From Betaproteobacteria bacterium (GTDB lineage: Bacteria; Pseudomonadota; Gammaproteobacteria; Burkholderiales; Eutrophovitaceae): 64,000 nucleotides of DNA. The DNA lies in NCBI GenBank assembly GCA_020346185.1, contig CP070775.1:2509042-2573041 (forward strand), written 5' to 3'. The notes beneath the pieces were generated by a model that saw only the letters and a list, made by a program, of their open reading frames with translations, made no database searches and was not told the DNA's origin. The position numbers and the translations under genes are program-made. Shown here one piece after another: positions 1 through 64,000 of this stretch (position 1 is its first letter; the number at the start of each line of letters is the position of its first letter).

Positions 1-2
1 AG

Positions 3-1019
3 AACATCACTCACTCGATCTGCACACTCGAGTTCGAGGATCATCGACTGCTGTACAACTGGATTCTGGAAAGACTGGCCGACTTCGGTGTGCTGAACCG
101 CCCTCTGCCGCATCAGTACGAGTTTTCCAGGCTCAATCTCACCTATGTCGTGTTGTCAAAGCGCCGGCTGATCCAGTTGGTGAAAGAGGGACACGTTGCC
201 GGCTGGGACGACCCGCGCCTGCCAACACTGGACGCGGCGCGCCGTCGCGGATACCCGCCAGAGGGATTCAGGTTATTCGCCGAGCGCATCGGTGTGTCCA
301 AGGCCGATTCGTGGATCGATTATTCGATACTGGAAGACTCGATGCGCGAAGTGCTCAACGAGTCCGCGCCGCGGCGAGTCGCCGTGCTCGATCCGCTCAA
401 GCTCATCATCGATAACTACCCCGCCGATCAGAAGGAAACCTGTGAAGCGCCGAATCATCCGCAGAAACCCGGCTGGGGCACGCGCCAGATACCCTTTTCC
501 GGCGAACTGTGGATCGAGCGCGGCGATTTCGCCGAGAACCCACCGAAAGGTTACTTCCGATTGTTTCCCGGCAACATGGTGCGGCTACGCTACGGTTACG
601 TCGTCAAGTGCACGGGCTGCGACAAGGACGCAGACGGCAACGTCGCTGCCGTGCACTGCGAGTACGTTCCCGATTCGAGGTCAGGAACTGCCGGAGCCAA
701 CAGCTACAAAGTGAAGGGAAACATTCACTGGCTGTGCGCCAAGGGCGCCTCCGAAGTCCGGGTACACCTCTATGACCGTCTGTTCCGTGCCGAACAACCG
801 GGACGCGATCACGACTTTCTCGAGGATATGAATCCGAATTCCAAAATCACCATTACCGCATGCGTCGAGCCCTCGCTCGCCAGTGCGACAGCCAACCAGA
901 GCTTTCAGTTCGAACGGCACGGCTATTTCACCGCCGACCAGGTCGACAGCAAAGCCGACAAGCCAGTGTTCAACCGCACCGTAACCCTGCGGGATAGTTG
1001 GGCAAAACAGAAAAAATAA
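3..1019 (+). CDS. glnS: Glutaminyl-tRNA synthetase, C-terminal part (5' end outside window)
   Basis: The frame is open from the left edge, so the start lies outside the window; about 338 residues remain of a protein usually near 550. It charges tRNA-Gln with glutamine in the cytoplasm. The visible part begins in the class I catalytic core: 'SICTLEFEDHR' and 'QYEFSRLNLTY' are typical GlnRS stretches. The signature 'VVLSKRRL' is the KMSKS-type loop. The two beta-barrel anticodon-binding domains fill the rest, with 'GNMVRLRYGYVVKC' near the middle. The stop lies 3 bp from the stop of the convergent MDR gene, so the two genes meet tail to tail. Identification is by family motifs and is confident. 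Confidence 0.95.
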   Translation, partial: NITHSICTLEFEDHRLLYNWILERLADFGVLNRPLPHQYEFSRLNLTYVVLSKRRLIQLVKEGHVAGWDDPRLPTLDAARRRGYPPEGFRLFAERIGVSKADSWIDYSILEDSMREVLNESAPRRVAVLDPLKLIIDNYPADQKETCEAPNHPQKPGWGTRQIPFSGELWIERGDFAENPPKGYFRLFPGNMVRLRYGYVVKCTGCDKDADGNVAAVHCEYVPDSRSGTAGANSYKVKGNIHWLCAKGASEVRVHLYDRLFRAEQPGRDHDFLEDMNPNSKITITACVEPSLASATANQSFQFERHGYFTADQVDSKADKPVFNRTVTLRDSWAKQKK

Positions 1020-1022
1020 CGA

Positions 1023-2036
1023 TCAGTTATCCGCCGGCGCCAGCTGAATTAATCGCTTGCCAAGATTCTCGCCGCGATAGAGACCTGCAATCGCATCCGG
1101 CGCGTATTCGATGCCGTCGAGGATCTCCTCGCGATATTTGATGGTGCCGTCGCGAACCCATTCGGCCAGCTTGGTCCGCGCCTGATCGTAACGTTGCACA
1201 AAGTCGAACACTACGAAGCCTTGCATTCGCGCACGTTTGACAAGTAGATGACGCTCGACACGCGGCCCCTGCGGAATCGGGTCCCAGCCTGCTATCGACG
1301 CAGTACCGCAGATCGCCACTCGCGCACCCAGACGCAGGTGCTTCAGCACGGCGTCACTGATCGGTCCGGCGGTATTGTCGAAATACACGTCGACACCGCC
1401 CGGACAAGCTTTCGCCAGTGCCACATCCACTTCTTCGGATCTGTAATCGATTGCAGCGTCAAAGCCGAACTCTTCGAGGCACAGGCGCTTTTTGTCAGCG
1501 CCGCCGGCTATTCCAACAGTGCGGCAACCAAGGGTGTTGCCGATTTGCCCGACGCAAGAGCCCACTGCTCCCGCCGCCGTGGACACCACCAAGGTTTCTC
1601 CCGACTTCGGTTGACCGATTTCGAGCAATCCGAAATAGGCGGTAAAGCCGTTCAGTCCGAGCACGCCTAGTGAAGTTGACAAGGGTAGATCCTGCTCGCT
1701 GATTCTGCGCTGGACCGACTCACCATCGACCGCTGCGTAATCCTGCCAGCCAAACATCCCGGTAACCAAGTCACCGACTACGAAATCGGGATGGCGCGAA
1801 GCCTCGACGCGCCCACTGGCAAACGATCGCATGACTTCGCCAATCGCGACCGGAGCCGAGTACCCGGCTGTGTCGACGATCCAGCCACGCATTGCCGGGT
1901 CCACTGACAAATAGATGTTCCGGATCAGTACCTGACCTTCGGCAAGCTCGGGCAGCGCTGCTTCAACGATTTCGAAATGCTCGGCCTGCGGAATGCCTTG
2001 CGGACGAGCCTTGAGTCTGACCTGACGGTTGTTCAT
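1023..2036 (-). CDS. MDR-family NADP-dependent oxidoreductase (CurA/YncB-like)
   Basis: 337 aa, ATG start. Zinc-independent medium-chain dehydrogenase/reductase of the leukotriene B4 dehydrogenase/CurA type, expected to reduce alpha,beta-unsaturated ketones with NADPH in the cytosol. The N-terminal part carries 'LSVDPAMRGWI', characteristic of this subfamily. The Rossmann nucleotide-binding motif is 'AAGAVGSCVGQIG' near residue 155, followed by 'DVYFDNTAG' and a C-terminal 'GKRLIQL'. No zinc-ligand cysteines are visible. It is convergent with glnS and divergent from the secreted-protein block that begins at 2385. Substrate unknown. Confidence 0.88.
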   Translation of the reverse strand: MNNRQVRLKARPQGIPQAEHFEIVEAALPELAEGQVLIRNIYLSVDPAMRGWIVDTAGYSAPVAIGEVMRSFASGRVEASRHPDFVVGDLVTGMFGWQDYAAVDGESVQRRISEQDLPLSTSLGVLGLNGFTAYFGLLEIGQPKSGETLVVSTAAGAVGSCVGQIGNTLGCRTVGIAGGADKKRLCLEEFGFDAAIDYRSEEVDVALAKACPGGVDVYFDNTAGPISDAVLKHLRLGARVAICGTASIAGWDPIPQGPRVERHLLVKRARMQGFVVFDFVQRYDQARTKLAEWVRDGTIKYREEILDGIEYAPDAIAGLYRGENLGKRLIQLAPADN

Positions 2037-2384
2037 GAACTATCAATCCTTGCGCGTGCTGTTGAAGTGGTGCCGGTGTTCCCAAAGCGATCACCAGGCA
2101 CCGCGAACCAGGACAGCAACAATACCTCGCGCGTTGCATCGGTGCATTTTGAATCGGTGCGATTTAGATGGCTGCGACGCCTATCACAGCCCGCTGGCTC
2201 CGACCTCTTCCGCCTTCCCTGACAGCCGCAGGAGAACTGGCACAAGCACCCTGTATACGCTTCAGATAGCGCATTACCCCATTGATATAAATAACTATCT
2301 TCATTCAGCCTGGGTTCAGCATGGCGGCCGTAATCTGCACCCAACCAGGACGGTCCTGGCTATTTTTGTGAAAGGAGAAACACC
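2037..2384. other. Divergent intergenic region between MDR gene and envelope-protein block
   Basis: 348 bp without a convincing gene; the frames that cross it have no recognisable protein features. It must hold the promoters of both flanking genes. The right half carries the direct hexamer repeat annotated separately and a strong Shine-Dalgarno (AAAGGAG) just before the ATG at 2385. Confidence 0.7.
2304..2336 (+). promoter_or_regulatory. Predicted OmpR-family regulator box with -10 element
   Basis: TTCAGC occurs at 2304-2309 and again at 2315-2320, a direct repeat with an 11-bp period. Ten bases after the second copy is TAATCT (2331-2336), a fair -10 hexamer, with no good -35. Known biology: PhoP-type winged-helix regulators bind tandem hexamers about 11 bp apart that stand in place of the -35. 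Inference: this is the target of the regulator encoded at 3919, activating the gene at 2385. Confidence 0.5.
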
Positions 2385-2879
2385 ATGAACGCGAAGTTGC
2401 TCGCATTTATCCTGGGCGCCGCACTGGTGGGCAGCAGCACAGCCGCACTGGCCGAGCGCGAAAGAGGCGGCCGGCACGACCGGCCGCAAGCCGAACAACG
2501 ACACCAGCGTAATTTCGCCGGCGATCATCGGCGCCAGGACCGGGTTCACGCCAGATCCGACCGCTATGACCGTGGACATCGGCGCAATCCGTACTGGGCG
2601 AAAGGCGATCGTCGTGGCCGGCACGGCGCAAACAAGCATCGCCATGGCCGAAATTGGGCCAAGGGTCGTCATCATGGACGACTCTGGAAAAAAGGCCATC
2701 GTCACGGTCGGGATTGGGCAAAAGGCCACCGTCATGGCCGACACTGGAACAAGCATCCAAATCATCGCGATTATGCCAGGCGCCATGCACCACATCCCCT
2801 CTATCACGGACACGGCCGGCATTACTACCGGCACGCACCGCGCGACGGTCTGACCATCATCTATCGCGGTCACTTCTGA
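2385..2879 (+). CDS. Secreted His/Arg/Gly/Trp-rich low-complexity protein
   Basis: 164 aa with a clear signal peptide (hydrophobic run to about residue 23, ending 'STAALAE'). The mature part is extremely rich in His, Arg, Gly and Lys and built of imperfect repeats such as 'GHRHGRDWAKGHRHGRHW' around residues 100-125, ending 'DGLTIIYRGHF'. There is no globular domain that I recognise. The composition suggests metal or polyanion binding in the periplasm or on the surface, which is inference. The SD is strong (AAGGAG) and the predicted regulator box lies 65 bp upstream. It is first in a same-strand run that ends in a PhoP/PhoQ-like pair, so an envelope-stress or cation-response role is plausible. 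Confidence 0.75.
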   Translation: MNAKLLAFILGAALVGSSTAALAERERGGRHDRPQAEQRHQRNFAGDHRRQDRVHARSDRYDRGHRRNPYWAKGDRRGRHGANKHRHGRNWAKGRHHGRLWKKGHRHGRDWAKGHRHGRHWNKHPNHRDYARRHAPHPLYHGHGRHYYRHAPRDGLTIIYRGHF

Positions 2880-2982
2880 GCAGTCCGGGGGCAGCCTCTG
2901 CGCACATCCTCGCTACGCACCGCGAACGTCGCGTGGTTTGCGCGAGGCTGCCCCCACCCCCTTCTTTTCAAGGAGACAGATC

Positions 2983-3489
2983 ATGAAAACGCCGACTTCA
3001 ATCGCAACGCTCGTCGCACTTATGTGCGCAGCGCCGCTGGCACAGGCAAACCAATCTTTCGAGGATTACGCTCGCGTGATCGAGGCAGCACCACAATACG
3101 AAGAGGTAAACGTGCCACGCAGGGAATGTACAACAGAGTATGTTCCAGAGCGTAAACATCGCAGCGGTTCGTTGGCAGGACCAATTATCGGCGGCATTGC
3201 CGGCGGCGTCATTGGGGCGCAGGTCGGCTCTGGCAATGGCCGCGTCGCGTCGTCTGCCGCCGGCGCCGCTATCGGTGCCATTGTCGGCGACCGACTTTCC
3301 CAGCGCGGTCAGGACAAATACCACGAGCGCGAAGTCAGGCGCTGCGAAATCGTCGATCACTGGGAGACGCGGCTGAATGGATACCGCGTAGTTTACCGCT
3401 ATCGCGGTCACGTCCAGACCGCCATCCTGCCGCACGATCCGGGGCGCAGACTGCGCGTGCGTGTTGCAATCGAACTGGTGGGACAATAG
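2983..3489 (+). CDS. Secreted glycine-zipper 2TM-domain protein
   Basis: 168 aa. The start is ATG 2983, just after AAGGAGAC; longer frames read upstream without an SD. A signal peptide ends near 'PLAQA' (residue about 20). The core is a glycine zipper: 'GPIIGGIAGGVIGAQVGSG' followed by 'AAGAAIGAIVGDRL', as in the SlyB/17-kDa surface antigen and PcP-like families that insert into or associate with the outer membrane. There is no lipobox cysteine at the signal cleavage site. The C-terminus contains 'RCEIVDHWETRLNGYRVVYRYRG', shown here only to mark a family-typical Tyr/Arg-rich beta tail. Lies between the His-rich and PepSY genes on the same strand. Confidence 0.85.
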   Translation: MKTPTSIATLVALMCAAPLAQANQSFEDYARVIEAAPQYEEVNVPRRECTTEYVPERKHRSGSLAGPIIGGIAGGVIGAQVGSGNGRVASSAAGAAIGAIVGDRLSQRGQDKYHEREVRRCEIVDHWETRLNGYRVVYRYRGHVQTAILPHDPGRRLRVRVAIELVGQ

Positions 3490-3603
3490 CAGGACATCCG
3501 TGACAAGTGGGATTACTGAGCTGCTCTGCGCCTGCCACCTGCCCGAAGTTGCAGGCTTTACCGGCATCGGAGATGATCAGTCTCGACGCGACAAGGATTG
3601 AGC

Positions 3604-3897
3604 ATGAAACCGAGACGATCTCTTCTGATGCTGGCCCTGCTGATAGTAACTGCGTTCACTCCCCTCGACGCCGAGGCGCGCCACGCAACAACGGCCGTCT
3701 ACCCGGCCGCTACGTTCGTCAGGGTCGCCGAGCGGGCTGTCTCGATGCGCGATGCAGTCAGCCGTGTGCGCCAGCAGACCGGCGGCCGCGTACTCGACGC
3801 GCAAGACCGGGGCACTCACTACCGCATCAAGGTACTGGCCCCAGAGGGCGAGGTCCGCATCTATCGGGTCGATGCCCAAACCGGTGCGATTCGCTGA
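3604..3897 (+). CDS. Small periplasmic PepSY-domain protein
   Basis: 97 aa from ATG 3604, placed 6 bases after an AAGGA stretch; a TTG six bases earlier is less likely. A signal peptide runs to about residue 25 ('PLDAEA'). The rest is one PepSY domain: the helix 'AVSRVRQQTGGRVLDAQ' followed by strands ending 'VYRVDAQTGAIR'-like ('EVRIYRVDAQTGAIR'), the usual PepSY end. Such small PepSY proteins often sit beside PhoPQ/QseBC-like two-component genes and are thought to modulate the sensor or bind in the periplasm. The regulator gene starts 21 bp after its stop, so co-transcription is likely. Confidence 0.85.
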   Translation: MKPRRSLLMLALLIVTAFTPLDAEARHATTAVYPAATFVRVAERAVSMRDAVSRVRQQTGGRVLDAQDRGTHYRIKVLAPEGEVRIYRVDAQTGAIR

Positions 3898-3918
3898 TCG
3901 TTTCGACTTGTTCAAACC

Positions 3919-4596
3919 ATGCGAGTACTCGTAGTAGAAGATGAACCTGCGCTGCAACAGCAGATTTGCAACGAACTGAAGCAACTCGGTTACGCTGTCG
4001 ACGCCACGGCCGACGGCAAGGAGGCTTACTACCTTGCCTCGGAGTATTCGTTTGACGCGGCCATTGTCGATCTCGGACTTCCGGGCCTGTCCGGGCTTGA
4101 TGTGATCAGCAAACTGCGCAGCGACGGCAGCCGGCTGCCGATTCTGATCTTGACGGCACGCACGAGTTGGCAGGACAAAGTCAGCGGTCTGGAGAAAGGC
4201 GGCGATGACTATCTGACCAAGCCGTTTCGCATGGAAGAACTCTCTGCCCGGCTGAAAGCCCTGCTTCGGCGGGCTTCCGGCGCAACCAGTGAACGGCTGC
4301 GCTGCGGACCAATCGAGTTGAATATTTCCGGCCAGCGAGTCAGCCTCGATGGCAGCCCAGTGGATTTGACCAGTTACGAGTACAACTTACTTGAACACCT
4401 CATACGAGAGCGGCATCGCGTGCTGTCGAAGGATGAGCTCGCTACACACCTCTATCCACACGACGAAGAAAGCGACAGCAACGTAATTGAAGTTCTGATG
4501 GCCCGCTTGCGCAAGAAGCTGGATCCGCGCGGCACGCTGAAACCGATCGAAACACTGCGTGGCCGCGGTTACCGCTTCAGGCTTGGCGACGAGTGA
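3919..4596 (+). CDS. OmpR/PhoP-family response regulator
   Basis: 225 aa. Receiver domain at residues 1-115: acidic pair in 'VVEDEPALQQQ', phospho-acceptor Asp in 'AAIVDLGLPGLSG', Thr in 'ILILTAR' and Lys in 'DDYLTKPF'. The winged-helix DNA-binding domain spans about 130-222 and contains 'LTSYEYNLLEHL', 'DSNVIEVLMARLRKKL' and the wing 'ETLRGRGYRFR'. All catalytic receiver residues are present. The cognate kinase follows 68 bp downstream. It most resembles PhoP/QseB-type regulators. A predicted direct-repeat operator lies upstream at 2304, in front of the secreted-protein genes. Confidence 0.93.
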   Translation: MRVLVVEDEPALQQQICNELKQLGYAVDATADGKEAYYLASEYSFDAAIVDLGLPGLSGLDVISKLRSDGSRLPILILTARTSWQDKVSGLEKGGDDYLTKPFRMEELSARLKALLRRASGATSERLRCGPIELNISGQRVSLDGSPVDLTSYEYNLLEHLIRERHRVLSKDELATHLYPHDEESDSNVIEVLMARLRKKLDPRGTLKPIETLRGRGYRFRLGDE

Positions 4597-4664
4597 TGGC
4601 GTGCCCGGCAAAGCAAACCGCGCCTTCAACCACCGGACGGTTCGAGTGACCGAAGCGTTACAAC

Positions 4665-5999
4665 ATGCGCTCTCTTAACGCTCGAATTACCGTCAGCGCC
4701 GCGATTGTGCTCGCCATTTTCGTGGTGCTATCCGCCTTCGCACTTGAAAAGGCGTTCCACGACAGTGCCCGCAATGCGCGCGAAGAACGTCTGCTCGCAC
4801 AGATCTATCTGCTCATGGCGGCAGCGGAAGTGGATGTAGACGGAACACTACGCATTGCCAACAGATCGGCGGAACCAAGACTCGACCTGCCTGATTCGGG
4901 TCTGTACGCCTTCATCGTTGATGGCAACGGGGAGACTGTCTGGCAATCGCGATCCGGACTGGCAATCGAACTGCCCCCGACGCCTACTCTCCCGACGGGA
5001 AGGCAAACATTTACGCAGACAACGCATGGCGGTGAGCATTATTTGGCCAAAGCTTACGGTATCAACTGGAATACCGATAATGGTTCGTATCCGTTCACGT
5101 TCAGCGTTATCGAGGATTCGAGCGCCTTCGACGAACAACTCAATGTCTATCGACGCAGCTTGTGGACCTGGCTCGGGGCATTGGCGTTACTACTTGTGGT
5201 GTCTCAATGGACCACCTTGCATTGGGGGCTGGCACCGTTGCGGCACGTGTCCAATGAACTCAACCGACTTGAAGCCGGCGAACAACACAGGATCAGCGGC
5301 CGCTATCCGAGCGAAGTGCAGCGCCTGGCTGACAATCTCAACGCGGTCCTGTCACATGAGCGCAAACAGCAGCAACGCTACCGCAATGCGTTGGCTGACC
5401 TCGCGCATAGCCTGAAAACACCACTTGCATTAGTACGCGGTACGGTGCGTGAAGGCGAAGTGAAGAATACGCAATCGATCGAGCAGCAGGTCGACCAGAT
5501 GGATCGCATCATTGGTTACCATCTGCAACGCGCCGCAGCCTTGGGCCGCAGTACACTTGCCACGCCTGTCGAGCTAGGCCCGGCCGTGCAACGCATCGTC
5601 GCCGCACTGAAGAAAGTGTATTCGGACAAAGCGTTGCAGATTATTGTCGACATCGACAGCAACGTGCGCTTTCGCGGCGACCAAGGCGACCTGACCGAGA
5701 TGGTGGGAAACCTGCTGGACAACGCGTGCAAATGGTGTCGCGATAAAGTGCGCATTTGCGCAAGCAGCGATCAGAAGCATTTGCAAATTTGCGTTGAAGA
5801 CGACGGCCCGGGCATCGGTGACAGGGACGCCGCAAGCGTGTTCGTGCGTGGCACACGCACGGATGAGACGGTGCCGGGCCATGGCATCGGCTTGGCAGTG
5901 GTACGCGAGATCGTCGAGGCATATGGCGGCAAAGCAAGCATCGGCAAGAGCACGCTCGGCGGCACCCTGGTCGAACTGCATTTGCCGGGGACTCAATAA
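4665..5999 (+). CDS. PhoQ-like sensor histidine kinase
   Basis: 444 aa. Two membrane segments (about 8-28 and 167-187) bracket a periplasmic sensor of about 135 residues with Asp/Glu-rich stretches ('AEVDVDGTLRIANRSAEP'). A HAMP-like segment begins 'GLAPLRHVSNELNRLEAG'. The H-box is the PhoQ type, 'LADLAHSLKTPLALVRG'. ATPase motifs: N-box 'EMVGNLLDNACKWC', G1 'VEDDGPGIG', G2 'GHGIGLAVVREIV'. The short sensor, 'ADLAHSLKTPL' and the partner regulator point to the PhoQ subfamily, whose known ligands are divalent cations, antimicrobial peptides and acid pH. The ligand here is not determinable from sequence. Confidence 0.92.
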   Translation: MRSLNARITVSAAIVLAIFVVLSAFALEKAFHDSARNAREERLLAQIYLLMAAAEVDVDGTLRIANRSAEPRLDLPDSGLYAFIVDGNGETVWQSRSGLAIELPPTPTLPTGRQTFTQTTHGGEHYLAKAYGINWNTDNGSYPFTFSVIEDSSAFDEQLNVYRRSLWTWLGALALLLVVSQWTTLHWGLAPLRHVSNELNRLEAGEQHRISGRYPSEVQRLADNLNAVLSHERKQQQRYRNALADLAHSLKTPLALVRGTVREGEVKNTQSIEQQVDQMDRIIGYHLQRAAALGRSTLATPVELGPAVQRIVAALKKVYSDKALQIIVDIDSNVRFRGDQGDLTEMVGNLLDNACKWCRDKVRICASSDQKHLQICVEDDGPGIGDRDAASVFVRGTRTDETVPGHGIGLAVVREIVEAYGGKASIGKSTLGGTLVELHLPGTQ

Positions 6000-6259
6000 A
6001 ACGCCTACATCACAGAATTCAGTATCTGCCTCGACAACACCATGTCCTGCGTTCGAATTACTCCCCTTCCCGCCTCTAAGCTCCTATTCATAGGCGTATA
6101 CGACGATAGTGCACGCTCACAGTAGTTTAGAATCTCTCCGCTACGCACGGCTACGATTTGACAACCTGTAGCCACTCAGGTACCAACAAACGCCAACCTG
6201 CGGCCCAGCCGTGAACCTGCCGCGGTCAAACCAGAATCCCTCCGGACGATGATAAGAAA

Positions 6260-7942
6260 ATGAATCAACCGATATTAGCTCCCGCCACCACCGGTTACGA
6301 CGCATTTATCGCACTACTTGCTTCCGAAGGCGTCGAGTACCTGTTCGGCAATCCAGGCACGACGGAGCTCGCCATCATGGAGGCGATCGGCGCGCAATCG
6401 GCCATCCGTTATGTTCTTGGATTGCAAGAAGGCATCGTCGTTGGCATGGCGGATGGCTATGCCCGCGCATCTGGCCGCCTGGCGGCCGCCAACGTGCATG
6501 TCGCACCAGGCCTAGGTAACGCCATGGGCTCTCTCTATAACGCGAAATTCTTTGGTTCGCCAGTGTTGCTCACGGCAGGACAGCAAGAACAGGGTCATGG
6601 TCTGACCGAACCACTTCTCTACGATCCGTTGGTACCAATCGCACAGCCGCTGGTCAAGTGGGCGGTCGAATGCACGCGGGTCAAGGACCTGCCACGCATC
6701 ATCAGGCGCGCCGTGAAAGTCGCTTTGGCACCACCAACTGGGCCAGTATTCCTGAGCCTTCCGGGTGATGTTCTCGATGCAACAGCAACACTCGAGTTCG
6801 GTCGGCCAACGCGCGTCGATTTCGATGTGCGGCCGGCGGACCATGTTCTCGAAAAACTTGCGAGCCGCTTGCTCGCCGCACAAAACCCCGTGATCATCGC
6901 TGGTCACGAACTGGCAACTCGCAATGCGCTGGAAGAAGCGGGCGAGTTTGCTCAATTGCTGGGCGCCGCAGTGGTACAACAAACAGTACCCTACGGAGCG
7001 CATTTTCGCAGCGGACATCGCGCATTTCTGGGTGCACTCAATCGCAATCAAAACCAGGTGCGCAAGCGACTCGAACCACATGATCTGTTGATTTGCCTGG
7101 GCGCAGACGTGCTTCGCATGTCGGTTTACAGTCCGACCGACGCTCTGCCAGCCGACATGCCAATCGTGCAGATTGCAGAACGGGACTGGGAGCTAGGCAA
7201 GAACTACCCAACCGAACTGGCCGTCAAGGCAAATGTGCGAGAAACACTGACAGCACTGAATACATTGCTTAAGGCGCGGATGTCGACCGAGCAGCGCGGC
7301 CGTGCCAATGCACGCCTCGCCGAAATTGAAACGAACAACTGGGAAGCTCGCCGCTCGGAGATGGTCGAGCAAGCCCTCAAGCTCGTCGATACCCGCCCGA
7401 TTGACCCGCAGTTTATGTCAATGTGCATCGCCGATACCATACCCGAGGACACGGTCGTCGTTGACGAAGGGCTCACTTCGACTTTGAAGCTACTCAGTTA
7501 CTTGCGGTTGACGGATAATCAGTCTTACTTCGGACTTGCATCGGGCGGCATAGGCTTCGCAATGTCCGGCGCCATCGGCATTTCGATCGCACTACCAAAT
7601 AGGCCCGTCGTTGCTGTTGTCGGGGATGGCAGCGCCATGTACAGCGTACAGGCGCTCTGGACAGCGGCGAATATGAAGCTGCCAATCACCTATATCATCC
7701 CGAATAATCGTGGCTACCGCATTCTCAAGGAAAGGCTGATTTCTTTCCGCAATACCGATCGATTTGTCGGAATGGACATTGCGGACCCTGATATCGATTT
7801 CGTCGGCCTCGCCGAGTCCATGGGGCTCGAGTCGCGACATGTCGAAGCGCCGCAGGACTTTGCCGGAGTATTGCGCGAAGCGATTGCAAGCGGGCAGCCG
7901 AATCTTGTTGATGTCCGCGTAGCGAACGGCTTCGGAGAGTAG
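6260..7942 (+). CDS. ThDP-dependent decarboxylase (benzoylformate decarboxylase/acetolactate synthase-like)
   Basis: 560 aa. Three-domain thiamin diphosphate enzyme. The Pyr domain begins 'GVEYLFGNPGTTE' and holds the cofactor-activating Glu in 'LGLQEGIVVGMADGYAR'. The middle domain spans about 190-325. The PP domain has the cofactor motif 'VVGDGSAMYSVQALW' ending 'NNRGYRILK'. The GNPGTTE start and length match the benzoylformate-decarboxylase branch of the acetolactate synthase superfamily, which acts on 2-oxo acids; the actual substrate is open. A methyltransferase gene follows after 8 bp, so the two are probably one operon. The 260 bp upstream contain a TTGACA at 6158 but no convincing -10. 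Confidence 0.85.
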   Translation: MNQPILAPATTGYDAFIALLASEGVEYLFGNPGTTELAIMEAIGAQSAIRYVLGLQEGIVVGMADGYARASGRLAAANVHVAPGLGNAMGSLYNAKFFGSPVLLTAGQQEQGHGLTEPLLYDPLVPIAQPLVKWAVECTRVKDLPRIIRRAVKVALAPPTGPVFLSLPGDVLDATATLEFGRPTRVDFDVRPADHVLEKLASRLLAAQNPVIIAGHELATRNALEEAGEFAQLLGAAVVQQTVPYGAHFRSGHRAFLGALNRNQNQVRKRLEPHDLLICLGADVLRMSVYSPTDALPADMPIVQIAERDWELGKNYPTELAVKANVRETLTALNTLLKARMSTEQRGRANARLAEIETNNWEARRSEMVEQALKLVDTRPIDPQFMSMCIADTIPEDTVVVDEGLTSTLKLLSYLRLTDNQSYFGLASGGIGFAMSGAIGISIALPNRPVVAVVGDGSAMYSVQALWTAANMKLPITYIIPNNRGYRILKERLISFRNTDRFVGMDIADPDIDFVGLAESMGLESRHVEAPQDFAGVLREAIASGQPNLVDVRVANGFGE

Positions 7943-7950
7943 AACCGTCC

Positions 7951-8832
7951 ATGGCGGAGCATCAAGACCATCTCGCAAGTGTCGTGACCTATTACGATAC
8001 GCACCCGATCAACGAGCAGCAGATCATGCATGCGCTGCGGGCGCGAGGTATTGACCTGGATCACCTGACCGAGGATCTGCTCAAAGATTACGATCAGGAT
8101 CACTTTGGAGGCCTGCAAGCCACCGATGTGCTGGCTGCCAAGGCCGGCATCAAGAAAGAACACCATGTGCTTGATGCGTGCAGCGGCATGGGCGGACCGG
8201 CGCGTTACATTGCTCATCGCATCGGCTGCCGTGTAACGGGAATTGATTGCACTGAAAGTCGTTATCTTAGTGCTATCAAACTTTCTAAACTGGTCGGTCT
8301 CGAAACGTTGGTCAATTTTGTTCACGGTGACGCGCTGGACATGCCGTTCGAGGAGAACAGTTTCGACGCTGTCATAGCACAGGAAGCCTGGTGCCACGTG
8401 CCGGACAAGGCCCGCCTGATTGCACAATGCGCGCGTGTCGTGAAGCCCGGCGGCGTGATTGCGTTCACCGACATCCTCTGTACTGATAAACTGAGCAACG
8501 GTGATATGCGACGTCTTCGCAGTGAAATGACCTTCCCCGAGCTGGAAACAATCAGCGGCTATGCGCGCCTGCTCGAGTTAAGTGGATGTACGTTGCTAGA
8601 ACACGATGATCTCAGCAACGTGTGGACGAAAGTCCTGGAAGACCGGCTACTAATGTACCGCACCCTCGCAGAAGAAACAGAGCGCAATTTTGGTGCCGAG
8701 CGCGCACGTGAATGGGACGATGCCTACGCCTTCTTCGTCAGTCGCTTTCGGCAAGGCAGGCTCGGTGGTGCGCGTTTTATCGCCCGGCGCGACCGAGGAC
8801 CGGTGCTTGAGGATGCAGAGGAAGCATTATGA
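7951..8832 (+). CDS. Class I SAM-dependent methyltransferase
   Basis: 293 aa. Seven-strand Rossmann methyltransferase. Motif I 'VLDACSGMGGPARYIA' is at about residue 70; the acidic end of strand 2 is in 'VTGIDCTESR'. Motif II region 'DALDMPFEENSFDAVIAQEAWCHV' gives the usual Asp before the hydrophobic strand, and motif III is 'VVKPGGVIAFTDIL'. The arrangement resembles sarcosine/dimethylglycine or sterol/ubiquinone C-methyltransferase-like enzymes. It is eight bases downstream of the ThDP decarboxylase and probably acts in the same pathway. Substrate not identified. Confidence 0.85.
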   Translation: MAEHQDHLASVVTYYDTHPINEQQIMHALRARGIDLDHLTEDLLKDYDQDHFGGLQATDVLAAKAGIKKEHHVLDACSGMGGPARYIAHRIGCRVTGIDCTESRYLSAIKLSKLVGLETLVNFVHGDALDMPFEENSFDAVIAQEAWCHVPDKARLIAQCARVVKPGGVIAFTDILCTDKLSNGDMRRLRSEMTFPELETISGYARLLELSGCTLLEHDDLSNVWTKVLEDRLLMYRTLAEETERNFGAERAREWDDAYAFFVSRFRQGRLGGARFIARRDRGPVLEDAEEAL

Positions 8833-8965
8833 ATGATCGGTCGCGATACTTGCGACGGGCACGCTATGTGATCCCGGTGCAACAGACAGTCTACAGATGA
8901 GCAGATACCACCACTAACAGCAGGCTCGCTGCGCTCTGGCAGCTTGCCGCTATTCCGGCTACCTA

Positions 8966-9412
8966 GTGAGTTTATGGTGTAACGTGAACCTGTGCAGATG
9001 TCTGGCAAGTGCCTCCTGCACTCTGCTTTTGCTCTCATCCTTCTCAAGCAGTGTTGCTGCTGACGAAATATATCTGCGGGGCAACTTCACGGGTGAGGAA
9101 ATGCTTAAGTACTGCAAAGTCGCCGGCAGCGATTCGGTGCGCGATTTTGAGCGCGGCATCTGTACCGGTTTCATTGATGGATTTGCCGCCGGGCATCATG
9201 CGGCCGAATTGTGGCACGCCTTTCATCACCGTGATGAAAGTATCGACAGCATTTATGGCCATCTTTGTGTACCGATCGACGTTAACCGGACCGCGCTGGT
9301 TTCCATATTCGTGCGCTACCTCGAGAACAACCGCGACAACTTGAGCTGGAATGCTGGGTTGCTCCTCGAATCCGCCCTGCGGGAAGCGCACCCGTGCAAG
9401 CGAGAAAATTGA
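8966..9412 (+). CDS. Secreted Rap1a/Tai-domain protein
   Basis: 148 aa from GTG 8966; a second GTG at 8984 is also possible. There is a hydrophobic signal peptide ('CTLLLLSSFSSSVAADE'). The mature part has the Rap1a/Tai pattern: 'LKYCKV', then 'FERGICTGFIDGFAAG', 'LCVPIDVNRTALVSIFVRYL' and 'ALREAHPCK', with the four cysteines of this fold. Known members include immunity proteins against type VI amidase effectors, but many are orphans of unknown role. No toxin or T6SS gene is near it here, so an immunity function is not supported. Confidence 0.75.
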   Translation: MSLWCNVNLCRCLASASCTLLLLSSFSSSVAADEIYLRGNFTGEEMLKYCKVAGSDSVRDFERGICTGFIDGFAAGHHAAELWHAFHHRDESIDSIYGHLCVPIDVNRTALVSIFVRYLENNRDNLSWNAGLLLESALREAHPCKREN

Positions 9413-9778
9413 CGATGCATCGCAAGAACGAGAGGAAATAAAAGTCAGCCCCGCGCACTGCAGATGCCGGCTGACGCCGCCGTGTCGGGAACCGGCTTGA
9501 TTCAGCCCCCACCATCGTATTTCTCACCGCTCTACACAGGCTAGTGACGAGCCAGTGCCTAGTGTTTCAAGTAGCGAAGGATGCAATCGCCGCGGCTACA
9601 CTTTTGCTAGCGATTCGAAAGACAAGTGCGGTCGGCAAGTTGCAAAGTGAGCTGGCTCGCGAAATCGCACATCGCCATGGTGTTGCCGACCCCTGAGCAG
9701 TGTGTAGTCCGCAGTTACTGCTGTATTCGCTTTGCATGATCCTAAAACAGGACTTTTTAGCCAAAACTATCATGAGAA
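9413..9778. other. Gene-poor stretch before GGDEF-EAL relic
   Basis: No intact gene. A plus-strand frame near 9640-9690 reads 'LQSELAREIAHRHGVADP', which resembles the linker that precedes GGDEF domains, so the decayed GGDEF-EAL gene annotated from 9779 may begin inside this stretch. The rest shows nothing I can support. Confidence 0.4.
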
Positions 9779-10540
9779 TTGTTTCTGGGGGGCGATTTTC
9801 CGACCTTGCGGGGGTGGAGTGCGCTAAAGGTTTTTGTTGATCCCCACGACCTCAAGAAAATCCACGACGTATTTGGCGACATTTGTTTCAAGCAGGTTCG
9901 CACACGCCTAGAGCGTGCTTGCTGGCAACGCTGCGCAAGAAGACTTGTCATGCCGCTTGACTTTATCACTGCTGCTGAACTAAACGATCAAATTCTGTAT
10001 GCGGGCAAGTACGCAAGGCGCGACACCAGTGCGCAGTTGGGCGAATTGAAGCCACGCTGACTTTGACCAACGCGATTTTCTTGAGTGTTCCGCGTCACGA
10101 TCGCAAGCGCACGCATTCATTCGAACAAATTGAGGATATGTTGGCCACCATCAGCTTATTCCAGTCTTGCAAAAGATCGAGATCACTCAGCCCAATATGG
10201 CTGAAAATTCGGCGTATGTTCCGTCAGCTCTGGCAGCAATTCATGACTGCGGCGCTCACATTACGATCGATAACTTTGGCACCGTCTATCGCTCGTTGGT
10301 CTACCTCGGAGATATTCGTCTCAACGTACCCGACGCCGACCACACCTTAATCATGAGTATCAGAGTAGTACAAGGCGGCTCGCGTTCGATCTTCAATGTC
10401 ATCTCCGTCGTTGCCCACAGCGTGGGAACGGAAATCGTGGGCAAAGCCATCGAACCTGATACGCAATACGCATCCCTGGTATTCAACGGATGCAATATCG
10501 CTCCCGGCTATCTCTCGTGACGGCTCGGTTATACCGATGA
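9779..10540 (+). pseudogene. Decayed GGDEF-EAL (c-di-GMP turnover) gene
   Basis: Three consecutive frames carry pieces in the right order. About 9815-9930 reads 'VFVDPHDLKKIHDVFGD', matching the GGDEF I-strand 'vDLDdFKkINDvFGH'. About 10072-10160, in another frame, reads 'LSVPRHDRKRTHSFEQIEDML', the pre-EITE helix of EAL domains. From about 10164, in the third frame, come 'QKIEITQPNMAENS', 'ITIDNFGTVYRSLVYL', 'AHSVGTEIVGKAIEP' and 'GYLS'. These align with EITE, DDFGTGYSSL, AHSLGxxVVAEGVET and GYLF. The GGDEF signature itself is gone, the second Asp of DDFG is Asn, and the K of KIDxSF and the E of AEGVE are lost. At least two frameshifts are needed. Clearly non-functional. Confidence 0.8.
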
Positions 10541-10934
10541 ATTAGCAGTGGATAATCTTGACTGGAATAACGTGGTCCGATATCTAGCTCTTGCGTGGTA
10601 GTCCGCAGCACTTTATTCCGAAACAAAGAAATGATTGGGCACGAAAAAAAAGTACCAATAGAAAACGCTTCTCTCTTTGCGAGTCTGACGAGGAGAAGGA
10701 CCAACAACTCGTCATTAACCAATACAACACACTTTTTTCGATTGGCCACATCACCGCATCAAAAGTTGCCGATAGATCAAGCCAATGGCGATATGATGTC
10801 GCGAATCGCCGTCTCGGGCCGACCGAGCTGGATTCGCGTCAGGTGATTCACCCCCCAACATGGGCAATGACGCCACGCCCAGGCCGAACAACAACAAGTA
10901 GCGTTAACGGAATATTTGATAGTGGGAGAACAGA
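10541..10934. other. Gene-poor stretch
   Basis: 394 bp between the c-di-GMP relic and the serine-hydrolase pseudogene. Short overlapping frames exist but none has a recognisable domain, SD or signal peptide. Composition is locally AT-richer around 10620-10740. It may hold the promoter of the next gene. Confidence 0.5.
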
Positions 10935-12257
10935 GTGAGACCTGTGATCATTTTTGCAGTAGCCTGCCTCCAAGCGCTACTTGCGAATGCCGCTTTCGTA
11001 GCAGCGCAGCCATTACCGGTTGCCGAGCCCGAATCGCTTGGTCTTTCAGCGCAACCACTGGGCAACATCAGCAAGGTATTCGATACGCATATCAGGGAGC
11101 GAAAACTCCCGGGCGCGGTATTCATGATCGCGCGCGACGGCAGGCTCGCCTACTCTGAGGCAATCGGCTTTCGCGATCCCGTGCAGCACAAGCCGATGAC
11201 GCAAGATGCAGCATTCCGGATCTACTCAATGTCCAAGCCGCTGGTATCGGTGGCCGCAATGATGCTGGTCGAAGACGGCGTGCTGCAGCTGACCGACCCG
11301 GTCTCGAAATTTCTGCCGTCACTGAAGAATTTGCGGGTAAGCGTGGCAAACATGGACGCCGAATTGGCGAAAACAACCTACAAACTTGTTCCGGCGCAGC
11401 GTGAGATGACGGTGCATGACTTGTTGCGCCATAGCGCGGGCTTGGTTTACGGTGAAATCAGCAACAATGTTCCCGTCAAAGAGTCTTACGCAAAGGGACG
11501 GCTTGTTCGCGCAACGAGAAACTTCGATATCCGCGATTTGACACCTTTGACACCAATGCAACAGATAGCCGCGATTTCGCGTGAACCACTGGCCCATAAA
11601 CCGCGTACAGTCTGGGAGTACAGCTTGGCTAGCGACCTGCTGAGCCGCATAGTCGAAGCTGCTTCCGGTCAGCGCCTCGGCGAATTTCTTGAACGACGCC
11701 TGTTTGCACCGCTGAGAATGGTTGAATCGGATTTCTGGGTAGAGCGCGAGGATCTCGGTCGAGTCGCCGAGCCGCTGCCAACAGAGACGTGATGAGCGTC
11801 AAGACAGCACACCTTATCGATGTGTCTCGTGTCCCAGCCAAGGACTCCAGCGGCGCTGGTGCCGTGTCGACCGCAGGCGATTACCTGCGCTTTTGCCAGA
11901 TGCTGATCAATGGCGGGGAACTCGAAAGCAAGCGCGTGATGAGCCACAACACGATCGCGCTGATGACATCGGAGCATCTTGGTAGTCGGATCAAGACTAC
12001 CCTGACAGGGCGAATTGTTGCCGGGCACCCCGGGGTACACTTTCGGCTTTGGCTTCGCCCTACGGCAAGCACAGGGCATGGTCGGCGTGGCGGACTCGGT
12101 AGGTGAATTCACCCGGGGTGGATACGCCGAGACCTATTTCTGGGTCGAGCCCAAAGCGCGTATGGTTGCGGTCTATGTGCGTCAAGCGCCGGGGCCGATG
12201 CGAGCTTACTACCGCAGGTTGTCCAGGCAACTCGTTTACGCCGCCATCATCGACTGA
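10935..12257 (+). pseudogene. Frameshifted beta-lactamase-fold serine hydrolase (class C/EstB-like)
   Basis: One gene in three frames: 10935-11792, 11789-12106 and about 12015-12257. Together they give a full-length class C beta-lactamase-related hydrolase of about 435 residues. The GTG start is followed by a signal peptide ending 'AFVAAQP'. The nucleophile motif SxxK is in 'YSMSKPLVS', the helix 'MTVHDLLRHSAGLVYG' follows, the Tyr motif is 'WEYSLASDLL' and the third box is 'GYAETYFWVEP'. Two breaks, near 11770-11795 and near 12025, interrupt it while every catalytic motif survives, so decay is recent or the breaks are sequence errors. The intact family includes esterases and D-amino-peptidases; the substrate is unknown. 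Confidence 0.85.
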
Positions 12258-12404
12258 GGTTTGCGCCAGATGGCGGCGCAAAAACCCCTTGCGCAACGCC
12301 ACGGCAAGCACGGCGAGCGTCCGCATCGGGCAAGGGCAAGCTGGAATGCCCCTGCAGCGAACTTTTTTGATGAACTAACGAAAAGAGTCCTACGGAGACA
12401 GTAA

Positions 12405-13094
12405 ATGCACTTTCAGGAATTGTTCACACATTTGCGTGAATTTGACACCCCGACCATCTGCAACGCGCTCGAGATCGCGAGTGGCTTGCGGGAACTTTCC
12501 ACTTTCACACAACATACGTTGATCGCCGCATCATCGCGCCTGCCGGCAATTGTCGGATTTGCTCGCACCGCCAAGATCCGCTGCTCGACGCCTTACGATC
12601 CCGCACAGCGCAGCCAGAATCGGGTCAGCTACTACGAATACATCGCCGGCGGCGAGCAGCCGTCGATCGCCGTCATCGAGGACGTTGACGAGCTCCCTGG
12701 CGTTGGCGCGTTCTGGGGTGAAGTTAACACCCACATTCACCGCGGACTCGGGTGCGTAGGAACCGTCACGAACGGCTCAATGCGCGACCTGGGCGCGATG
12801 CACCCCGATTTTCAGTGCCTCGCCGGATCGCTGTCTCCAAGCCATGCCTGGGTACAGGTGGTGGAAATCGGTGCACCTGTCGAGATCTTCGGCATGCGTG
12901 TGAACCCTGACGAAATCATCCATGCCGACGGCCACGGAGCAGTGGTCATCCCCCCAAAGTACCTGGAGAAATTGCCAGCGGCAATCGATTTGATGGCACG
13001 GCGCGAAAAAGTTTTGCTCGATGCAGCGAAACGGGACGGCTTCGACATCGCCACACTGAAAGAGGCGATGTCAGAATCGGAGAAAGTGCGTTAG
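12405..13094 (+). CDS. RraA-family protein (aldolase/regulator fold)
   Basis: 229 aa with SD GGAGACAG before the ATG. Belongs to the RraA/HMG-aldolase-like (dimethylmenaquinone methyltransferase-like) superfamily: 'FDTPTICNALE' at the N-terminus, the central loop 'GLGCVGTVTNGSMRDLGAM' with the Arg-Asp pair typical of divalent-metal aldolases of this fold, and 'IIHADGHGAVVIPPKY' near residue 185. Homologues are 4-hydroxy-4-methyl-2-oxoglutarate/oxaloacetate lyases or RNase E inhibitors; the RD motif and catabolic surroundings favour an enzyme. A G/C stem followed by 'gtttagt' near 13151-13175 could be a weak terminator. Confidence 0.8.
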   Translation: MHFQELFTHLREFDTPTICNALEIASGLRELSTFTQHTLIAASSRLPAIVGFARTAKIRCSTPYDPAQRSQNRVSYYEYIAGGEQPSIAVIEDVDELPGVGAFWGEVNTHIHRGLGCVGTVTNGSMRDLGAMHPDFQCLAGSLSPSHAWVQVVEIGAPVEIFGMRVNPDEIIHADGHGAVVIPPKYLEKLPAAIDLMARREKVLLDAAKRDGFDIATLKEAMSESEKVR

Positions 13095-13199
13095 CAACTT
13101 CTGCCGTGGGCATGACGGCGCAAAATCGCTCCGGAAAGGCTCAAGGAACAACGGGCACCCGAAGGTACCCGTTTAGTACAGTATTGCTTTGGAGTACGT

Positions 13200-13445
13200 T
13201 CAGTGTTGCGCGCCACGCAAAATGAAATAGATCTCGTCTTTCAACATTAATCTCCGCTTCTTCATGTCCTCGAACTCGAAGTCCTGGAACGGTTTCTCAT
13301 TTTCTTCGATGTCGACGATTTCCGCGTTAAGCTGTTCGTATTCTTCAATCAACTCTGCAAGATGTATGTCTCGCGACTTCATCTCCTCCAGAGTTTGCCT
13401 GTACTCTGGAAATTCATGTTCGACGTCGTGTGGCTGTATGTACAT
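13200..13445 (-). CDS. DUF465 (YdcH-like) small coiled protein
   Basis: 81 aa. ATG 13445 is preferred over GTG 13451 because the GGAGG lies nine bases before it. The sequence is a charged helical hairpin: 'FPEYRQTLEEMKSRDIHLAEL', then 'EEYEQLNAEIVDIEE' and 'DMKKRRLMLKDEIYFIL', the DUF465/YdcH pattern with the closing 'LkRkrLrLKDEi' motif. Function is unknown in all members. Convergent with the RraA-like gene and divergent from the aldolase gene. Confidence 0.85.
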   Translation of the reverse strand: MYIQPHDVEHEFPEYRQTLEEMKSRDIHLAELIEEYEQLNAEIVDIEENEKPFQDFEFEDMKKRRLMLKDEIYFILRGAQH

Positions 13446-13703
13446 CGGCACTGTCCTCCATCGTCAAGTTCCGGCTGCGGAGCGCAGCCGTATTTTGAGC
13501 ATACTCTTGAGTCAAATCGACCGCCAGTCCCTTTTTGCCCTTTACCACTGCAGCATCAGAAAACTACAACTTTTTATGATGTTAGAAAATATTTGGCGCA
13601 ACGCAACATCCCGTTGGTGGCTCCGTCATGGGTGGCGTTCCCCGCTTTCCGAACTACCACCGTCAACACGTTCCAAGGACCACCTGATACGACAGGAGTC
13701 AAT

Positions 13704-14486
13704 ATGAGCACGATAAGCAACCCAGCACGCGAGCGACTCCGGCACGACGAGCTCGCCATCGGCGTCGGAGTACGAGGTGTGCGCGGCGTCGAAATTGCGC
13801 CGATCATGAAAACCGCCGGTTTCGACTGGCTGTTCATTGACCTGGAGCACGGGGCGACATCGATCGAAACAGCCGCATCGATCTGCGTAGCTGCGCTCGC
13901 GGCAGGCATTGCTCCCCTGGTTCGAGTGCCGCAAAGCGATTTGAACCTCGGTACGCGCTGCCTCGATGCAGGTGCTCTTGGTATCGTGATGCCGCACGTC
14001 GACACCGTAGAGCAAGCGCAGGCAATGGTCAATGCGTGCCATTTCGCGCCGCAAGGTCATCGCTCGATAGCCGGAAATTATGCGCAACTTGGTTTTGCGC
14101 CCACAGCCGCAGCAGACGTGGTAACCGCTTTCAATCAGGCGATACTGGTGGTAGCGATGATGGAAACGCCTGGCGCCATCGACAACGCGGAGTCCATCGC
14201 GGCAATCCCGGGCATAGACGTGCTGCTGATCGGAACCAACGATCTGTGCCTCGAGATGGGCATACCGGGACAAATCGACCACCCGCGCGTAACGGACGCC
14301 ATTGACCGCGTCGTATCGGCATGCCGCAAGCATGGCAAATGGGCTGGTTTAGGTGGGGTTTACACCAAAGAACTGTTGCGGTCGTATATCGGCCGTGGCA
14401 TGCGATTGATTCTGGCGGGAAATGACATCAGTTTGCTACTGAATGCGGCAAGCAGCCACGCCGATTTCGTGCGCAGCTGCAAATAG
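13704..14486 (+). CDS. HpcH/HpaI-family aldolase
   Basis: 260 aa from ATG 13704, preceded by CAGGAG; the frame stays open far upstream but without an SD or family similarity. Class II pyruvate aldolase fold of the HpaI/GarL type: 'FDWLFIDLEHGATS' (metal Glu and His region), 'APLVRVPQSD' with the catalytic Arg, 'ALGIVMPHVDT', the metal-binding 'MMETPGAIDNAESI' and 'IDVLLIGTNDLCLEMG'. It cleaves 2-keto-3-deoxy or 4-hydroxy-2-oxo acids to pyruvate plus an aldehyde. Substrate unknown. Together with the RraA-like protein it fits aromatic or sugar-acid catabolism. Confidence 0.9.
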   Translation: MSTISNPARERLRHDELAIGVGVRGVRGVEIAPIMKTAGFDWLFIDLEHGATSIETAASICVAALAAGIAPLVRVPQSDLNLGTRCLDAGALGIVMPHVDTVEQAQAMVNACHFAPQGHRSIAGNYAQLGFAPTAAADVVTAFNQAILVVAMMETPGAIDNAESIAAIPGIDVLLIGTNDLCLEMGIPGQIDHPRVTDAIDRVVSACRKHGKWAGLGGVYTKELLRSYIGRGMRLILAGNDISLLLNAASSHADFVRSCK

Positions 14487-14560
14487 AGTCCCGAGCAGTG
14501 CGCAGATTACGTTTACGCAGTTGCAACAAAATGGTCCGAGTCTTCTCTCATGATCGGTTA

Positions 14561-14920
14561 ATGCCATTTCCTCATTGTGAATACGTCGCTACCGTCGATT
14601 TCTCACGGTTTTTCGACCTCACGCATGCCGCCATGGGATAGTGGTTAGCGCAGAGGCCGGGGTTCGCCTTGCCGCAACTGATCACCGCACACCGCATCGT
14701 TACGGTGACGGTGAGCATTGATTGTGATTTCGTCAAACCGTTAAGCATCGGCGATATGCTGCCCTTCGCACTGCGCGTGACCACAATTGGCAATGCCCGC
14801 CGGCGATCCGCATGACGTTGACTTGACAGACGGCGTAGAGCCACTTGGGAACTGTCCAGACCAAGGTTTCCACCGACCTTGATGCGGCGCGCAAAAAATC
14901 TGCGAGGGCAACTGATTTTC
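14561..14920 (+). pseudogene. Relic of a 4HBT-type acyl-CoA thioesterase
   Basis: A frame beginning ATG 14561 reads 'MPFPHCEYVATVDFSRFFDL', then 'THAAMG', an in-frame TAG at 14639, 'WLAQRPGFALPQLITAHRIV', 'VSIDCDFVKPLSIGD' and 'FALRVTTIGNA' to a TGA at 14813. This matches hotdog-fold thioesterases (RFxDTDxxGIVfxxRYFDL...VSxDCDFxRPLRxGD...RVTRIG). The catalytic 'DTDxAGIVxxP' segment appears to be missing, the frame has a stop, and the C-terminus ('TKVSTDLDAARK') lies in another frame near 14860. It is a dead gene between the aldolase and mscS genes. Confidence 0.65.
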
Positions 14921-14963
14921 AAGTCACGGCATCGCGCTCGCCGGTAAGCGCAGATGTAGACGA

Positions 14964-16073
14964 TCAGGCGTTTTGGGCAGCCGTGTTCTCGGTAACCTGG
15001 ATCCCGTCCGGCACGTGAACCGTCGTGGTCGGAAAGGCAATTTCGGCGCCATGCTTCTCCACGATATCACTAATGGAAAGCATGACTTTCTCCTTGATTT
15101 GATGGTACTCGGTCCACACCGTGGTTCGGGTAAACGTGTAAATAAAGAAATTGACCGAGGACGCGGCAAACTCGTTCAAATTCACCATCAGCGTTTGTGA
15201 TTGATCGATATCCGGATTCTCGTCGAGGTATTTGCGCACATCCTGCAGTATTGCCGGTACCCGAGAAATGTCGTCATACCGTACACCAATGGTCTCTCTA
15301 ATCCGACGATGTGTCATGCGCGACGGATTCTCCACCGAGATAGTCGTAAATACAGAATTAGGCACATACAGCACACGCTTGTCGAAGGTGCGAATCGCCG
15401 TCCGGCGCCAGCCTATTTCCTCGACCGTACCTTCGATTTCCCTATCCGGCGAGCGGATCCAGTCACCGACGGCGAAAGGACGTTCGGTGTAGATGGATAG
15501 TCCTCCAAAGACGTTCGCCAGGATGTCGCGGGCCGCAAGGCTCACCGCGATCCCGCCAACGCCGCCGAACGCCAACAGGCCCGCGATGTTGATGCCCATG
15601 GTCTGCAGGATAATCAGCGCCGTCGTGACAAAGATCGCCCCCCGAACCAACTTTCCAACGGCATGAACAAGCGTGATGTCAACCTTCTTGCCACGGTTCT
15701 TTCGGACTTCAATATAACGTTGCTCATAGCCGCGCGTGAATCGAACTGCAAACCACATCAGGACTAGGATGACACCGGCTTTGCGCAGCATCGGCACAGC
15801 GTCAAAAATCGCCGTGTCCGTTTCGGCACCCACTATGTCCGCGGCGAAGGCGACGCCCAACACCCAAACCAGTGTGCGTGCTGGTCCCGTCGTTGCTTCG
15901 AGGATGACGTCGTCAAAAATGTTTTCGGTATCGTGTGCCCTTCTCGCGAACCGATTGATAATCCGCCGGACGATTGCGCCCACGATCATAGTCAACAGAA
16001 CGACCACAAATGCCTGGCCCATCCATACAACTTCGCCGCCGAGGGCGTCCTTTAAGTTATTTATAGCTTCCAC
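14964..16073 (-). CDS. MscS-family small-conductance mechanosensitive channel
   Basis: 369 aa, GTG start. Inner-membrane channel that opens under hypo-osmotic stress. Four hydrophobic segments occupy residues 15-35, 60-80, 95-112 and about 140-175; the last is the Gly/Ala-rich pore helix ('GLLAFGGVGGIAVSLAARDI'). The beta domain follows with 'YTERPFAVGDWI' and 'GTVEEIGWRRTAIRTFDKR', 'VPNSVF' and 'NPSRMTHRRI', all MscS hallmarks. The C-terminal alpha/beta domain ends 'EKHGAEIAFPTTTVHV'. Stands alone on the minus strand. Confidence 0.93.
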   Translation of the reverse strand: MEAINNLKDALGGEVVWMGQAFVVVLLTMIVGAIVRRIINRFARRAHDTENIFDDVILEATTGPARTLVWVLGVAFAADIVGAETDTAIFDAVPMLRKAGVILVLMWFAVRFTRGYEQRYIEVRKNRGKKVDITLVHAVGKLVRGAIFVTTALIILQTMGINIAGLLAFGGVGGIAVSLAARDILANVFGGLSIYTERPFAVGDWIRSPDREIEGTVEEIGWRRTAIRTFDKRVLYVPNSVFTTISVENPSRMTHRRIRETIGVRYDDISRVPAILQDVRKYLDENPDIDQSQTLMVNLNEFAASSVNFFIYTFTRTTVWTEYHQIKEKVMLSISDIVEKHGAEIAFPTTTVHVPDGIQVTENTAAQNA

Positions 16074-16139
16074 CGCGTTACTCTGCGTTCGTAAAAAAGA
16101 TTTGATATTGCGTTAGCCGCATCTGCCGGACAGTTAACC

Positions 16140-16559
16140 TCATTTCGCAAACAACCGCCTAGAGTCTTTGAATGCTTTAAACTCTAGAGCGTTGCCGCTC
16201 GGATCCAGCACAAACAGTGTTGCCTGTTCGCCCGCCTGTCCAGCGAAACGAACGCGCGGCTCGATGATGAACTTCGCGCCAGCGATTTTCAATCGTTGCG
16301 AGATTTTTTGCCAGGCGTCCATCGACAGCACCAGCCCGAAATGGCGCACCGGAACATCATTTCCGTCAACCCGGTTCGACCTTGCCTGCACGGTCTCCGG
16401 TGACAGGTGAGCAACAATCTGGTGCCCATGAAAATCGAAATCGACCCACTCATCACTGGACCGCCCCTCGGGGCAGCCGAGAACCGTGCCGTAGAAATAC
16501 CTTGCTTCAGCGAGGTCATTGACCGGGAACGCCAAATGAAATGGTGGCCGTTCGGACAT
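16140..16559 (-). CDS. VOC-superfamily (glyoxalase-fold) protein
   Basis: 139 aa from ATG 16559; a TTG 15 bases upstream in frame is possible but has a poorer setting. Single VOC module pair: '[18 protein letters not shown]' with the first metal His, then '[11 protein letters not shown]', '[13 protein letters not shown]' (second His) and the C-terminal '[16 protein letters not shown]', which has the Glu of the HxxE-type site. Members are lyases, dioxygenases or antibiotic-binding proteins. Nothing nearby suggests a substrate. Confidence 0.85.
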
Positions 16560-16598
16560 GGTCGTAACCTGCAAGCAATTTGTTAAGCCAACTCGTTC

Positions 16599-17417
16599 TT
16601 AGCTCTGCCGGACGCCCGCGCGTCGGCGATACAGCTCAATGTAATCGTCTATCAGCGGTTCGCCATTGTCGACGGCCTCGCGCGCTTGCGCCGCCACCGC
16701 GTCAATGTGCGCGATAAATCCCTCGATTCCATGGATTGCCAGCATGCGCGTGTACTTGAGACCGGCGGCCTGGCCTGCAAACTTAATCGCCTCGGGATCC
16801 GTCATGAAATCGCGTCTGCGAAACGGTTCCAAGTCCCAGTACGCAGTGGAAAGTTCGTGAAGATCATCTTCCAATCCGGGTACGGAGGCATCGATTCTGT
16901 CGGTAAAAGAGTAATTGGTCATGAGCACTTCGGCCACCAGGCGCATCTGCAGGAGAATTCTCTGCTCTCTACCGACCGGCGTCGTGAAATGGGTAGCGAT
17001 GTAGTCCGCTTCTTCGGCATCCAACACATTGGCGATTTCACGTTCCAACACCGCGTAGAACCACTCAGGTGCAGCAATCTTGCTGTCGATCAGCACGAAC
17101 GCATCCTCTACCAACTCGCGCTCGGCCTGCTGCCATTCCGGTGCTTGACTGTTCCAGCCTTCATCGAGGCCAGCGCGCCGACCATACTGCGCGAGCAACT
17201 CACGCGCCCTTAACAACGCCTGCTGCCTGACAACCACTTTCCCGATCGCGACCGGGACGGCCGGATCAAGGCTGTATGCCAGGCGCGAAACCGACGCTTC
17301 CTTCAGAGCGCGCCGTTCTCGCTCCTCACCCTGGGACTCGTCGGCGTTCGCCGTCGGCGCTGCTGCCAACAGGCAACAGACAATAGCGGTGCGCGCTCTA
17401 CGCACAACAGCAGTCAT
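16599..17417 (-). CDS. Secreted protein of unknown function
   Basis: 272 aa from ATG 17417, which follows TTTTGGAGAGG; the longer upstream frame is basic and lacks an SD. A signal peptide ('VCCLLAAAPTANA') is followed by an all-alpha, charge-rich protein. Features: 'QQALLRARELLAQYG', 'ADYIATHFTTPVGREQRILL', 'LSTAYWDLEPFRRRDFM' and 'IHGIEGFIAHIDAVAAQA'. The 'ATHFTTPVGRE' segment recalls DUF2059-like periplasmic proteins ('FY.TPvGrkl'), but I cannot assign the family firmly. Probably periplasmic. Confidence 0.7.
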   Translation of the reverse strand: MTAVVRRARTAIVCCLLAAAPTANADESQGEERERRALKEASVSRLAYSLDPAVPVAIGKVVVRQQALLRARELLAQYGRRAGLDEGWNSQAPEWQQAERELVEDAFVLIDSKIAAPEWFYAVLEREIANVLDAEEADYIATHFTTPVGREQRILLQMRLVAEVLMTNYSFTDRIDASVPGLEDDLHELSTAYWDLEPFRRRDFMTDPEAIKFAGQAAGLKYTRMLAIHGIEGFIAHIDAVAAQAREAVDNGEPLIDDYIELYRRRAGVRQS

Positions 17418-17598
17418 CGACCTCTCCAAAACCAAAACGCGAAGTTTACAACGCCGGCGCCGCTTCCGTTGCAGGCGCGCTGACAGGGCACGATCCACGG
17501 CGACGCTCCAAACTGCCATTTAACGGTATCATCAGTTACGCTGCGCAAGCCAGCGCCAGCGCCGGAAACGCCAAGCATTCGCAATCAAGGAGGGGAAA

Positions 17599-18357
17599 AT
17601 GGCTTCACACAACAGAGTCGCAATCATCACTGGCGCGGGAAGTGGTATCGGGAAAGCAGTGGCGCTGGTTTTTCTCGAACACGGGTACCGCGTTGCCCTT
17701 GCAGGGCGCCGCCAGGACGCGCTGCAAGGCACGATCAAGGAAGCAGGCAAGAACGACGCGAATGCAATTGCGGTCGCGACTGATGTTAGTGAACCGGCCG
17801 CGGTCGCGAACCTGTTCTCAACGGCACGTGAAAAGTTTGGCCGAATCGATGTCGTGTTCAACAATGCCGGCGTCAATGCGCCGGGTGTGCCCCTCGAAGA
17901 GCTCACCGTCGATCAGTGGAAAAATGTGGTTGATATCAATCTCAGCGGCATGTTCTATTGCATTCAGGAAGCTTTTCGCGTGATGAAGGACCAGAACCCG
18001 CGCGGCGGACGCATCATCAACAATGGGTCAATATCGGCCCACGCACCGCGACCAAACTCCGCACCTTATACCGCCACCAAGCATGCAGTGACCGGCCTGA
18101 CCAAATGCGCCTCGTTGGACGGGCGGAAATATGACATCGCGTGTGGCCAGATCGATATCGGCAATGCGATGACCGAACTTGCCGCTAGGATGGCCAAGGG
18201 TGTGCCACAGGCCGACGGCTCCATCAAGCCGGAAGCGATGATGAACGTAAGCGAGGTAGCATCGGCCGCACTCTACATGGCCAGCCTGCCACTCGACACC
18301 AACGTGCAGTTCATGACCATCATGGCGACCAAGATGCCATTCGTTGGCCGCGGCTAA
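17599..18357 (+). CDS. Short-chain dehydrogenase/reductase
   Basis: 252 aa with a strong SD (AAGGAGGGG). Classical SDR: cofactor motif '[14 protein letters not shown]' at about residue 10, 'NNAGVNAPG' at about 88, and the active site Ser and YxxxK in '[21 protein letters not shown]'. The residue after the first strand ('ALAGRR') carries Arg pairs, which suggests NADP(H). It oxidises or reduces a hydroxyl/ketone group of unknown identity. A DMT exporter gene starts 6 bp after it, so they are probably co-transcribed. Confidence 0.92.
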
Positions 18358-18363
18358 TAGTTC

Positions 18364-19287
18364 GTGGTACCGGCATGGTGGTTGTGGATACCGATTACCA
18401 TTGCAGCCGCTGTCGCACAAACACTGCGTAACGCGACGCAGCGCCATTTGAGCACCGACCTCGGAACGTTGGGTGCAACGCTGGTGCGATTTCTCTACGG
18501 CTTGCCGTTCGCGGCACTATGGGTATTGGCAGTCGCGCTCATCGGTAAGTACCAGCTGCCTGCGATTAGTTATTCTTTTGCCGGGTGGATGGCGCTAGGC
18601 GCGTTGAGCCAAATCGCCGGTACCGCGCTGTTGTTGCGCGCCATGCGCGAACAGAATTTCACGCTTGGAGTCGCGTATTCCAAGAGCGAAGTGATGCAGG
18701 TCGCAGTATTCGGTTTTGTGTTCCTTGGTGATCCATTGGCCTCAACCACGGTTGCCGCGGTCGGGCTCGGTACGCTGGGCGTCATCTTGCTGAGCCCTGT
18801 CGATCGGCAGCGACCGATGCGCACCCTGGTTCGCGGCATGACAACACCACCGGCACTACTCGGTCTCGCCTCCGGTGGCGGTTTTGCGCTGTCGGCCGTC
18901 GGCTATCGGGGCGCCGCACTGGCGCTTGACACGTCTTTCCTGATGGCCGCAGCTTTCACACTGCTCGGCGCCCAACTACTGCAGACAATGGTGATGTGTT
19001 TCTTTCTGCGATTGGCCCAGCCGGGCTTGCTAACGCGGGTGCTGGGGGCATGGCGGACTTCGCTTCTTGCAGGAATCAGCGGCGCCGCGGCGTCGGCCGG
19101 CTGGTTCACGGCCATGGCGATCGAACCGGTGGCTCATGTGCGCACACTGGCTCTAATCGAATTGGTATTCAGTTACGTGGTTTCCCGACGCATATTCAGG
19201 GAGCAATTTGCCAGGCTTCAGATCGTTGGCCTCGTCGTGCTGGTTGCCGGACTAATCATCGTCACACTCGGTCCGCGCCGGGGTTAG
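18364..19287 (+). CDS. DMT/EamA-family transporter
   Basis: 307 aa, GTG start, nearly all hydrophobic with about ten predicted membrane helices in two EamA-like halves ('LGTLGATLVRFLYGLPFAAL' in the first, 'LAGISGAAASAGWFTAMA' in the second). The ends 'ALIELVFSYVVSRRIFREQF' and 'LVVLVAGLIIVTLG' are typical of the drug/metabolite transporter superfamily's last helices. Likely an inner-membrane exporter. The six-base gap to the SDR gene suggests export or uptake of its substrate or product, which is inference. Confidence 0.88.
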   Translation: MVPAWWLWIPITIAAAVAQTLRNATQRHLSTDLGTLGATLVRFLYGLPFAALWVLAVALIGKYQLPAISYSFAGWMALGALSQIAGTALLLRAMREQNFTLGVAYSKSEVMQVAVFGFVFLGDPLASTTVAAVGLGTLGVILLSPVDRQRPMRTLVRGMTTPPALLGLASGGGFALSAVGYRGAALALDTSFLMAAAFTLLGAQLLQTMVMCFFLRLAQPGLLTRVLGAWRTSLLAGISGAAASAGWFTAMAIEPVAHVRTLALIELVFSYVVSRRIFREQFARLQIVGLVVLVAGLIIVTLGPRRG

Positions 19288-19706
19288 ATGATTGACCGCG
19301 CTCGACATAATGCTGGAAGCGTTGCTCATGACTGCCGGCGCCCGCCAAATGCTCATCACCAGCTTGGATGTTGACGCCGACAAAGAACTCCTGCCCAACG
19401 AGTTCAGGGATGATGAACACATCCTGCGAAACATGGAAGTACCGGACGGAATTTTTTCCAAACGCTACACGACAGAGCCACTTGCGTTGATACCCAGCGG
19501 CACGCAAACCGCACTCGTTACTCAAAGTGAACCATGTCACAGAGCGCTTTCCGACCTGGAAAGCGCTGACGTGCCGACCAGTCCTGCCCGGGCGCGATGC
19601 ACTAGACGCTGGACAATGGCCCTCGGACGGGCGGCCATTCGCCCGCAACCGCCACTTCATTCTGAAAAAGTTAGAAGGGTAAGTAAGGGGAGCACGATAG
19701 CGCCCG
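19288..19706. other. Gene-poor stretch at the end of the DUF1353 array
   Basis: 419 bp lying between the DMT gene (plus) and the last array gene (minus). Long overlapping frames exist on both strands but neither has a recognisable domain, SD or plausible composition. I see nothing else in it. Confidence 0.4.
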
Positions 19707-20384
19707 CTAGCACTTTCTTCCAATTAGGGTGGAGCCCGAGAAAATCAGGCAAGGCTGAAGTGGAAACACGTGTGGCCCTCGTTCCAGCACAGCCGTCTCA
19801 GCAAGCTGTTCGATTTGCAGCAAGGACGGATTATCACGGCGTACCCAGCCAAGCAGTTCACTGACGACTGCCTCGTCAACGACAGGGCGCCACAAAAGTG
19901 GTTCGGTCTTGCCGTGGCAACTACCGTAGCAGCGCGAACCCGGTACTTCCCATCGCGAACCCTGCGCGCGAAGCAACATGTACATGGCTTTCGCCTCAGG
20001 CTCGTTGACGCCTTCAGCCATGCTCGCTTCCAGAAACATGAGCTGAGCCTCGTCCCACGGTTGCTTCATTTCCTGAGTGGCATGGTCATACACAATCGAC
20101 GCCTTGCGGAAGCCGCCGTAGAACGGTTGCCCGAGCAAGTCGCGAAACAACGGTGGCATGCCGCGCCCCTTGAGGACGTGCCCCCCCGGAACCTCCCACG
20201 TCCTGCCTTTCGCTTGCTGATAGGCGAAAGGTTCCACCAGCCGCATGGTCGGCACGAAGGGATCGTCGAGCCATTCGACCACAACGCGGCCCTTGAACGA
20301 CCCATGATCGATACCCTCAGCTTCGGCAGCAAGCGCGCCAGTCGAAAACGCCAATACCGAGACGATCATCAGGAGCTTGTTCAT
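19707..20384 (-). CDS. Array copy 4: secreted DUF1353-like protein with CX3CH motif
   Basis: 225 aa from ATG 20384, directly before the signal peptide 'LLMIVSVLAFSTGALAA'; a longer frame upstream lacks support. Domain: 'GRVVVEWLDDPFVPTMRLV' at 32-50, the DUF1353 core 'WEVPGGHVLKGRGMPPLF' at 63-80, 'KASIVYDHA' at 94-102 and 'WDEAQLMFLEASMAEGV' to about 126. The C-terminal extension has Cys152, Cys156 and His157 ('RCYGSCHGK'), then 'LLWRPVVD', 'LLGWVRRDNPS' and 'GPHVF'. After GPHVF the tail diverges from its sisters. It is the last of four tandem paralogs. The CX3CH could be a non-canonical heme c site or a metal site; the function is not known. Confidence 0.8.
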   Translation of the reverse strand: MNKLLMIVSVLAFSTGALAAEAEGIDHGSFKGRVVVEWLDDPFVPTMRLVEPFAYQQAKGRTWEVPGGHVLKGRGMPPLFRDLLGQPFYGGFRKASIVYDHATQEMKQPWDEAQLMFLEASMAEGVNEPEAKAMYMLLRAQGSRWEVPGSRCYGSCHGKTEPLLWRPVVDEAVVSELLGWVRRDNPSLLQIEQLAETAVLERGPHVFPLQPCLIFSGSTLIGRKC

Positions 20385-20483
20385 GCAGGCTTCGTTTTTG
20401 GTTTGAGCTGTGGCATATACGCCGTCGCGATGGCCAATCCTATCACCTATGCAAGTTCGGCGGATCATACGTGTATGCCATCA

Positions 20484-21130
20484 TCACTGCTCCAGAATAG
20501 TGTGGCTCCGCCCAATCTTTTGCGGGCTGTCGTCGAGGATGACTTCACCGACCTTCTGCACCATTTCATTGAACGGCGAATCTTCCAATCGAACCCAACC
20601 AACGCGAGACCTTCGTCTTCGTCAACCCTCCGGCTCCACTCAAGGTTGGCATCACGAGGATGGCAGCGCCCGCAACAAATACGGTCTCGACGTACCGAAC
20701 AGCGTAATCCAGTTGCGATGATCAACATGTAAATGACTTTGGCTTCAACGGGCACAACGCCTTCGGTTATCGCTCCTTCGTAGAGCCAGCTTTGCACTTC
20801 TTCCCACAATCGTTGTTTGTGCCTCATGGCCCACTCTCGGATAAGCGTGGTCTCTCGGAAAGCGCTCTCGAGTCAATGACGCATCAATTGCACGACCAGT
20901 TCGGTCAATCATCGTCCATCCACTGCAGCTTCCGCCGAAACAAGCCAGCTTGTGTGACCTGTCTCATGAAACGCGAACTGCTTGACCATCGAGTTCAATA
21001 CAGAAGGGGCGTGGAGTCATTCGACGATCAACTTGCCGCCGACGAGACCTTTCGACACTTTTTCGAAGTCAACTAATATGACTCAAGCCAACCATACGAC
21101 ACTCACGAGAAGAAACAGAATCAGCTTCAT
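20484..21130 (-). pseudogene. Array copy 3: decayed DUF1353-like/CX3CH gene
   Basis: Reading from ATG 21130 (preceded by GAGGGTGG) a complete paralog can be followed. It has the signal peptide 'MKLILFLLVSVVWLA', then 'GGKLIVE', 'FAFHETGHTSWLVSAEAAVDGR', 'LESAFRETTLIREWAM', 'AITEGVVPVEAKVIYML' and the motif 'ICCGRCHPRD'. Four in-frame TGA codons interrupt it, at 21083-21085, 21017-21019, 20909-20911 and 20873-20875. A single-base frameshift near 20595 moves the tail 'VGWVRLEDSPFNEMVQKVGE' to a neighbouring frame, ending at TGA 20484. The line-up with the intact copies is continuous from signal peptide to C-terminus, so this is a dead copy, not chance similarity. Confidence 0.85.
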
Positions 21131-21248
21131 CCACCCTCTATCCCGAAGATAAAAGGTACAAGCCAAGTACCAACGGCCAGCCAATACGCCGGTCGGCGCT
21201 ATTTCCAGCGCTGTGCTTCAGGGACCGAATTTGCCGGCGCGTGCATGA

Positions 21249-21968
21249 TTACCGAAAATTGCCGAATATGTGCGGCCCCTTCTCAATAATGGCTGCGCTA
21301 GCGCGTTGGTCAATCGCATCCAATTTCGGATTCTCAGCCCGCACCCACCCCAGAAGCGCCACAAGCTTTTCATGATCGACCCGTGGACGCCATTCCAGTT
21401 CCTCTTCGCTTACATGGCAGCGAGTGAAGCAACTGCTTGAACCATGCAGTGCCCAGCGGGACCCTGAAGCACTTAGCACTGTGTACATCACCTTGGCCTC
21501 CTCCGGTGCAATGCCTTCCGTGACAGCCGCCTCGTAGAACATCCTCTGCGCATCCTCCCACGATCTGGTTTTCATCTTCACCGCATACTCATAGCTGATC
21601 GCAGTCTTGGGAAATTCACTCTCCAACGGATGGCCAAACAACTGGACGAATAACGTCGGCACCGAGCGCCCATCGAGGATCGTGTTCGGCGGCGTCTCCC
21701 AGACCTCACCGATGGCCTGTCGAAATCGCAATTCGCCGATGAGCTTGAACTCGGCAACAAAAGGATCATCATCGAGCCGTTCCAGTCCGGCTTCCCCATC
21801 GAAGCTGCCGATGACCGGCTCGGCTGTATCGGCAGCGCTTGCGCCAAGCGACAAAACCAACACATCGATGCCAGCTATCGCCATCATCAAAGCAGCTGTT
21901 CCGAAAAGTTGTCTCAGGTGGCAGCTCCTGTTCAAACGTGGCAAGGCACGCCGACGACCAACACGCAA
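21249..21968 (-). CDS. Array copy 2: secreted DUF1353-like protein with CX3CH motif
   Basis: 239 aa if started at TTG 21968, six bases after the stop of copy 1. The start is uncertain, since the signal-peptide-like run 'LMMAIAGIDVLVLSLGASAA' begins near residue 27 and an ATG lies there. The mature domain has 'GLERLDDDPFVAEFKLIGEL', 'WETPPNTILDGRSVPTLF', 'TAISYEYA', 'WEDAQRMFYEAAVTEGIAPE' and 'AKVMYTVL'. The extension has Cys180, Cys184 and His185 ('SCFTRCHVSE'), then 'LEWRPRVDHEK', 'LLGWVRAENP' and the closing 'GPHIFG'. Close spacing to copy 1 suggests one transcript. Confidence 0.8.
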   Translation of the reverse strand: MRVGRRRALPRLNRSCHLRQLFGTAALMMAIAGIDVLVLSLGASAADTAEPVIGSFDGEAGLERLDDDPFVAEFKLIGELRFRQAIGEVWETPPNTILDGRSVPTLFVQLFGHPLESEFPKTAISYEYAVKMKTRSWEDAQRMFYEAAVTEGIAPEEAKVMYTVLSASGSRWALHGSSSCFTRCHVSEEELEWRPRVDHEKLVALLGWVRAENPKLDAIDQRASAAIIEKGPHIFGNFR

Positions 21969-21974
21969 GTCAGT

Positions 21975-22634
21975 CTAGCGGGCATGCCCGAAAATATGCG
22001 GCCCGGGATGAAGAATTACGTCACCCACGCGCTGCTGAATGTCGTGTATTGTAGGGTCCTCGTCGCGCACCCAGCTTATCAGGCCGACAACCGGTTCATC
22101 GTCGACCAGTGGCCGCCATACCAACTCGGCATCGCCAGTATGGTGACACTGGTTGAAGCAGGAACTTTCGCCACGCACGACCCAGCGCGGCCCCGTTGCA
22201 TTGAGCAGCAGATACATCACCTTGGCTTCAATGGGCAGGATGCCCTCAATGATACTGCCTTCTAAGAACATCTTCTGTGCCTCGTGCCACGGCTTCGACT
22301 GCTGTTTTGCAGCATGGTCATAAACGACCGCTGTCTGGCGAAAACCTCCCTCGAAAGGGTGCCCCAACAATCGCACGAAAAGCGGTGACATGGAACGGCC
22401 GTCAACAACGCTGCCGGCCGGAACCGGCCAGATCTTGCCGTCTGCCTGGGTAAAGGAGAAACTTTCGACCAGCCGCATCGACGCAACGAACTCGTTGTCG
22501 TCGATCCACTCGAGTATTATCCGGCCGTCGAAGCGTGCCTCTTGAGCGGCAAATAGCGCCCCGCTGCAGAGCGCCACGATCCACAACAGGGTCACCGATC
22601 GGGTTACGAAATTACCGCGTATGCCGCGCTTCAT
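21975..22634 (-). CDS. Array copy 1: secreted DUF1353-like protein with CX3CH motif
   Basis: 219 aa, ATG with SD GGAGATG. Signal peptide 'VTLLWIVALCSGALFAA' (residues 14-30). Core: 'GRIILEWIDDNEFVASMRLV' (37-56), the DUF1353 signature 'WPVPAGSVVDGRSMSPLF' (69-86), 'GGFRQTAVVYDHA' (96-108), 'WHEAQKMFLEGSIIEGI' and 'EAKVMYLLLNATGPRWVV'. Extension: Cys159, Cys163, His164 ('SCFNQCHHTG'), 'LVWRPLVDDE', 'LISWVRDEDP', 'GPHIFG'. DUF1353 proteins are usually shorter and not secreted, so the signal peptide plus Cys/His extension is unusual. It is promoter-proximal in the array and divergent from nothing; ettA follows on the same strand upstream. Confidence 0.82.
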   Translation of the reverse strand: MKRGIRGNFVTRSVTLLWIVALCSGALFAAQEARFDGRIILEWIDDNEFVASMRLVESFSFTQADGKIWPVPAGSVVDGRSMSPLFVRLLGHPFEGGFRQTAVVYDHAAKQQSKPWHEAQKMFLEGSIIEGILPIEAKVMYLLLNATGPRWVVRGESSCFNQCHHTGDAELVWRPLVDDEPVVGLISWVRDEDPTIHDIQQRVGDVILHPGPHIFGHAR

Positions 22635-22684
22635 TTCATCTCCGTGCCAAAGATAGTTACCGCTCTAACTACACACAAACGGCT

Positions 22685-24349
22685 TCAAATCTTCAGCGGT
22701 TTGTAACGAATCCGTTTTGGCCGCGCCGCTTCTTCGCCAAGGCGCCTCCTCTTGTCCGCTTCGTACTCCTGATAGTTACCGACAAAGAACTCGACGTGCG
22801 AATCGCCTTCAAAGGCAAGAATGTGCGTCGCGATACGGTCGAGAAACCAGCGGTCGTGCGAAATAACCAGAACTGAACCGGCAAATTCAAGCAACGCGTC
22901 TTCAAGTGCGCGCAATGTCTCAACGTCGAGATCGTTGGATGGTTCGTCCAGAAGCAGTACGTTCCCACCTTCGATCAGCGTTTTGGCCAGATGCAAACGT
23001 CCACGCTCACCGCCGGAGAGATTGCCAACGGTCTTTTGCTGGTCAGCGCCTTTGAAGTTGAATCGGCCCAGATAGGCGCGTGACGGCACGTCGAACTTAC
23101 CGACGGTAAGAACATCCTGCCCGTTGGATACCTCCTCCCATACCGTTTTGTCTTTCGACAAGGCGTCACGCATCTGATCGACCGACACGATCCTTGCCGT
23201 TGGTCCGATGACGATGTCACCACTATCGGCCTGTTCCCGACCAGTGATCATGCGAAACAGCGTCGATTTACCCACGCCGTTTGGTCCGATGATGCCGATA
23301 ATCGCACCCGGTGGAATATGCAGTGACAAATTGTCGATCAGCAAGCGATCGCCAAATCCCTTTGAAACGTTCTTCAGCTCAATCACCTGGTCACCGAGCC
23401 GCTCTGCGACCGGGATGAAAATTTCCTGCGTCTCGTTGCGTTTCTGGTGCTCATGGGACGACAGCTCTTCGAAGCGGGCGATGCGTGCCTTGCTCTTGGC
23501 CTGTCGTGCTTTGGGGTTGGCGCGGACCCATTCGAGCTCTTTTTTTATTGTCCTGATACGCGCCGATTCCTGCTTCTCCTCCATCTCGAGGCGCTTTTCC
23601 TTCTGGTCCAGCCAGGACGAATAATTTCCCTTCCAGGGAATACCATGCCCGCGATCGAGTTCCAGAATCCACTCGGCGGCGTTATCGAGAAAATATCGGT
23701 CGTGGGTTACCGCAACCACGGTTCCGGGAAAGCGCTGCAGGAATTGCTCAATCCACTCGACACTTTCTGCATCCAAATGGTTGGTTGGCTCATCGAGCAA
23801 CAGCATGTCGGGCCGGGACAATAACAAGCGACACAGCGCCACCCGGCGCTTTTCGCCGCCGGAGAGGTTACCGACAGTCGCATCCCACGGCGGCAATCGC
23901 AGTGCGTCCGCAGCAATCTCCAGTTGATGCTCCATGTCCGAACCACTGGCTGCCAGCACCGCTTCGTACTTCGCCTGCTCCTCGGCAAGTTTGTCGAAAT
24001 CAGCATCAGGTTCGGCATAGGCCGCATAGATCTCGTCCAATTTGTGCTTTGCCTGCACCACTTCGCCCATACCCTGCTCGACTGCCTCACGCACCGTCTG
24101 GCTGTCATCGAGTTGCGGCTCCTGAGGCAAATAACCGACGCGGATGTTGGGCATGGGAACCGCCTCGCCGTCGAAATCCTTGTCCTCACCGGCCATGATG
24201 CGCAGCAGGCTGGACTTACCCGAGCCATTCAGCCCGAGCACGCCGATTTTTGCCCCCGGGAAAAAGGACAGGGAAATATCCTTGAGAATGACGCGCTTCG
24301 GCGGGACCATTTTCCCCACCCGCATCATCGCATAAACATACTGAGCCAT
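22685..24349 (-). CDS. ettA: ABC-F energy-dependent translational throttle protein EttA
   Basis: 555 aa from ATG 24349 ('MAQYVYAMMRVGKMVPPKR', the usual EttA start); the 38 extra residues of the open frame upstream are not family-like. Two ABC ATPase domains on one chain without membrane segments: Walker A 'GLNGSGKSSLL' and 'GPNGVGKSTLF', signatures 'NLSGGEKRRVAL' and 'NLSGGERGRLHL', Walker B 'MLLLDEPTNHLD' and 'VLLLDEPSNDLD'. The linker holds the arm and 'NPKARQAKSKARI'. It binds the ribosomal E site and gates early elongation by ADP/ATP ratio. Housekeeping gene; the array downstream on the same strand is 50 bp away. Confidence 0.96.
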   Translation of the reverse strand: MAQYVYAMMRVGKMVPPKRVILKDISLSFFPGAKIGVLGLNGSGKSSLLRIMAGEDKDFDGEAVPMPNIRVGYLPQEPQLDDSQTVREAVEQGMGEVVQAKHKLDEIYAAYAEPDADFDKLAEEQAKYEAVLAASGSDMEHQLEIAADALRLPPWDATVGNLSGGEKRRVALCRLLLSRPDMLLLDEPTNHLDAESVEWIEQFLQRFPGTVVAVTHDRYFLDNAAEWILELDRGHGIPWKGNYSSWLDQKEKRLEMEEKQESARIRTIKKELEWVRANPKARQAKSKARIARFEELSSHEHQKRNETQEIFIPVAERLGDQVIELKNVSKGFGDRLLIDNLSLHIPPGAIIGIIGPNGVGKSTLFRMITGREQADSGDIVIGPTARIVSVDQMRDALSKDKTVWEEVSNGQDVLTVGKFDVPSRAYLGRFNFKGADQQKTVGNLSGGERGRLHLAKTLIEGGNVLLLDEPSNDLDVETLRALEDALLEFAGSVLVISHDRWFLDRIATHILAFEGDSHVEFFVGNYQEYEADKRRRLGEEAARPKRIRYKPLKI

Positions 24350-24693
24350 GCTCGATCGCTTTGCTAACCAATCAAAAATCAAATAATGTGTGCTGCAAGC
24401 GTAGTGCCGACACCATGTAAACGGGATAACAACTGGCCGCTCGACAAACCACGCCCTTGCCACCTATGCCATCAGAGATGGCCGACCATCGTAGTCAAGC
24501 GTTTGATCTGGCCAACCTGCTCCGAGCGAACGATCCGCAGTGACTGTTACGTTCGATAGCACTCCGTTGTCTATTTTGTGCAAATCGCTGCATGCCATAA
24601 ATCCACAGCCGCACCGCAAGAAAAGGGGCAGGAGCGAATATAAAAGGGGACTGGCTGATCCGCGGAATCGCTTCCAGAGAAACGCTTTCCGAG

Positions 24694-26052
24694 TCACACC
24701 ACGGCACGCAGCCCCTCCCCGAACAGCGACTCCATTTCACGGCGTACCTTTACTGCTGGCTGCGATTCGTCAACTTTCACATCTGACCAGCGCACTACCT
24801 CTCCTGCCGCAACAGCGTTGCGCACAACGACCTGATGTGCCAAGCCAAGCGGCAAGCCATCGCGATTAAGCGAGTCGGCTGCCGGCACCAGTTTGCCAAC
24901 AACGGTGTAGCCGCCCTCTCCATCGAGCATTTCACCTGCTTTAAGGTCGCGTTTGGCAACAGCAACAACATCCGCGTGCAACCCGCTGGCAACGCCGGTT
25001 GGCTCTTGCCGTAAACCTACCGAGGCCACCGATACGCCGACTTCAAGGCCGATGAGATGCCAGCGCTTGTACATGCAAGCATAGCGCCCCGCATCGTCCG
25101 TCCGAACGCCGTATTCACTGAAGCAACGACGGATGTACTCGGTGTCGCCCTCGAAAACCACCCAAACACCGAATCGAATATCGTAAGGTACCGGCTGCCC
25201 ATCTAACTCCAAAGACGATACGACCTCTACCTGACCCCGATGATGCAGTTGCCCTCCGTCGGATTCTGGCCGCATGACATTGGCGATGTTATCAATGCTC
25301 GCCGGCGGATAAGCGAGTCCCCACGGCGCTGGTGTCAGTCCGGTCGCATTGCACACGGCAGTACTCTCGATCGCCGGCTTGGAGCCATCAAGAAACGAAT
25401 TGAACATTTTCGAATTGAGACCGCCTACCCGTGCCTGCTCAGGCGTCAGTCCGTAATATTCCCAGACTGTGTCCGGAGTCGAATGCGCGAACTGCGGCAG
25501 CCATTTATGGCCCCGGCCGGCCGCAACAACGCTGAAGCCTGACGTTCTTGCCCAGTCCACCAGATCACAGATCAGCGCAGGTTGATCGCCATAGGCAAGA
25601 CTGTAGATAACCCCTGCTTCGCGCGCCATGCGGGCCAATAAAGGCCCACAAAAAGCATCGGCCTCAACCGTAACCATGACAACGTGCTTGCCGTGCTCAA
25701 ACGCTGAGACCACGTGCTCAACCGCAGCAAGCGGATGACCAGTGGCCTCGATGACGATGTCGATCTGCGGATGCGACACCATCGCACGCCAGTCCTCGCC
25801 AACAAAGGTCGTGCCGCTGGCCATTGCCGTTTCCAGCGACGGTGCGGCAAAACGCTCTGCGCTCCAACCGACACGTTCCAGATTGGCACGCGCGTTGTCG
25901 GGAGATAGATCAGCGATGCCGGCGACATGCACGCCGGGGGTCTTGGGCACCTGTGCCAGATACATCGAGGCGAACTTGCCGGCCCCGATCAGTCCGACGC
26001 GTAATGGCTCTCCCGCCTCTGCCCGTTGCTGCAGCTTTGCGTGCAGGTTCAT
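24694..26052 (-). CDS. NAD(P)-dependent homoserine-dehydrogenase-like protein with SAF domain
   Basis: 452 aa. The N-terminal Rossmann domain starts 'LRVGLIGAGKFASMYLAQV' (about 18-36), with 'HPQIDIVIEATGHPLAA' around 100-115 as in Gfo/homoserine dehydrogenase-like enzymes. The central part has 'HKWLPQFAHSTPDTVWEYYG'-type substrate-domain sequence (positions about 183-200). The C-terminal third is a SAF/AFP-like domain: 'AVAKRDLKAGEMLDGEGGY', then 'LAHQVVVRNAVAAGEVVRW'. Such fusions act in catabolism of branched sugars or amino-acid-like compounds, but the reaction is not established. Its start lies 9 bp after the stop of the dioxygenase gene, and it is the third gene of the GntR operon. Confidence 0.85.
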   Translation of the reverse strand: MNLHAKLQQRAEAGEPLRVGLIGAGKFASMYLAQVPKTPGVHVAGIADLSPDNARANLERVGWSAERFAAPSLETAMASGTTFVGEDWRAMVSHPQIDIVIEATGHPLAAVEHVVSAFEHGKHVVMVTVEADAFCGPLLARMAREAGVIYSLAYGDQPALICDLVDWARTSGFSVVAAGRGHKWLPQFAHSTPDTVWEYYGLTPEQARVGGLNSKMFNSFLDGSKPAIESTAVCNATGLTPAPWGLAYPPASIDNIANVMRPESDGGQLHHRGQVEVVSSLELDGQPVPYDIRFGVWVVFEGDTEYIRRCFSEYGVRTDDAGRYACMYKRWHLIGLEVGVSVASVGLRQEPTGVASGLHADVVAVAKRDLKAGEMLDGEGGYTVVGKLVPAADSLNRDGLPLGLAHQVVVRNAVAAGEVVRWSDVKVDESQPAVKVRREMESLFGEGLRAVV

Positions 26053-26061
26053 GCGCTCGCC

Positions 26062-26919
26062 TCAAGCAGCCAGCTGCGGTTGCAAGACTGACTCCGGAGC
26101 GCCGTCTTTCCATGGCAGCGACACCGGATAGTCCTTGAGCAGACAATCGTCCGGCAAACATTGAATCGGCTCGAACTCTCGCTGCGCTATATAGCCTGGG
26201 CGCTTGAAGCGGCGAATGTGATTGGAAACCGCGCATAGGCTCAGGTACACGGTGCGCCGGTGCCACGGAGAAAGATTGGATCCCGACGCATGCACCAGAC
26301 ATGAGTGAAACAGGATCATCGAACCGGCAGGGCCCTTTGGCGCCACCAGCCCACCTTTGGCAACAAGTCGGGACACCGTATCGTGGTCAAGCGTCCAAAG
26401 TGGATAACTGGTGGTGGCGGTGTCGTGTCCCGCTTCTATCACACCGAACTCGTGGCTTCCCGGTATAAACATCAGCGGGCCATTGAACTCGTTGACTTCG
26501 TCAAGAAAGATGGCCACGTTCATCGCCCGCGGCTCGGGCATCTGGTCATCGGCATGCCAGGTTCCGAAGTCCTGGTGCCATTGCCAGACTTCGCCATCGA
26601 AGGCGGCCTTGGCGTTGACCTTGAATTGATGCATGTAAACGTCTTCCTGGAAGATCTCTTTGACGGGCTCGACCATACGTGGATGACGCGCGAGCCGCGC
26701 GAAGGCCGCGTTGTACATGTGCACGCCAAAACTAGTGCGCACAACGCCAGACCTTTTCTCGCGCACGTTCTCCGGACGGCGGCTGGAGAAGATCCGGCCA
26801 AGCTCGGCGTTGAGCACGCCAACCTCCCGATGCGTAAAAAGGGATGGGAAGAACAGGTATCCATGCTGATCGAACTGACCGATTTGTTTATGCGTGAGCT
26901 GCATATGTCTATGGCTCAT
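26062..26919 (-). CDS. Phytanoyl-CoA dioxygenase (PhyH)-family Fe(II)/2-oxoglutarate oxygenase
   Basis: 285 aa if started at ATG 26919; ATG 26904 ('MQLTHKQIGQFDQHGYLFF') is equally likely and neither has an SD. Double-stranded beta-helix oxygenase: 'FDQHGYLFFPSLF' at the start, the HxD metal pair in 'WQWHQDFGTWH', 'GPLMFIPGSHEFG', and the distal His and 2-oxoglutarate Arg in 'FHSCLVHASGSN...RRTVYLS'. It resembles ectoine hydroxylase and other PhyH hydroxylases of small polar molecules. It lies 13 bp from the GntR gene and 9 bp from the SAF dehydrogenase, so the three probably degrade one substrate: hydroxylation, then dehydrogenation. Confidence 0.88.
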   Translation of the reverse strand: MSHRHMQLTHKQIGQFDQHGYLFFPSLFTHREVGVLNAELGRIFSSRRPENVREKRSGVVRTSFGVHMYNAAFARLARHPRMVEPVKEIFQEDVYMHQFKVNAKAAFDGEVWQWHQDFGTWHADDQMPEPRAMNVAIFLDEVNEFNGPLMFIPGSHEFGVIEAGHDTATTSYPLWTLDHDTVSRLVAKGGLVAPKGPAGSMILFHSCLVHASGSNLSPWHRRTVYLSLCAVSNHIRRFKRPGYIAQREFEPIQCLPDDCLLKDYPVSLPWKDGAPESVLQPQLAA

Positions 26920-26932
26920 AAGATGGCTGTTT

Positions 26933-27601
26933 CTATGACGCCTGTCGCATGTAGCGGTCGAGTTCGCCCGCGAGCGTGCGTCCAGCAACTTCGCCATGCC
27001 CACGCGCCAGTCTCTCCGCCAACAAAGCGTCGCCTGAATTCACCGCGTCTGCGATGCGAGCATGCTCGTCCCACGCGGTGTCTCGAATCTCTGTCCGCAT
27101 CAAAACCGCCCCCATCGCGCGGCGAATGTGCTGCCAGTGGTGATTCGCCGTTTCGCTGATCAACGGGTTTTCAGACGCGTCGTACAGCGCCTGGTGAAAC
27201 TTCAGATCTGCCTCGATCATTGACGCGATGCTGCCGCCGAACGCCGCCGCTTTACCCTGCACAATCAGATCCTCCGAAAGGCGGACCTTGCGCAAAGCTG
27301 ACTCGCGCGCCGCCAGGCCATCGAGTACCGCCCTTACCTGGTAGGTCTGGCCGATGACCCGCGCATCAAGCGGCGCCACCATCAGCCCGCGCCCCGCCGC
27401 GTCGATTACGAAGCCGTCCTTGCGCAGCATCCGCAGCGCCTGCAGCACCGGCTGTCGCGATACATTCAGAGATTCTGCCAACTCCTGCTGTGTCAGCCGG
27501 GCCTCGGGCGGTAATTCAGCGCTGCAAATCGCCTCCAGCAGCCGGTCGTAGACCTGCTCGGTTAAATCGGGAGAGAAGTCGATCTGGCGAAGCGTCGGCA
27601 C
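26933..27601 (-). CDS. GntR-family (FCD) transcriptional regulator
   Basis: 222 aa. Winged helix at 10-75: 'QVYDRLLEAICSAELPPEAR', 'LTQQELAESLNVSRQPVLQA' and 'LRMLRKDGFVIDAAGRG'. The all-helical FCD effector domain follows with 'IEADLKFHQALYDASENPL' (metal-ligand Asp and His) and later His residues in 'WDEHARIADAVNSGDA'. First gene of an operon with the PhyH oxygenase and SAF dehydrogenase, so probably their substrate-responsive repressor. A perfect palindrome in its own promoter region (27626-27635) is the likely operator. Confidence 0.92.
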   Translation of the reverse strand: MPTLRQIDFSPDLTEQVYDRLLEAICSAELPPEARLTQQELAESLNVSRQPVLQALRMLRKDGFVIDAAGRGLMVAPLDARVIGQTYQVRAVLDGLAARESALRKVRLSEDLIVQGKAAAFGGSIASMIEADLKFHQALYDASENPLISETANHHWQHIRRAMGAVLMRTEIRDTAWDEHARIADAVNSGDALLAERLARGHGEVAGRTLAGELDRYMRQAS

Positions 27602-27625
27602 TCGATTCGTTGCGGCTCACATGTA

Positions 27626-27635
27626 CTGTATACAG
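27626..27635. promoter_or_regulatory. Predicted GntR operator (CTGTATACAG)
   Basis: Perfect 10-bp palindrome centred on GTATAC, 25 bp upstream of the GntR start codon. FCD-type GntR regulators commonly recognise operators with a GTATAC core. Its location between the start codon and the likely promoter fits autorepression of the gntR-phyH-SAF operon. Confidence 0.65.
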
Positions 27636-27678
27636 AATACCGTCTTCTGGTTAGAAGTCAATTGTTACCTCTCCCCCA

Positions 27679-27709
27679 AGAAAAGAAACGGGCACCTACA
27701 GGTGCCCGT
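27679..27709 (-). terminator. Rho-independent terminator of the TenA-like gene
   Basis: Stem ACGGGCACCT/AGGTGCCCGT with a two-base loop (27688-27709). On the minus strand it is followed by TTTCTTTTC. It lies 57 bp after the stop of the gene at 27766-28629. Confidence 0.8.
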
Positions 27710-27765
27710 CGCAAAGCGAGTGCATGTATGAGTCGATCAGCAGATTGGCCGACTCTGGAGATGGC

Positions 27766-28629
27766 TCACGCGACCACTTTCCCTGCGCGACCGCGCCGCT
27801 CGCCGAATCGGCGCTCGGGGAAACCGATGCGTCTTGCAACCGATCGCCGATCAGATGTGAGATCACGATTGCGCTTGTCCACATCAATCTCGGTAACGTC
27901 GCTGGCTCGCTTGACCGAGTAGGCTTTGAACGATGTCATCAGTGCGTTATGTAGGAGTTGTACACTACGCTTTGCCGCGAGCATGCACTTGGTTTGCAGC
28001 TTTTCCGTTATCGCATACCTCTTTATCACCTCTAAAGCAATGATGGGGTGATCATCGTCATACTGGACATGCTCACGCATCCACTTGTAGGTCTTGGGTT
28101 TCATATCGACCCCTTGATGATTGCGATATGCCTCAAAACCCCCAACGACCTTGCGAGCAAGGTCACCCGTCAGACCTTCGACTGCAAAACTGGTTGCCGA
28201 TACCGCTTCGGCTAACGAACCTTTGGTGTTGATGTACCAGAGCCAGTCGGTCAAGGATTGGACGTCGCGAAGAATAGGCCTGTTGCCTCCGGCCAAATCC
28301 AACATCTCTGCGCGCGACACGCCGAAGCCCTCACCCATCCAGATCCAGTGTTCGGCATGCGCTTTCTCGACACGGATATTGTCGATGAGAAAACCGCGCG
28401 AGTAATCATCCTCGACCTTGGTTAGCGCCTCGGCAAGAAACTTGGGAAATGTGTGAATGAAAGGGTACATTTGAAGTATCCACCCCTGCATTTCGGCAAG
28501 CGTGAGCGTCGTGTTGCTAACACGCTCGGTCCACTCGCTGTCGAGCAGCCCCACCCAATACGGCTTGAGGTACGCATGGAATGCGTCAACCCACACCGGA
28601 TGCGGCGAAATTTCCACCATCGAGCCCAT
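27766..28629 (-). CDS. TenA/PqqC-like heme-oxygenase-fold protein (possible di-iron oxidase)
   Basis: 287 aa, ATG with GGGGAG upstream. All-helical. 'QMYPFIHTFPKFLAEAL' at about 53-69, 'NIRVEKAHAEHWIWMGEGFG' at about 85-104, 'SFAVEGLTGDLARKV' at about 148-162, and 'VQYDDDHPIIALEVIKRYA' at about 190-208. The spacing of Glu/His groups (EKAHxEH, FAVEG, DDDHxxxxLE) resembles heme-oxygenase-like di-iron oxidases and the TenA/PqqC group. The C-terminal 35 residues are different: an Arg-rich tail with 'RRFGERRGRAG' that I cannot assign. It has its own terminator and 315 bp of upstream sequence. Metal content and reaction are inference. Confidence 0.7.
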   Translation of the reverse strand: MGSMVEISPHPVWVDAFHAYLKPYWVGLLDSEWTERVSNTTLTLAEMQGWILQMYPFIHTFPKFLAEALTKVEDDYSRGFLIDNIRVEKAHAEHWIWMGEGFGVSRAEMLDLAGGNRPILRDVQSLTDWLWYINTKGSLAEAVSATSFAVEGLTGDLARKVVGGFEAYRNHQGVDMKPKTYKWMREHVQYDDDHPIIALEVIKRYAITEKLQTKCMLAAKRSVQLLHNALMTSFKAYSVKRASDVTEIDVDKRNRDLTSDRRSVARRIGFPERRFGERRGRAGKVVA

Positions 28630-28944
28630 AAGCTTTTGTTCTCCCCGCCCTCATACTTTTTCTGGCTTGCGGCTGGAGCGCGGATAGTCCCCGCCTGAGG
28701 ATCCAGCACCATACGCGAGGCACTATCGGAAGCGATCGCGTTAAGACGGATGCAACGATGCATAACATTCTCGAAATTGTCAAATCTATCAGATTGTTAG
28801 ATTTTGGCCGTGCGTTCCCAGACCACGATCAGGTCTCTTGTCACAACCATCAAAACCGTGCACGTGGACGCGCCAGCTTGACCAGAAATTATTAACCCAT
28901 TGTATTACATAGGGTTTATTTCTCTTGGCGGGAAGTGAGGCAAA
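28630..28944. other. Upstream region of the TenA-like gene
   Basis: 315 bp between the stop of the GGDEF-EAL gene and the start of the TenA-like gene, both on the minus strand. It should hold the promoter of the latter. AT-rich around 28770-28800 and 28885-28925. No gene or clear terminator is seen. Confidence 0.5.
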
Positions 28945-31776
28945 TCAGGACACGGAGCCAGAGGTAGCGAGTTTGAGGCGCGGTTCAAACGGCTTGGGTT
29001 TGCCGAGCCAGTACCCCTGCGCGTAGTCGACACCAATTTCCTGCAATGCCCTCATAACCAAATCGCTGTCGACGAATTCAGCGATGGTTTGTTTGCCCAT
29101 GACGTGACCAACGTTGTTAATCGCTTCCACCATTGAACGGTCAATCCGATCTTCGGCCATGTCCTTGACAAAACTGCCGTCGATCTTGATGAAGTCAACC
29201 GGCAGATGCTTCAGATAGCCAAAAGAGGACATACCTGAGCCGAAGTCGTCAAGCGAGAAAGAGCAACCAAGTGCTTTCAGCTCCTCGATAAAGTGAAAGG
29301 CCCGCTCGAGATTGGCAATAGCCGCGGTCTCGGTCACCTCGAAACAAATCAAGTTACGTGGTACATCAAAGAGGGCCACTTGCTCGCGCACATATTCGAG
29401 GAAAGTCTCGTCGCCGATCGTCGCGCCGGACAAGTTGATCGAACACATAGAAATTGATTCCCTGCCGTCAATGGCCGAGACGCGCGTCATGATAGCCAAG
29501 GCATTTCGCAACACCCAGCGATCGATCGACGGCATCAATCCGTAGCGTTCCGCTGAGGGTATAAATGCCATCGGCGGCACAATATCGCCGGTTTCATTGA
29601 GCATGCGGACAAGCAGCTCGCAATGTGTCCCCCCCTGCGACCGGCCATGGACCGGAACAATATCCTGCGAGTAAATAACAAAGCGGTCTTCATCCAGGGC
29701 TTTCTGTATTCGTGCCACCCACTCCATCTCGCCGTGACGTATCGTCATTTCGGTGTCTCCCCGGCGATACACTTGCACGCGGTTACGCCCCTTGTCCTTG
29801 GCCATGTAACAGGCCGCGTCTGCGGCGCTGAGCACGTCCGACAATGTGTAGAGCCCGTCGTCGATGTTGACCAAACCGACACTCACGCTGACAGTGAATG
29901 AGCGTGTCTCCCAAACAAAGTTCAGGTCGCGAGTGGTCTGTCTCAGCTCTTCTGCAATTCGCGCTGCATGATCGGGAGGACAATTCTCCAGCAGTACGCC
30001 AAACTCATCGCCACCGAGACGCGCCAGGGTATCCCCCTCGCGCAAGCGTCGCTGCAGCAGCCCGGCCGCCTGTCGCATGAGCTGGTCACCGGCTGCATGG
30101 CCGCACGTATCATTGACGACCTTGAACTGGTCCAGGTCAAGATACAGCACGGCGTGATGCCGACCGAGCTTAGACGCTGATTGCAACGCCAACTTCAGTC
30201 GATTCTCGAACTCGGCGCGATTAATCAGGCCGGTCAGCGAATCGTGGGTCGCCTGATAAGACAGTTTTGCGGCATATTGCCGTTCGTTGCTCACATCATG
30301 GAGCACTAACACGACACCGCTGATGCGCCCGTCGCGACCACGAATCGGTGCGCCCGAGTGTGTAATCGGAATTTCAACGCCATCGTTGCGCATGAGGAGC
30401 ATCGTCGCGGCAACCGCAACGGTGCGCTCCTCGCGCAACACCGTCTCAATGGGGTTCGAGACCTGTTGCCGACTGCCCTCGTCGACTAGGCGACACATCG
30501 CCTGCAGTGGAAGGCCGCGGGCTGCAGACAGCTTCCAGCCGGTGAGTTCTTCAGCAACAGGGTTGATAAATTCGACCCGACCATCTGCGTCGGTTGTAAT
30601 AACGCCGTCGGCAATCGAGGACAACGTAACCTGTGCGCGCTCTTTCTCGGAGAAAAGCTCCGCCGCCGCCAGTTGACGATCCGTGATATCCGTCATCGAG
30701 CCGGCCATTCGAACGGCTTTCCCGTCGCCGTCCCGCACCGACTGGCCGCGGCTCCGGTACCAATGATAGTCACCGGATTTCGTCAATAGTCGCATCTCGA
30801 CATCGAAGCTCAGGCCATGGTCAATGTGGTCACTTAAGGCGCGCTTCACCGACTTCTCGTCTTCTGGATGCAATCGCGACGTCAGGGCATCGAGCGCGTC
30901 CTCGAACTCATCATGCCGAAACCCGAGAAGCTGTTTGAAGCGAGGCGAATAGTAGACCGTGTTCGTCAGGATGTTCCAGTCCCATAAGCCATCGTTGCTG
31001 CCGGTGACTGCCAGGTTGAAGCGCTCCTCGCTAAGCTTGAGGGCGTTCTCAGCATCTTCTCTGCGACGCACCATCCTTTGCGACAGGAAAATGCCGAGTG
31101 GCAGGAGTGTTGCGACAGCTGTGATGTTCACGATCTGCAGTATTCTTTGCGCCTCTCGTGCGGCATTACCCAGAAGCCGAGTGAATCGATCCTCAAGTGG
31201 CGTTATTTGACCTTCCAACACGTAAATCTTCTCGAGTATTGGCTGAATCGTATTGGCGTGCGTGCGTCCTGATGAAACGGCGTCGTACAACTCTCCCGCG
31301 GCCAAAATAAGTTCTTCGACTTTCAGATCCCCTTGCTCCCAGACAGCCAATACCTCCTGGAAAAAATCGAGCTGCCGAAAGCGAAGCGACATTCTGATTA
31401 CATGTGGAATATCGTCCGGATGCGTGCGCCCTTCAATTAATCCCTGCCAAATAGTCGCGTAATCCGGGTTGCTGCTGACAATCTCAAGTCGCGCCTTTTT
31501 GTCTCCCAGCGGAACAGCAATCGCTTCTCGGTAGCGCACGAAATCGGCCGGATCATGCGTTTCTGCGTAGCGCAATAGACTGAAAACAGCAGTTTTTTGC
31601 CCCTTCGCCCAGAGACTCTCTCCCTCCGAATACGAGCGCACGGCGATCAAGATGCTCATGCTCTCGAACGATAGCCACACTAAAAGTACGACGATAACGA
31701 GAAACGGCCATACGATTACAAGCAGGCCCTTGCTGACCTTGAGCTGAGTCAGGAAGTTGATGATTCTGTGCGTCAC
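28945..31776 (-). CDS. Membrane PAS-PAS-GGDEF-EAL c-di-GMP turnover protein
   Basis: 943 aa. Membrane segments at about 20-42 and 213-233 flank a roughly 170-residue periplasmic helical sensor. Two PAS domains follow (about 250-365, with 'GSNDGLWDWNILTNTVYYS', and about 375-495). GGDEF at about 505-665 has the intact signature 'RLGGDEFGVLLE'. EAL at about 685-925 has ELL instead of EAL ('CELLVRM'), with 'EVTETAAI', 'SLDDFGSGMSSFGYLKHLP', 'IKIDGSF' and 'TIAEFVDS' keeping the metal and catalytic acids. It may make and degrade c-di-GMP; which activity dominates cannot be read from the sequence. Single gene with a 315-bp upstream region. Confidence 0.93.
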   Translation of the reverse strand: MTHRIINFLTQLKVSKGLLVIVWPFLVIVVLLVWLSFESMSILIAVRSYSEGESLWAKGQKTAVFSLLRYAETHDPADFVRYREAIAVPLGDKKARLEIVSSNPDYATIWQGLIEGRTHPDDIPHVIRMSLRFRQLDFFQEVLAVWEQGDLKVEELILAAGELYDAVSSGRTHANTIQPILEKIYVLEGQITPLEDRFTRLLGNAAREAQRILQIVNITAVATLLPLGIFLSQRMVRRREDAENALKLSEERFNLAVTGSNDGLWDWNILTNTVYYSPRFKQLLGFRHDEFEDALDALTSRLHPEDEKSVKRALSDHIDHGLSFDVEMRLLTKSGDYHWYRSRGQSVRDGDGKAVRMAGSMTDITDRQLAAAELFSEKERAQVTLSSIADGVITTDADGRVEFINPVAEELTGWKLSAARGLPLQAMCRLVDEGSRQQVSNPIETVLREERTVAVAATMLLMRNDGVEIPITHSGAPIRGRDGRISGVVLVLHDVSNERQYAAKLSYQATHDSLTGLINRAEFENRLKLALQSASKLGRHHAVLYLDLDQFKVVNDTCGHAAGDQLMRQAAGLLQRRLREGDTLARLGGDEFGVLLENCPPDHAARIAEELRQTTRDLNFVWETRSFTVSVSVGLVNIDDGLYTLSDVLSAADAACYMAKDKGRNRVQVYRRGDTEMTIRHGEMEWVARIQKALDEDRFVIYSQDIVPVHGRSQGGTHCELLVRMLNETGDIVPPMAFIPSAERYGLMPSIDRWVLRNALAIMTRVSAIDGRESISMCSINLSGATIGDETFLEYVREQVALFDVPRNLICFEVTETAAIANLERAFHFIEELKALGCSFSLDDFGSGMSSFGYLKHLPVDFIKIDGSFVKDMAEDRIDRSMVEAINNVGHVMGKQTIAEFVDSDLVMRALQEIGVDYAQGYWLGKPKPFEPRLKLATSGSVS

Positions 31777-32091
31777 TCAGCTCGCGGTAGCCGGAACAGG
31801 GACCGTTGTGCAAATTGACAAAGGTCTGCCGCTGTCACCCCCGCCTTTATTGGCAAATATTGCCCTGACTGGATTGTTATCTGCCTTAAAATTGGCGTTT
31901 CCAGACGCTGGCGATAGCATGGGCTAATATCTCCTCCCCGGTTTTCGAGTTAACCGAAGCTTTGGTCGGGGATACTCGGTATTTAGATTTAATTATTTGA
32001 TTTTGGTGCCATATTCTGGCAAATATCGTGCCGTCTGACTTACGCTCACGGACTCGACGGCGATTGTTAGGACGCGCGTTAAACTTTGGCC
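31777..32091. other. Divergent promoter region
   Basis: 315 bp between the minus-strand GGDEF-EAL gene and the plus-strand membrane protein at 32092. No gene is seen. AT-rich around 31965-32030 ('taatt'/'tgatt' runs), consistent with promoters for both genes. Confidence 0.5.
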
Positions 32092-32817
32092 ATGACGGAA
32101 CGCTTTCTTCCTAGACTGAATATACGGTCAGTGTGGTTGCTGCCTCTGGTGGCAGGATTGCTGCCAGCAATCGCCACGATTGTGGCGTTCCTCATTTCTG
32201 TCAGATTCGGTCAGATTCCGGCATGCAATCCTTTTTTTGATGGCTGCGTTTCCATCAGTCGCGCCGCCCGCCATGATCTGCCGAATCATTTGTTTCGCGC
32301 CTTGGTACTGCCCGGCGCGACATTGCAGGCAATGACCTGGCTGCTATGCGCACAATGGCTAAGGAGCATTGACCCTGTCGGCGCAGACCCACCCAAAGGA
32401 CTCGCCGCGCTTGGTGTACTCGCGGGCATCTTTTTCGTTGTCTATGGTGCTTTCCTCGGTACTGAGGGCGAGGTCTATCAGTGGCTGCGACGCTACGGGA
32501 TCAATTTCTACTTTGGCTTTACCTATCTGTGCATGCTATTGACCAGCGCCCGGGTGTTCCGCTTGTCGCAAGGTGGCTGGGTCCGTGTGCCCTGGCATGT
32601 AGACCGGGTACTCGGCGTGTTTTGCTTGCTTATTCTCGCATTTGGACTAACCAACCTCTTTTCCAAGGCTCTTTTGCCTGACGAGGAAATGGTTGATCAA
32701 ATTGAAAACAGCCTTGAATGGTTCGCCAGTTCGATATTCACGCTCTTTTTCGTAATTCTGGCTTGGCTTTGGGGTCGAACGCGCTTTCGGCTGCGGGCAG
32801 GAAGTGAAAGCGGATGA
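32092..32817 (+). CDS. Six-helix membrane protein of unknown function (Frag1/DRAM-like pattern)
   Basis: 241 aa from ATG 32092; a TTG two codons earlier also fits. About six hydrophobic helices. The first extracytoplasmic loop has 'IPACNPFFDGCVSISRAARH', with two cysteines and the Ser-Ile-Ser stretch, and the last loop has 'DQIENSLEWFASSIFTLFF'. This layout (cysteine loop after helix 1, 'IEN..EW' before the last helix) resembles Frag1/DRAM/Sfk1-type proteins, but the assignment is tentative. Nothing in the surroundings hints at function. Confidence 0.65.
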   Translation: MTERFLPRLNIRSVWLLPLVAGLLPAIATIVAFLISVRFGQIPACNPFFDGCVSISRAARHDLPNHLFRALVLPGATLQAMTWLLCAQWLRSIDPVGADPPKGLAALGVLAGIFFVVYGAFLGTEGEVYQWLRRYGINFYFGFTYLCMLLTSARVFRLSQGGWVRVPWHVDRVLGVFCLLILAFGLTNLFSKALLPDEEMVDQIENSLEWFASSIFTLFFVILAWLWGRTRFRLRAGSESG

Positions 32818-32987
32818 TCAGTCGCGAGCATACGATAACTACCTTGGTTAGCTTCGCCGCCATCGGTTAACGCCAAGCGTTTCAGGAAGCGGGGCGGGCA
32901 GTCTCACAAAAACTGATGGTGCTACGGCACCTGGCCCCCTCACGGACGGGAACATACCAAATGGCGCTTGAGTTTAGATAGCCACAT

Positions 32988-33509
32988 GTGACCATATTCC
33001 AGTTTTCTTTACGCCAGTACCTGCTGCTCGGTATCGGCCTGAGCCTGATCCTGCTCTCCGTTTCGCTGAGCTGGATCGGGACATTCTCGGAAGCGGTTTT
33101 CGAAGACCACTCGGTCGCATGGCACCAACTTACCATATCTCCAGGAGAGACCGCCTATGTGAGTTCGCTAAACGACTCGACTCTGGTGTTGCGCAGCTCG
33201 TCTCACTTCGACGCCCGGCTGACTCTTTTCACGCGCGAAAATGATGGCGCTAGACCCGGCGATCTGGTGAGGGATCTTTGCGGCCGCGACAGTTGCACTT
33301 ATGTCCCCCTCGACGATGTCCGGCTCAACGGCGCAATCGCCGATTATGCCTCGACCGCGCCGTTGCGTTTCGTGTTGATGCACCCTGCCAACTCGGGGAT
33401 CTGGCTCGAGTACAAGGGTCCGCCACAAGGTTTTTCCGCGTTTGACAGCATCATTGACGCCATTATGAGCCAATTGTACGAGCAGCCTACACCGGATCTA
33501 TCCGGCTGA
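32988..33509 (+). CDS. Membrane-anchored periplasmic protein of unknown function
   Basis: 173 aa, GTG start. One N-terminal membrane segment ('YLLLGIGLSLILLSVSLSWI', about 10-30) and a hydrophilic remainder with two cysteines close together ('DLCGRDSCTYVPLDD'). The strand-rich composition ('AYVSSLNDSTLVLRS', 'APLRFVLMHPANSGIWLEY') suggests a small beta-sandwich. No family recognised. It follows the membrane protein at 32092 after 170 bp and may be cotranscribed. Confidence 0.6.
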   Translation: MTIFQFSLRQYLLLGIGLSLILLSVSLSWIGTFSEAVFEDHSVAWHQLTISPGETAYVSSLNDSTLVLRSSSHFDARLTLFTRENDGARPGDLVRDLCGRDSCTYVPLDDVRLNGAIADYASTAPLRFVLMHPANSGIWLEYKGPPQGFSAFDSIIDAIMSQLYEQPTPDLSG

Positions 33510-34448
33510 CCGGTCATCTCAGTGCGGATGGGCGCATTCCCTACGAGCTTGATCGGTCAGTTCCTCCAAGCATAGCCCTGCCTTGACTGATGCTTTCTGC
33601 GCGTTAAGAGCACCAATGCTTACCAGTTAGTAATTGTGAAGTTCTCCGAGCCAATCGTGCCGAAGCAGCGCCCGCATGCGTCGACGCGTGTCACGATTCG
33701 CTTGCAGTTACGGCATATCTGGACGCGTCGAATTGGCGCCCTCATTGTGGTTATGCTGGGTTCACTTCGCCGTGCAGGATAGAGATCGCACCGACCTGAA
33801 ATAAGGAATCATTCCGACTCCCGATATTGCCGCGAAATACAGCGACAAGCCTGACACGACAATCCCGAGCAACGTCCCAGGCTCTGGCACGTGGTACTAC
33901 AATTTCAAGACCGCAATGCCACTCGATCTCTCGGCCGGACCAACGTTGGGCTTCAACCTGCCGGTTACATGGAGGCCAACGACAAAGCCGACTCGATGCC
34001 CCACATCGCGCTAAGAAGCGAATTTCTCTGCCAACACCCTCTATCAGCATGTCCTCGCTGTACCGGCTGACTAGTCCCTTCGTATTGGCTTCGCCGTTGA
34101 CCTGTGCACGCGCTGGATCTGTTCTCCCTGCCGAAAGTAATTGCGCTTTCATGCTGCGCCGCCAAGCAGGTCGTTTGAAACAATAGTCGGCTCCAAGCAT
34201 AGTTGCCTCAGCGACTCTTACAGCGCGAACATATCTCCGCGCGCCTGCTCAAGCGACGCAGCGGAACCCCATCGCTGAAGTGGCGCCATAAAGGCACCGC
34301 GACGCTTTTCGCATCACCAACGTCGCGTAGTTCCCGTCCGAGCTCAAGTTTTCGCTGCCCCCGTGCCGCACTTTCTCGTCCAATTCCAGCCCCGGCAGGG
34401 AACTTGATCGCTAAAATTGCACACGAAATATAAGAATGGCACGACCTA
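33510..34448. other. Gene-poor kilobase upstream of pepN
   Basis: 939 bp with no supported gene. A plus-strand frame around 33820-33990 reads 'TWYYNFKTAMPLDLSAGPT' and 'LGFNLPVTWRP', which looks protein-like but has no start and soon meets a stop; it may be the remains of a gene I cannot name. The 3' end must carry the pepN promoter. Confidence 0.4.
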
Positions 34449-37106
34449 ATGAATGGACTGAATATGCTTGACCCTATTGGTGGCACGGTTTTCCTCAAAG
34501 ACTATGCGCCGCCCGCCTTCCTGGTATCTGAAGTAGAGCTGGATATCGATATACATGATGGGTTTACGACTGTCGGTGCAAGGATGTCAATCTCCAGGAA
34601 TCCAGCGTCGTCGAAGCCCGGTGCACAGCTGGTACTCAATGGCAACGAACTGCAACTAGAGTCGATTTATCTCGACGGTCGCGAACTGTCCACGCAAGAC
34701 TACTCGCTGAACGGCCGAAGACTGACGCTCGCACAGACACCCGACAGCTTTACCCTTGAAACACGGGTGCGCATCGATCCGCAACGCAACACCAAATTGA
34801 TGGGTCTTTACGCCTCCAAGGACGGCTACTTTACCCAGTGTGAAGCAGAAGGCTTCCGGCGCATCACCTTCTTCCCGGATCGCCCTGATGTAATGGCTCG
34901 CTACACAACGACGATTCATGCCGATAGGGATCGCTGTCCCGTGCTCCTGTCGAACGGCAATCTGGTCGATCATGGTGAGGAATCGGACGGCCGTCACTGG
35001 ACAAAATGGAGAGATCCCTTTCCGAAACCATCGTATCTGTTCGCCATGGTCGCTGGGAAACTCGAAAGACGCGATAGCATATTCGAGACCCGCTCCGGAA
35101 GAAAAGTGACGCTGTCAATTTTCGTCGAACCTGGAAAAGTGGATCAGTCCGAATTTGCCATGCAAGCATTGAAACGTGCGATGAGGTGGGACGAAGACCG
35201 GTTCGGTCTGGAAGTTGATCTCGATCGGTACATGATCGTCGCCGTTAGTGACTTCAACATGGGTGCAATGGAGAACAAGGGGCTGAACATTTTCAACACG
35301 AAATACGTGCTGGCCCGCCCCGATATTTCAACCGACCGAGATTTCATGTTTCTTGACCGTGTCGTGGCACACGAGTACTTCCATAACTGGACCGGCAACC
35401 GCGTAACCTGCCGTGACTGGTTCCAGTTGAGCCTGAAGGAAGGTCTTACGGTATTTCGCGATCAAGAGTACGGTGCCGACACCTATTCCAGGCCAGTACA
35501 ACGCATCCAGGAGGTACGTACGCTCCGCGCGGTCCAGTTTCCGGAGGACGCTGGACCGATGTCACATCCGGTGCGCCCACAGTCCTATATGGAAATCAAC
35601 AACTTCTATACTGCGACCGTATACGAAAAGGGGGCGGAAGTCGTTCGCATGATCCATACGCTGCTTGGCGAGGCGAGATTCCGTAAGGGAATAGACCTGT
35701 ATTTCCAACGTCACGATGGCCAGGCGGTAACGACCGACGATTTCATACAGGCAATGCAGGACGCATCAGGAGTCGACCTGACGCGATTCCGTAGATGGTA
35801 TGACCAGGCCGGCACACCACGCCTCGAAGTAACTGAAGAGTTTGATGCCGCTCGGCAACGCTACGTACTAAGCTTCAGGCAGTCGTGCAACCCCGCATCG
35901 GGCGATACGGCCACCCGCCCGCTGCATATCCCGGTCGCAGTGGGATTGATCGATGCAAACGGACAGCAAGTCAAGCTACAACTCGATGGAGAAGATCGCC
36001 CAGGCGCAACCACCCGCACCTTGTCAGTGACCGAGCCGGAGCAGGAATTTGCCTTCGTTGGCATCGCATCCAAACCTACCCCTTCATTGTTGCGTGGATT
36101 CTCCGCCCCGGTCATTGTGCAGTTTGACTACGACGACGCAGATCTGATCCATCTGATGGCACACGATGCTGATTTATTCAACCGTTGGGAGGCCGGCCAA
36201 CGGCTGGCATCGCGAATCGTCCTCAGAGCAACGCGGGATGTTCGGCTCGATCGTGAGCCGACGTTTCCAGACGGATTCTTCAGCGCGTTCTCAAAAATAC
36301 TTTCGGAGGCCGCCACGGATCCGGCGTTCGCGGCCGAAGCCCTGGCACTACCATCAGAGACCTACTTGGCCGAGCAACTCGGAGAGGTCGACCCGGATGC
36401 TTTGCACGCGGCGCGAAATGCGCTTCGACGACGCGTTGCCGAAAGGCTCAAAGGCGACATGCTGCTCGCCTATCGGGCATTCGCGACAAGCGGTGCCTAT
36501 ACACCCGACGCGGCATCAGCGGGCCAGCGAGCGCTTCGTAATCTGTGCCTGTCATACCTTACGGAACTCGGTGACGAGGCTTCATTTGGATTGTGCATGG
36601 CGCAATTCGAACAGGCCGATAACATGACCGATACGATGGCCGCGCTTACCGCGCTGGTAAACCACGAATCTGACCAGACTCAGAATGCACTGGACCGCTT
36701 TTACGAGAAATGGTCGGGAGAACCGCTGGTTGTTGACAAGTGGCTCGCTGTGCAAGCTGCCTCGAGCTCACCGGGGACGCTGACCAATGTCCAGCGCCTC
36801 ACCAAGCATGCTGCCTTTGATATTCGCAACCCGAACAAGATCTATTCGCTGATTCGAACCTTCGGCGCCAATCACGTGCGCTTTCATACCGCCGACGGGG
36901 CCGGCTACGCTTTTGTTGCGGACCAGATCATCAGCATTGACCAGATCAATCCACAGGTAGCCGCTCGTATCGCACGATGCTTCGACCGGTGGAGAAAATT
37001 TGACGAACAGCGTCAACAGCATGCGAGGCGAGCACTGGAACGCATTAAGGCGACTCCAGATTTGTCCCCGGACACCACAGAGGTCGTCTCGCGGGCGCTT
37101 AACTGA
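34449..37106 (+). CDS. pepN: Aminopeptidase N (M1 family)
   Basis: 885 aa, the usual length of bacterial PepN. Cytosolic zinc aminopeptidase that removes N-terminal residues from peptides. Exopeptidase motif 'GAMENKG' at about residue 271; zinc site HExxH in 'HEYFHNWTGNRV' at about 310, with the third ligand Glu in 'LKEGLTVFRDQEYG' 18 residues on. The N-terminal 'FLKDYAPPAFLVSEVELD' and C-terminal 'FDRWRKFDEQRQQHARRALE' are characteristic of the E. coli PepN type. The start ATG has no strong SD, but it fits homologues. arsC follows after 112 bp. Confidence 0.96.
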   Translation: MNGLNMLDPIGGTVFLKDYAPPAFLVSEVELDIDIHDGFTTVGARMSISRNPASSKPGAQLVLNGNELQLESIYLDGRELSTQDYSLNGRRLTLAQTPDSFTLETRVRIDPQRNTKLMGLYASKDGYFTQCEAEGFRRITFFPDRPDVMARYTTTIHADRDRCPVLLSNGNLVDHGEESDGRHWTKWRDPFPKPSYLFAMVAGKLERRDSIFETRSGRKVTLSIFVEPGKVDQSEFAMQALKRAMRWDEDRFGLEVDLDRYMIVAVSDFNMGAMENKGLNIFNTKYVLARPDISTDRDFMFLDRVVAHEYFHNWTGNRVTCRDWFQLSLKEGLTVFRDQEYGADTYSRPVQRIQEVRTLRAVQFPEDAGPMSHPVRPQSYMEINNFYTATVYEKGAEVVRMIHTLLGEARFRKGIDLYFQRHDGQAVTTDDFIQAMQDASGVDLTRFRRWYDQAGTPRLEVTEEFDAARQRYVLSFRQSCNPASGDTATRPLHIPVAVGLIDANGQQVKLQLDGEDRPGATTRTLSVTEPEQEFAFVGIASKPTPSLLRGFSAPVIVQFDYDDADLIHLMAHDADLFNRWEAGQRLASRIVLRATRDVRLDREPTFPDGFFSAFSKILSEAATDPAFAAEALALPSETYLAEQLGEVDPDALHAARNALRRRVAERLKGDMLLAYRAFATSGAYTPDAASAGQRALRNLCLSYLTELGDEASFGLCMAQFEQADNMTDTMAALTALVNHESDQTQNALDRFYEKWSGEPLVVDKWLAVQAASSSPGTLTNVQRLTKHAAFDIRNPNKIYSLIRTFGANHVRFHTADGAGYAFVADQIISIDQINPQVAARIARCFDRWRKFDEQRQQHARRALERIKATPDLSPDTTEVVSRALN

Positions 37107-37218
37107 GCGTTATCCGAGTAACATCATCGGCTTCTGGTCGGCACAGACGCGTCATCAGCATTCATGCGCTGCTGATCTATTGTTGATGGACTTGTATCAA
37201 GGTAAGGAGAATTGACGG

Positions 37219-37572
37219 ATGGCCACCAGCAGCGTCACGATCTACCATAACCCTCGCTGCAGCAAGAGCCGCAAGACGCTGGCGCTGTTGCAGGAGCAAG
37301 GGATTGAGCCGACTGTGGTCGACTACCTGAAAAATCCACCTGACAAGCGAGAGTTAGAGGCCATTACCCGAAAACTCGGGGTGAAACCGGAACAGATTGT
37401 CCGCCGCGGCGAAGCCACATTCAAAGAACACTTCGCGGGCAAAGCACTCAACGATGACGAATGGCTTGGAGCGCTTGCGGAATATCCGATCCTGATCGAG
37501 CGGCCGATTGTCGTGAAAGGTGACCGGGCGGTAATCGGCCGTCCGCCGGAAAATGTGATCGACCTCGTTTGA
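37219..37572 (+). CDS. arsC: ArsC-family glutaredoxin-dependent arsenate reductase
   Basis: 117 aa, SD AAGGAG. Thioredoxin-fold reductase. The catalytic Cys is in 'YHNPRCSKSRKTLALL' (Cys14); the arginines that bind the arsenate in this family are in 'IVRRGEATFKEH', 'LIERPIVVK' and 'AVIGRPPENV'. All three Arg positions are present, which argues for true arsenate reductase activity over the inactive YffB-type relatives. No arsR or arsB is nearby, so it may serve general redox or stress use. Confidence 0.85.
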   Translation: MATSSVTIYHNPRCSKSRKTLALLQEQGIEPTVVDYLKNPPDKRELEAITRKLGVKPEQIVRRGEATFKEHFAGKALNDDEWLGALAEYPILIERPIVVKGDRAVIGRPPENVIDLV

Positions 37573-37656
37573 CTCGACCTTGTCCGACTCGCTGCTGTCA
37601 GATTGGCCGCGATCAGAACTACCCAGCTGCAATCGCCGCGCCGATCAGGCCGACCC

Positions 37657-38552
37657 GTGACCAACCGGTACAGCGTCGCAGCCACTGGCTTTCCAAGTAC
37701 CGGGGTGCCCTGCGGTGCGTATCTGTATCTGCACGAACACGCACAGAATCCTTCACTCGTTGTCATGGTTCATGGCTTTGGAGCTGAGCGCACCTTTCGC
37801 CTTCCCGCCTATGCCACGCTTTTCGCGGGCAACGAAATTGCTCTGTTGCTGTTCGATCACGAACGTTCTGAGACGGCGAAGTTACACCACGCAATTTCGT
37901 CGATCGGGATCGTCATGCTGACGACTGGAAAGCAGCAATCGCTCATGCGCGCACGATCCCGACAATCAACCGTGACAGAATCGCCTGTGGGCCAGTTCTT
38001 ATAGGGGCGGGCATTGCGTTTTCTGCGCCACTCAAATACGGCGCGATCAGCGATGTTATCGCCCAAGTACCGTTTCTCGACCCCTATGGACCGAGCTGGC
38101 ATGTTGACCTGGCGCATCTGCTGTGCGCCACACCAGATTGGATTCTTGACGTTGTCAAAGCACGCTTCGGGTTATGGCCGCACTATGTGAAGCTTGTCGA
38201 CGAGCCCGCTGAATTTGCGGCGATGAATACACTTGAATCGCTTCCGGAAGTGCTTTCCATCGTGCCCCAAGAGCCAGTATGGCAAAACCGAGTCTGTGCC
38301 CGCATTCTATTCAAGTTCCCGATTGACCCCCCACTGCGTTTCGCCTCCCAAATCAAATGCCCGGCGCTACTGATGCTTGCTGAGAGCGACAGCCTCGTTA
38401 CGCCCGCCAGCATTCTTAAGGCGGCCAAACGCATGACCAATGCGCGGGTCATGGCCTAGCGGTACAGTCATTTCGACATCTACCATGACAACGCATTTAC
38501 CGACGCGATCGCAAAGCAGACACGATTCCTGATGCAACATCTTCAGAGCTGA
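37657..38552 (+). pseudogene. Decayed alpha/beta hydrolase
   Basis: GTG 37657 begins 'VTNRYSVAATGFPSTGVP', with the hydrolase oxyanion motif in 'LVVMVHGFGAERTFRLPAY' and 'ALLLFDHERSE'. Near 37905 the homology jumps frame: 'DDWKAAIAHARTIPTINRDR', 'DVIAQVPFLDPYGPSW', 'LMLAESDSLVTPASI' (catalytic Asp region) and 'RYSHFDIYHDNAF' (catalytic His region), ending at TGA 38552. A TAG at 38457 interrupts the last part. The nucleophile elbow (GxSxG) is unrecognisable: where it should lie the frame reads 'LIGAGIAFSAPLKYG'. Resembles COG1073-like hydrolases. Dead gene. Confidence 0.78.
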
Positions 38553-38624
38553 TTTTCTCCCGAGGGGTACCGGCGGCGCACCAATAAGTGCTTACAACGC
38601 ATCCGCCTGAACCACCCACTATCA

Positions 38625-38652
38625 GAAAAAAGGCACACCCTGAGGTGTGCCT
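38625..38652 (-). terminator. Rho-independent terminator of the small secreted protein gene
   Basis: Perfect 9-bp stem AGGCACACC/GGTGTGCCT with a four-base loop, followed on the minus strand by TTTTTT. It lies 37 bp after the stop codon of the gene at 38689-38982. Confidence 0.9.
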
Positions 38653-38688
38653 GGGGAGAGTCGAGAAGCGTTGATAAAGAGGTGTTGC

Positions 38689-38982
38689 TTATAGGTAAGC
38701 GACGTTCTCGAACGGGTCGGGAGACGGCGCAGGAATCGGACATGCGTCTTCGAGCTTACTGGCTAGTGTCACGCCAGCTCCTAGCGTTTCGATGCCTTCG
38801 AAGCCCCGCTGGTCACCGACCTCGCATGAGCCACTTCCTTGTGGCAGATTGATCAGCTGCTGCAGCATCTGGTCACGGTCTTGTCCCTGCGTTTCCAAGG
38901 CCGGTGAAACCTTGGCATGGGCCAGGGAGCCGGAAAGCGCGAAGAAAGTAGCAATCATCAATATGGCAGAGCGGGTAAGCAT
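38689..38982 (-). CDS. Small secreted protein of unknown function
   Basis: 97 aa with an excellent SD (AGGAGG). A signal peptide ('AILMIATFFALSGSLAHA') leaves a mature chain of about 73 residues with two cysteines ('GSCEVGDQRG' and 'DACPIPAPSPDP') that could form a disulfide, and an acidic, Pro-rich C-terminus. No family recognised. Good translation signals, its own terminator and coding-like composition support a real, well-expressed monocistronic gene. Confidence 0.75.
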   Translation of the reverse strand: MLTRSAILMIATFFALSGSLAHAKVSPALETQGQDRDQMLQQLINLPQGSGSCEVGDQRGFEGIETLGAGVTLASKLEDACPIPAPSPDPFENVAYL

Positions 38983-39204
38983 CGTTGCCTCCTAAAAGTC
39001 TCGTAAATCAAAAAACCGTGCGGTACGGGATCCAGAATAGCCGCCAGGCCTTTGGGAAACCATGCACTAAGCCGCACGCAGCCTGTGCGAAATTCACATT
39101 TTCTGGGCTGCAACCCAGTAACCAGTTGATTTATTCACGATCGTGGACCAGGATCAGAGCCCGGACGAGGGGCCAGGGTCAGGCAAACTAGCGGCCATGC
39201 AAAA

Positions 39205-39849
39205 CTACCAGTTGGAGGGAATCTTCTTGAGAATGGTAATGCGCTTGGCCTTGATAGAAAGGTAACCGCCTTCGGTCAGGTCGTGCATGATACGGCTGAC
39301 CATTTCTCGGGAGGCCCCAATTCGATTGGCGAGATCCTGCTGGGTGAGGCGCTGATCAATCACCAGTCCGCCCTCTTTCTCCTCGGCCAGCATGTACAGC
39401 GTTTTTACCAAGCGTCCGAACACATCGAGCAATGCCATCGTGCGTACGTTTTCGGTGAGGATGCGAACCCGCTTGGCAAGACCATGGAGCAGGGAGAAAC
39501 CGATCTCCGGATCATCCTTGATCGCATCGCGCAGTTGCGATTTGGTGATGATCATCACCTTGCACGGCTCGAGCGCCATAATCGACGCCGACCTTGGCTC
39601 GTCATCAAACAGGGCAAGGTCGCCGAAATACTCTCCGGGCCCTTGTGTCGAGAGCACAACCTCCTTGCCGTTCTCATCGCTCAGAAAGGCCTTGACCGAT
39701 CCCGACTGGATCACAAAAAGTGAGTTGCCTTCATCGCCCTCACTGACGATGATTGCACCCTTCGAATAGGTGCGTACCGCTGCACGATTGGTCAGCAACC
39801 CAATTTGTTCGTCAGACAGACCTTCAAATCCTCCGACGTCCTTGAGCAT
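39205..39849 (-). CDS. Crp/Fnr-family transcriptional regulator
   Basis: 214 aa, SD AAGGAGG. Cyclic-nucleotide-binding beta-roll at about 10-125: 'IIVSEGDEGNSLFVIQSGSV' and the phosphate-cassette-like 'GPGEYFGDLALFDDEPRSAS', which retains the Gly-Glu and Arg-Ser of cAMP binders. Dimerisation helix 'LTENVRTMALLDVFGRL'. The helix-turn-helix at about 170-195 is 'LTQQDLANRIGASREMVSRI'. There are no Fnr-type cysteines, so cAMP or another nucleotide is more likely than an Fe-S cluster. The bacteriohemerythrin gene lies 258 bp upstream. Confidence 0.93.
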   Translation of the reverse strand: MLKDVGGFEGLSDEQIGLLTNRAAVRTYSKGAIIVSEGDEGNSLFVIQSGSVKAFLSDENGKEVVLSTQGPGEYFGDLALFDDEPRSASIMALEPCKVMIITKSQLRDAIKDDPEIGFSLLHGLAKRVRILTENVRTMALLDVFGRLVKTLYMLAEEKEGGLVIDQRLTQQDLANRIGASREMVSRIMHDLTEGGYLSIKAKRITILKKIPSNW

Positions 39850-40107
39850 TTCGCCTCCTTATCTACCGACCGGGTCCGTTGGCATTCTGCAATTCCACCG
39901 GCGCACTCGCCTGAGTTCGACGAACGTTGTGGGCGTCAAAGACCCATACCGCGTTGACGCCACTCATTTTCAAGCAGAAACCATACACACTGCGCATGCG
40001 TAACCCGAAGAACGCGCACCAGCCATCAACGTTTGATACTCCTGGGCCTGGCAATCCAGTCGGCGAGCCTGGTATTTGGTAGCCAACATCAGCTTCCCGC
40101 GCGATAC

Positions 40108-40512
40108 TCATCCCGGCGTAGGCACATAGCCCTGCTCCTTGATGAACTGCGCCAGCACCAGGTCCATGCTGGTTGCATGATTCGCAAACCATTCGGCAAC
40201 GCCCTGGGCCAGGATCTTTCCGTAACGGGAATCACCAGCTGCAGCACGCCGGCGAACCTCTCTGGCGATTTCCATTACGCCCTCGTGTTCGCCAACATGG
40301 CAGGACAACGGCGGAAACGCCAACTCTTCCATCCAACGTCGCTCTTGCGCAAAGTGGGCTTCAGTGTGCGCAATGAATTCGTCAAGAATAGGCAACAACT
40401 CATCGTCCAGAGCATCGTACATCCGATTCAAAAGGTCGACAAACTCCCTGTGTGTGTCATCGATGACCCCCTCGTCCAGAACCAGCGTGTCGTTCCACTC
40501 TATCAATGGCAT
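40108..40512 (-). CDS. Bacteriohemerythrin
   Basis: 134 aa, SD GAGG. Four-helix bundle with the complete di-iron ligand set: His in 'IDDTHREFVDL', His and the bridging Glu in 'HTEAHFAQERRWM', His in 'CHVGEHEGVM', and His and Asp in 'FANHATSMDLVL'. Binds O2 reversibly; known roles are oxygen storage, delivery to oxygenases and aerotaxis. Upstream lies the oxygen-sensitive 2-oxoacid:ferredoxin oxidoreductase operon on the same strand (about 107 bp from the beta-subunit stop), so a role in O2 scavenging for that enzyme is a reasonable inference. Confidence 0.93.
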   Translation of the reverse strand: MPLIEWNDTLVLDEGVIDDTHREFVDLLNRMYDALDDELLPILDEFIAHTEAHFAQERRWMEELAFPPLSCHVGEHEGVMEIAREVRRRAAAGDSRYGKILAQGVAEWFANHATSMDLVLAQFIKEQGYVPTPG

Positions 40513-40618
40513 GCAGATTTCCTCGCAGGCGACGTCCCGGCATCGATCCAGAACGCGTTCTGATGCCCTATTAATACCATGCCTGGAGTGGCCAGCGCTG
40601 CAGCATCGCCGAAAACGC

Positions 40619-41674
40619 CTAGCGATAAGCCGCGTTGAACTTTTCCAGCGCAGCCAAACCCGGGCAGAGTTCCTTTTCGGTCAGCTTGTTCAAGGGTGTC
40701 GGAAGCGTGTTGAGGTTGGCATGCAAATCATCCGGCTCGGGATCGACGTGTAACACGCCGGTCACAATCTCTCCTGCGGCCTTGGACTTTTGCAGGTGAT
40801 GCATAGCTGCAATTCGATCATGCACGTCATACTCGTCGGCCAGCTTGCGCAGGGCCAGAACCGAGCCATCGTGCTGAGTCACCTCCTCCACTTCTCCCGG
40901 CTGATAATCAACGGTAATCGCTTCCCGGGGAAGCATAACATCGAGCCGGTTGACCGCTTCGTTGTGTTCGCGCACGTAATCAAAACCCTTGGTCGATCCC
41001 GGATGATTGTTGAACGCGATACACGGCGAGATGCAATCAATAAAGGCGGCGCCACGATGCACGATCGCACCCTTGATCAGCGGCACCAATTGCGCTTTGT
41101 CGCCAGCGAAGCCCCGCGCGACGTAGGTAGCACCCAGTTCCATGGCGAGCATCACCATGTCGACCGCCGCGTCACGATTAGTCGCGCCTTTCTTGCTCTT
41201 CGACCCACGGTCAGCAGTAGCCGAGAACTGCCCCTTGGTCAGTCCGTAAACGCCGTTGTTCTCGACGAGGTAGACCATGTTCACGCCGCGGCGCAAGCTA
41301 TGTGCAAACTGGCCAAGGCCAATCGAGGCAGAATCGCCGTCGCCGGAAATGCCAAGATAAATCAGGTCGCGGTTTGCCAGATTGGCGCCGGTCAGTACCG
41401 ACGGCATGCGCCCGTGCACACTGTTGAAACCGTGCGAGTTGCCGAGGAAATAGGTGGGCGTTTTTGACGAACAACCGATACCCGAAAGCTTGGCAATCCG
41501 ATGTGGCGGCAGATTGAGTTCGAAACAGGCTTGAATGATTGCGGAACTGATAGAATCGTGTCCGCATCCGGCGCACAGCGTGGAGACTGCGCCTTCATAA
41601 TCACGGTGCGTGAAACCGAACCTGTTGGTTCTAAGGTTCGGGTGACGCAGCCGCGGTTTCGAGATATAAGTCAT
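40619..41674 (-). CDS. 2-oxoacid:ferredoxin oxidoreductase, beta subunit
   Basis: 351 aa. ThDP and 4Fe-4S binding subunit. ThDP/Mg motif 'GISGDGDSASIGLGQFAHSL' ending 'VENNGVYGLTKGQFSAT', with 'GLTKGQ' diagnostic for the KorB/PorB family. Cluster ligand cysteines in 'LCAGCGHDSIS' and 'GIGCSS', and a further Cys in 'FIDCISPCIAFNNHPGSTKG'. It pairs with the alpha-gamma fusion encoded just upstream (13 bp) and converts a 2-oxo acid plus CoA to acyl-CoA, CO2 and reduced ferredoxin. 2-Oxoglutarate is the commonest substrate for this subunit arrangement. Confidence 0.92.
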   Translation of the reverse strand: MTYISKPRLRHPNLRTNRFGFTHRDYEGAVSTLCAGCGHDSISSAIIQACFELNLPPHRIAKLSGIGCSSKTPTYFLGNSHGFNSVHGRMPSVLTGANLANRDLIYLGISGDGDSASIGLGQFAHSLRRGVNMVYLVENNGVYGLTKGQFSATADRGSKSKKGATNRDAAVDMVMLAMELGATYVARGFAGDKAQLVPLIKGAIVHRGAAFIDCISPCIAFNNHPGSTKGFDYVREHNEAVNRLDVMLPREAITVDYQPGEVEEVTQHDGSVLALRKLADEYDVHDRIAAMHHLQKSKAAGEIVTGVLHVDPEPDDLHANLNTLPTPLNKLTEKELCPGLAALEKFNAAYR

Positions 41675-41687
41675 AGCTTAGCATCCT

Positions 41688-43523
41688 TCATGGCGCGACT
41701 TTTTTCTTCGGCTTGGGCTTCAATGCCGCTACGTCGCTGGAAATTTCCTGCATGATGTAACGGGCGGTGATCGGCGTTCCGTCGTAATGCAATACCGAGA
41801 TCAGCTTGGCCGGATTGAGCGCACACTCGTTAAGGAGCAGAAAGCGTAACTGAGCATCTCGATTCTGCTCGATCACAAACACCCGGTCATGCTCGCTGAT
41901 GAAGTCCACAACTTCATCAGCGAATGGGAATGCCCGAATGCGCATTGCATTCAGGTCCAGACCTTCTTCTTCCAGAGCATCGAGCGCTTCGTTCATCGCC
42001 GGACTCGTTGATCCGTAACAAACGACACCAAGAGAAGTACTGCGATGCGCTTTGCGCATGACCGGCTTGGGCAACATCAGGCGGCAGGTATCGAACTTTC
42101 GCAGCAAGCGCTGCATGTTATCGCTGTAATCGGGACCTGCTTCGCTATAGCGCGCGTATCGATCCTTACTCGTTCCGCGCGTAAAGAAGGACCCGCGCGT
42201 GGGATGCGTGCCCGGATAAGTCCGGTAAGTAATTCCGTCTCCGTCGACATCAAGATAACGCCCGAAGTCCGCACCTGCCTCGAGTTCGTCGTGACTGATC
42301 ACTTTCCCGCGTTCATACGTGCGCGAATCATCCCACACCAACGGCTCACATAATCGGTCGTTCATTCCGATATCCAGGTCCGAGAGTACGAATACAGGCG
42401 TTTGCAGGCGTTCGGCATAATCGAATGCGCTCGCAGCGAATTCGAAACACTCGTGCGGATCTTCCGGAAACAGCATGACGTGCTTGGTATCACCATGCGA
42501 GGCGTAAGCACAGGCGAGCAGATCGGACTGTTGTGTACGCGTCGGCATGCCAGTAGACGGGCCGCCACGCTGCACATCAAAAATCACCGCCGGGATCTCG
42601 GCAAAATAAGCCAGCCCTATAAATTCCTGCATCAGCGAAATTCCGGGCCCAGACGTACAAGTAAATGCGCGCGCACCATTCCAGCTGGCCCCGATCACCA
42701 TGCCGATTGATGCAAGTTCGTCCTCAGCCTGAATCACCGCAAAACGATTCTTGCCGGTTTCGCGGTCACTTCGGTAATTGCGGCAATAGCGTTGAAACGC
42801 TTCCGCCAGACTCGACGACGGCGTGATCGGATACCACGCCGCAACCGTCGCCCCGCCATACACGCATCCCAGCGCCGCGGCGGAGTTGCCGTCGATAAAG
42901 ATACGCTTGCCAATCCGGTCGGAACGGCAAACCTCCAGCACAATCGGGCATTCGAAATTCTCTGCCGCATAGGAGTGTCCCATGTGCAGGGCCTGAATAT
43001 TCGGAGCAATGAGCGAATCCTTGCTTGAAAACTGCTCCCTGATGAGCTTCTCCATCTCGGCAATGTCGATCGCCAGTAATGCACCAAGCGCACCGACATA
43101 CACCATGTTGCGAAACAGTTGCCGCTGCCGCGGATCAGAGTACTCGCGGTTGCACAGCTCGGTAAGCGGGACACCGATGACATTGACGTCTTCGCGGAAT
43201 TTCGTTGGCGGCAAAACCTTGGTGGAGTCATAGACCAAATAGCCGCCTGGTTCGATGCCGAGCAGATCTCTGTCCCAGGTCTGCGGGTTCATCGCCACCA
43301 TCAGATCTACACCACCGCGGGCACCGAGGTAACCTGCGTCCGATACGCGCACCTCGTACCAGGTAGGCAAACCTTGGATGTTCGACGGAAAAATATTGCG
43401 CGGGCTAACGGGCACACCCATGCGCAGAATCGATTTGGCAAATAACCTGTTGGCCGACGCCGAGCCGGAGCCGTTTACGTTGGCGAACTTGATTACGAAA
43501 TCGTTTACTTTCGGCTGCGACAT
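41688..43523 (-). CDS. 2-oxoacid:ferredoxin oxidoreductase, gamma-alpha fused subunit
   Basis: 611 aa from ATG 43523, behind CCAGG; a longer frame upstream only overlaps the neighbouring gene. The gamma domain comes first ('FANVNGSGSASANRLFAKSI', 'GYLGARGGVDLMVAMNP', to about 190), then the alpha domain with the pyrimidine-binding region 'GCVYGGATVAAWYPITPSSS', 'AEDELASIGMVIGASWNGAR', 'TSGPGISLMQEFIGLA' and 'QRGGPSTGMPTRTQQSDLL'. This gamma-alpha order is that of two-subunit 2-oxoglutarate oxidoreductases. The start overlaps the end of the flavoprotein gene by 19 bp, so translational coupling is likely. Confidence 0.92.
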   Translation of the reverse strand: MSQPKVNDFVIKFANVNGSGSASANRLFAKSILRMGVPVSPRNIFPSNIQGLPTWYEVRVSDAGYLGARGGVDLMVAMNPQTWDRDLLGIEPGGYLVYDSTKVLPPTKFREDVNVIGVPLTELCNREYSDPRQRQLFRNMVYVGALGALLAIDIAEMEKLIREQFSSKDSLIAPNIQALHMGHSYAAENFECPIVLEVCRSDRIGKRIFIDGNSAAALGCVYGGATVAAWYPITPSSSLAEAFQRYCRNYRSDRETGKNRFAVIQAEDELASIGMVIGASWNGARAFTCTSGPGISLMQEFIGLAYFAEIPAVIFDVQRGGPSTGMPTRTQQSDLLACAYASHGDTKHVMLFPEDPHECFEFAASAFDYAERLQTPVFVLSDLDIGMNDRLCEPLVWDDSRTYERGKVISHDELEAGADFGRYLDVDGDGITYRTYPGTHPTRGSFFTRGTSKDRYARYSEAGPDYSDNMQRLLRKFDTCRLMLPKPVMRKAHRSTSLGVVCYGSTSPAMNEALDALEEEGLDLNAMRIRAFPFADEVVDFISEHDRVFVIEQNRDAQLRFLLLNECALNPAKLISVLHYDGTPITARYIMQEISSDVAALKPKPKKKVAP

Positions 43524-45313
43524 CCTGGCCCCGCCTGAGTCATATTGAGCAAGAACTTGCGCATATCCCAAGCGCCCGTCGGGCAACGCTCGGCACAAAG
43601 CCCGCAGTGCAAGCAGACGTCTTCGTCCTTGACCATGACACGTCCGGTCTTGAGCGCCCCGGCGACGTACAGATCCTGAGACAGATTTTGCGCCGGCGCA
43701 CTGAGCTTCTCGCGCACCTCTTGCTCCTCTCCGTCCTCGGTGAAGCTGATGCAGTCCATCGGACAAATATCAACGCAGGCATCACATTCGATACACAGCG
43801 GCGAGGAGAACACCGTCTGCACGTCACAGTTCAGGCAGCGTTGCGCCTCATCAAAAGCAAGTTCCTGGTCGAAGCCGAGCTCGACTTCGACGTTGATGTC
43901 CTTGAGCGCAATCTTCTGTTCTCTGAGCGGCACTCTGTGGCGCAGTTCATTGGAAACGTCATTGTCGTAGGTCCACTCATGGATACCCATTTTCTGGCTG
44001 ATCAGATTCACCATCGGCCCCGGACGGTTACGGGTATCCTCGCCGTTGCAAAGTCGGTCGATCGAAATGGCCGCCCCGTGTCCATGCGCAACGGCCCAGA
44101 TGATGTTCTTCGGCCCGAACGCCGAATCACCGCCGAACAGCACGCCGGGCAGCGAACTCTGAAAAGTCGTCTCGTCAACCACCGGCATCTCCCGTTCGTT
44201 GAACTCGATGCCGCAATCTCGCTCGATCCACGAGAAAGCGTTCTCCTGCCCGACTGCGATCAGGACGTCGTCGCACTCAAAATGCTCATCGGGTTCCCCG
44301 GTCGGAACGAGCGAACGCCGGCCCTGCGCATCGTAGACCGCCTCGACCTTTTCAAAAATGACTCCGCTAAGCTTGCCGGAATCGTGGACGAACTCCTTAG
44401 GAACCAGGTAGTTCAAAATGGGAATGCCCTCATGCATGGCATCCTCCTTCTCCCACGGGCTCGCCTTCATTTCGTCGAATCCGCTGCGAACGATGACCTT
44501 GACGTCGGTTCCGCCAAGACGGCGCGACGTACGACAGCAGTCCATCGCGGTATTCCCGCCACCGAGCACAATCACGCGTTTGCCGATCTTGCTGACGTGA
44601 CCGAAAGATACCGATGACAACCAGTCGATTCCGATGTGAATGTTCTTGCCGGCCTCCTTGCGCCCGGGAACATCAAGATCGCGCCCGCGTGGCGCTCCGG
44701 TGCCGACAAAGATCGCGTCGTAACCTTCCTCGAGCAGCTTCTTCATGCTATTGACCCTGACCCCACCGCGAAACGCGACGCCCCGGTCGATGACGTATCC
44801 GACTTCTTCGTCAATGACCTGTTCGGGAAGCCTAAAGCGCGGAATCTGGCTGCGAATCATGCCACCGGCACGGGGATCCTGATCAAATACGGTCACCTCG
44901 TAGCCGAGCGGCGCAAGATCACGCGCCACGGTTAGCGAGGCCGGACCAGCCCCGACACAGGCGATGCGCTTGCCGTTCTTCTGCGACATTGCCGCGGGCA
45001 AACGTTTGCTGATATCACCCTTGCTGTCTGCCGCGACGCGTTTAAGACGACAGATCGCGACCGGCTCGGCCTTTTCCAGATTACGCTCCTCGACACGCCC
45101 CCTGCGGCAGGCGGGCTCGCAAGGGCGGTCACAGGTGCGCCCGAGGACCCCCGGAAAAACGTTCGACGTCCAGTTGATCATGTAGGCGTCGTCAAAGCGC
45201 CCTGCGGCAATCAGACGAATGTATTCAGGAACCGGAGTATGGGCCGGACACGCCCACTGACAATCGACGACTTTGTGAAAATAGTCGGGAAAGGCAATGT
45301 CTGTGGGCTTCAA
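43505..45313 (-). CDS. GltD-like FAD/NAD(P)-oxidoreductase with C-terminal 2x[4Fe-4S] ferredoxin domain
   Basis: 602 aa from TTG 45313 with a strong SD (GGAGGTG). N-terminal Cys-rich domain: 'CQWACPAHTPVPEY' and 'LGRTCDRPCEPACRRGRVEE', as in glutamate synthase small subunits. FAD site 'CVGAGPASLTVARDLAPLG' at about 118; NAD(P)H site 'VIVLGGGNTAMDCCR' at about 245. The C-terminus has two cluster motifs, 'CIECDACVDICPMDC' and 'CLHCGLCAERCP'. First gene of the operon with the two oxidoreductase subunits. Inference: it passes electrons between the ferredoxin-type carrier of the 2-oxoacid enzyme and NAD(P), replacing a free ferredoxin. Confidence 0.9.
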   Translation of the reverse strand: MKPTDIAFPDYFHKVVDCQWACPAHTPVPEYIRLIAAGRFDDAYMINWTSNVFPGVLGRTCDRPCEPACRRGRVEERNLEKAEPVAICRLKRVAADSKGDISKRLPAAMSQKNGKRIACVGAGPASLTVARDLAPLGYEVTVFDQDPRAGGMIRSQIPRFRLPEQVIDEEVGYVIDRGVAFRGGVRVNSMKKLLEEGYDAIFVGTGAPRGRDLDVPGRKEAGKNIHIGIDWLSSVSFGHVSKIGKRVIVLGGGNTAMDCCRTSRRLGGTDVKVIVRSGFDEMKASPWEKEDAMHEGIPILNYLVPKEFVHDSGKLSGVIFEKVEAVYDAQGRRSLVPTGEPDEHFECDDVLIAVGQENAFSWIERDCGIEFNEREMPVVDETTFQSSLPGVLFGGDSAFGPKNIIWAVAHGHGAAISIDRLCNGEDTRNRPGPMVNLISQKMGIHEWTYDNDVSNELRHRVPLREQKIALKDINVEVELGFDQELAFDEAQRCLNCDVQTVFSSPLCIECDACVDICPMDCISFTEDGEEQEVREKLSAPAQNLSQDLYVAGALKTGRVMVKDEDVCLHCGLCAERCPTGAWDMRKFLLNMTQAGPGCRSRK

Positions 45314-45607
45314 TTAACGCACCTCCACGAAGGCCGTCGCCACTGTCTTTGTGCTGTCACCTTGCAAGGGTTGCTGAGAAGGTCGGCGCGATCCGCCTGC
45401 AGAGCATAAGTTTACTGCTTTGTTAGCGTTGAGTGAACGCCAAATAGACAAATTGACCACAATAAGTACTTGGGTATATGCAGATTTGCCGGATGTTACG
45501 CTCTTGTCACGGACGTGAAGAAAGTGCCGCTTCCGCTTAGCGTAACACCGAGCAGCATCGACGAAGCCGCTCCCTGACCGACGAGAATGTTGACTCTGCC
45601 GCCCCAG

Positions 45608-46849
45608 TCAGTCGAGCTGCAGGGAGACCAGCCCGTCGGCCAGCTTTGGCTCGAACCACGTCGACTTTGGCGGCATCACCTCGTTAGCGTCAGCCACAGC
45701 CATGAGATCACCCATGCTCGTCGCGTGCATGGAAAACGCGCAGGCCATTTCGCCACTGTCGACCCGGCGTTCGAGCTCGCTCAGACCGCGGATACCACCG
45801 ATAAACTCGATTCGCTTGTCGCGTCGCGGATCGCTGATAGCGAGGATCGGCGTCAATAAATTGTCCGCCAGCAGGCTGACGTCCAGTCGTGCGATCGGAT
45901 CGTTTTCGCGAACGTACTCTGGCCGTATCGCAAGCCTGTACCAGGCGCCCTGAAGATAAAGCCCGAAGTTCCGCGACGTAGCGGGGGCAACCGGAGAAGA
46001 ACTGGGCTGCATCTCGAATCTCTCTACGATGCGCGTCCGAAATTCTTCACTGCTCATACCGTTCAGATCGCGCACTGCGCGGTTGTAGGGCAGGATGTGC
46101 ATCTCATGCTCAGGCAATGCAACAACCAGAAAATAGTTGTAGTCCTCTTTACCCGTATTTGCCGCATTGGCACTGCGCCGTGCTGCGGCAACCCGTGAAG
46201 CCGCTGCCGAACGATGATGTCCATCGGCGATATAGAGCGCCGGCATCGCGTCAAACAGCGTCACCAGCCGCTCGATCGTGCCAGCTTCGCGAATCGCCCA
46301 GACGCTGTGACGAACACCGTCATCGGCCACCACGTCGCTGTCGGGGTCACCTGCCTCGACCGCGGCCAGTATTAGGTTAACCCGCGCAGTTCCCGGGTAA
46401 GCAAGCAACACCGGCCCGGTCTGCGCGTTGAGCGCTTCGATTTGTCGCACTCGGTCGTCTTCTTTGTCAGGTCGAGTCAATTCGTGCTTACGTATGCGAT
46501 TAGCGTCATATTCAGCGACCGACGCCGCTGCAACGATACCGGTCTGCACGATATCGCCAACCGCCAGCCGATAGACGTACAGGCACGGTTGATCGTCGCG
46601 GACCAGCACGCCCTGGCCAATCATGTTCGCAAGGTTCTCAGCCGCCCTGGCATACACCGCTGGCGAATACGGATCAGTGCCCGGCGCGAGATCGATTTCC
46701 GGCTTAGAGATATGCAGAAAGCTCCAGGGTTTCCCTGTGGCACGTTGCCGAGCTTCTTCCGACGAGAGTACGTCGTAAGGAGGTGCAACCACATCGGCCG
46801 CTCGGCCCGCGGCGGGGCGCAGGCCAGCAAAGGGGCGTATCAGGCTCAC
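45608..46849 (-). CDS. DUF1015-family protein
   Basis: 413 aa, GTG start. Begins with the DUF1015 signature 'IRPFAGLRPAAGRAADVVAP' and 'PPYDVLSSEEAR', then 'PWSFLHISKPEID', 'TGPVLLAYPG', the conserved 'LYIADGHHRSAAASRVAA' at about 207-224 and 'VALPEHEMHILPYNRAVRDL'. The 'DGHHR' motif is the most conserved of the family and is intact. Function is not established; homologues occur next to amino-acid or D-2-hydroxyacid metabolism. Its 294-bp downstream neighbour on the same strand is the oxidoreductase operon. Confidence 0.9.
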   Translation of the reverse strand: MSLIRPFAGLRPAAGRAADVVAPPYDVLSSEEARQRATGKPWSFLHISKPEIDLAPGTDPYSPAVYARAAENLANMIGQGVLVRDDQPCLYVYRLAVGDIVQTGIVAAASVAEYDANRIRKHELTRPDKEDDRVRQIEALNAQTGPVLLAYPGTARVNLILAAVEAGDPDSDVVADDGVRHSVWAIREAGTIERLVTLFDAMPALYIADGHHRSAAASRVAAARRSANAANTGKEDYNYFLVVALPEHEMHILPYNRAVRDLNGMSSEEFRTRIVERFEMQPSSSPVAPATSRNFGLYLQGAWYRLAIRPEYVRENDPIARLDVSLLADNLLTPILAISDPRRDKRIEFIGGIRGLSELERRVDSGEMACAFSMHATSMGDLMAVADANEVMPPKSTWFEPKLADGLVSLQLD

Positions 46850-47040
46850 GAATTGCCCAACTGTATTGACGATCGGCCAATTCTAACGGCAAAAGCGAAA
46901 CGCCTCCCAGGCGTGGCGCCCCATTCGGCTCACCCGATTCGGCGCTCGCCAAACGACTGCAGACTGCTAGTACGCCTTGTCGACCAGCGCGCCGCAACGA
47001 GCGACCATGCGCCAAGCCTCGCAAGCGCTAGAATCACGTC

Positions 47041-47850
47041 ATGCGCTTTTCACCAGCCTCGATCACTCTGACACTCCTTGTGGCCGCGTGCGCGACCGGT
47101 GGCAATGCCCCATCAACCACACCGACTTCTACGGGTGAGAGCCCGGCTGGTGATACCGGGTCACGAAAGTCGGATATGGCGCTCACGACTCATCAAGACA
47201 TTCGGGTGCAGCGAAGCGGGGATACGATCATTTACCGTGGCAGGCTGACCGAACAAGGACTGGACGCCTTGCGCAACACCGCTGACAGCCCAAGGGTCAC
47301 AACGCTGCTGATCGAGTCTTCTGGCGGTGAGATCGTTGTTGGCATGGACTTCGGCAACTGGGTTGTAGAACACGAACTCAACGTCATAGTCGACCGGGCT
47401 TGCTTGTCATCCTGTGCGAACTACGTATTCACCGCCGGACGCCGAAAGGAAATACGATCTGGAGCAGTGGTCGCCTGGCATGGCAGCGCGAAACAGCCCG
47501 GGTTGCTCGAGCAACTAAACGAGCTTGTCGAGGCCGATATCGCGTCCCGCGGGTTACCACCTCAGGAACGACAACGTGAAGTCAGACGCGCACGCCGAGC
47601 CAATGTCAAGTACCTGACGGGTGCGATACGCAAACAGGACCAATTCTTCTACCGCGTCGGGGTCGACGAATATGTGACCCGCATTGGCAACGACAGATAT
47701 GGTGTACGCGGATTCTTCTACCTATCAGTCGAAGATATGGCCGAGTTCGGCATTCAGGAGGTGACGGCGGACAAAGACTATGCGGATATGGAACCGAAAG
47801 CACTTGCACAGCGCATCGGGTTTCCCGTCACGCTGATTAGGCTCGAGTAG
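47041..47850 (+). CDS. Lipoprotein with ClpP/crotonase-like protease fold (COG3904-like)
   Basis: 269 aa. Lipobox 'LLVAAC' puts the lipidated Cys at 17, followed by a Ser/Thr/Pro linker to about residue 45. The globular part resembles periplasmic ClpP-fold proteins: 'TTLLIESSGGEIVVGMDFG' (oxyanion strand), 'CLSSCANYVFTAGRRKEIR' with the likely nucleophile Ser of the S-C-A-N turn, and 'VVAWHGSAKQPG' with a candidate catalytic His. C-terminal half is basic and helical. Peptidase activity is inference. Convergent with the GGDEF-EAL gene 12 bp downstream. Confidence 0.75.
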   Translation: MRFSPASITLTLLVAACATGGNAPSTTPTSTGESPAGDTGSRKSDMALTTHQDIRVQRSGDTIIYRGRLTEQGLDALRNTADSPRVTTLLIESSGGEIVVGMDFGNWVVEHELNVIVDRACLSSCANYVFTAGRRKEIRSGAVVAWHGSAKQPGLLEQLNELVEADIASRGLPPQERQREVRRARRANVKYLTGAIRKQDQFFYRVGVDEYVTRIGNDRYGVRGFFYLSVEDMAEFGIQEVTADKDYADMEPKALAQRIGFPVTLIRLE

Positions 47851-47862
47851 AAGCAAATTACC

Positions 47863-50439
47863 TCATGAATCGTCACTGACGGCGAACAGTTGCGGCATGC
47901 TATGCTTGCTCAACCAGCCGGGGAGTTCTTCAGCGGAAATTGCTGGCGTAAACAGATGTCCTTGCATCTCGTCGCACCCAAGCCCGATCAGAATGTCGCG
48001 CTGATCTGCCGTTTCGACGCCCTCAGCAATGACACGCATACCGAGGGTATGAGCAACATTGACGATGGCAGCGACAATCGTGTTGCGTCCAGGCTGCAAT
48101 GCCTGAACAAAGGAGCGATCGATCTTCACGAAATGCACTGGCAGGTGATGCAGCGAGGATAGCGAGGAGTAGCCAGTGCCAAAATCGTCGAGCGCAGCGC
48201 GTACGCCCTTGGCAGTGAGCTTCTCCAGAGGCACCCGTGCCTGCTCGTAATCACGAAACAGTAAGCTTTCCGTGATCTCTAACTCGAGGTCCTCGTGCGG
48301 GAGACCCGAAGCGCTGAGTGCCAGTTCGACATCCTCGACGACCGAACCGCGAAACTGTGCGGCGGACAGATTCACCGCCACCGGGATACGTCCATATCCC
48401 CTGGAGCGCCACTCCATTGCCGCGTGACAAGCTTTTGCCAGAACCTGCCGCCCAAGCTGACTGATAAGCCCCAACTCCTCGAGTCTGGGAATGAACTTTT
48501 CGGGCAAGACCAGTCCACGCGTCGGACTTCGCCAACGCACTAGCGCTTCCGCGCCGGCCAGCCGGCCGGTTCCCAGATCAACGCGCGGCTGATAGAACAG
48601 CTCGAATTCGTCCCGCTCCAGAGCCCATCGCAACTCAGTGCCGAGTTCGAGTCGTTCAAGCGCCCGCGCGTTCATCTCTTCTTCATAAAATGCCACCCGA
48701 GGGCCGCCGCCGCGCTTAGCGTGGTACATCGCTACGTCAGCGTTACGAATCATGGTAACGGCGTCTTCCGCATCGTGTGGAAACAGCGACACACCGATGC
48801 TCCCACCCACAAAGATCTCATGACCCTCGAGATTGAACGGCGTATCCAGCGCCTGAATAAGTTTCGCTGCCAGCGTGGCGGCACCGTTGCGCGACTGTAT
48901 GTGGCGCCCAACGATAATAAACTCATCTCCCCCAAGGCGGCCCAGAGTATCTTCCTTGCGACAGACTCCCGAGAGTCGGCGCGCGACCATCTTCAGCAGC
49001 GCGTCGCCACTCGCATGGCCCAGTGTATCGTTGACCTGTTTGAACTGGTCAAGATCAATGAACAACACCACCACCATATCGCCGACACGCTCTGCCACAC
49101 GCAGAGCCTGATCGAGCTGTCCGCGCAGCATCGCACGATTTGGCAACCCCGTAAGCGCATCGTAGTTGACATAGCGCTTGAGTTGCTCCTGCGCCTCGAC
49201 GGTCTTCGAAAAATCAATGAAGTACGTCAGTGTTGCATCACCATCCGGCATGTTCACAGCCACATGCTCAACCCGCGCATGAATGATTCGGCCGTCCCTT
49301 GCCGCGAGGCGTCTCACCACCGTATTCGGCTCACCACGATCACCACGGTCCGGCACCTGCTGCAACCTGTCTTTGTCATCTCCATCCTGTACTTCAAGGT
49401 CCCACAGAAACGCCTCTCGCGCCTGCGTCAGGGATTCAAACCCCATCAACTCAAGAAACGCCTCATTAGCGTGCACTATTTTGTCACCGCGACTGAGAAC
49501 TATCGCCGCCGGCGAACTCTCGACCAAGGTGCGAAAGAACGCCTCTGCCTGTCTTGCATGACGATAGGGGCGCAGTAACGCCAGCACGAATAAGCCAAAG
49601 TACAGGGCCGCGAAAACAGCCAGCCTTAAGGTAAGCAAAAGGTAGCCAGCCACGTCTGCGCCCGGCCAGCTTGCTAGCTGGTACATCACGCCCAAGCCGG
49701 CCGCCGCTCCAAGCGCCATCAACACATCGTCACGACCGTGCGAGCGCAAGCTCGCGATGATTGCTGCCATCGCGACAACGTACACTCCAGTGTTAATCAT
49801 CACCGCAATGCTGGCGATATTCTGATCGGAGCGCACAAACAGGAGCAGTGACACGGCAACACCCAGCAGCATGGCAACCAGCAGCGTAGCGAGCACCGTG
49901 CTCAGTTGCCGAGATGACATCAAGAAGACTGACACCAGCAACGCGCCCGATAAAGCGTAATCACTTGCCCCGGCCCAATTGGTCTTTAGCCCAACAGATG
50001 TCCCCGAATCAACAAGGTAGCCAGCGAGGTGCCCGATGCCAAAAACTACGAGAATCGCAAAAGCCACTGCCATCACAAACCAGCGTGGGTCACGATCAGC
50101 GAACGACAGACCAGCGCACACGAACACAAGGTGGGTTGCGCCGACAATCAAAAGCACTTCCACGAGCATAGTTGTCTGCGCAGACAGGCTGCTCGCAAGC
50201 AAACCGACCACTCCCGCCGCAAACAGTGAAGCGACAACGGCGACGATCAGACCAACACCGAACACGCTACCTTGCCTCGCGTCCGCGTCTGGCCATGAAG
50301 CCGAGGTTGAGCTAAGAGGTTTGCTTTGATTAATCGACAAAGGAGTTGACGCTGCTTCTAGGACTGCCGGCCACCAACTGCGAATTATGCGTGCGCAGCA
50401 TGGGACGTCAATGTTTGTCCTGTCCCCAATCGGCGACAC
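47863..50439 (-). CDS. Membrane PAS-GGDEF-EAL c-di-GMP turnover protein
   Basis: 858 aa as opened; the first 60 residues are not conserved-looking and the true start may be downstream. Eight or so hydrophobic helices (about 60-300) form a MASE-like membrane sensor, followed by a PAS domain (about 315-420, 'LVESSPAAIVLSRGDKIVHA'). GGDEF at about 430-590 has 'RLGGDEFIIVG'. EAL at about 600-850 is fully canonical: 'GAEALVRWRSP', 'LEITESLLF', 'ALDDFGTGYSSLSSLHHLP', 'VKIDRSF', 'IAEGVETADQ'. All phosphodiesterase metal ligands are present. Single gene. Confidence 0.94.
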   Translation of the reverse strand: MSPIGDRTNIDVPCCARIIRSWWPAVLEAASTPLSINQSKPLSSTSASWPDADARQGSVFGVGLIVAVVASLFAAGVVGLLASSLSAQTTMLVEVLLIVGATHLVFVCAGLSFADRDPRWFVMAVAFAILVVFGIGHLAGYLVDSGTSVGLKTNWAGASDYALSGALLVSVFLMSSRQLSTVLATLLVAMLLGVAVSLLLFVRSDQNIASIAVMINTGVYVVAMAAIIASLRSHGRDDVLMALGAAAGLGVMYQLASWPGADVAGYLLLTLRLAVFAALYFGLFVLALLRPYRHARQAEAFFRTLVESSPAAIVLSRGDKIVHANEAFLELMGFESLTQAREAFLWDLEVQDGDDKDRLQQVPDRGDRGEPNTVVRRLAARDGRIIHARVEHVAVNMPDGDATLTYFIDFSKTVEAQEQLKRYVNYDALTGLPNRAMLRGQLDQALRVAERVGDMVVVLFIDLDQFKQVNDTLGHASGDALLKMVARRLSGVCRKEDTLGRLGGDEFIIVGRHIQSRNGAATLAAKLIQALDTPFNLEGHEIFVGGSIGVSLFPHDAEDAVTMIRNADVAMYHAKRGGGPRVAFYEEEMNARALERLELGTELRWALERDEFELFYQPRVDLGTGRLAGAEALVRWRSPTRGLVLPEKFIPRLEELGLISQLGRQVLAKACHAAMEWRSRGYGRIPVAVNLSAAQFRGSVVEDVELALSASGLPHEDLELEITESLLFRDYEQARVPLEKLTAKGVRAALDDFGTGYSSLSSLHHLPVHFVKIDRSFVQALQPGRNTIVAAIVNVAHTLGMRVIAEGVETADQRDILIGLGCDEMQGHLFTPAISAEELPGWLSKHSMPQLFAVSDDS

Positions 50440-50670
50440 CGCCCATCATCACAGCGATTGCGGGAGCACCTGACACACATCACGGGAGGGGCCTTGGAAA
50501 GCGCCAAGACAAGTAAATGTCCCAACGTCAGGCAGCAATTGGGCTTTAGTGCCAGATCAGTCCAGCAAGGCGTAGCCGCAGATCAGTACGGACGCGAAAT
50601 ACTCGAGCCAGATTTGCTCGCTCGATACCCGGTTGGCTATGTAGCGGAGCCAACCGGGGAAATATTGGCT

Positions 50671-51183
50671 TTAAGACAAATGCTTGTTGACCAGCTTGGT
50701 CATCTCGAACATCGAGACCTGTTTCTTGTCACCAAACACGCCTTTCAATTTTTCATCGGCATTGATATTTCGCCGGTTCTTGCTGTCCTGAAGATCATGA
50801 CGCTTGATGTAAGCCCAGATCTTCTTGGTAACCTCGGTACGCGGCATGGCGTTACCACCGATAACTGCAGCGAGAGCAGCACTCGGCGTCATGGCTTTCA
50901 TGAATGCTGCGTTTGGTTTGCGCTTGGCGCCGGACTTCTTTTTCGCCGGGGATTTCGTCTTCGCCGTCGTCTTCTTCTTGGCCGCTTTTCTAGCCGGAGC
51001 CTTCTTCTTTGCCGCTTTCTTTACGGTCTTCTTTGCCGCTTTCTTTACGGTCTTCTTTGCCGCTTTCTTGGCGGTCTTCTTTGCCGCTTTCTTGGCGGTC
51101 TTCTTGGCCGCTTTCTTGGCGGTCTTCTTGGCCGCTTTCTTGGCTGTTTTCTTCTTCGCTGGGGCTTTCTTCGCAGCTGCCAT
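50671..51183 (-). CDS. SWIB-domain protein with histone-H1-like Lys/Ala tail
   Basis: 170 aa from ATG 51183 (SD AGGAGA). Residues 1-85 are a Lys/Ala-rich tail made of octad repeats (KKTAKKAA type) like the C-terminus of histone H1 and AlgP/HctB-like bacterial proteins. Residues about 90-170 are a SWIB (BAF60b/MDM2) domain: 'FMKAMTPSAALAAVIGGNAM', 'TEVTKKIWAYIKRHDLQDS' and 'NADEKLKGVFGDKKQVSMF'. Such fusions occur in chlamydiae, planctomycetes and some proteobacteria. It probably binds DNA and compacts the nucleoid or modulates topology; this is inference. It is preceded by a 365-bp intergenic region. Confidence 0.92.
   Translation of the reverse strand: MAAAKKAPAKKKTAKKAAKKTAKKAAKKTAKKAAKKTAKKAAKKTVKKAAKKTVKKAAKKKAPARKAAKKKTTAKTKSPAKKKSGAKRKPNAAFMKAMTPSAALAAVIGGNAMPRTEVTKKIWAYIKRHDLQDSKNRRNINADEKLKGVFGDKKQVSMFEMTKLVNKHLS
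51010..51153 (-). repeat. Six tandem 24-bp units encoding KKTAKKAA octads
   Basis: Residues 11-58 of the SWIB/H1-like protein are six octads with Thr at every eighth position; the last two carry Val for Ala after the Thr. The DNA units are near-identical (consensus around 'gccgctttcttggcggtctt'), so copy number may vary between strains by slippage. Not a CRISPR: no spacers. Confidence 0.85.
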
Positions 51184-51548
51184 CTCGAAATCTCCTGTTA
51201 GTTGCCAATCACACGTAGGTCGCGAAGGACGCTCTCTCGGTCTGCCGTATCCGGCATGCGGTCCAGAGAATGCACAGCGGCTCAAGCCTTGTCAATACTT
51301 TTATAGAGACAAAACGTTCGGATGTGCTCACTGAGATTCTTCGGCCAATGCTCGAACCACACGCTTCGTATACGAGTGCTACTCAATGGTCATTTCTCAC
51401 GTAGCAGCCTGCCTCAAGCGGATAAAAGCGAGCCCTTCTTGACTTGGACACCGACTCGGGTGCTCGCGCCCGCCGCAAACCGCTGTCACCTAACAAAATG
51501 ACGCTCAGTTGCTTGCTGCGCCAGCGGTGATTATCGTTATCCAACAAG
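51184..51548. other. Intergenic region upstream of the SWIB/H1-like gene
   Basis: 365 bp between the end of the acyl-CoA synthetase gene and the start of the SWIB gene, both on the minus strand. No gene is supported; it should contain the SWIB gene promoter and the end of the upstream transcript. Confidence 0.5.
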
Positions 51549-53642
51549 TCAGCACCGCAGATAAACCACCGCATCAAGCGCAATGCAGCCCTCGCCACGC
51601 GCTCCGAGAGACAGCGGATTGATATCGACATTAGTCACTTCAGCAGACGTGTCGGCCAGCAATTGACCGAGTTTTACTGCGATACTGGCGACCGCCGTCG
51701 AGTCGAGCGGCGGCTCGTCACGCACTCCAGTGAACAGCGGTGCTATTCGAAGCCGGCTCAGTGCGCTCAGCACGTCGTCCTCCTGAAATGGCCAGATCAG
51801 CACTTGCGCATCAGGCATTGCTTCGACAAACTTGCCACCGTCCCCGACGATTACGACTGACCCAAACACCGGATCGAGCTTGCCGCCGAGCATCAGTTCT
51901 CGGCGACCTCGCGACATCCGGGCGACGATGACCCCGTCATTTTTCAAGCCTTGTTTCTCTAGCGTCTCACCGACCTCCCGAAAAGCATGGAGCGCAGCTT
52001 CGACATCTGGAATTCCCAGTCGAACAAGTCCCAGCTCCGACTTATGCACTACGTCACGCGAACAGGCCTTTATCACCACTGGCTGTCCAAGAGCAGCGAC
52101 CGCCTTTGCCACATCACGCTCGGTGCGGCACAAATCGTGCTCGACGACCGGGAAACCGTATCGCTGCAACAGGGCCAACGCATCGGACTCATTCAGCATT
52201 ACACCCTCGCCGTGCTCGCGCGGCTCTGCAACGCCAGCCGCGCGCCGAGAATCCTGCATCAACTTCACGTGCGAAAGATACTGCGCCAACGCTTCAACCG
52301 CCTCGGATTCGGTGGCGAACACAGTCAGTCCCTTGTCGCGAAACGCGTTCGCGATCGTCGCTTGGGGCGCAGCAACAGCAAGTGGCAATCCTGTCTCATT
52401 GGCAAAGTTGGCTGTGTCACGCGCGAACGCCTCGACGTCGTACCCCTGGCCTGCGACTGGAATGGCGATGACCACCGCGTCTGCACCGGGGTCAGCGGCA
52501 ACAATCGGCAAGATATCGGAGAACAAGCGGCTGTTGCTGAGTAAAGCGGCGGTCAGATCGATGGGGTTATTCGCCGTCGCAAAGCTCGGCAATACTTTCT
52601 CGAGTTTGCTACGCGCACCACTGGACAGTTTGGCCATAGACAGGCCGGCCTGCGTTGCCGTATCCGCTGCCATCACGCACGCAGCGCCTGAATTGCTGAT
52701 CGCGACCAGTCTACCGCCGCGCGGCTTCCAACCCTTCAGATACAGCTCTGCCGACGCCACGAGTTCGGCAGTATGACGCGCGCGCCAAATGCCTTGCTGT
52801 TCAAGAAACGCTTGGACAACCCTGTCTTCGTTGGCCAGCGCGCCAGTATGCGAGCGGGCCGCTTCCTGTCCCGCCGTTGTTCGGCCCGACTTCAGCGCGA
52901 TCACGGGCAATTCTCGATCTCTTGCGATTTTTGCCAGTGTCGCCAGAGAGCGCGCATCGGAAATACTCTCGACATAGAGCAGCAGCAACTTGACCTCGGG
53001 ATCTTCTGCGACCACTGAAGCCAGTTCACCGACTGTTGTGTCGCAGTCATTACCAGTGGCGTGCGAATGCCGCACGCCGATGCCACGAGAACGCAAGAGC
53101 GCGTATGGCACTACGCTCATTGCACCTGACTGACTGACGATTGCCACCGGTCCGTCCTGCGCCGGGATTTCGTTGTACATGGTCGAAAAGGAGAGAACAG
53201 CGCCAGTTCCAAAGTTAGCCAGTCCCTGGGAATTTGGTCCTACGATGCGCATTCCCGCGCCGCGCGCCACAGCACGCATGCGCGCTTCCTTGGCCTTACC
53301 CTCGGCCGCATCGACTTCTCCGAAGCCGGAAGACATCACGACAGCGACTTTGACACCGATACCGCTGCAAGTCTCGACCGCGTTGACAGCGCCATCACCG
53401 GGGAGGGCAATAATCACGACTTCCGGTGCATTGGGCAAAGAAGCCAGATCAGGGTACGCCCGGTGGCCTTGCACTTGGCTGCGGTTCGGATTGACCGGAT
53501 AGATGTTCCCCTGGTAACCGTAGCGAGCGAGGTAGAGCAGGGGGCGTCCACCTATCTTGTTGGGATTTTCGGACGCGCCGACAATGGCTACTGACTTTGG
53601 ACTCAGCGCCGCTCGAAGCGCGTCTCTTGGCGTGGTGCTCAC
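51549..53642 (-). CDS. ADP-forming acetate--CoA ligase-family protein (fused alpha-beta)
   Basis: 697 aa from GTG 53642 ('VSTTPRDALRAALSPKSVAI'). CoA-binding domain at about 10-110 ('SVAIVGASENPNKIGGRPL'), succinyl-CoA-ligase-like domains with 'VAIVSQSGAMSVV' and the phosphohistidine loop 'GRTTAGQEAARSHTGALA', then an ATP-grasp domain near the C-terminus ('YGFPVVEHDLCRTERDVAK', 'PVVIKACSRDVVHKSELGLV', 'VTNVDINPLSLG'). It interconverts an acyl-CoA and its acid with ADP/ATP. Acyl specificity is unknown; neighbouring thiolase-like and DUF35 genes point to an acyl-CoA breakdown route. Confidence 0.9.
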   Translation of the reverse strand: MSTTPRDALRAALSPKSVAIVGASENPNKIGGRPLLYLARYGYQGNIYPVNPNRSQVQGHRAYPDLASLPNAPEVVIIALPGDGAVNAVETCSGIGVKVAVVMSSGFGEVDAAEGKAKEARMRAVARGAGMRIVGPNSQGLANFGTGAVLSFSTMYNEIPAQDGPVAIVSQSGAMSVVPYALLRSRGIGVRHSHATGNDCDTTVGELASVVAEDPEVKLLLLYVESISDARSLATLAKIARDRELPVIALKSGRTTAGQEAARSHTGALANEDRVVQAFLEQQGIWRARHTAELVASAELYLKGWKPRGGRLVAISNSGAACVMAADTATQAGLSMAKLSSGARSKLEKVLPSFATANNPIDLTAALLSNSRLFSDILPIVAADPGADAVVIAIPVAGQGYDVEAFARDTANFANETGLPLAVAAPQATIANAFRDKGLTVFATESEAVEALAQYLSHVKLMQDSRRAAGVAEPREHGEGVMLNESDALALLQRYGFPVVEHDLCRTERDVAKAVAALGQPVVIKACSRDVVHKSELGLVRLGIPDVEAALHAFREVGETLEKQGLKNDGVIVARMSRGRRELMLGGKLDPVFGSVVIVGDGGKFVEAMPDAQVLIWPFQEDDVLSALSRLRIAPLFTGVRDEPPLDSTAVASIAVKLGQLLADTSAEVTNVDINPLSLGARGEGCIALDAVVYLRC

Positions 53643-53836
53643 GCGCCTTGCCCTGGGTGTAATGACACCCCACCCATGGTCCGGCGGGCAACGTCGCACG
53701 CGACGCCCGAAGTGAACATGCATTCCACGGCGGCATGCCTCTGATCTTCCCCGAATCCGGCTCCATCGTAAGGCATCTTTATTCGCTTGCCCCCTTGAAA
53801 CCGCGCCCGGCTAACGTATCGAAAGCGCCCCGCGCC

Positions 53837-54001
53837 CGGCCGACTACGCCGGTAACGTGTCCGCGCGACACCGCATACGTTCGTGCCCAGTTTAACTTCT
53901 CCTGCCGTGAAACTTATGCAACCATCCTCACGATTGTTGAGGCGGTGCCCTGTCGCGCTCCCCGCAAACGGCCGGCTACGCCGGTAACGTGTCCGCGCGA
54001 C
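53837..54001. repeat. Pair of 33-bp REP-like direct repeats
   Basis: The 33-bp sequence at 53837-53869 recurs at 53969-54001 with a single mismatch. Each contains 'ctacgccggtaacgtgtccg'; the second forms a CCGGC-TAC-GCCGG hairpin. The copies lie in the non-coding gap between the acyl-CoA synthetase gene and the DUF35 gene, and the second abuts the broken end of the synthetase-like fragment at 54002-54108. Confidence 0.7.
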
Positions 54002-54108
54002 CCGCCTATCCTCTTCTGGTAAACCGAGACACCCACTATCGCCACCCATTTTGGATCCAGCGCGGCGCGCACTGCTTCTCGCCGCGTTGAGCTCACGTTT
54101 TCTCTCAC
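54002..54108 (-). pseudogene. Orphan N-terminal fragment of a second acyl-CoA synthetase gene
   Basis: A minus-strand frame starting at 54108 reads 'SSTRREAVRAALDPKWVAIV', then 'GVSVYQKRIGG', closely matching the first 30 residues of the synthetase encoded at 51549-53642 ('STTPRDALRAALSPKSVAIV...NPNKIGG'). The similarity stops at the GG, exactly where a REP-like repeat begins. It is either a truncated tandem duplicate or a rearrangement scar. Confidence 0.75.
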
Positions 54109-54159
54109 TTCAGCTGCATTCTTCTCATCGTATGCGACCGAAAAGTCCCGAAAAATCGG

Positions 54160-54534
54160 TCAATCTGACACGCTGGTCCTCCCAAAGAAGGGCATCAGTC
54201 GCGGTCCAAACTCGACGAAACGGGCCTGCACACGATCGCCAATCGTCAGAGAAGACTCGCCATGTGCCATCAAGCGAAAACCCTCATCGGCATCGACCAA
54301 GACAATCAGATACGGCACATGCGCACGCAGTTCTTGCGAAGGCGGCCGATGTACCATGCTCAAGGCATAGACTTGCCCGCTCCCTGATGCTTTGAGACTC
54401 TCCGGTTCGCTAGCGCCACAGTTCGGGCAGAAGGTGCGCCAGAAGTACCAGCTATGTGCGCAGGTCTCGCATCGTTGAAAAACGATGGCGCGCTCCCCGT
54501 CGATCCAGCCACGTGTTCTATTTGTTTCATTCAT
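54160..54534 (-). CDS. DUF35 OB-fold/rubredoxin-like Zn-ribbon protein
   Basis: 124 aa from ATG 54534; a GTG eight codons earlier overlaps the thiolase stop and is also possible. Zn ribbon with four cysteines: 'FQRCETCAHSWYFWRTFCPNCG'. The OB fold follows with 'GSGQVYALSMVHRPPSQE' and 'VPYLIVLVDADEGFRLMAHG'. DUF35 proteins form complexes with thiolase-like partners such as the steroid-degrading Ltp2-ChsH2 pair. The partner gene is directly upstream in the same operon. Confidence 0.9.
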   Translation of the reverse strand: MNETNRTRGWIDGERAIVFQRCETCAHSWYFWRTFCPNCGASEPESLKASGSGQVYALSMVHRPPSQELRAHVPYLIVLVDADEGFRLMAHGESSLTIGDRVQARFVEFGPRLMPFFGRTSVSD

Positions 54535-54557
54535 CGTCTGCACCAGCCCTGTCTGCA

Positions 54558-55691
54558 CTAGGGCGCTTCGAGCACCATCGAGACATGCGACGAGAGTACA
54601 CCGCCGTCGCCGTGCAAAAGAGCTAGCCGCGGCGAGCCAGCCTGGCGACCATCGGCCCTCCCGGTCAGTTGTAGTTGCGTTTCCACCAGATGCGCCATCG
54701 CCCCACCAACGCCGCAGTGACCATAGGAGAGCAACCCCCCGTGCGTGTTGAGCGCGAGCTTTCCGTCGTGAGAGAAATGACCTTCGGCCGCCAGTTTTCC
54801 CGCACCACCGCGTGGCGCCAGTCCAATCTCCTCGAGCAAGATCGCCAGCGTAATAGTGAAGCTGTCATAGATCGCAGCATATTCGATATCGGCAAGCGTT
54901 ACTCTCGCCGCAGCCAGCGCCTCCGCACTGGAGGCACCCGCGCCAAACTGGCTCAAGCTTGGCGCTGCCGACACGTGCTGAAACGTGTGCGCCTGCGCTG
55001 CACCGCGGATCTTCACATTGTGTGCCCTGGTCAGGTCGCGCGAAATGATAAAGGCAGCACCTCCATCGGATACGGGGCAGCAATCGAGCAATTTCAACGG
55101 CGAGGCGATTGGTGTGGACGCTAGCACTGCCTCGACATCAATCGGCGACCGAAAATGGGAGCCAGGATGCATTAGCGCATTCAATCGCATCAAGACGGCA
55201 AGTTGCGCAAGGTCACGCTCCTGCACGCCGTGTTCGTACATGTAGCGCGATGCAACGAGCCCGTAGTAGGCCGGAATGGTGGCCCCGAATGGCACTTCGT
55301 AATCGACATGACCGACCTGGGCCAGGGTCTGTATCGCGCTATCTCGGCCCTGCCCGGTGAGGCGGTTTTCCCCCGCCACCACGAGAATGTGACGCGCAGC
55401 GCCCGACTCAACAACCAGGTGCGCCGCCATGGCCATCGCAAAGCCTGTTGCCCCGCCGACCAGCATTACATGAGCGTAACGGGGGCGAATGCCAAAGTGC
55501 TCGGCAAACAACGTCGACAGCATCAAATGTGGCATGGTCGTGGAATAACCACAGATCAAGCCGTCTATTTCGCCGCGTTCAAGGCCGGCATCATCGAGTG
55601 CCGCTTGAGCTGCATCACTCATCAGGTGGAGCGTTGAGCTGTGCGGCAGCTCGCCGAACGGGGTCAGCCCGACGCCTGTGACCCAGCTCAC
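54558..55691 (-). CDS. Thiolase-like protein lacking the nucleophile Cys (Ltp2/SCP-x-like)
   Basis: 377 aa, GTG start. Thiolase fold: 'WVTGVGLTPFGELPHSS' at the N-terminus, 'DGLICGYSTTMPHLM', the active-site loop 'VMLVGGATGFAMAMAAH' at about 75-90, 'PVSDGGAAFIISRD', 'IYDSFTITLAILLEEIG' and the His loop 'NTHGGLLSYGHCGVGGAM'. In degradative thiolases the loop reads N-x-C-x-S-G; here the Cys position is Gly, so classical thiolysis is unlikely. Known thiolase/DUF35 complexes (Ltp2/ChsH2) are retro-aldolases, and that is the better guess. Overlaps the DUF35 gene by about one base. Confidence 0.88.
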   Translation of the reverse strand: MSWVTGVGLTPFGELPHSSTLHLMSDAAQAALDDAGLERGEIDGLICGYSTTMPHLMLSTLFAEHFGIRPRYAHVMLVGGATGFAMAMAAHLVVESGAARHILVVAGENRLTGQGRDSAIQTLAQVGHVDYEVPFGATIPAYYGLVASRYMYEHGVQERDLAQLAVLMRLNALMHPGSHFRSPIDVEAVLASTPIASPLKLLDCCPVSDGGAAFIISRDLTRAHNVKIRGAAQAHTFQHVSAAPSLSQFGAGASSAEALAAARVTLADIEYAAIYDSFTITLAILLEEIGLAPRGGAGKLAAEGHFSHDGKLALNTHGGLLSYGHCGVGGAMAHLVETQLQLTGRADGRQAGSPRLALLHGDGGVLSSHVSMVLEAP

Positions 55692-55741
55692 ATTATTGAA
55701 CTCGTCGCGGCGGCTGTCGCGTACAACGCCAATGCGGCCAA

Positions 55742-56524
55742 CTAGTGCCCGTCACCGAATACGGCACCTCGGACACGCGGATCGGCAAGCTGCCTTGCTT
55801 CGCGCTGCAAAGCAGCAACCAGTTCCTGCTCCCGAGCGACGAGTCGATCGCTCAACGCAGCAATAGACAGCGCGGCAAACGGACGGCCATCAAGCCCGAT
55901 AACCGGCACCCCAATAGCGCCCATGCGCTCGACGACCCGGTTGACCAGAATCGTGTAGCCATTCGACCGTGCCGCCGCGACATCGTCCAGTATCGAATCG
56001 ACGGAGAACCCTGGATATACAGCAAGTTTGGGCGTCGCCTCATCGAGTAGCGCTCGCAATTCGTCGTCCGGTAGCCAGGCAAACACAGCCAGCGCGCCCG
56101 CGCCCACACCGACCGGCCGGCGCGAACCTACATCGAGATAAGCCGCACGAATGGGAAAAGCTCCCGTTTCACGGTCTATGCAAACGCTCTCACAACCCTG
56201 CCTGACCGAAAGCAACACCGTATCTTCCGACAGCGCCGCCAGTCGCACCAACGACGTACGGGCGCGCGCGCGCAAATCGTCGCGAGTGCGGGCAGCGCTC
56301 GCCAACACCAGCGACTGGTCGCCAAGGCGATAGGTCTTGTTACGTTCGTCGCGTTCGACGTAGCCTTCGCGCGCCAGCACTTCGAGGATGCGCAGCGTTG
56401 TGACCTTGTTGAGCGTGGCTCTGACCGAGATTTCAGTCAGGCGAGCGCGACCCGTGTCGGCCAGCACACCGAGAATACGGCATGCCTTCTGGACCGCTGA
56501 AAGCGATGATTCCCGGGCCGGCAT
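55742..56524 (-). CDS. IclR-family transcriptional regulator
   Basis: 260 aa, ATG start. The N-terminal winged helix (10-75) has 'SAVQKACRILGVLADTGRAR' and 'NKVTTLRILEVLAREGYVER', then 'TYRLGDQSLVLA'. The GAF-like effector domain has 'LSVRQGCESVCIDRETGAFP', 'VGVGAGALAVFAWLP', 'GYTILVNRVVERMGAIGVP' and 'PFAALSIAALSDRL'. It lies 50 bp upstream of the thiolase-like gene on the same strand, so it probably controls the thiolase/DUF35/synthetase cluster in response to an aromatic or acyl effector (inference). Confidence 0.93.
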   Translation of the reverse strand: MPARESSLSAVQKACRILGVLADTGRARLTEISVRATLNKVTTLRILEVLAREGYVERDERNKTYRLGDQSLVLASAARTRDDLRARARTSLVRLAALSEDTVLLSVRQGCESVCIDRETGAFPIRAAYLDVGSRRPVGVGAGALAVFAWLPDDELRALLDEATPKLAVYPGFSVDSILDDVAAARSNGYTILVNRVVERMGAIGVPVIGLDGRPFAALSIAALSDRLVAREQELVAALQREARQLADPRVRGAVFGDGH

Positions 56525-56610
56525 TCAGTCACTTCCTCCCGGAAAACAGCGTCCCGCCAAGTGGTCTGCGTCACAGCATCCGGGTCTCGAATAATCTGCA
56601 GCGTTAGGTA

Positions 56611-56847
56611 TCAACATATTATTTTGCTCGCTTCAGACTGTGGTAACCGGCGTGAGTTGAGGGCATTCCCGCGAGGGTAATCAAGCGGCAGACCAAAGCA
56701 GAAAGCGATGCCTTCGCGCACCTCGACCACACCCGGTCTGAGTTTATTGGGCGTGAGCAAGTTGAGCCGCCCAAGTTGATCGTCGCCACCGAAATCGCCC
56801 CAGGCAGGACCTTCGGGACGCTTCTTCCAGCGCGAAGATGTCTCCAT
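56611..56847 (-). pseudogene. N-terminal remnant of a cyclase/kynurenine-formamidase-family gene
   Basis: 78 aa: 'RWKKRPEGPAWGDFGGDDQL', then 'GRLNLLTPNKLRPGVVEVRE' and 'FCFGLPLDYPRGNALNSRR'. This is the start of the PF04199 cyclase family, whose members are near 300 residues; the zinc-binding 'HxGTHxD' part is absent. The frame ends at 56611 and nothing of the rest is visible before the IclR gene. Truncated and dead. Confidence 0.78.
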
Positions 56848-57337
56848 CGACGACCCCCGTTTCTTGTACTAAGCGCTGTTTTCTTATTAACGCAATGTTT
56901 CCTGAGCTGCGCCACGTTCTGGAGCTCAGGTCATAAGCAAGTAGCGGATACGGCTTTTTCTAACGTATTGGATGCCAATATTACATGTGACAGGAAAATG
57001 CACTGGCCGGCAACCAGCGCCGGTCAGTGCAGTCTTCCTTTATTGCCTCGGGGTCCGTGCGCCGCAGCCGCTATTATTGTTTAGCGCGGTCTGCAGAAGC
57101 GGCCGGGACGAGTCGCCTCGCCCCGACACTGCAAGCATGGAATCCTCCCCCTTCAGGTCCACCGGCATATGCCGCGAACAGACCGGATGATTGTTTCTGG
57201 CGGTACGCTTGTCAAGCGCTCGATTTTGCGTCCCGGAATGCACAATCATCGATTTCCTATAAACAACAATATGATGTGTGATTAAAGTTTTTTAAGTTTT
57301 GCACTGCGAAACTCGATGACAGGACCGTCATGGAGCC
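56848..57337. other. Intergenic region between cyclase and AtuA relics
   Basis: 490 bp with no supported gene. It contains the strong hairpin at 56999-57031 and AT-rich patches near 56875-56895 and 57255-57300. It would have been the divergent promoter region of the two now-decayed genes. Confidence 0.5.
56999..57031. terminator. Strong hairpin, possible bidirectional terminator
   Basis: 13-bp stem TGCACTGGCCGGC/GCCGGTCAGTGCA (one G-T wobble) with a seven-base loop. On the plus strand it is followed by 'gtcttcctttatt'; on the minus strand by 'TTTTCC'. No intact gene ends nearby, so it may terminate a lost gene or act as an RNA element. Confidence 0.5.
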
Positions 57338-58109
57338 CGGATGACACTGCGGATCGGCGCGCTGAGCTTGGTGGGGAGAGCGCATTTCTCCAGCCGCGCT
57401 CAACGCCGATAAGGGTCAGCTCGATTACCTGTGCTTCGAGATCATGGCACCGATGATGTATGAGTTCGGTTGGGAGCGCTCGATCACGTTCACCTCGGCC
57501 TCGGTAACGGGCTGGGGCACCCCAACCCTAGGAAGTCGCCGTGCGCGTCGCGGCCATGACAAAACGCGTGACGAAGCGAACAAGATCGGGCGCGAAGTAG
57601 ACGGCATGGCGGTGGGTGGCGTTGGCATGACCGGCAAACGAATCCCGCGTCAGGACCGTGCGGGGGACATCATAGGGGTATGGCCATCACTCGTGCCACG
57701 CGAAAAAATCATCCCTTAAATGAACATCATCGAAAGCTGAAACAATCTAAGCGGAGCAGCGCATGAGAGTACGGCTGCAGCATGCGCCCACTGCCGCTCG
57801 GGGGACAAGGGAGATGCCTGCAACATCTCGGTCATCGCCTATGCCCCTGAACTCTATCAGCCAATCCGCGAGCAACTCACCGCCGAGAGACTCCGCGAGT
57901 TCCACGCCGGCGTCTTCACCGGTGCGCTCACACGTTATAAAGTCGATGGTTTGTACAGCCTGATCTTTGTCACTCAGGGTGCATTGGGCGGCGGTGTTTC
58001 CCGCTCTCTGCACCTTGATAACTTCGGAAAATCACTTGCTTCGCGCATCCTTGACTTCGAGATCGATATTCCTCACGACTTCGCATCGCTGCTCCGGGGT
58101 ATCACGTAA
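57338..58109 (+). pseudogene. Decayed AtuA-family (acyclic terpene utilisation, DUF1446) gene
   Basis: Near 57338 one frame reads 'LRIGALSLVG'; the next reads 'GERISPAALNADKGQLDYLC' and 'FEIMAPMM', the N-terminus of AtuA proteins ('RIGGGxGFxGDRI...GxLDYLxFExLAE'). The same frame continues to 'DIIGVWPSLVPREK', a TAA at 57718 and a TGA at 57738. It then reopens as 'CRSGDKGDACNISVIAYAPE', 'ALTRYKVDGLYSLIFVTQGA', 'LGGGVSRSLHLDNFGKSL' and 'RILDFEI', the AtuA C-terminal domain, to TAA 58109. Full-length family members are near 450-600 residues; a large internal deletion plus stops make this a relic. Confidence 0.8.
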
Positions 58110-58247
58110 AGCAGGCATGACTTCAATCGCGGAGCCTGCTCAATTGTTGACTCGCAACACCGTTCTAACAAAGGTACGCAAAACACAGTCCAAGAATCAC
58201 GGACCCAATCAAACTGCGTTAGGATTCGCGCAAGAGATTTCTTGAAT

Positions 58248-59114
58248 ATGCCTGACGCGCGACTCGGCAGCTTTGCCGCATCCATCATCGCTTTCATTGC
58301 CGCAACGATGGTAGCGGGATGCAGTTCAATCGACGAGGTCATCGAATCGGCACCAAAACCCAGCGCCAGAGTACTTGGCGCGGGGGTGCGTAATCTCAGT
58401 TTGCAAAGCCTTGATCTCGTGTTCGACGTCGAGGTTTCCAATCCCTACGGCGTCAGCCTTCCCCTGGTCGATCTGACTTACACGCTGGCCAGCAGCGAAA
58501 CGCGGCTCCTGTCGGGCAGCATCAAGCCATCCGGATCGGTGCCGGCCAATGGAACGAGCGTGGTTCAGCTTCCCGCCAGACTCGATCTTGCCGCCGTGTT
58601 GAAGACACTGCCACGCGTCAAACCGGGCGCTGTCGTGCCCTTTCAGGCGCAGCTCAATCTTCTCGTCGATGTGCCTTTGCTGGGAGAAATGACGCTGCCA
58701 CTCGAACGCAGCGGCGAGATTCCTGTGCCTGCGCTACCCGAGATCACGCTGCTCTCATTTTACGTCGGCACCCTCGATATTGACGAGCTTAGCGCCGAAG
58801 CCAGACTGCGTGTGAAGAACACCAATAAGTTTCGAATCGATTTGGCCAAAATTCGGTTTGACTTGGCTCTGGACGGCAGAAATGTAGCGAGTACACACTT
58901 ACGCGCCTCGCCGAAACTTGGGCCTGGACAAACTGCGGTAGTGAGGATTCCACTGTCGCTCTCGCCTAGCGCGCTCGGCGCTGGCGTACTCGATATCCTC
59001 GACGGAGGCGACACCGGTTACACCATGTCCGGCAGACTTGATGTCATAACCCCCTATGGGGAACTCGCGCTTCCTTTCAGTCAGCGCGGAAACACGACGC
59101 TGCGCCACAAGTAG
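58248..59114 (+). CDS. LEA type 2 (WHy-domain) lipoprotein
   Basis: 288 aa from ATG 58248 (a TTG two codons upstream is an alternative). Lipoprotein signal 'AATMVAGCSS' puts the lipidated Cys near residue 25. Two WHy/LEA-14-like beta-sandwich repeats follow: 'VRNLSLQSLDLVFDVEVSNP' with 'GVSLPLVDLTYTLASSE', and 'LDIDELSAEARLRVKNTNKF' with 'IDLAKIRFDLALDGR'. The 'v.NPn...l.l..l.Y.l' pattern is the family signature. Such proteins protect against desiccation or take part in envelope stability. Monocistronic. Confidence 0.88.
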   Translation: MPDARLGSFAASIIAFIAATMVAGCSSIDEVIESAPKPSARVLGAGVRNLSLQSLDLVFDVEVSNPYGVSLPLVDLTYTLASSETRLLSGSIKPSGSVPANGTSVVQLPARLDLAAVLKTLPRVKPGAVVPFQAQLNLLVDVPLLGEMTLPLERSGEIPVPALPEITLLSFYVGTLDIDELSAEARLRVKNTNKFRIDLAKIRFDLALDGRNVASTHLRASPKLGPGQTAVVRIPLSLSPSALGAGVLDILDGGDTGYTMSGRLDVITPYGELALPFSQRGNTTLRHK

Positions 59115-59219
59115 CATAGACGGCGGCAGACTCACGAATACGATACGGTTTCAACTAGATACAGTTCCAGATAGACGCGACCGCCAAACACCGGCGACCA
59201 ACCAGATCCCTTCCAAACC

Positions 59220-60704
59220 ATGCCCACTACAAGACGCACCAAAGTTGCACTCGGACCCGATATTGCCTTCAGTTCAGCGAGTAGACTCGCCGCCATGATT
59301 AGGCGGCGCAAGATCGGCTGTCTCGAACTGCTGGATCATTACGTCGACCGCGTTTCGCGTCTCAACCCACGAATTAACGCCATCGTCGTGTTCGACGAGC
59401 AGCGCGCGCGCCTGCGCGCGCGGAAGGCCGATCGCGCTGCGGCAAAAGGCGACTGGTGGGGCCCGTTGCACGGTGTTCCCATGACGGTAAAGGAATCATT
59501 CGATATAGCCGGCCTGGCAACCACCTGGGGACACACGCGTCACCGCAAGAATATCGCCAAACAGAACGCGCTGTCGGTGAACCGGCTGCTCGGCGCCGGT
59601 GCCGTCATCTTCGGCAAGACAAATACCCCTGTCGGACTTTCCGATTGGCAAACCTACAACCCGGTTTATGGCACGACCAACAATCCGTGGGATATTTCCC
59701 GCGTGCCGGGTGGCTCCTCCGGCGGGGCGGCCGCTGCGCTTGCCGCAGGCCTGACCGGGCTCGAACTGGGTAGCGATATCGGCGCCTCGATACGCAATCC
59801 GGCCCATTACTGCGGTGTGTTTGGCCACAAGCCGACATTTCAACTCTGCCCGATACACGGGCATAACTTGCCGCCAAACTTATCGACCAGGGATATGGCG
59901 GTGATCGGGCCGCTGGCGCGCAGCGCGGACGACCTCGCTCTCGCGCTTGGCATTATCGGCCAGCCGGACCCATTCTCAGCTCGAGGCATTCGCGTCAATT
60001 TGCCAAAGCCGCAAAAAAACATTCGCAAGCTGCGCATCGCTGTTCTCACCAACGCTGCCACCGCAGAAGTCGACGATAGCGTACAGGCGGGCGTTCTTGC
60101 GGCGGCGCAATGTTTCGCACGGGCCGGTGCCACTGTTTCCGACAGCGCGCGCCCCCACTTCGATTTGCACGATGCGCACCGTACCTACATTCATCTGTTG
60201 CGTGGTGCCACCTCACCGGCAGTTCTTGACAAGGACTACGCGGCATTGCGGCGCCGCGCCCCGCGTATGCGTGATAACGACGATTCCTACCAGGCGTGGA
60301 TGATCCGCGCCACGACCATGTCACATCGCGACTGGCACAGCTGGAACGAGAAGCGTGAGGTCCTGCGCCACGCCTGGCTTCGCTTCTTTCAAGACTGGGA
60401 TTTGCTTCTGTGTCCGACTGCTGCAAGTGCCGCTTTCGAGCACCATCAGCATGGAGAACGCTGGCAGAGAATGATCCCGGTAAACGGACAGCCACAGCCA
60501 ACCACGACGCAGCTGTTCTGGGCCGGCCTGTCGGGCATGGTGTATCTTCCTTCCACGGTTGCGCCGGTCGCATTTACTGACGAACGTTTGCCTATTGGCG
60601 TGCAGATCATCGGGCCGCAGTATAGCGACCTGCAATGCATTGCCGCGGCAAAATTTCTCGAGCGCGAATTGCAGCCTTTTGTGGCGCCCGATGAATTTAT
60701 CTGA
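59220..60704 (+). CDS. Amidase (amidase-signature family)
   Basis: 494 aa. Ser-cisSer-Lys hydrolase: Lys in 'GVPMTVKESFDIAG' (about 88), the Gly/Ser-rich box 'RVPGGSSGGAAAALAAG' holding the cis-Ser, and the nucleophile Ser in 'GSDIGASIRNPAHYCG' (about 190). C-terminal 'LPIGVQIIGPQYSDLQCIAA' is typical. The 'TWGHTRHR' and 'NPVYGTTNNPWD' stretches fit general amidases more than GatA. It hydrolyses a linear amide to acid and ammonia. No GatB or GatC is nearby. A Sel1 protein gene follows after 22 bp. Confidence 0.93.
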   Translation: MPTTRRTKVALGPDIAFSSASRLAAMIRRRKIGCLELLDHYVDRVSRLNPRINAIVVFDEQRARLRARKADRAAAKGDWWGPLHGVPMTVKESFDIAGLATTWGHTRHRKNIAKQNALSVNRLLGAGAVIFGKTNTPVGLSDWQTYNPVYGTTNNPWDISRVPGGSSGGAAAALAAGLTGLELGSDIGASIRNPAHYCGVFGHKPTFQLCPIHGHNLPPNLSTRDMAVIGPLARSADDLALALGIIGQPDPFSARGIRVNLPKPQKNIRKLRIAVLTNAATAEVDDSVQAGVLAAAQCFARAGATVSDSARPHFDLHDAHRTYIHLLRGATSPAVLDKDYAALRRRAPRMRDNDDSYQAWMIRATTMSHRDWHSWNEKREVLRHAWLRFFQDWDLLLCPTAASAAFEHHQHGERWQRMIPVNGQPQPTTTQLFWAGLSGMVYLPSTVAPVAFTDERLPIGVQIIGPQYSDLQCIAAAKFLERELQPFVAPDEFI

Positions 60705-60726
60705 CACTCGCCAGGGACGACTACCC

Positions 60727-61125
60727 ATGAACAAGATCATCCTCTGTTTGACCACCGCCTTGCTGCTGACCTGGAACGTCAGCGCACAGGCTCAAACAGA
60801 GGAGTCAAGCGACGCCTTCTTCAATGGCGTCACCGCGTACCGCGCCTTCGAATTCGAAGAGGCAGCGGAATGGTTCCTAAAGGCGGCCGAACAAGGCGAT
60901 GCAGAAGCGCAATTCCTGCTGGGGCGCATGCACTTCGATGGCAATAGTCTGAGCATCGACAACGTCACTGCCTACATGTGGTTCGACATCGCAGCCGGTA
61001 ACGGCCTGCGTGCCGGGATGCGCTACCGGGATGGCATGGCCAGAAAGATGACTGATGACGAAGTTGCGACGGCCAGACAGCGTGCCGACCAGTGGCGCAG
61101 CAAACATCCCCCTTCGCGTCGCTGA
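60727..61125 (+). CDS. Secreted Sel1-repeat protein
   Basis: 132 aa from ATG 60727 (the frame is open further upstream inside the amidase gene, without a plausible start). A signal peptide ('IILCLTTALLLTWNVSAQAQ') precedes helical Sel1/TPR-like repeats: 'GVTAYRAFEFEEAAEWFLKA', 'AEQGDAEAQFLLGRMHFDG' and 'NVTAYMWFDIAAGNGL'. Sel1 repeats are protein-interaction scaffolds. Its short distance to the amidase stop suggests co-transcription. Confidence 0.85.
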   Translation: MNKIILCLTTALLLTWNVSAQAQTEESSDAFFNGVTAYRAFEFEEAAEWFLKAAEQGDAEAQFLLGRMHFDGNSLSIDNVTAYMWFDIAAGNGLRAGMRYRDGMARKMTDDEVATARQRADQWRSKHPPSRR

Positions 61126-61177
61126 TTCCGCTACCGCGCAGCCTGGCACCAATAAATCTCCGACGCGTCAAGGCCTG

Positions 61178-61730
61178 TCAAATACGTGATATCGCTGCGG
61201 CAATCTTGCCCATAGCCAACGCGGCCGGCAAGCCAGGATAGGCATGCATCAACAACTTGCGCTTCTTCAGCGCGTCGGGCACAAACTTGTCTTCCAGGAT
61301 ATCACCAGCGTGACGGAGCTTGATTCCAGCCGCCGTCTGCGACTCGAGGTAACGATTGACCACATTGGCTAACTGCGCCGCGTATCGCGCGCCAACGACC
61401 CGGACTAGAGCGCCAGATCAGAAATGCCTACAGCGGTATCGACAAACAGATTGTCGTAACAGTTTACCAGCTGATCGATAATCGCACTGATTTCGTCCTG
61501 CACCTCGCCGATCGCATCGTCCAACGTGGCACCGCCTGTCAAAACATCTTGAAGGGTACTTTTACAATGGATATTGAATACGACGTCAAGACTTGCAAGG
61601 CCAAAATCAGTATCGAGCAGCAGCACTTGCTTGCCCGGCCTGGGCAATGCAGTTGCAAGATTGGCCGCGACGAGAGTTTTTGCGACCCCGCCCTTGCCGC
61701 TGGTGACTGCGATGATGGCTACGATACCCG
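61178..61730 (-). pseudogene. Decayed FlhG/FleN (MinD-like flagellar-number ATPase) gene
   Basis: The upper piece (to 61405) reads 'IIAVTSGKGGVAKTLVAANL', 'QVLLLDTDFGLASLDVVFNI', 'TLQDVLTGGATLDDAI' and 'YDNLFVDTAVGISD', the order of motifs in FlhG. The Walker A has Ala for the usual Gly before KT. The segment between TLxDVL and YDxLxxDTxAGIS is partly missing and the frame stops at 61405. A second frame (61178-61363) holds the FlhG C-terminus: 'VNRYLESQTAAGIKLRHAGD', 'FVPDALKKRKLLMHAYPGLP'. At least one frameshift and a deletion separate the two. Non-functional. Confidence 0.78.
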
Positions 61731-61854
61731 CTCGCCAACCCTTCGAACGGTCGCCGCTGAACGTGGAGTTGCGATTTCGGAATGACTCATCCTTGGCCCG
61801 CGTATCCACTGAGAGTAACGCTGATTTTTCACTGGCGGACACACCAGTAATGCC

Positions 61855-62444
61855 GGTTGGTCGCATGACCAGACCGTTACGCCCCGCTCGTTTCGCCTCG
61901 TAGATTTGACGATCTGCGGATGCGATCAATGACTTTGGGGCTGAATCGTGCCACATTGAAACACTGACGGTGACGTGAACTGTCCGACCGTCGGGCAACG
62001 CAAACTTTTATGCATCGACGCGTCCCCGAACACGCTCTGCCGCGGGTAACGCATGCTGCGCGAAGCAATTGGGCGGAATCGCTGCGAACTCCTCGCCACC
62101 GTAGCGCGTCAACGCGCCCATCGACGGCATGTTGTCCTTGATCCCCCGCAGGACAATGTCGCCGGTAACCTGACCGCAGGTATCCTTGATCGATTTGAAG
62201 TGGTCAGCGTCGATCATCAACAGGACCATTGGCGCCCCCCCGATAAACGGTCGAGCTCCTGATCCAGCGCCAAGCGAAACTGACGAATATTGACCGAGCC
62301 AGTCAACGCATCGAGGGACGGCAGTTCACGCAGCCCGTCGATAACGATAACGCGTCGCACAAACCTGATATCGGATTCAGACGCTGCGTCGAGCCGAACC
62401 TGCCCGGTCCGGGATGGCAGGCTGAGAGTCTCCGACAGACGCAA
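61855..62444 (-). pseudogene. Decayed diguanylate cyclase (GGEEF) gene
   Basis: Three frames in order. 62444-62217 ends with 'SLDALTGSVNIRQFRLALDQ', the GGDEF start 'DALTGLpNRrxF'. 62229-62008 reads 'MVLLMIDADHFKSIKDTCGQ' and 'ALTRYGGEEFAAIPPN', with an intact GGEEF. 61998-61855 reads 'LPDGRTVHVTVSVSMW' and 'ADRQIYEAKRAGRNG', the domain's end. At least two frameshifts break it. The last frame runs on without a stop into the FlhG relic. Confidence 0.82.
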
Positions 62445-62699
62445 ATCGCCGAAGCCACGGCCGCTTGATTCGATGCAGATGACGGTTGCGAAATTGAAGG
62501 GCGGCGAGTCAAGGAAAAATGTAGGCTCTTGTCACGATCACATTTTCGTCGCCCACATGACCGCGCAAGCCGCCGAATAAGCGTTGAAAATCCATCTAAT
62601 CACCGGCTTGCGCGCCTTCAGGTTGCGACAAGCGAGGCGCGCTTGTGTTAGCGTTGCCAAACAATGTATCGAACGGGTGTGCAGGCCCGTGACAGACCC

Positions 62700-64000
62700 A
62701 TGACGAACATCACCCACGACACGATCATCCGTGGCGCCAGCATCGTTGACGGTAGCGGCGGCGAAACCTGTGTCGGTGACGTCGCCGTCGACGCCGGTCG
62801 CATCACAGCAGTCGGCAAGATCAACGGCCACGCGCGCGAAGTAGTCGACGCCAGCGGCCTGGCGCTGATGCCCGGCATCGTCGACGTGCACACGCATTAC
62901 GATGCGCAACTGACCTGGGACCGCACCATGTCCCCGTCGCCATCGCTGGGGGTAACCACCGCTGTAATCGGCAACTGCGGTTTTGGCATCGCGCCCTGCC
63001 CTGAGAACCAACGAGAAACAATGCTGAAGAATCTGTCGGTTGTCGAGGGCATGAATCTCGACGCATTGCTGACCGGCACGCAATGGGATTTTGAATCGTT
63101 CTCCGAGTACCTCGAGCAAATCCGCCGCGTTGGACCGTATGCAAACGTCGCGGCACTGGTGGGTCACTCGACTATCCGCACCGCGGTAATGGGCGACGAC
63201 GCCTCCAGCCGCGCCGAGCCGACTGCCGAGGAACTCAGCAGAATGCAATCAATGGTTCGTGACGCCATTGCTTCCGGCGCCATTGGGCTTGCATCGTCGT
63301 TTTCGCCGAATCACTCTGGATACGGCGGCCGGCCAATGCCATCGACCATTGCCACCGACGCGGAATTGCGCGCGCTGATGCAGCCGTTGCGTGAGGCGGA
63401 AAGAGGCATGTTCGTGATGGCGAGCGGCTCGCGCGGCACCCCGGAGTACATGGAGTCACTCGCCACCGATACCGGCCGTCCGGTCTTCATGGTGACCGTG
63501 CTGGCGATGTACAACGATGCCGACCCGCAAGCCGCCCAGGGTTACTACGAGCGCTGCGCCGAGGCACGCGAGCGCGGCCACGAAGTCTATATTCACGCCA
63601 ATCCGCATCCATTGTCATTCGACTTCACATTGCGCGACCCATACCTGCTCTTTTCGCACGATGCTTTTGATCGAGTTAAAGCAGCCACACCGGAAGAATT
63701 GCCGGAGATTTACGCTGACCCCGCGTTTCGCAACCGCTTCCGGGAGAATCTCAGTAACCCGCGGCCAGGCATCCTGTTTTACGGCGACTGGTCCAAGATC
63801 GAGCGCGACGAACAGCCCGTCTCTGAACTCGCCAGGCAAGCAGGGCGCGATCCTGTTGACTGGTTTTTCGAACAACCGATCGATACGCAGTTCATCGCCA
63901 AACTGTTCCAAAACGACGATGCCGGTGTCACACCGCTGCTGAAGCATCCCAACGGCGTATTGGCATTGTCTGACGCCGGCGCGCACCTGATTTTTCTTTG
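62700..64000 (+). CDS. N-acyl-D-amino-acid deacylase (D-aminoacylase)-type amidohydrolase, 3' end outside window
   Basis: 433 residues visible from ATG 62700, open at the right edge. Amidohydrolase superfamily: beta-sandwich start 'TIIRGASIVDGSGGETCVGD', then the metal site 'LALMPGIVDVHTHYDAQ' (HxH at about 62-64), the loop 'GVTTAVIGNCGFGIAPC' with the Cys bound to zinc in D-aminoacylases, 'ANVAALVGHSTIRTAVMG' and 'AIGLASSFSPNHSGYGGRPM'. At the edge 'LALSDAGAHLIFL' brings the catalytic Asp. Family enzymes release D-amino acids from N-acyl forms; the substrate here is open. With the nearby amidase it suggests amide catabolism. Confidence 0.9.
   Translation, partial: MTNITHDTIIRGASIVDGSGGETCVGDVAVDAGRITAVGKINGHAREVVDASGLALMPGIVDVHTHYDAQLTWDRTMSPSPSLGVTTAVIGNCGFGIAPCPENQRETMLKNLSVVEGMNLDALLTGTQWDFESFSEYLEQIRRVGPYANVAALVGHSTIRTAVMGDDASSRAEPTAEELSRMQSMVRDAIASGAIGLASSFSPNHSGYGGRPMPSTIATDAELRALMQPLREAERGMFVMASGSRGTPEYMESLATDTGRPVFMVTVLAMYNDADPQAAQGYYERCAEARERGHEVYIHANPHPLSFDFTLRDPYLLFSHDAFDRVKAATPEELPEIYADPAFRNRFRENLSNPRPGILFYGDWSKIERDEQPVSELARQAGRDPVDWFFEQPIDTQFIAKLFQNDDAGVTPLLKHPNGVLALSDAGAHLIFL

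Follow-up and report, generated by a model that had tools for sequence, protein, structure and literature searches.

Why should a bacterium keep several exported DUF1353-like proteins encoded side by side, and what, if anything, is bound at the C-x3-C-H motif that they share? The question is raised by a 64,000-nucleotide stretch of a betaproteobacterial genome of the order Burkholderiales (contig CP070775.1 of assembly GCA_020346185.1, positions 2,509,042 to 2,573,041; hereafter the window). An earlier note, made from its sequence, had described a tandem row of such paralogues with a CX3CH extension and had read them as a new family of periplasmic heme- or metal-binding proteins expanded by local duplication.

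Results

Organization of the array

The row described in the earlier note is borne out as three intact genes and one decayed copy, all on the minus strand. It is bounded on one side by an ABC-F (EttA-like) ATPase gene (22685..24463, minus strand), which lies directly upstream of P1 with a gap of about 50 bp, and on the other by an unrelated SDR/EamA pair. P1 (21975..22634), the first gene of the row, encodes an exported DUF1353-CX3CH protein of 219 aa, with its C-x3-C-H (CFNQCH) at 22143..22160 and its GPH at 21996..22004. P2 (21249..21968) encodes a second such protein, of 239 aa when read from a TTG; its true start may instead be an ATG near 21887, and its CFTRCH and GPH motifs lie at 21414..21431 and 21270..21278. 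P3, the third (19707..20468), probably starts at the ATG at 20384, yielding 225 aa, and its orthologue in genome G003 starts at the equivalent ATG; its motifs are CYGSCH (19914..19931) and GPH (19770..19778). The three genes were identified as open reading frames with a Pfam match, and the motifs were located by alignment.

The three proteins share 43-49% identity and a common layout, in which a hydrophobic signal sequence ending in A-x-A (assigned by inspection) is followed by the DUF1353 core and by a C-terminal extension of about 70-80 residues. This extension contains the C-x3-C-H, an LxWRPxVD segment, a WVR helix and GPHxF, and both Cys, the His, WRPxVD and GPHxF all align among the paralogues. 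The P3 type has in its tail (window 19710-19770) an extra Cys pair, C-x2-[FYD]-SG...C, which the P1 and P2 types do not carry. Comparison of the window genome with G003 yields dN/dS ratios of 0.14 for P1, 0.18 for P2 and 0.075 for P3, against 0.03 for ettA, and by these ratios P1, P2 and P3 are working genes under purifying selection. Long antisense reading frames on the plus strand (19770-20732, 21607-21978 and 21909-22265) lie opposite the genes and are seen again in relatives; they are probably codon-bias shadows rather than genes.

The decayed copy, detected with the family profile between P2 and P3 (20591..21112, minus strand), contains four in-frame TGA codons and is followed by a frameshift. 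Its nearest neighbor on the tree is the middle gene of G002, in what is a weak placement. The survival of Cys and His in this dead copy, advanced in the earlier note as a sign of selection, applies to the first motif, retained as CCGRCH, and not to GPH, which now reads SPQ, while WRP has become WSR. A dead copy is in itself no proof of selection on these residues; the case for it comes from the intact homologues, through their invariance and dN/dS values of about 0.08 to 0.18. At the same site, G001 has a fourth copy (L070 6440-7213) that is broken by frameshifts only and keeps both CYGRCH and GPH; sequencing error and recent decay cannot be told apart in this case.

A DUF1353 core without its phospholipase site

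The three intact proteins match DUF1353 (PF07087) with scores of 37.8, 32.5 and 47.1 bits, against a gathering cut-off of 22.5. The AlphaFold2 model of P3 (m662611734c27; pLDDT 84, pTM 0.81) has phage and viral DUF1353 proteins as the top structural matches of its core (E 1e-6, rmsd 2.6 over 114 columns), and the model thus indicates that the DUF1353 fold is kept in P3. The CX3CH loop and the GPH segment are modeled with low pLDDT, and a PDB search with the whole model and with the extension alone, itself a weak model (pLDDT 69.8), listed no match.

The earlier note held that DUF1353 has no established function, a statement now outdated by the demonstration that TtaP, itself a DUF1353 protein, acts as a phospholipase A2, its catalytic triad consisting of a His, the Asp beside it and, 15 residues further along, a dyad Asp (PMC11525133). 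At the triad positions, P1 and P3 present Y/D/Q and P2 presents Y/E/Q. Not one CX3CH protein in the alignment has the complete triad, and most have Tyr, Phe or Arg in place of the catalytic His and mostly Gln, His, Arg or Ala in place of the dyad Asp, whereas the triad is intact in ordinary DUF1353 proteins from this order (L005, L008, L009 and L014). Judging from these substitutions, the CX3CH family appears to have lost the phospholipase activity of DUF1353. On the tree, the catalytic His has disappeared at least three times, from the large clade that includes the window genes, from the second copies found in genus g2 and from L075/L077, and CX3CH was kept every time; in one g2 second copy (L092) no DUF1353 match is left, yet CX3CH and GPH are present. 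Since the triad has gone at least three times and L092 has left DUF1353 altogether while CX3CH and GPH persist, our most secure conclusion is that the functional centre has moved to the extension, and that selection preserves the extension and not the old active site.

Exported DUF1353 proteins also occur elsewhere, for instance on rhizobial plasmids. Those on alphaproteobacterial plasmids (L115:2899-3555, L116:2884-3885, L117:1938-2621 and L119:1833-2840) retain HD, and their core is followed at once by Cys pairs or Cys-rich stretches whose spacings differ from x3; in some of them, as judged by eye, the dyad Asp position is a His.

Conservation of the Cys and His residues

Alignment of 41 members, with 40 rows scored, shows C180, C184 and H185 (P3 ORF numbering) to be invariant in 40/40 rows and the His of GPH to be retained in 39/40, the exception being L089, which is without GPH. 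The free loss of Cys and His among homologues, set out beforehand in the earlier note as the outcome that would count against it, did not occur. The spacing is x3 in every intact member and never that of CXXCH. The CARCH of L102, the one member that departs from the invariant pattern and does have CXXCH spacing, was considered as a natural heme variant and left out, since the gene carries an in-frame stop.

Distribution and origin

A family profile built from 21 members matches 24 of the 399 genomes of the order. The form with both CX3CH and GPH is found in 20 of these, while in the other four the match is either to an ordinary exported DUF1353 protein or to the intermediate L089. All 41 relatives gathered fall within one order (Betaproteobacteria/Burkholderiales), the named records that bear them being betaproteobacterial metagenome genomes, and the extension profile, run against 369 class genomes and a phylum sample of 398, finds no bearer other than the window's own genome. 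Viral contigs and phage records are likewise without any relative, and a phage origin was rejected. Given the absence of bearers from the class and phylum samples and from phages, on current evidence the CX3CH family is an invention at the level of the Burkholderiales.

Within the order, P3 clusters on the tree with genes from other bacterial families (f29, f39 and f23), whereas P1 and P2 form a separate clade with the first copies of the sister genus and are of types specific to the window organism's bacterial family. Hence the array is a mixture of ancient paralogues and not the product of a single recent duplication: local duplication accounts for part of its origin, but fails as a whole explanation because of the position of P3. 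Two further proposals were discarded. A gene neighborhood conserved throughout the CX3CH family was not found, the ABC-F neighbor being kept in bacterial family f1 only, and the apparent recoding of the g2 second copies was dismissed, as their internal-looking TAA codons are terminal stops.

Association with flavin-based redox systems

In bacterial family f29 (L078 and L079), a gap of 35 bp separates the CX3CH gene from a cytochrome b561/DUF4405-like gene downstream of it, and an FMN_bind gene comes next. The same order is found in family f23 (L081), where ApbE comes next; no ApbE was seen in the L078 and L079 clusters. Since L079 and L081 are close on the tree and L078 is nearly identical to L079, this linkage probably represents one ancestral arrangement in one subclade. 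The window genome also has an FMN_bind-ApbE-b561-like cassette (G000:C1 about 2390650-2392690; L154:5653-7686), unlinked to P1-P3. ApbE, FMN_bind and DUF4405-like cytochromes are the components of published extracytosolic electron-transfer systems (PMC8238504, PMC11334425), and flavinylated systems have been linked to iron reduction (PMC8238504).

Across the 399 genomes of the order, homologues of the FMN protein occur in 18/20 genomes with CX3CH against 42/379 others (Fisher 2e-14), a figure weakened by relatedness among the genomes; more trustworthy are the counts by genus (6/6 with CX3CH against 22/152 others, p 2e-5) and by family (p 0.011). The cassette is common in the Burkholderiales, the FMN protein being present in 60/399 genomes, and in two families it includes the CX3CH gene. 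On the strength of the b561-like/FMN_bind/ApbE operons and of this co-occurrence, the CX3CH proteins are probably periplasmic redox proteins of an undescribed kind. The earlier note's proposal of a family that is distinct, exported and marked by a conserved CX3CH is upheld, and the binding of heme or of a redox metal is made likelier by the operon link and the co-occurrence.

Other redox genes were observed around family members. In genus g2 (L090-L096), the CX3CH second copies have a di-heme oxidoreductase (DHOR) and zinc-ribbon pair nearby, and a similar pair is found about 3 kb from the CX3CH gene in an unrelated bacterial family (L087:8522-9952); the di-heme oxidoreductase at these two places is a lead only. 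In G038, a CCP_MauG gene adjoins the FMN cassette (L163).

Discussion

Nature of the CX3CH site

The explanation that best accounts for the whole of these observations, to which we assign a probability of about 0.42, is that the CX3CH proteins are exported periplasmic redox proteins built on a DUF1353/PLA2-like scaffold. The two Cys would hold a covalent heme c, attached by the cytochrome c maturation machinery of the cell, with the adjacent His as an axial ligand and the His of GPH acting as second ligand or lining the pocket; electrons would be exchanged with the membrane cytochrome b561/DUF4405-like protein and the ApbE-flavinylated FMN_bind protein. Covalent heme c is favored because a His directly after the second Cys is a sign of heme c, and it is tentatively the likeliest chemistry at the site, at somewhat less than even odds. 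For ImcH and certain homologues of CymA, CX3CH has itself been reported as an atypical heme motif (PMC6295460). The window genome encodes CcmE, a CcmC-like match and CcsA/ResB-like genes beside multiheme cytochromes, and cytochrome c maturation genes are general in the order. On the other hand, the x3 spacing never gives way to the commoner CXXCH in an intact gene, P1-P3 match no cytochrome c model of Pfam or NCBIfam, and the extension matches no cytochrome model of Pfam. Also to be weighed against this explanation are the probable single origin of the operon linkage, the commonness of the FMN cassette in the order and the low pLDDT of the motif loop and GPH. In the rhizobial exported DUF1353 proteins the corresponding place holds Cys pairs that are spaced differently and lack the conserved CH, which suggests that the pair may go back to an ancestral disulfide and counts against heme.

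Regarding the maturation genes themselves, the multiheme cytochrome cluster adjoining the CcsA/ResB-like genes (G000:C1 about 200.9-206.3 kb; L112:8863-14328) includes one protein with 11 CXXCH, and in G084 (L120, contig C74) an ABC gene and two Cytochrom_C_asm matches, in an arrangement that resembles a ccm operon, are located within a few kb of one CX3CH copy. The absence of Ccm from G004 was considered as counter-evidence to heme and set aside, because the flanking selO is missing too and an assembly gap is likely.

The same residues might instead form a non-heme site, in which the two Cys, the adjacent His and the His of GPH bind copper, zinc or iron in a Sco-like periplasmic carrier or sensor. 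The strict x3 spacing and the near-invariant distal His (39/40) would fit such a site, and the redox neighbors would suit a copper or iron redox protein too, flavinylation being tied to iron reduction (PMC8238504). We nevertheless consider it unlikely, since the adjacency of Cys and His is typical of heme c and not of Sco, no thioredoxin-like or other metalloprotein was matched in the PDB (with the whole model or with the weak extension model, pLDDT 69.8), and no metal transport genes were seen adjoining CX3CH genes. Sco proteins carry CX3CP. It is also rather improbable that the Cys pair is purely structural, a disulfide made by DsbA to brace the extension of an exported PLA2-like binding protein in which the His would serve folding or lipid binding. 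The rhizobial and Tritonibacter exported DUF1353 proteins, with a Cys pair of other spacing right after the core, and the second Cys pair in the tail of P3-type members speak for a disulfide, but it leaves unexplained the invariant His after the second Cys (40 sequences) and GPH (39), as well as the redox operon link and the co-occurrence.

Very improbable, finally, is a surviving hydrolase whose altered site (Tyr-Asp-His, or His/Asp/His in relatives) acts on lipids or another ester with the extension as an aid to binding. In its favor are the phospholipase A2 activity of TtaP (PMC11525133) and a model that keeps the DUF1353 fold and resembles viral DUF1353 proteins (rmsd 2.6 over 114 columns). 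Against it, the catalytic His has in most members given way to Tyr, Phe or Arg, and the dyad Asp mostly to Gln, His, Arg or Ala; the catalytic His has been lost independently in at least three lineages, and one branch is beyond recognition as DUF1353.

Significance and comparison with known systems

DUF1353 is widespread and has one proven activity, that of phospholipase A2. A branch that repeatedly drops the active site and keeps a different Cys/His site in an added domain is a clear example of functional change in a scaffold. If that site holds heme, it would define a type of cytochrome missed by motif searches limited to CXXCH and provide an extra partner for flavin-based extracytosolic electron transfer. 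That the CX3CH proteins form a new class of c-type cytochromes, with heme at a strict CX3CH on a disarmed PLA2-like scaffold and in partnership with an ApbE-flavinylated system, is a possibility that we put forward with less than even confidence.

The proteins share with DUF1353 (PF07087) and TtaP an HMM match above cut-off and the predicted core fold, and differ from them in being exported, in the added CX3CH/GPH extension of about 80 residues and in the replacement of the catalytic His and dyad Asp. With the atypical CX3CH cytochromes, ImcH and some CymA homologues (PMC6295460), they have in common an exported CX3CH, Ccm genes and, in relatives, a redox context, whereas P1-P3 contain a single motif on an unrelated fold, without CXXCH, and their heme is putative. 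The CX3C and distal His are shared with the copper sites of Sco and CuA proteins, but in the CX3CH proteins a His directly follows the second Cys, and neither the whole model nor the weak model of the extension alone brought up a thioredoxin or cupredoxin fold in the PDB. The main texts describing extracytosolic flavinylation systems (PMC8238504, PMC11334425) make no mention of DUF1353; in f29 and f23 the CX3CH gene is operonic with the b561/DUF4405-like and FMN_bind genes of such systems, whereas the cassette of the window genome is present but unlinked to its CX3CH genes. Against this background, the CX3CH proteins constitute a branch of exported DUF1353 proteins that is confined to one order, has given up the phospholipase site, carries an invariant CX3CH/GPH signature and keeps company with flavin-based redox systems.
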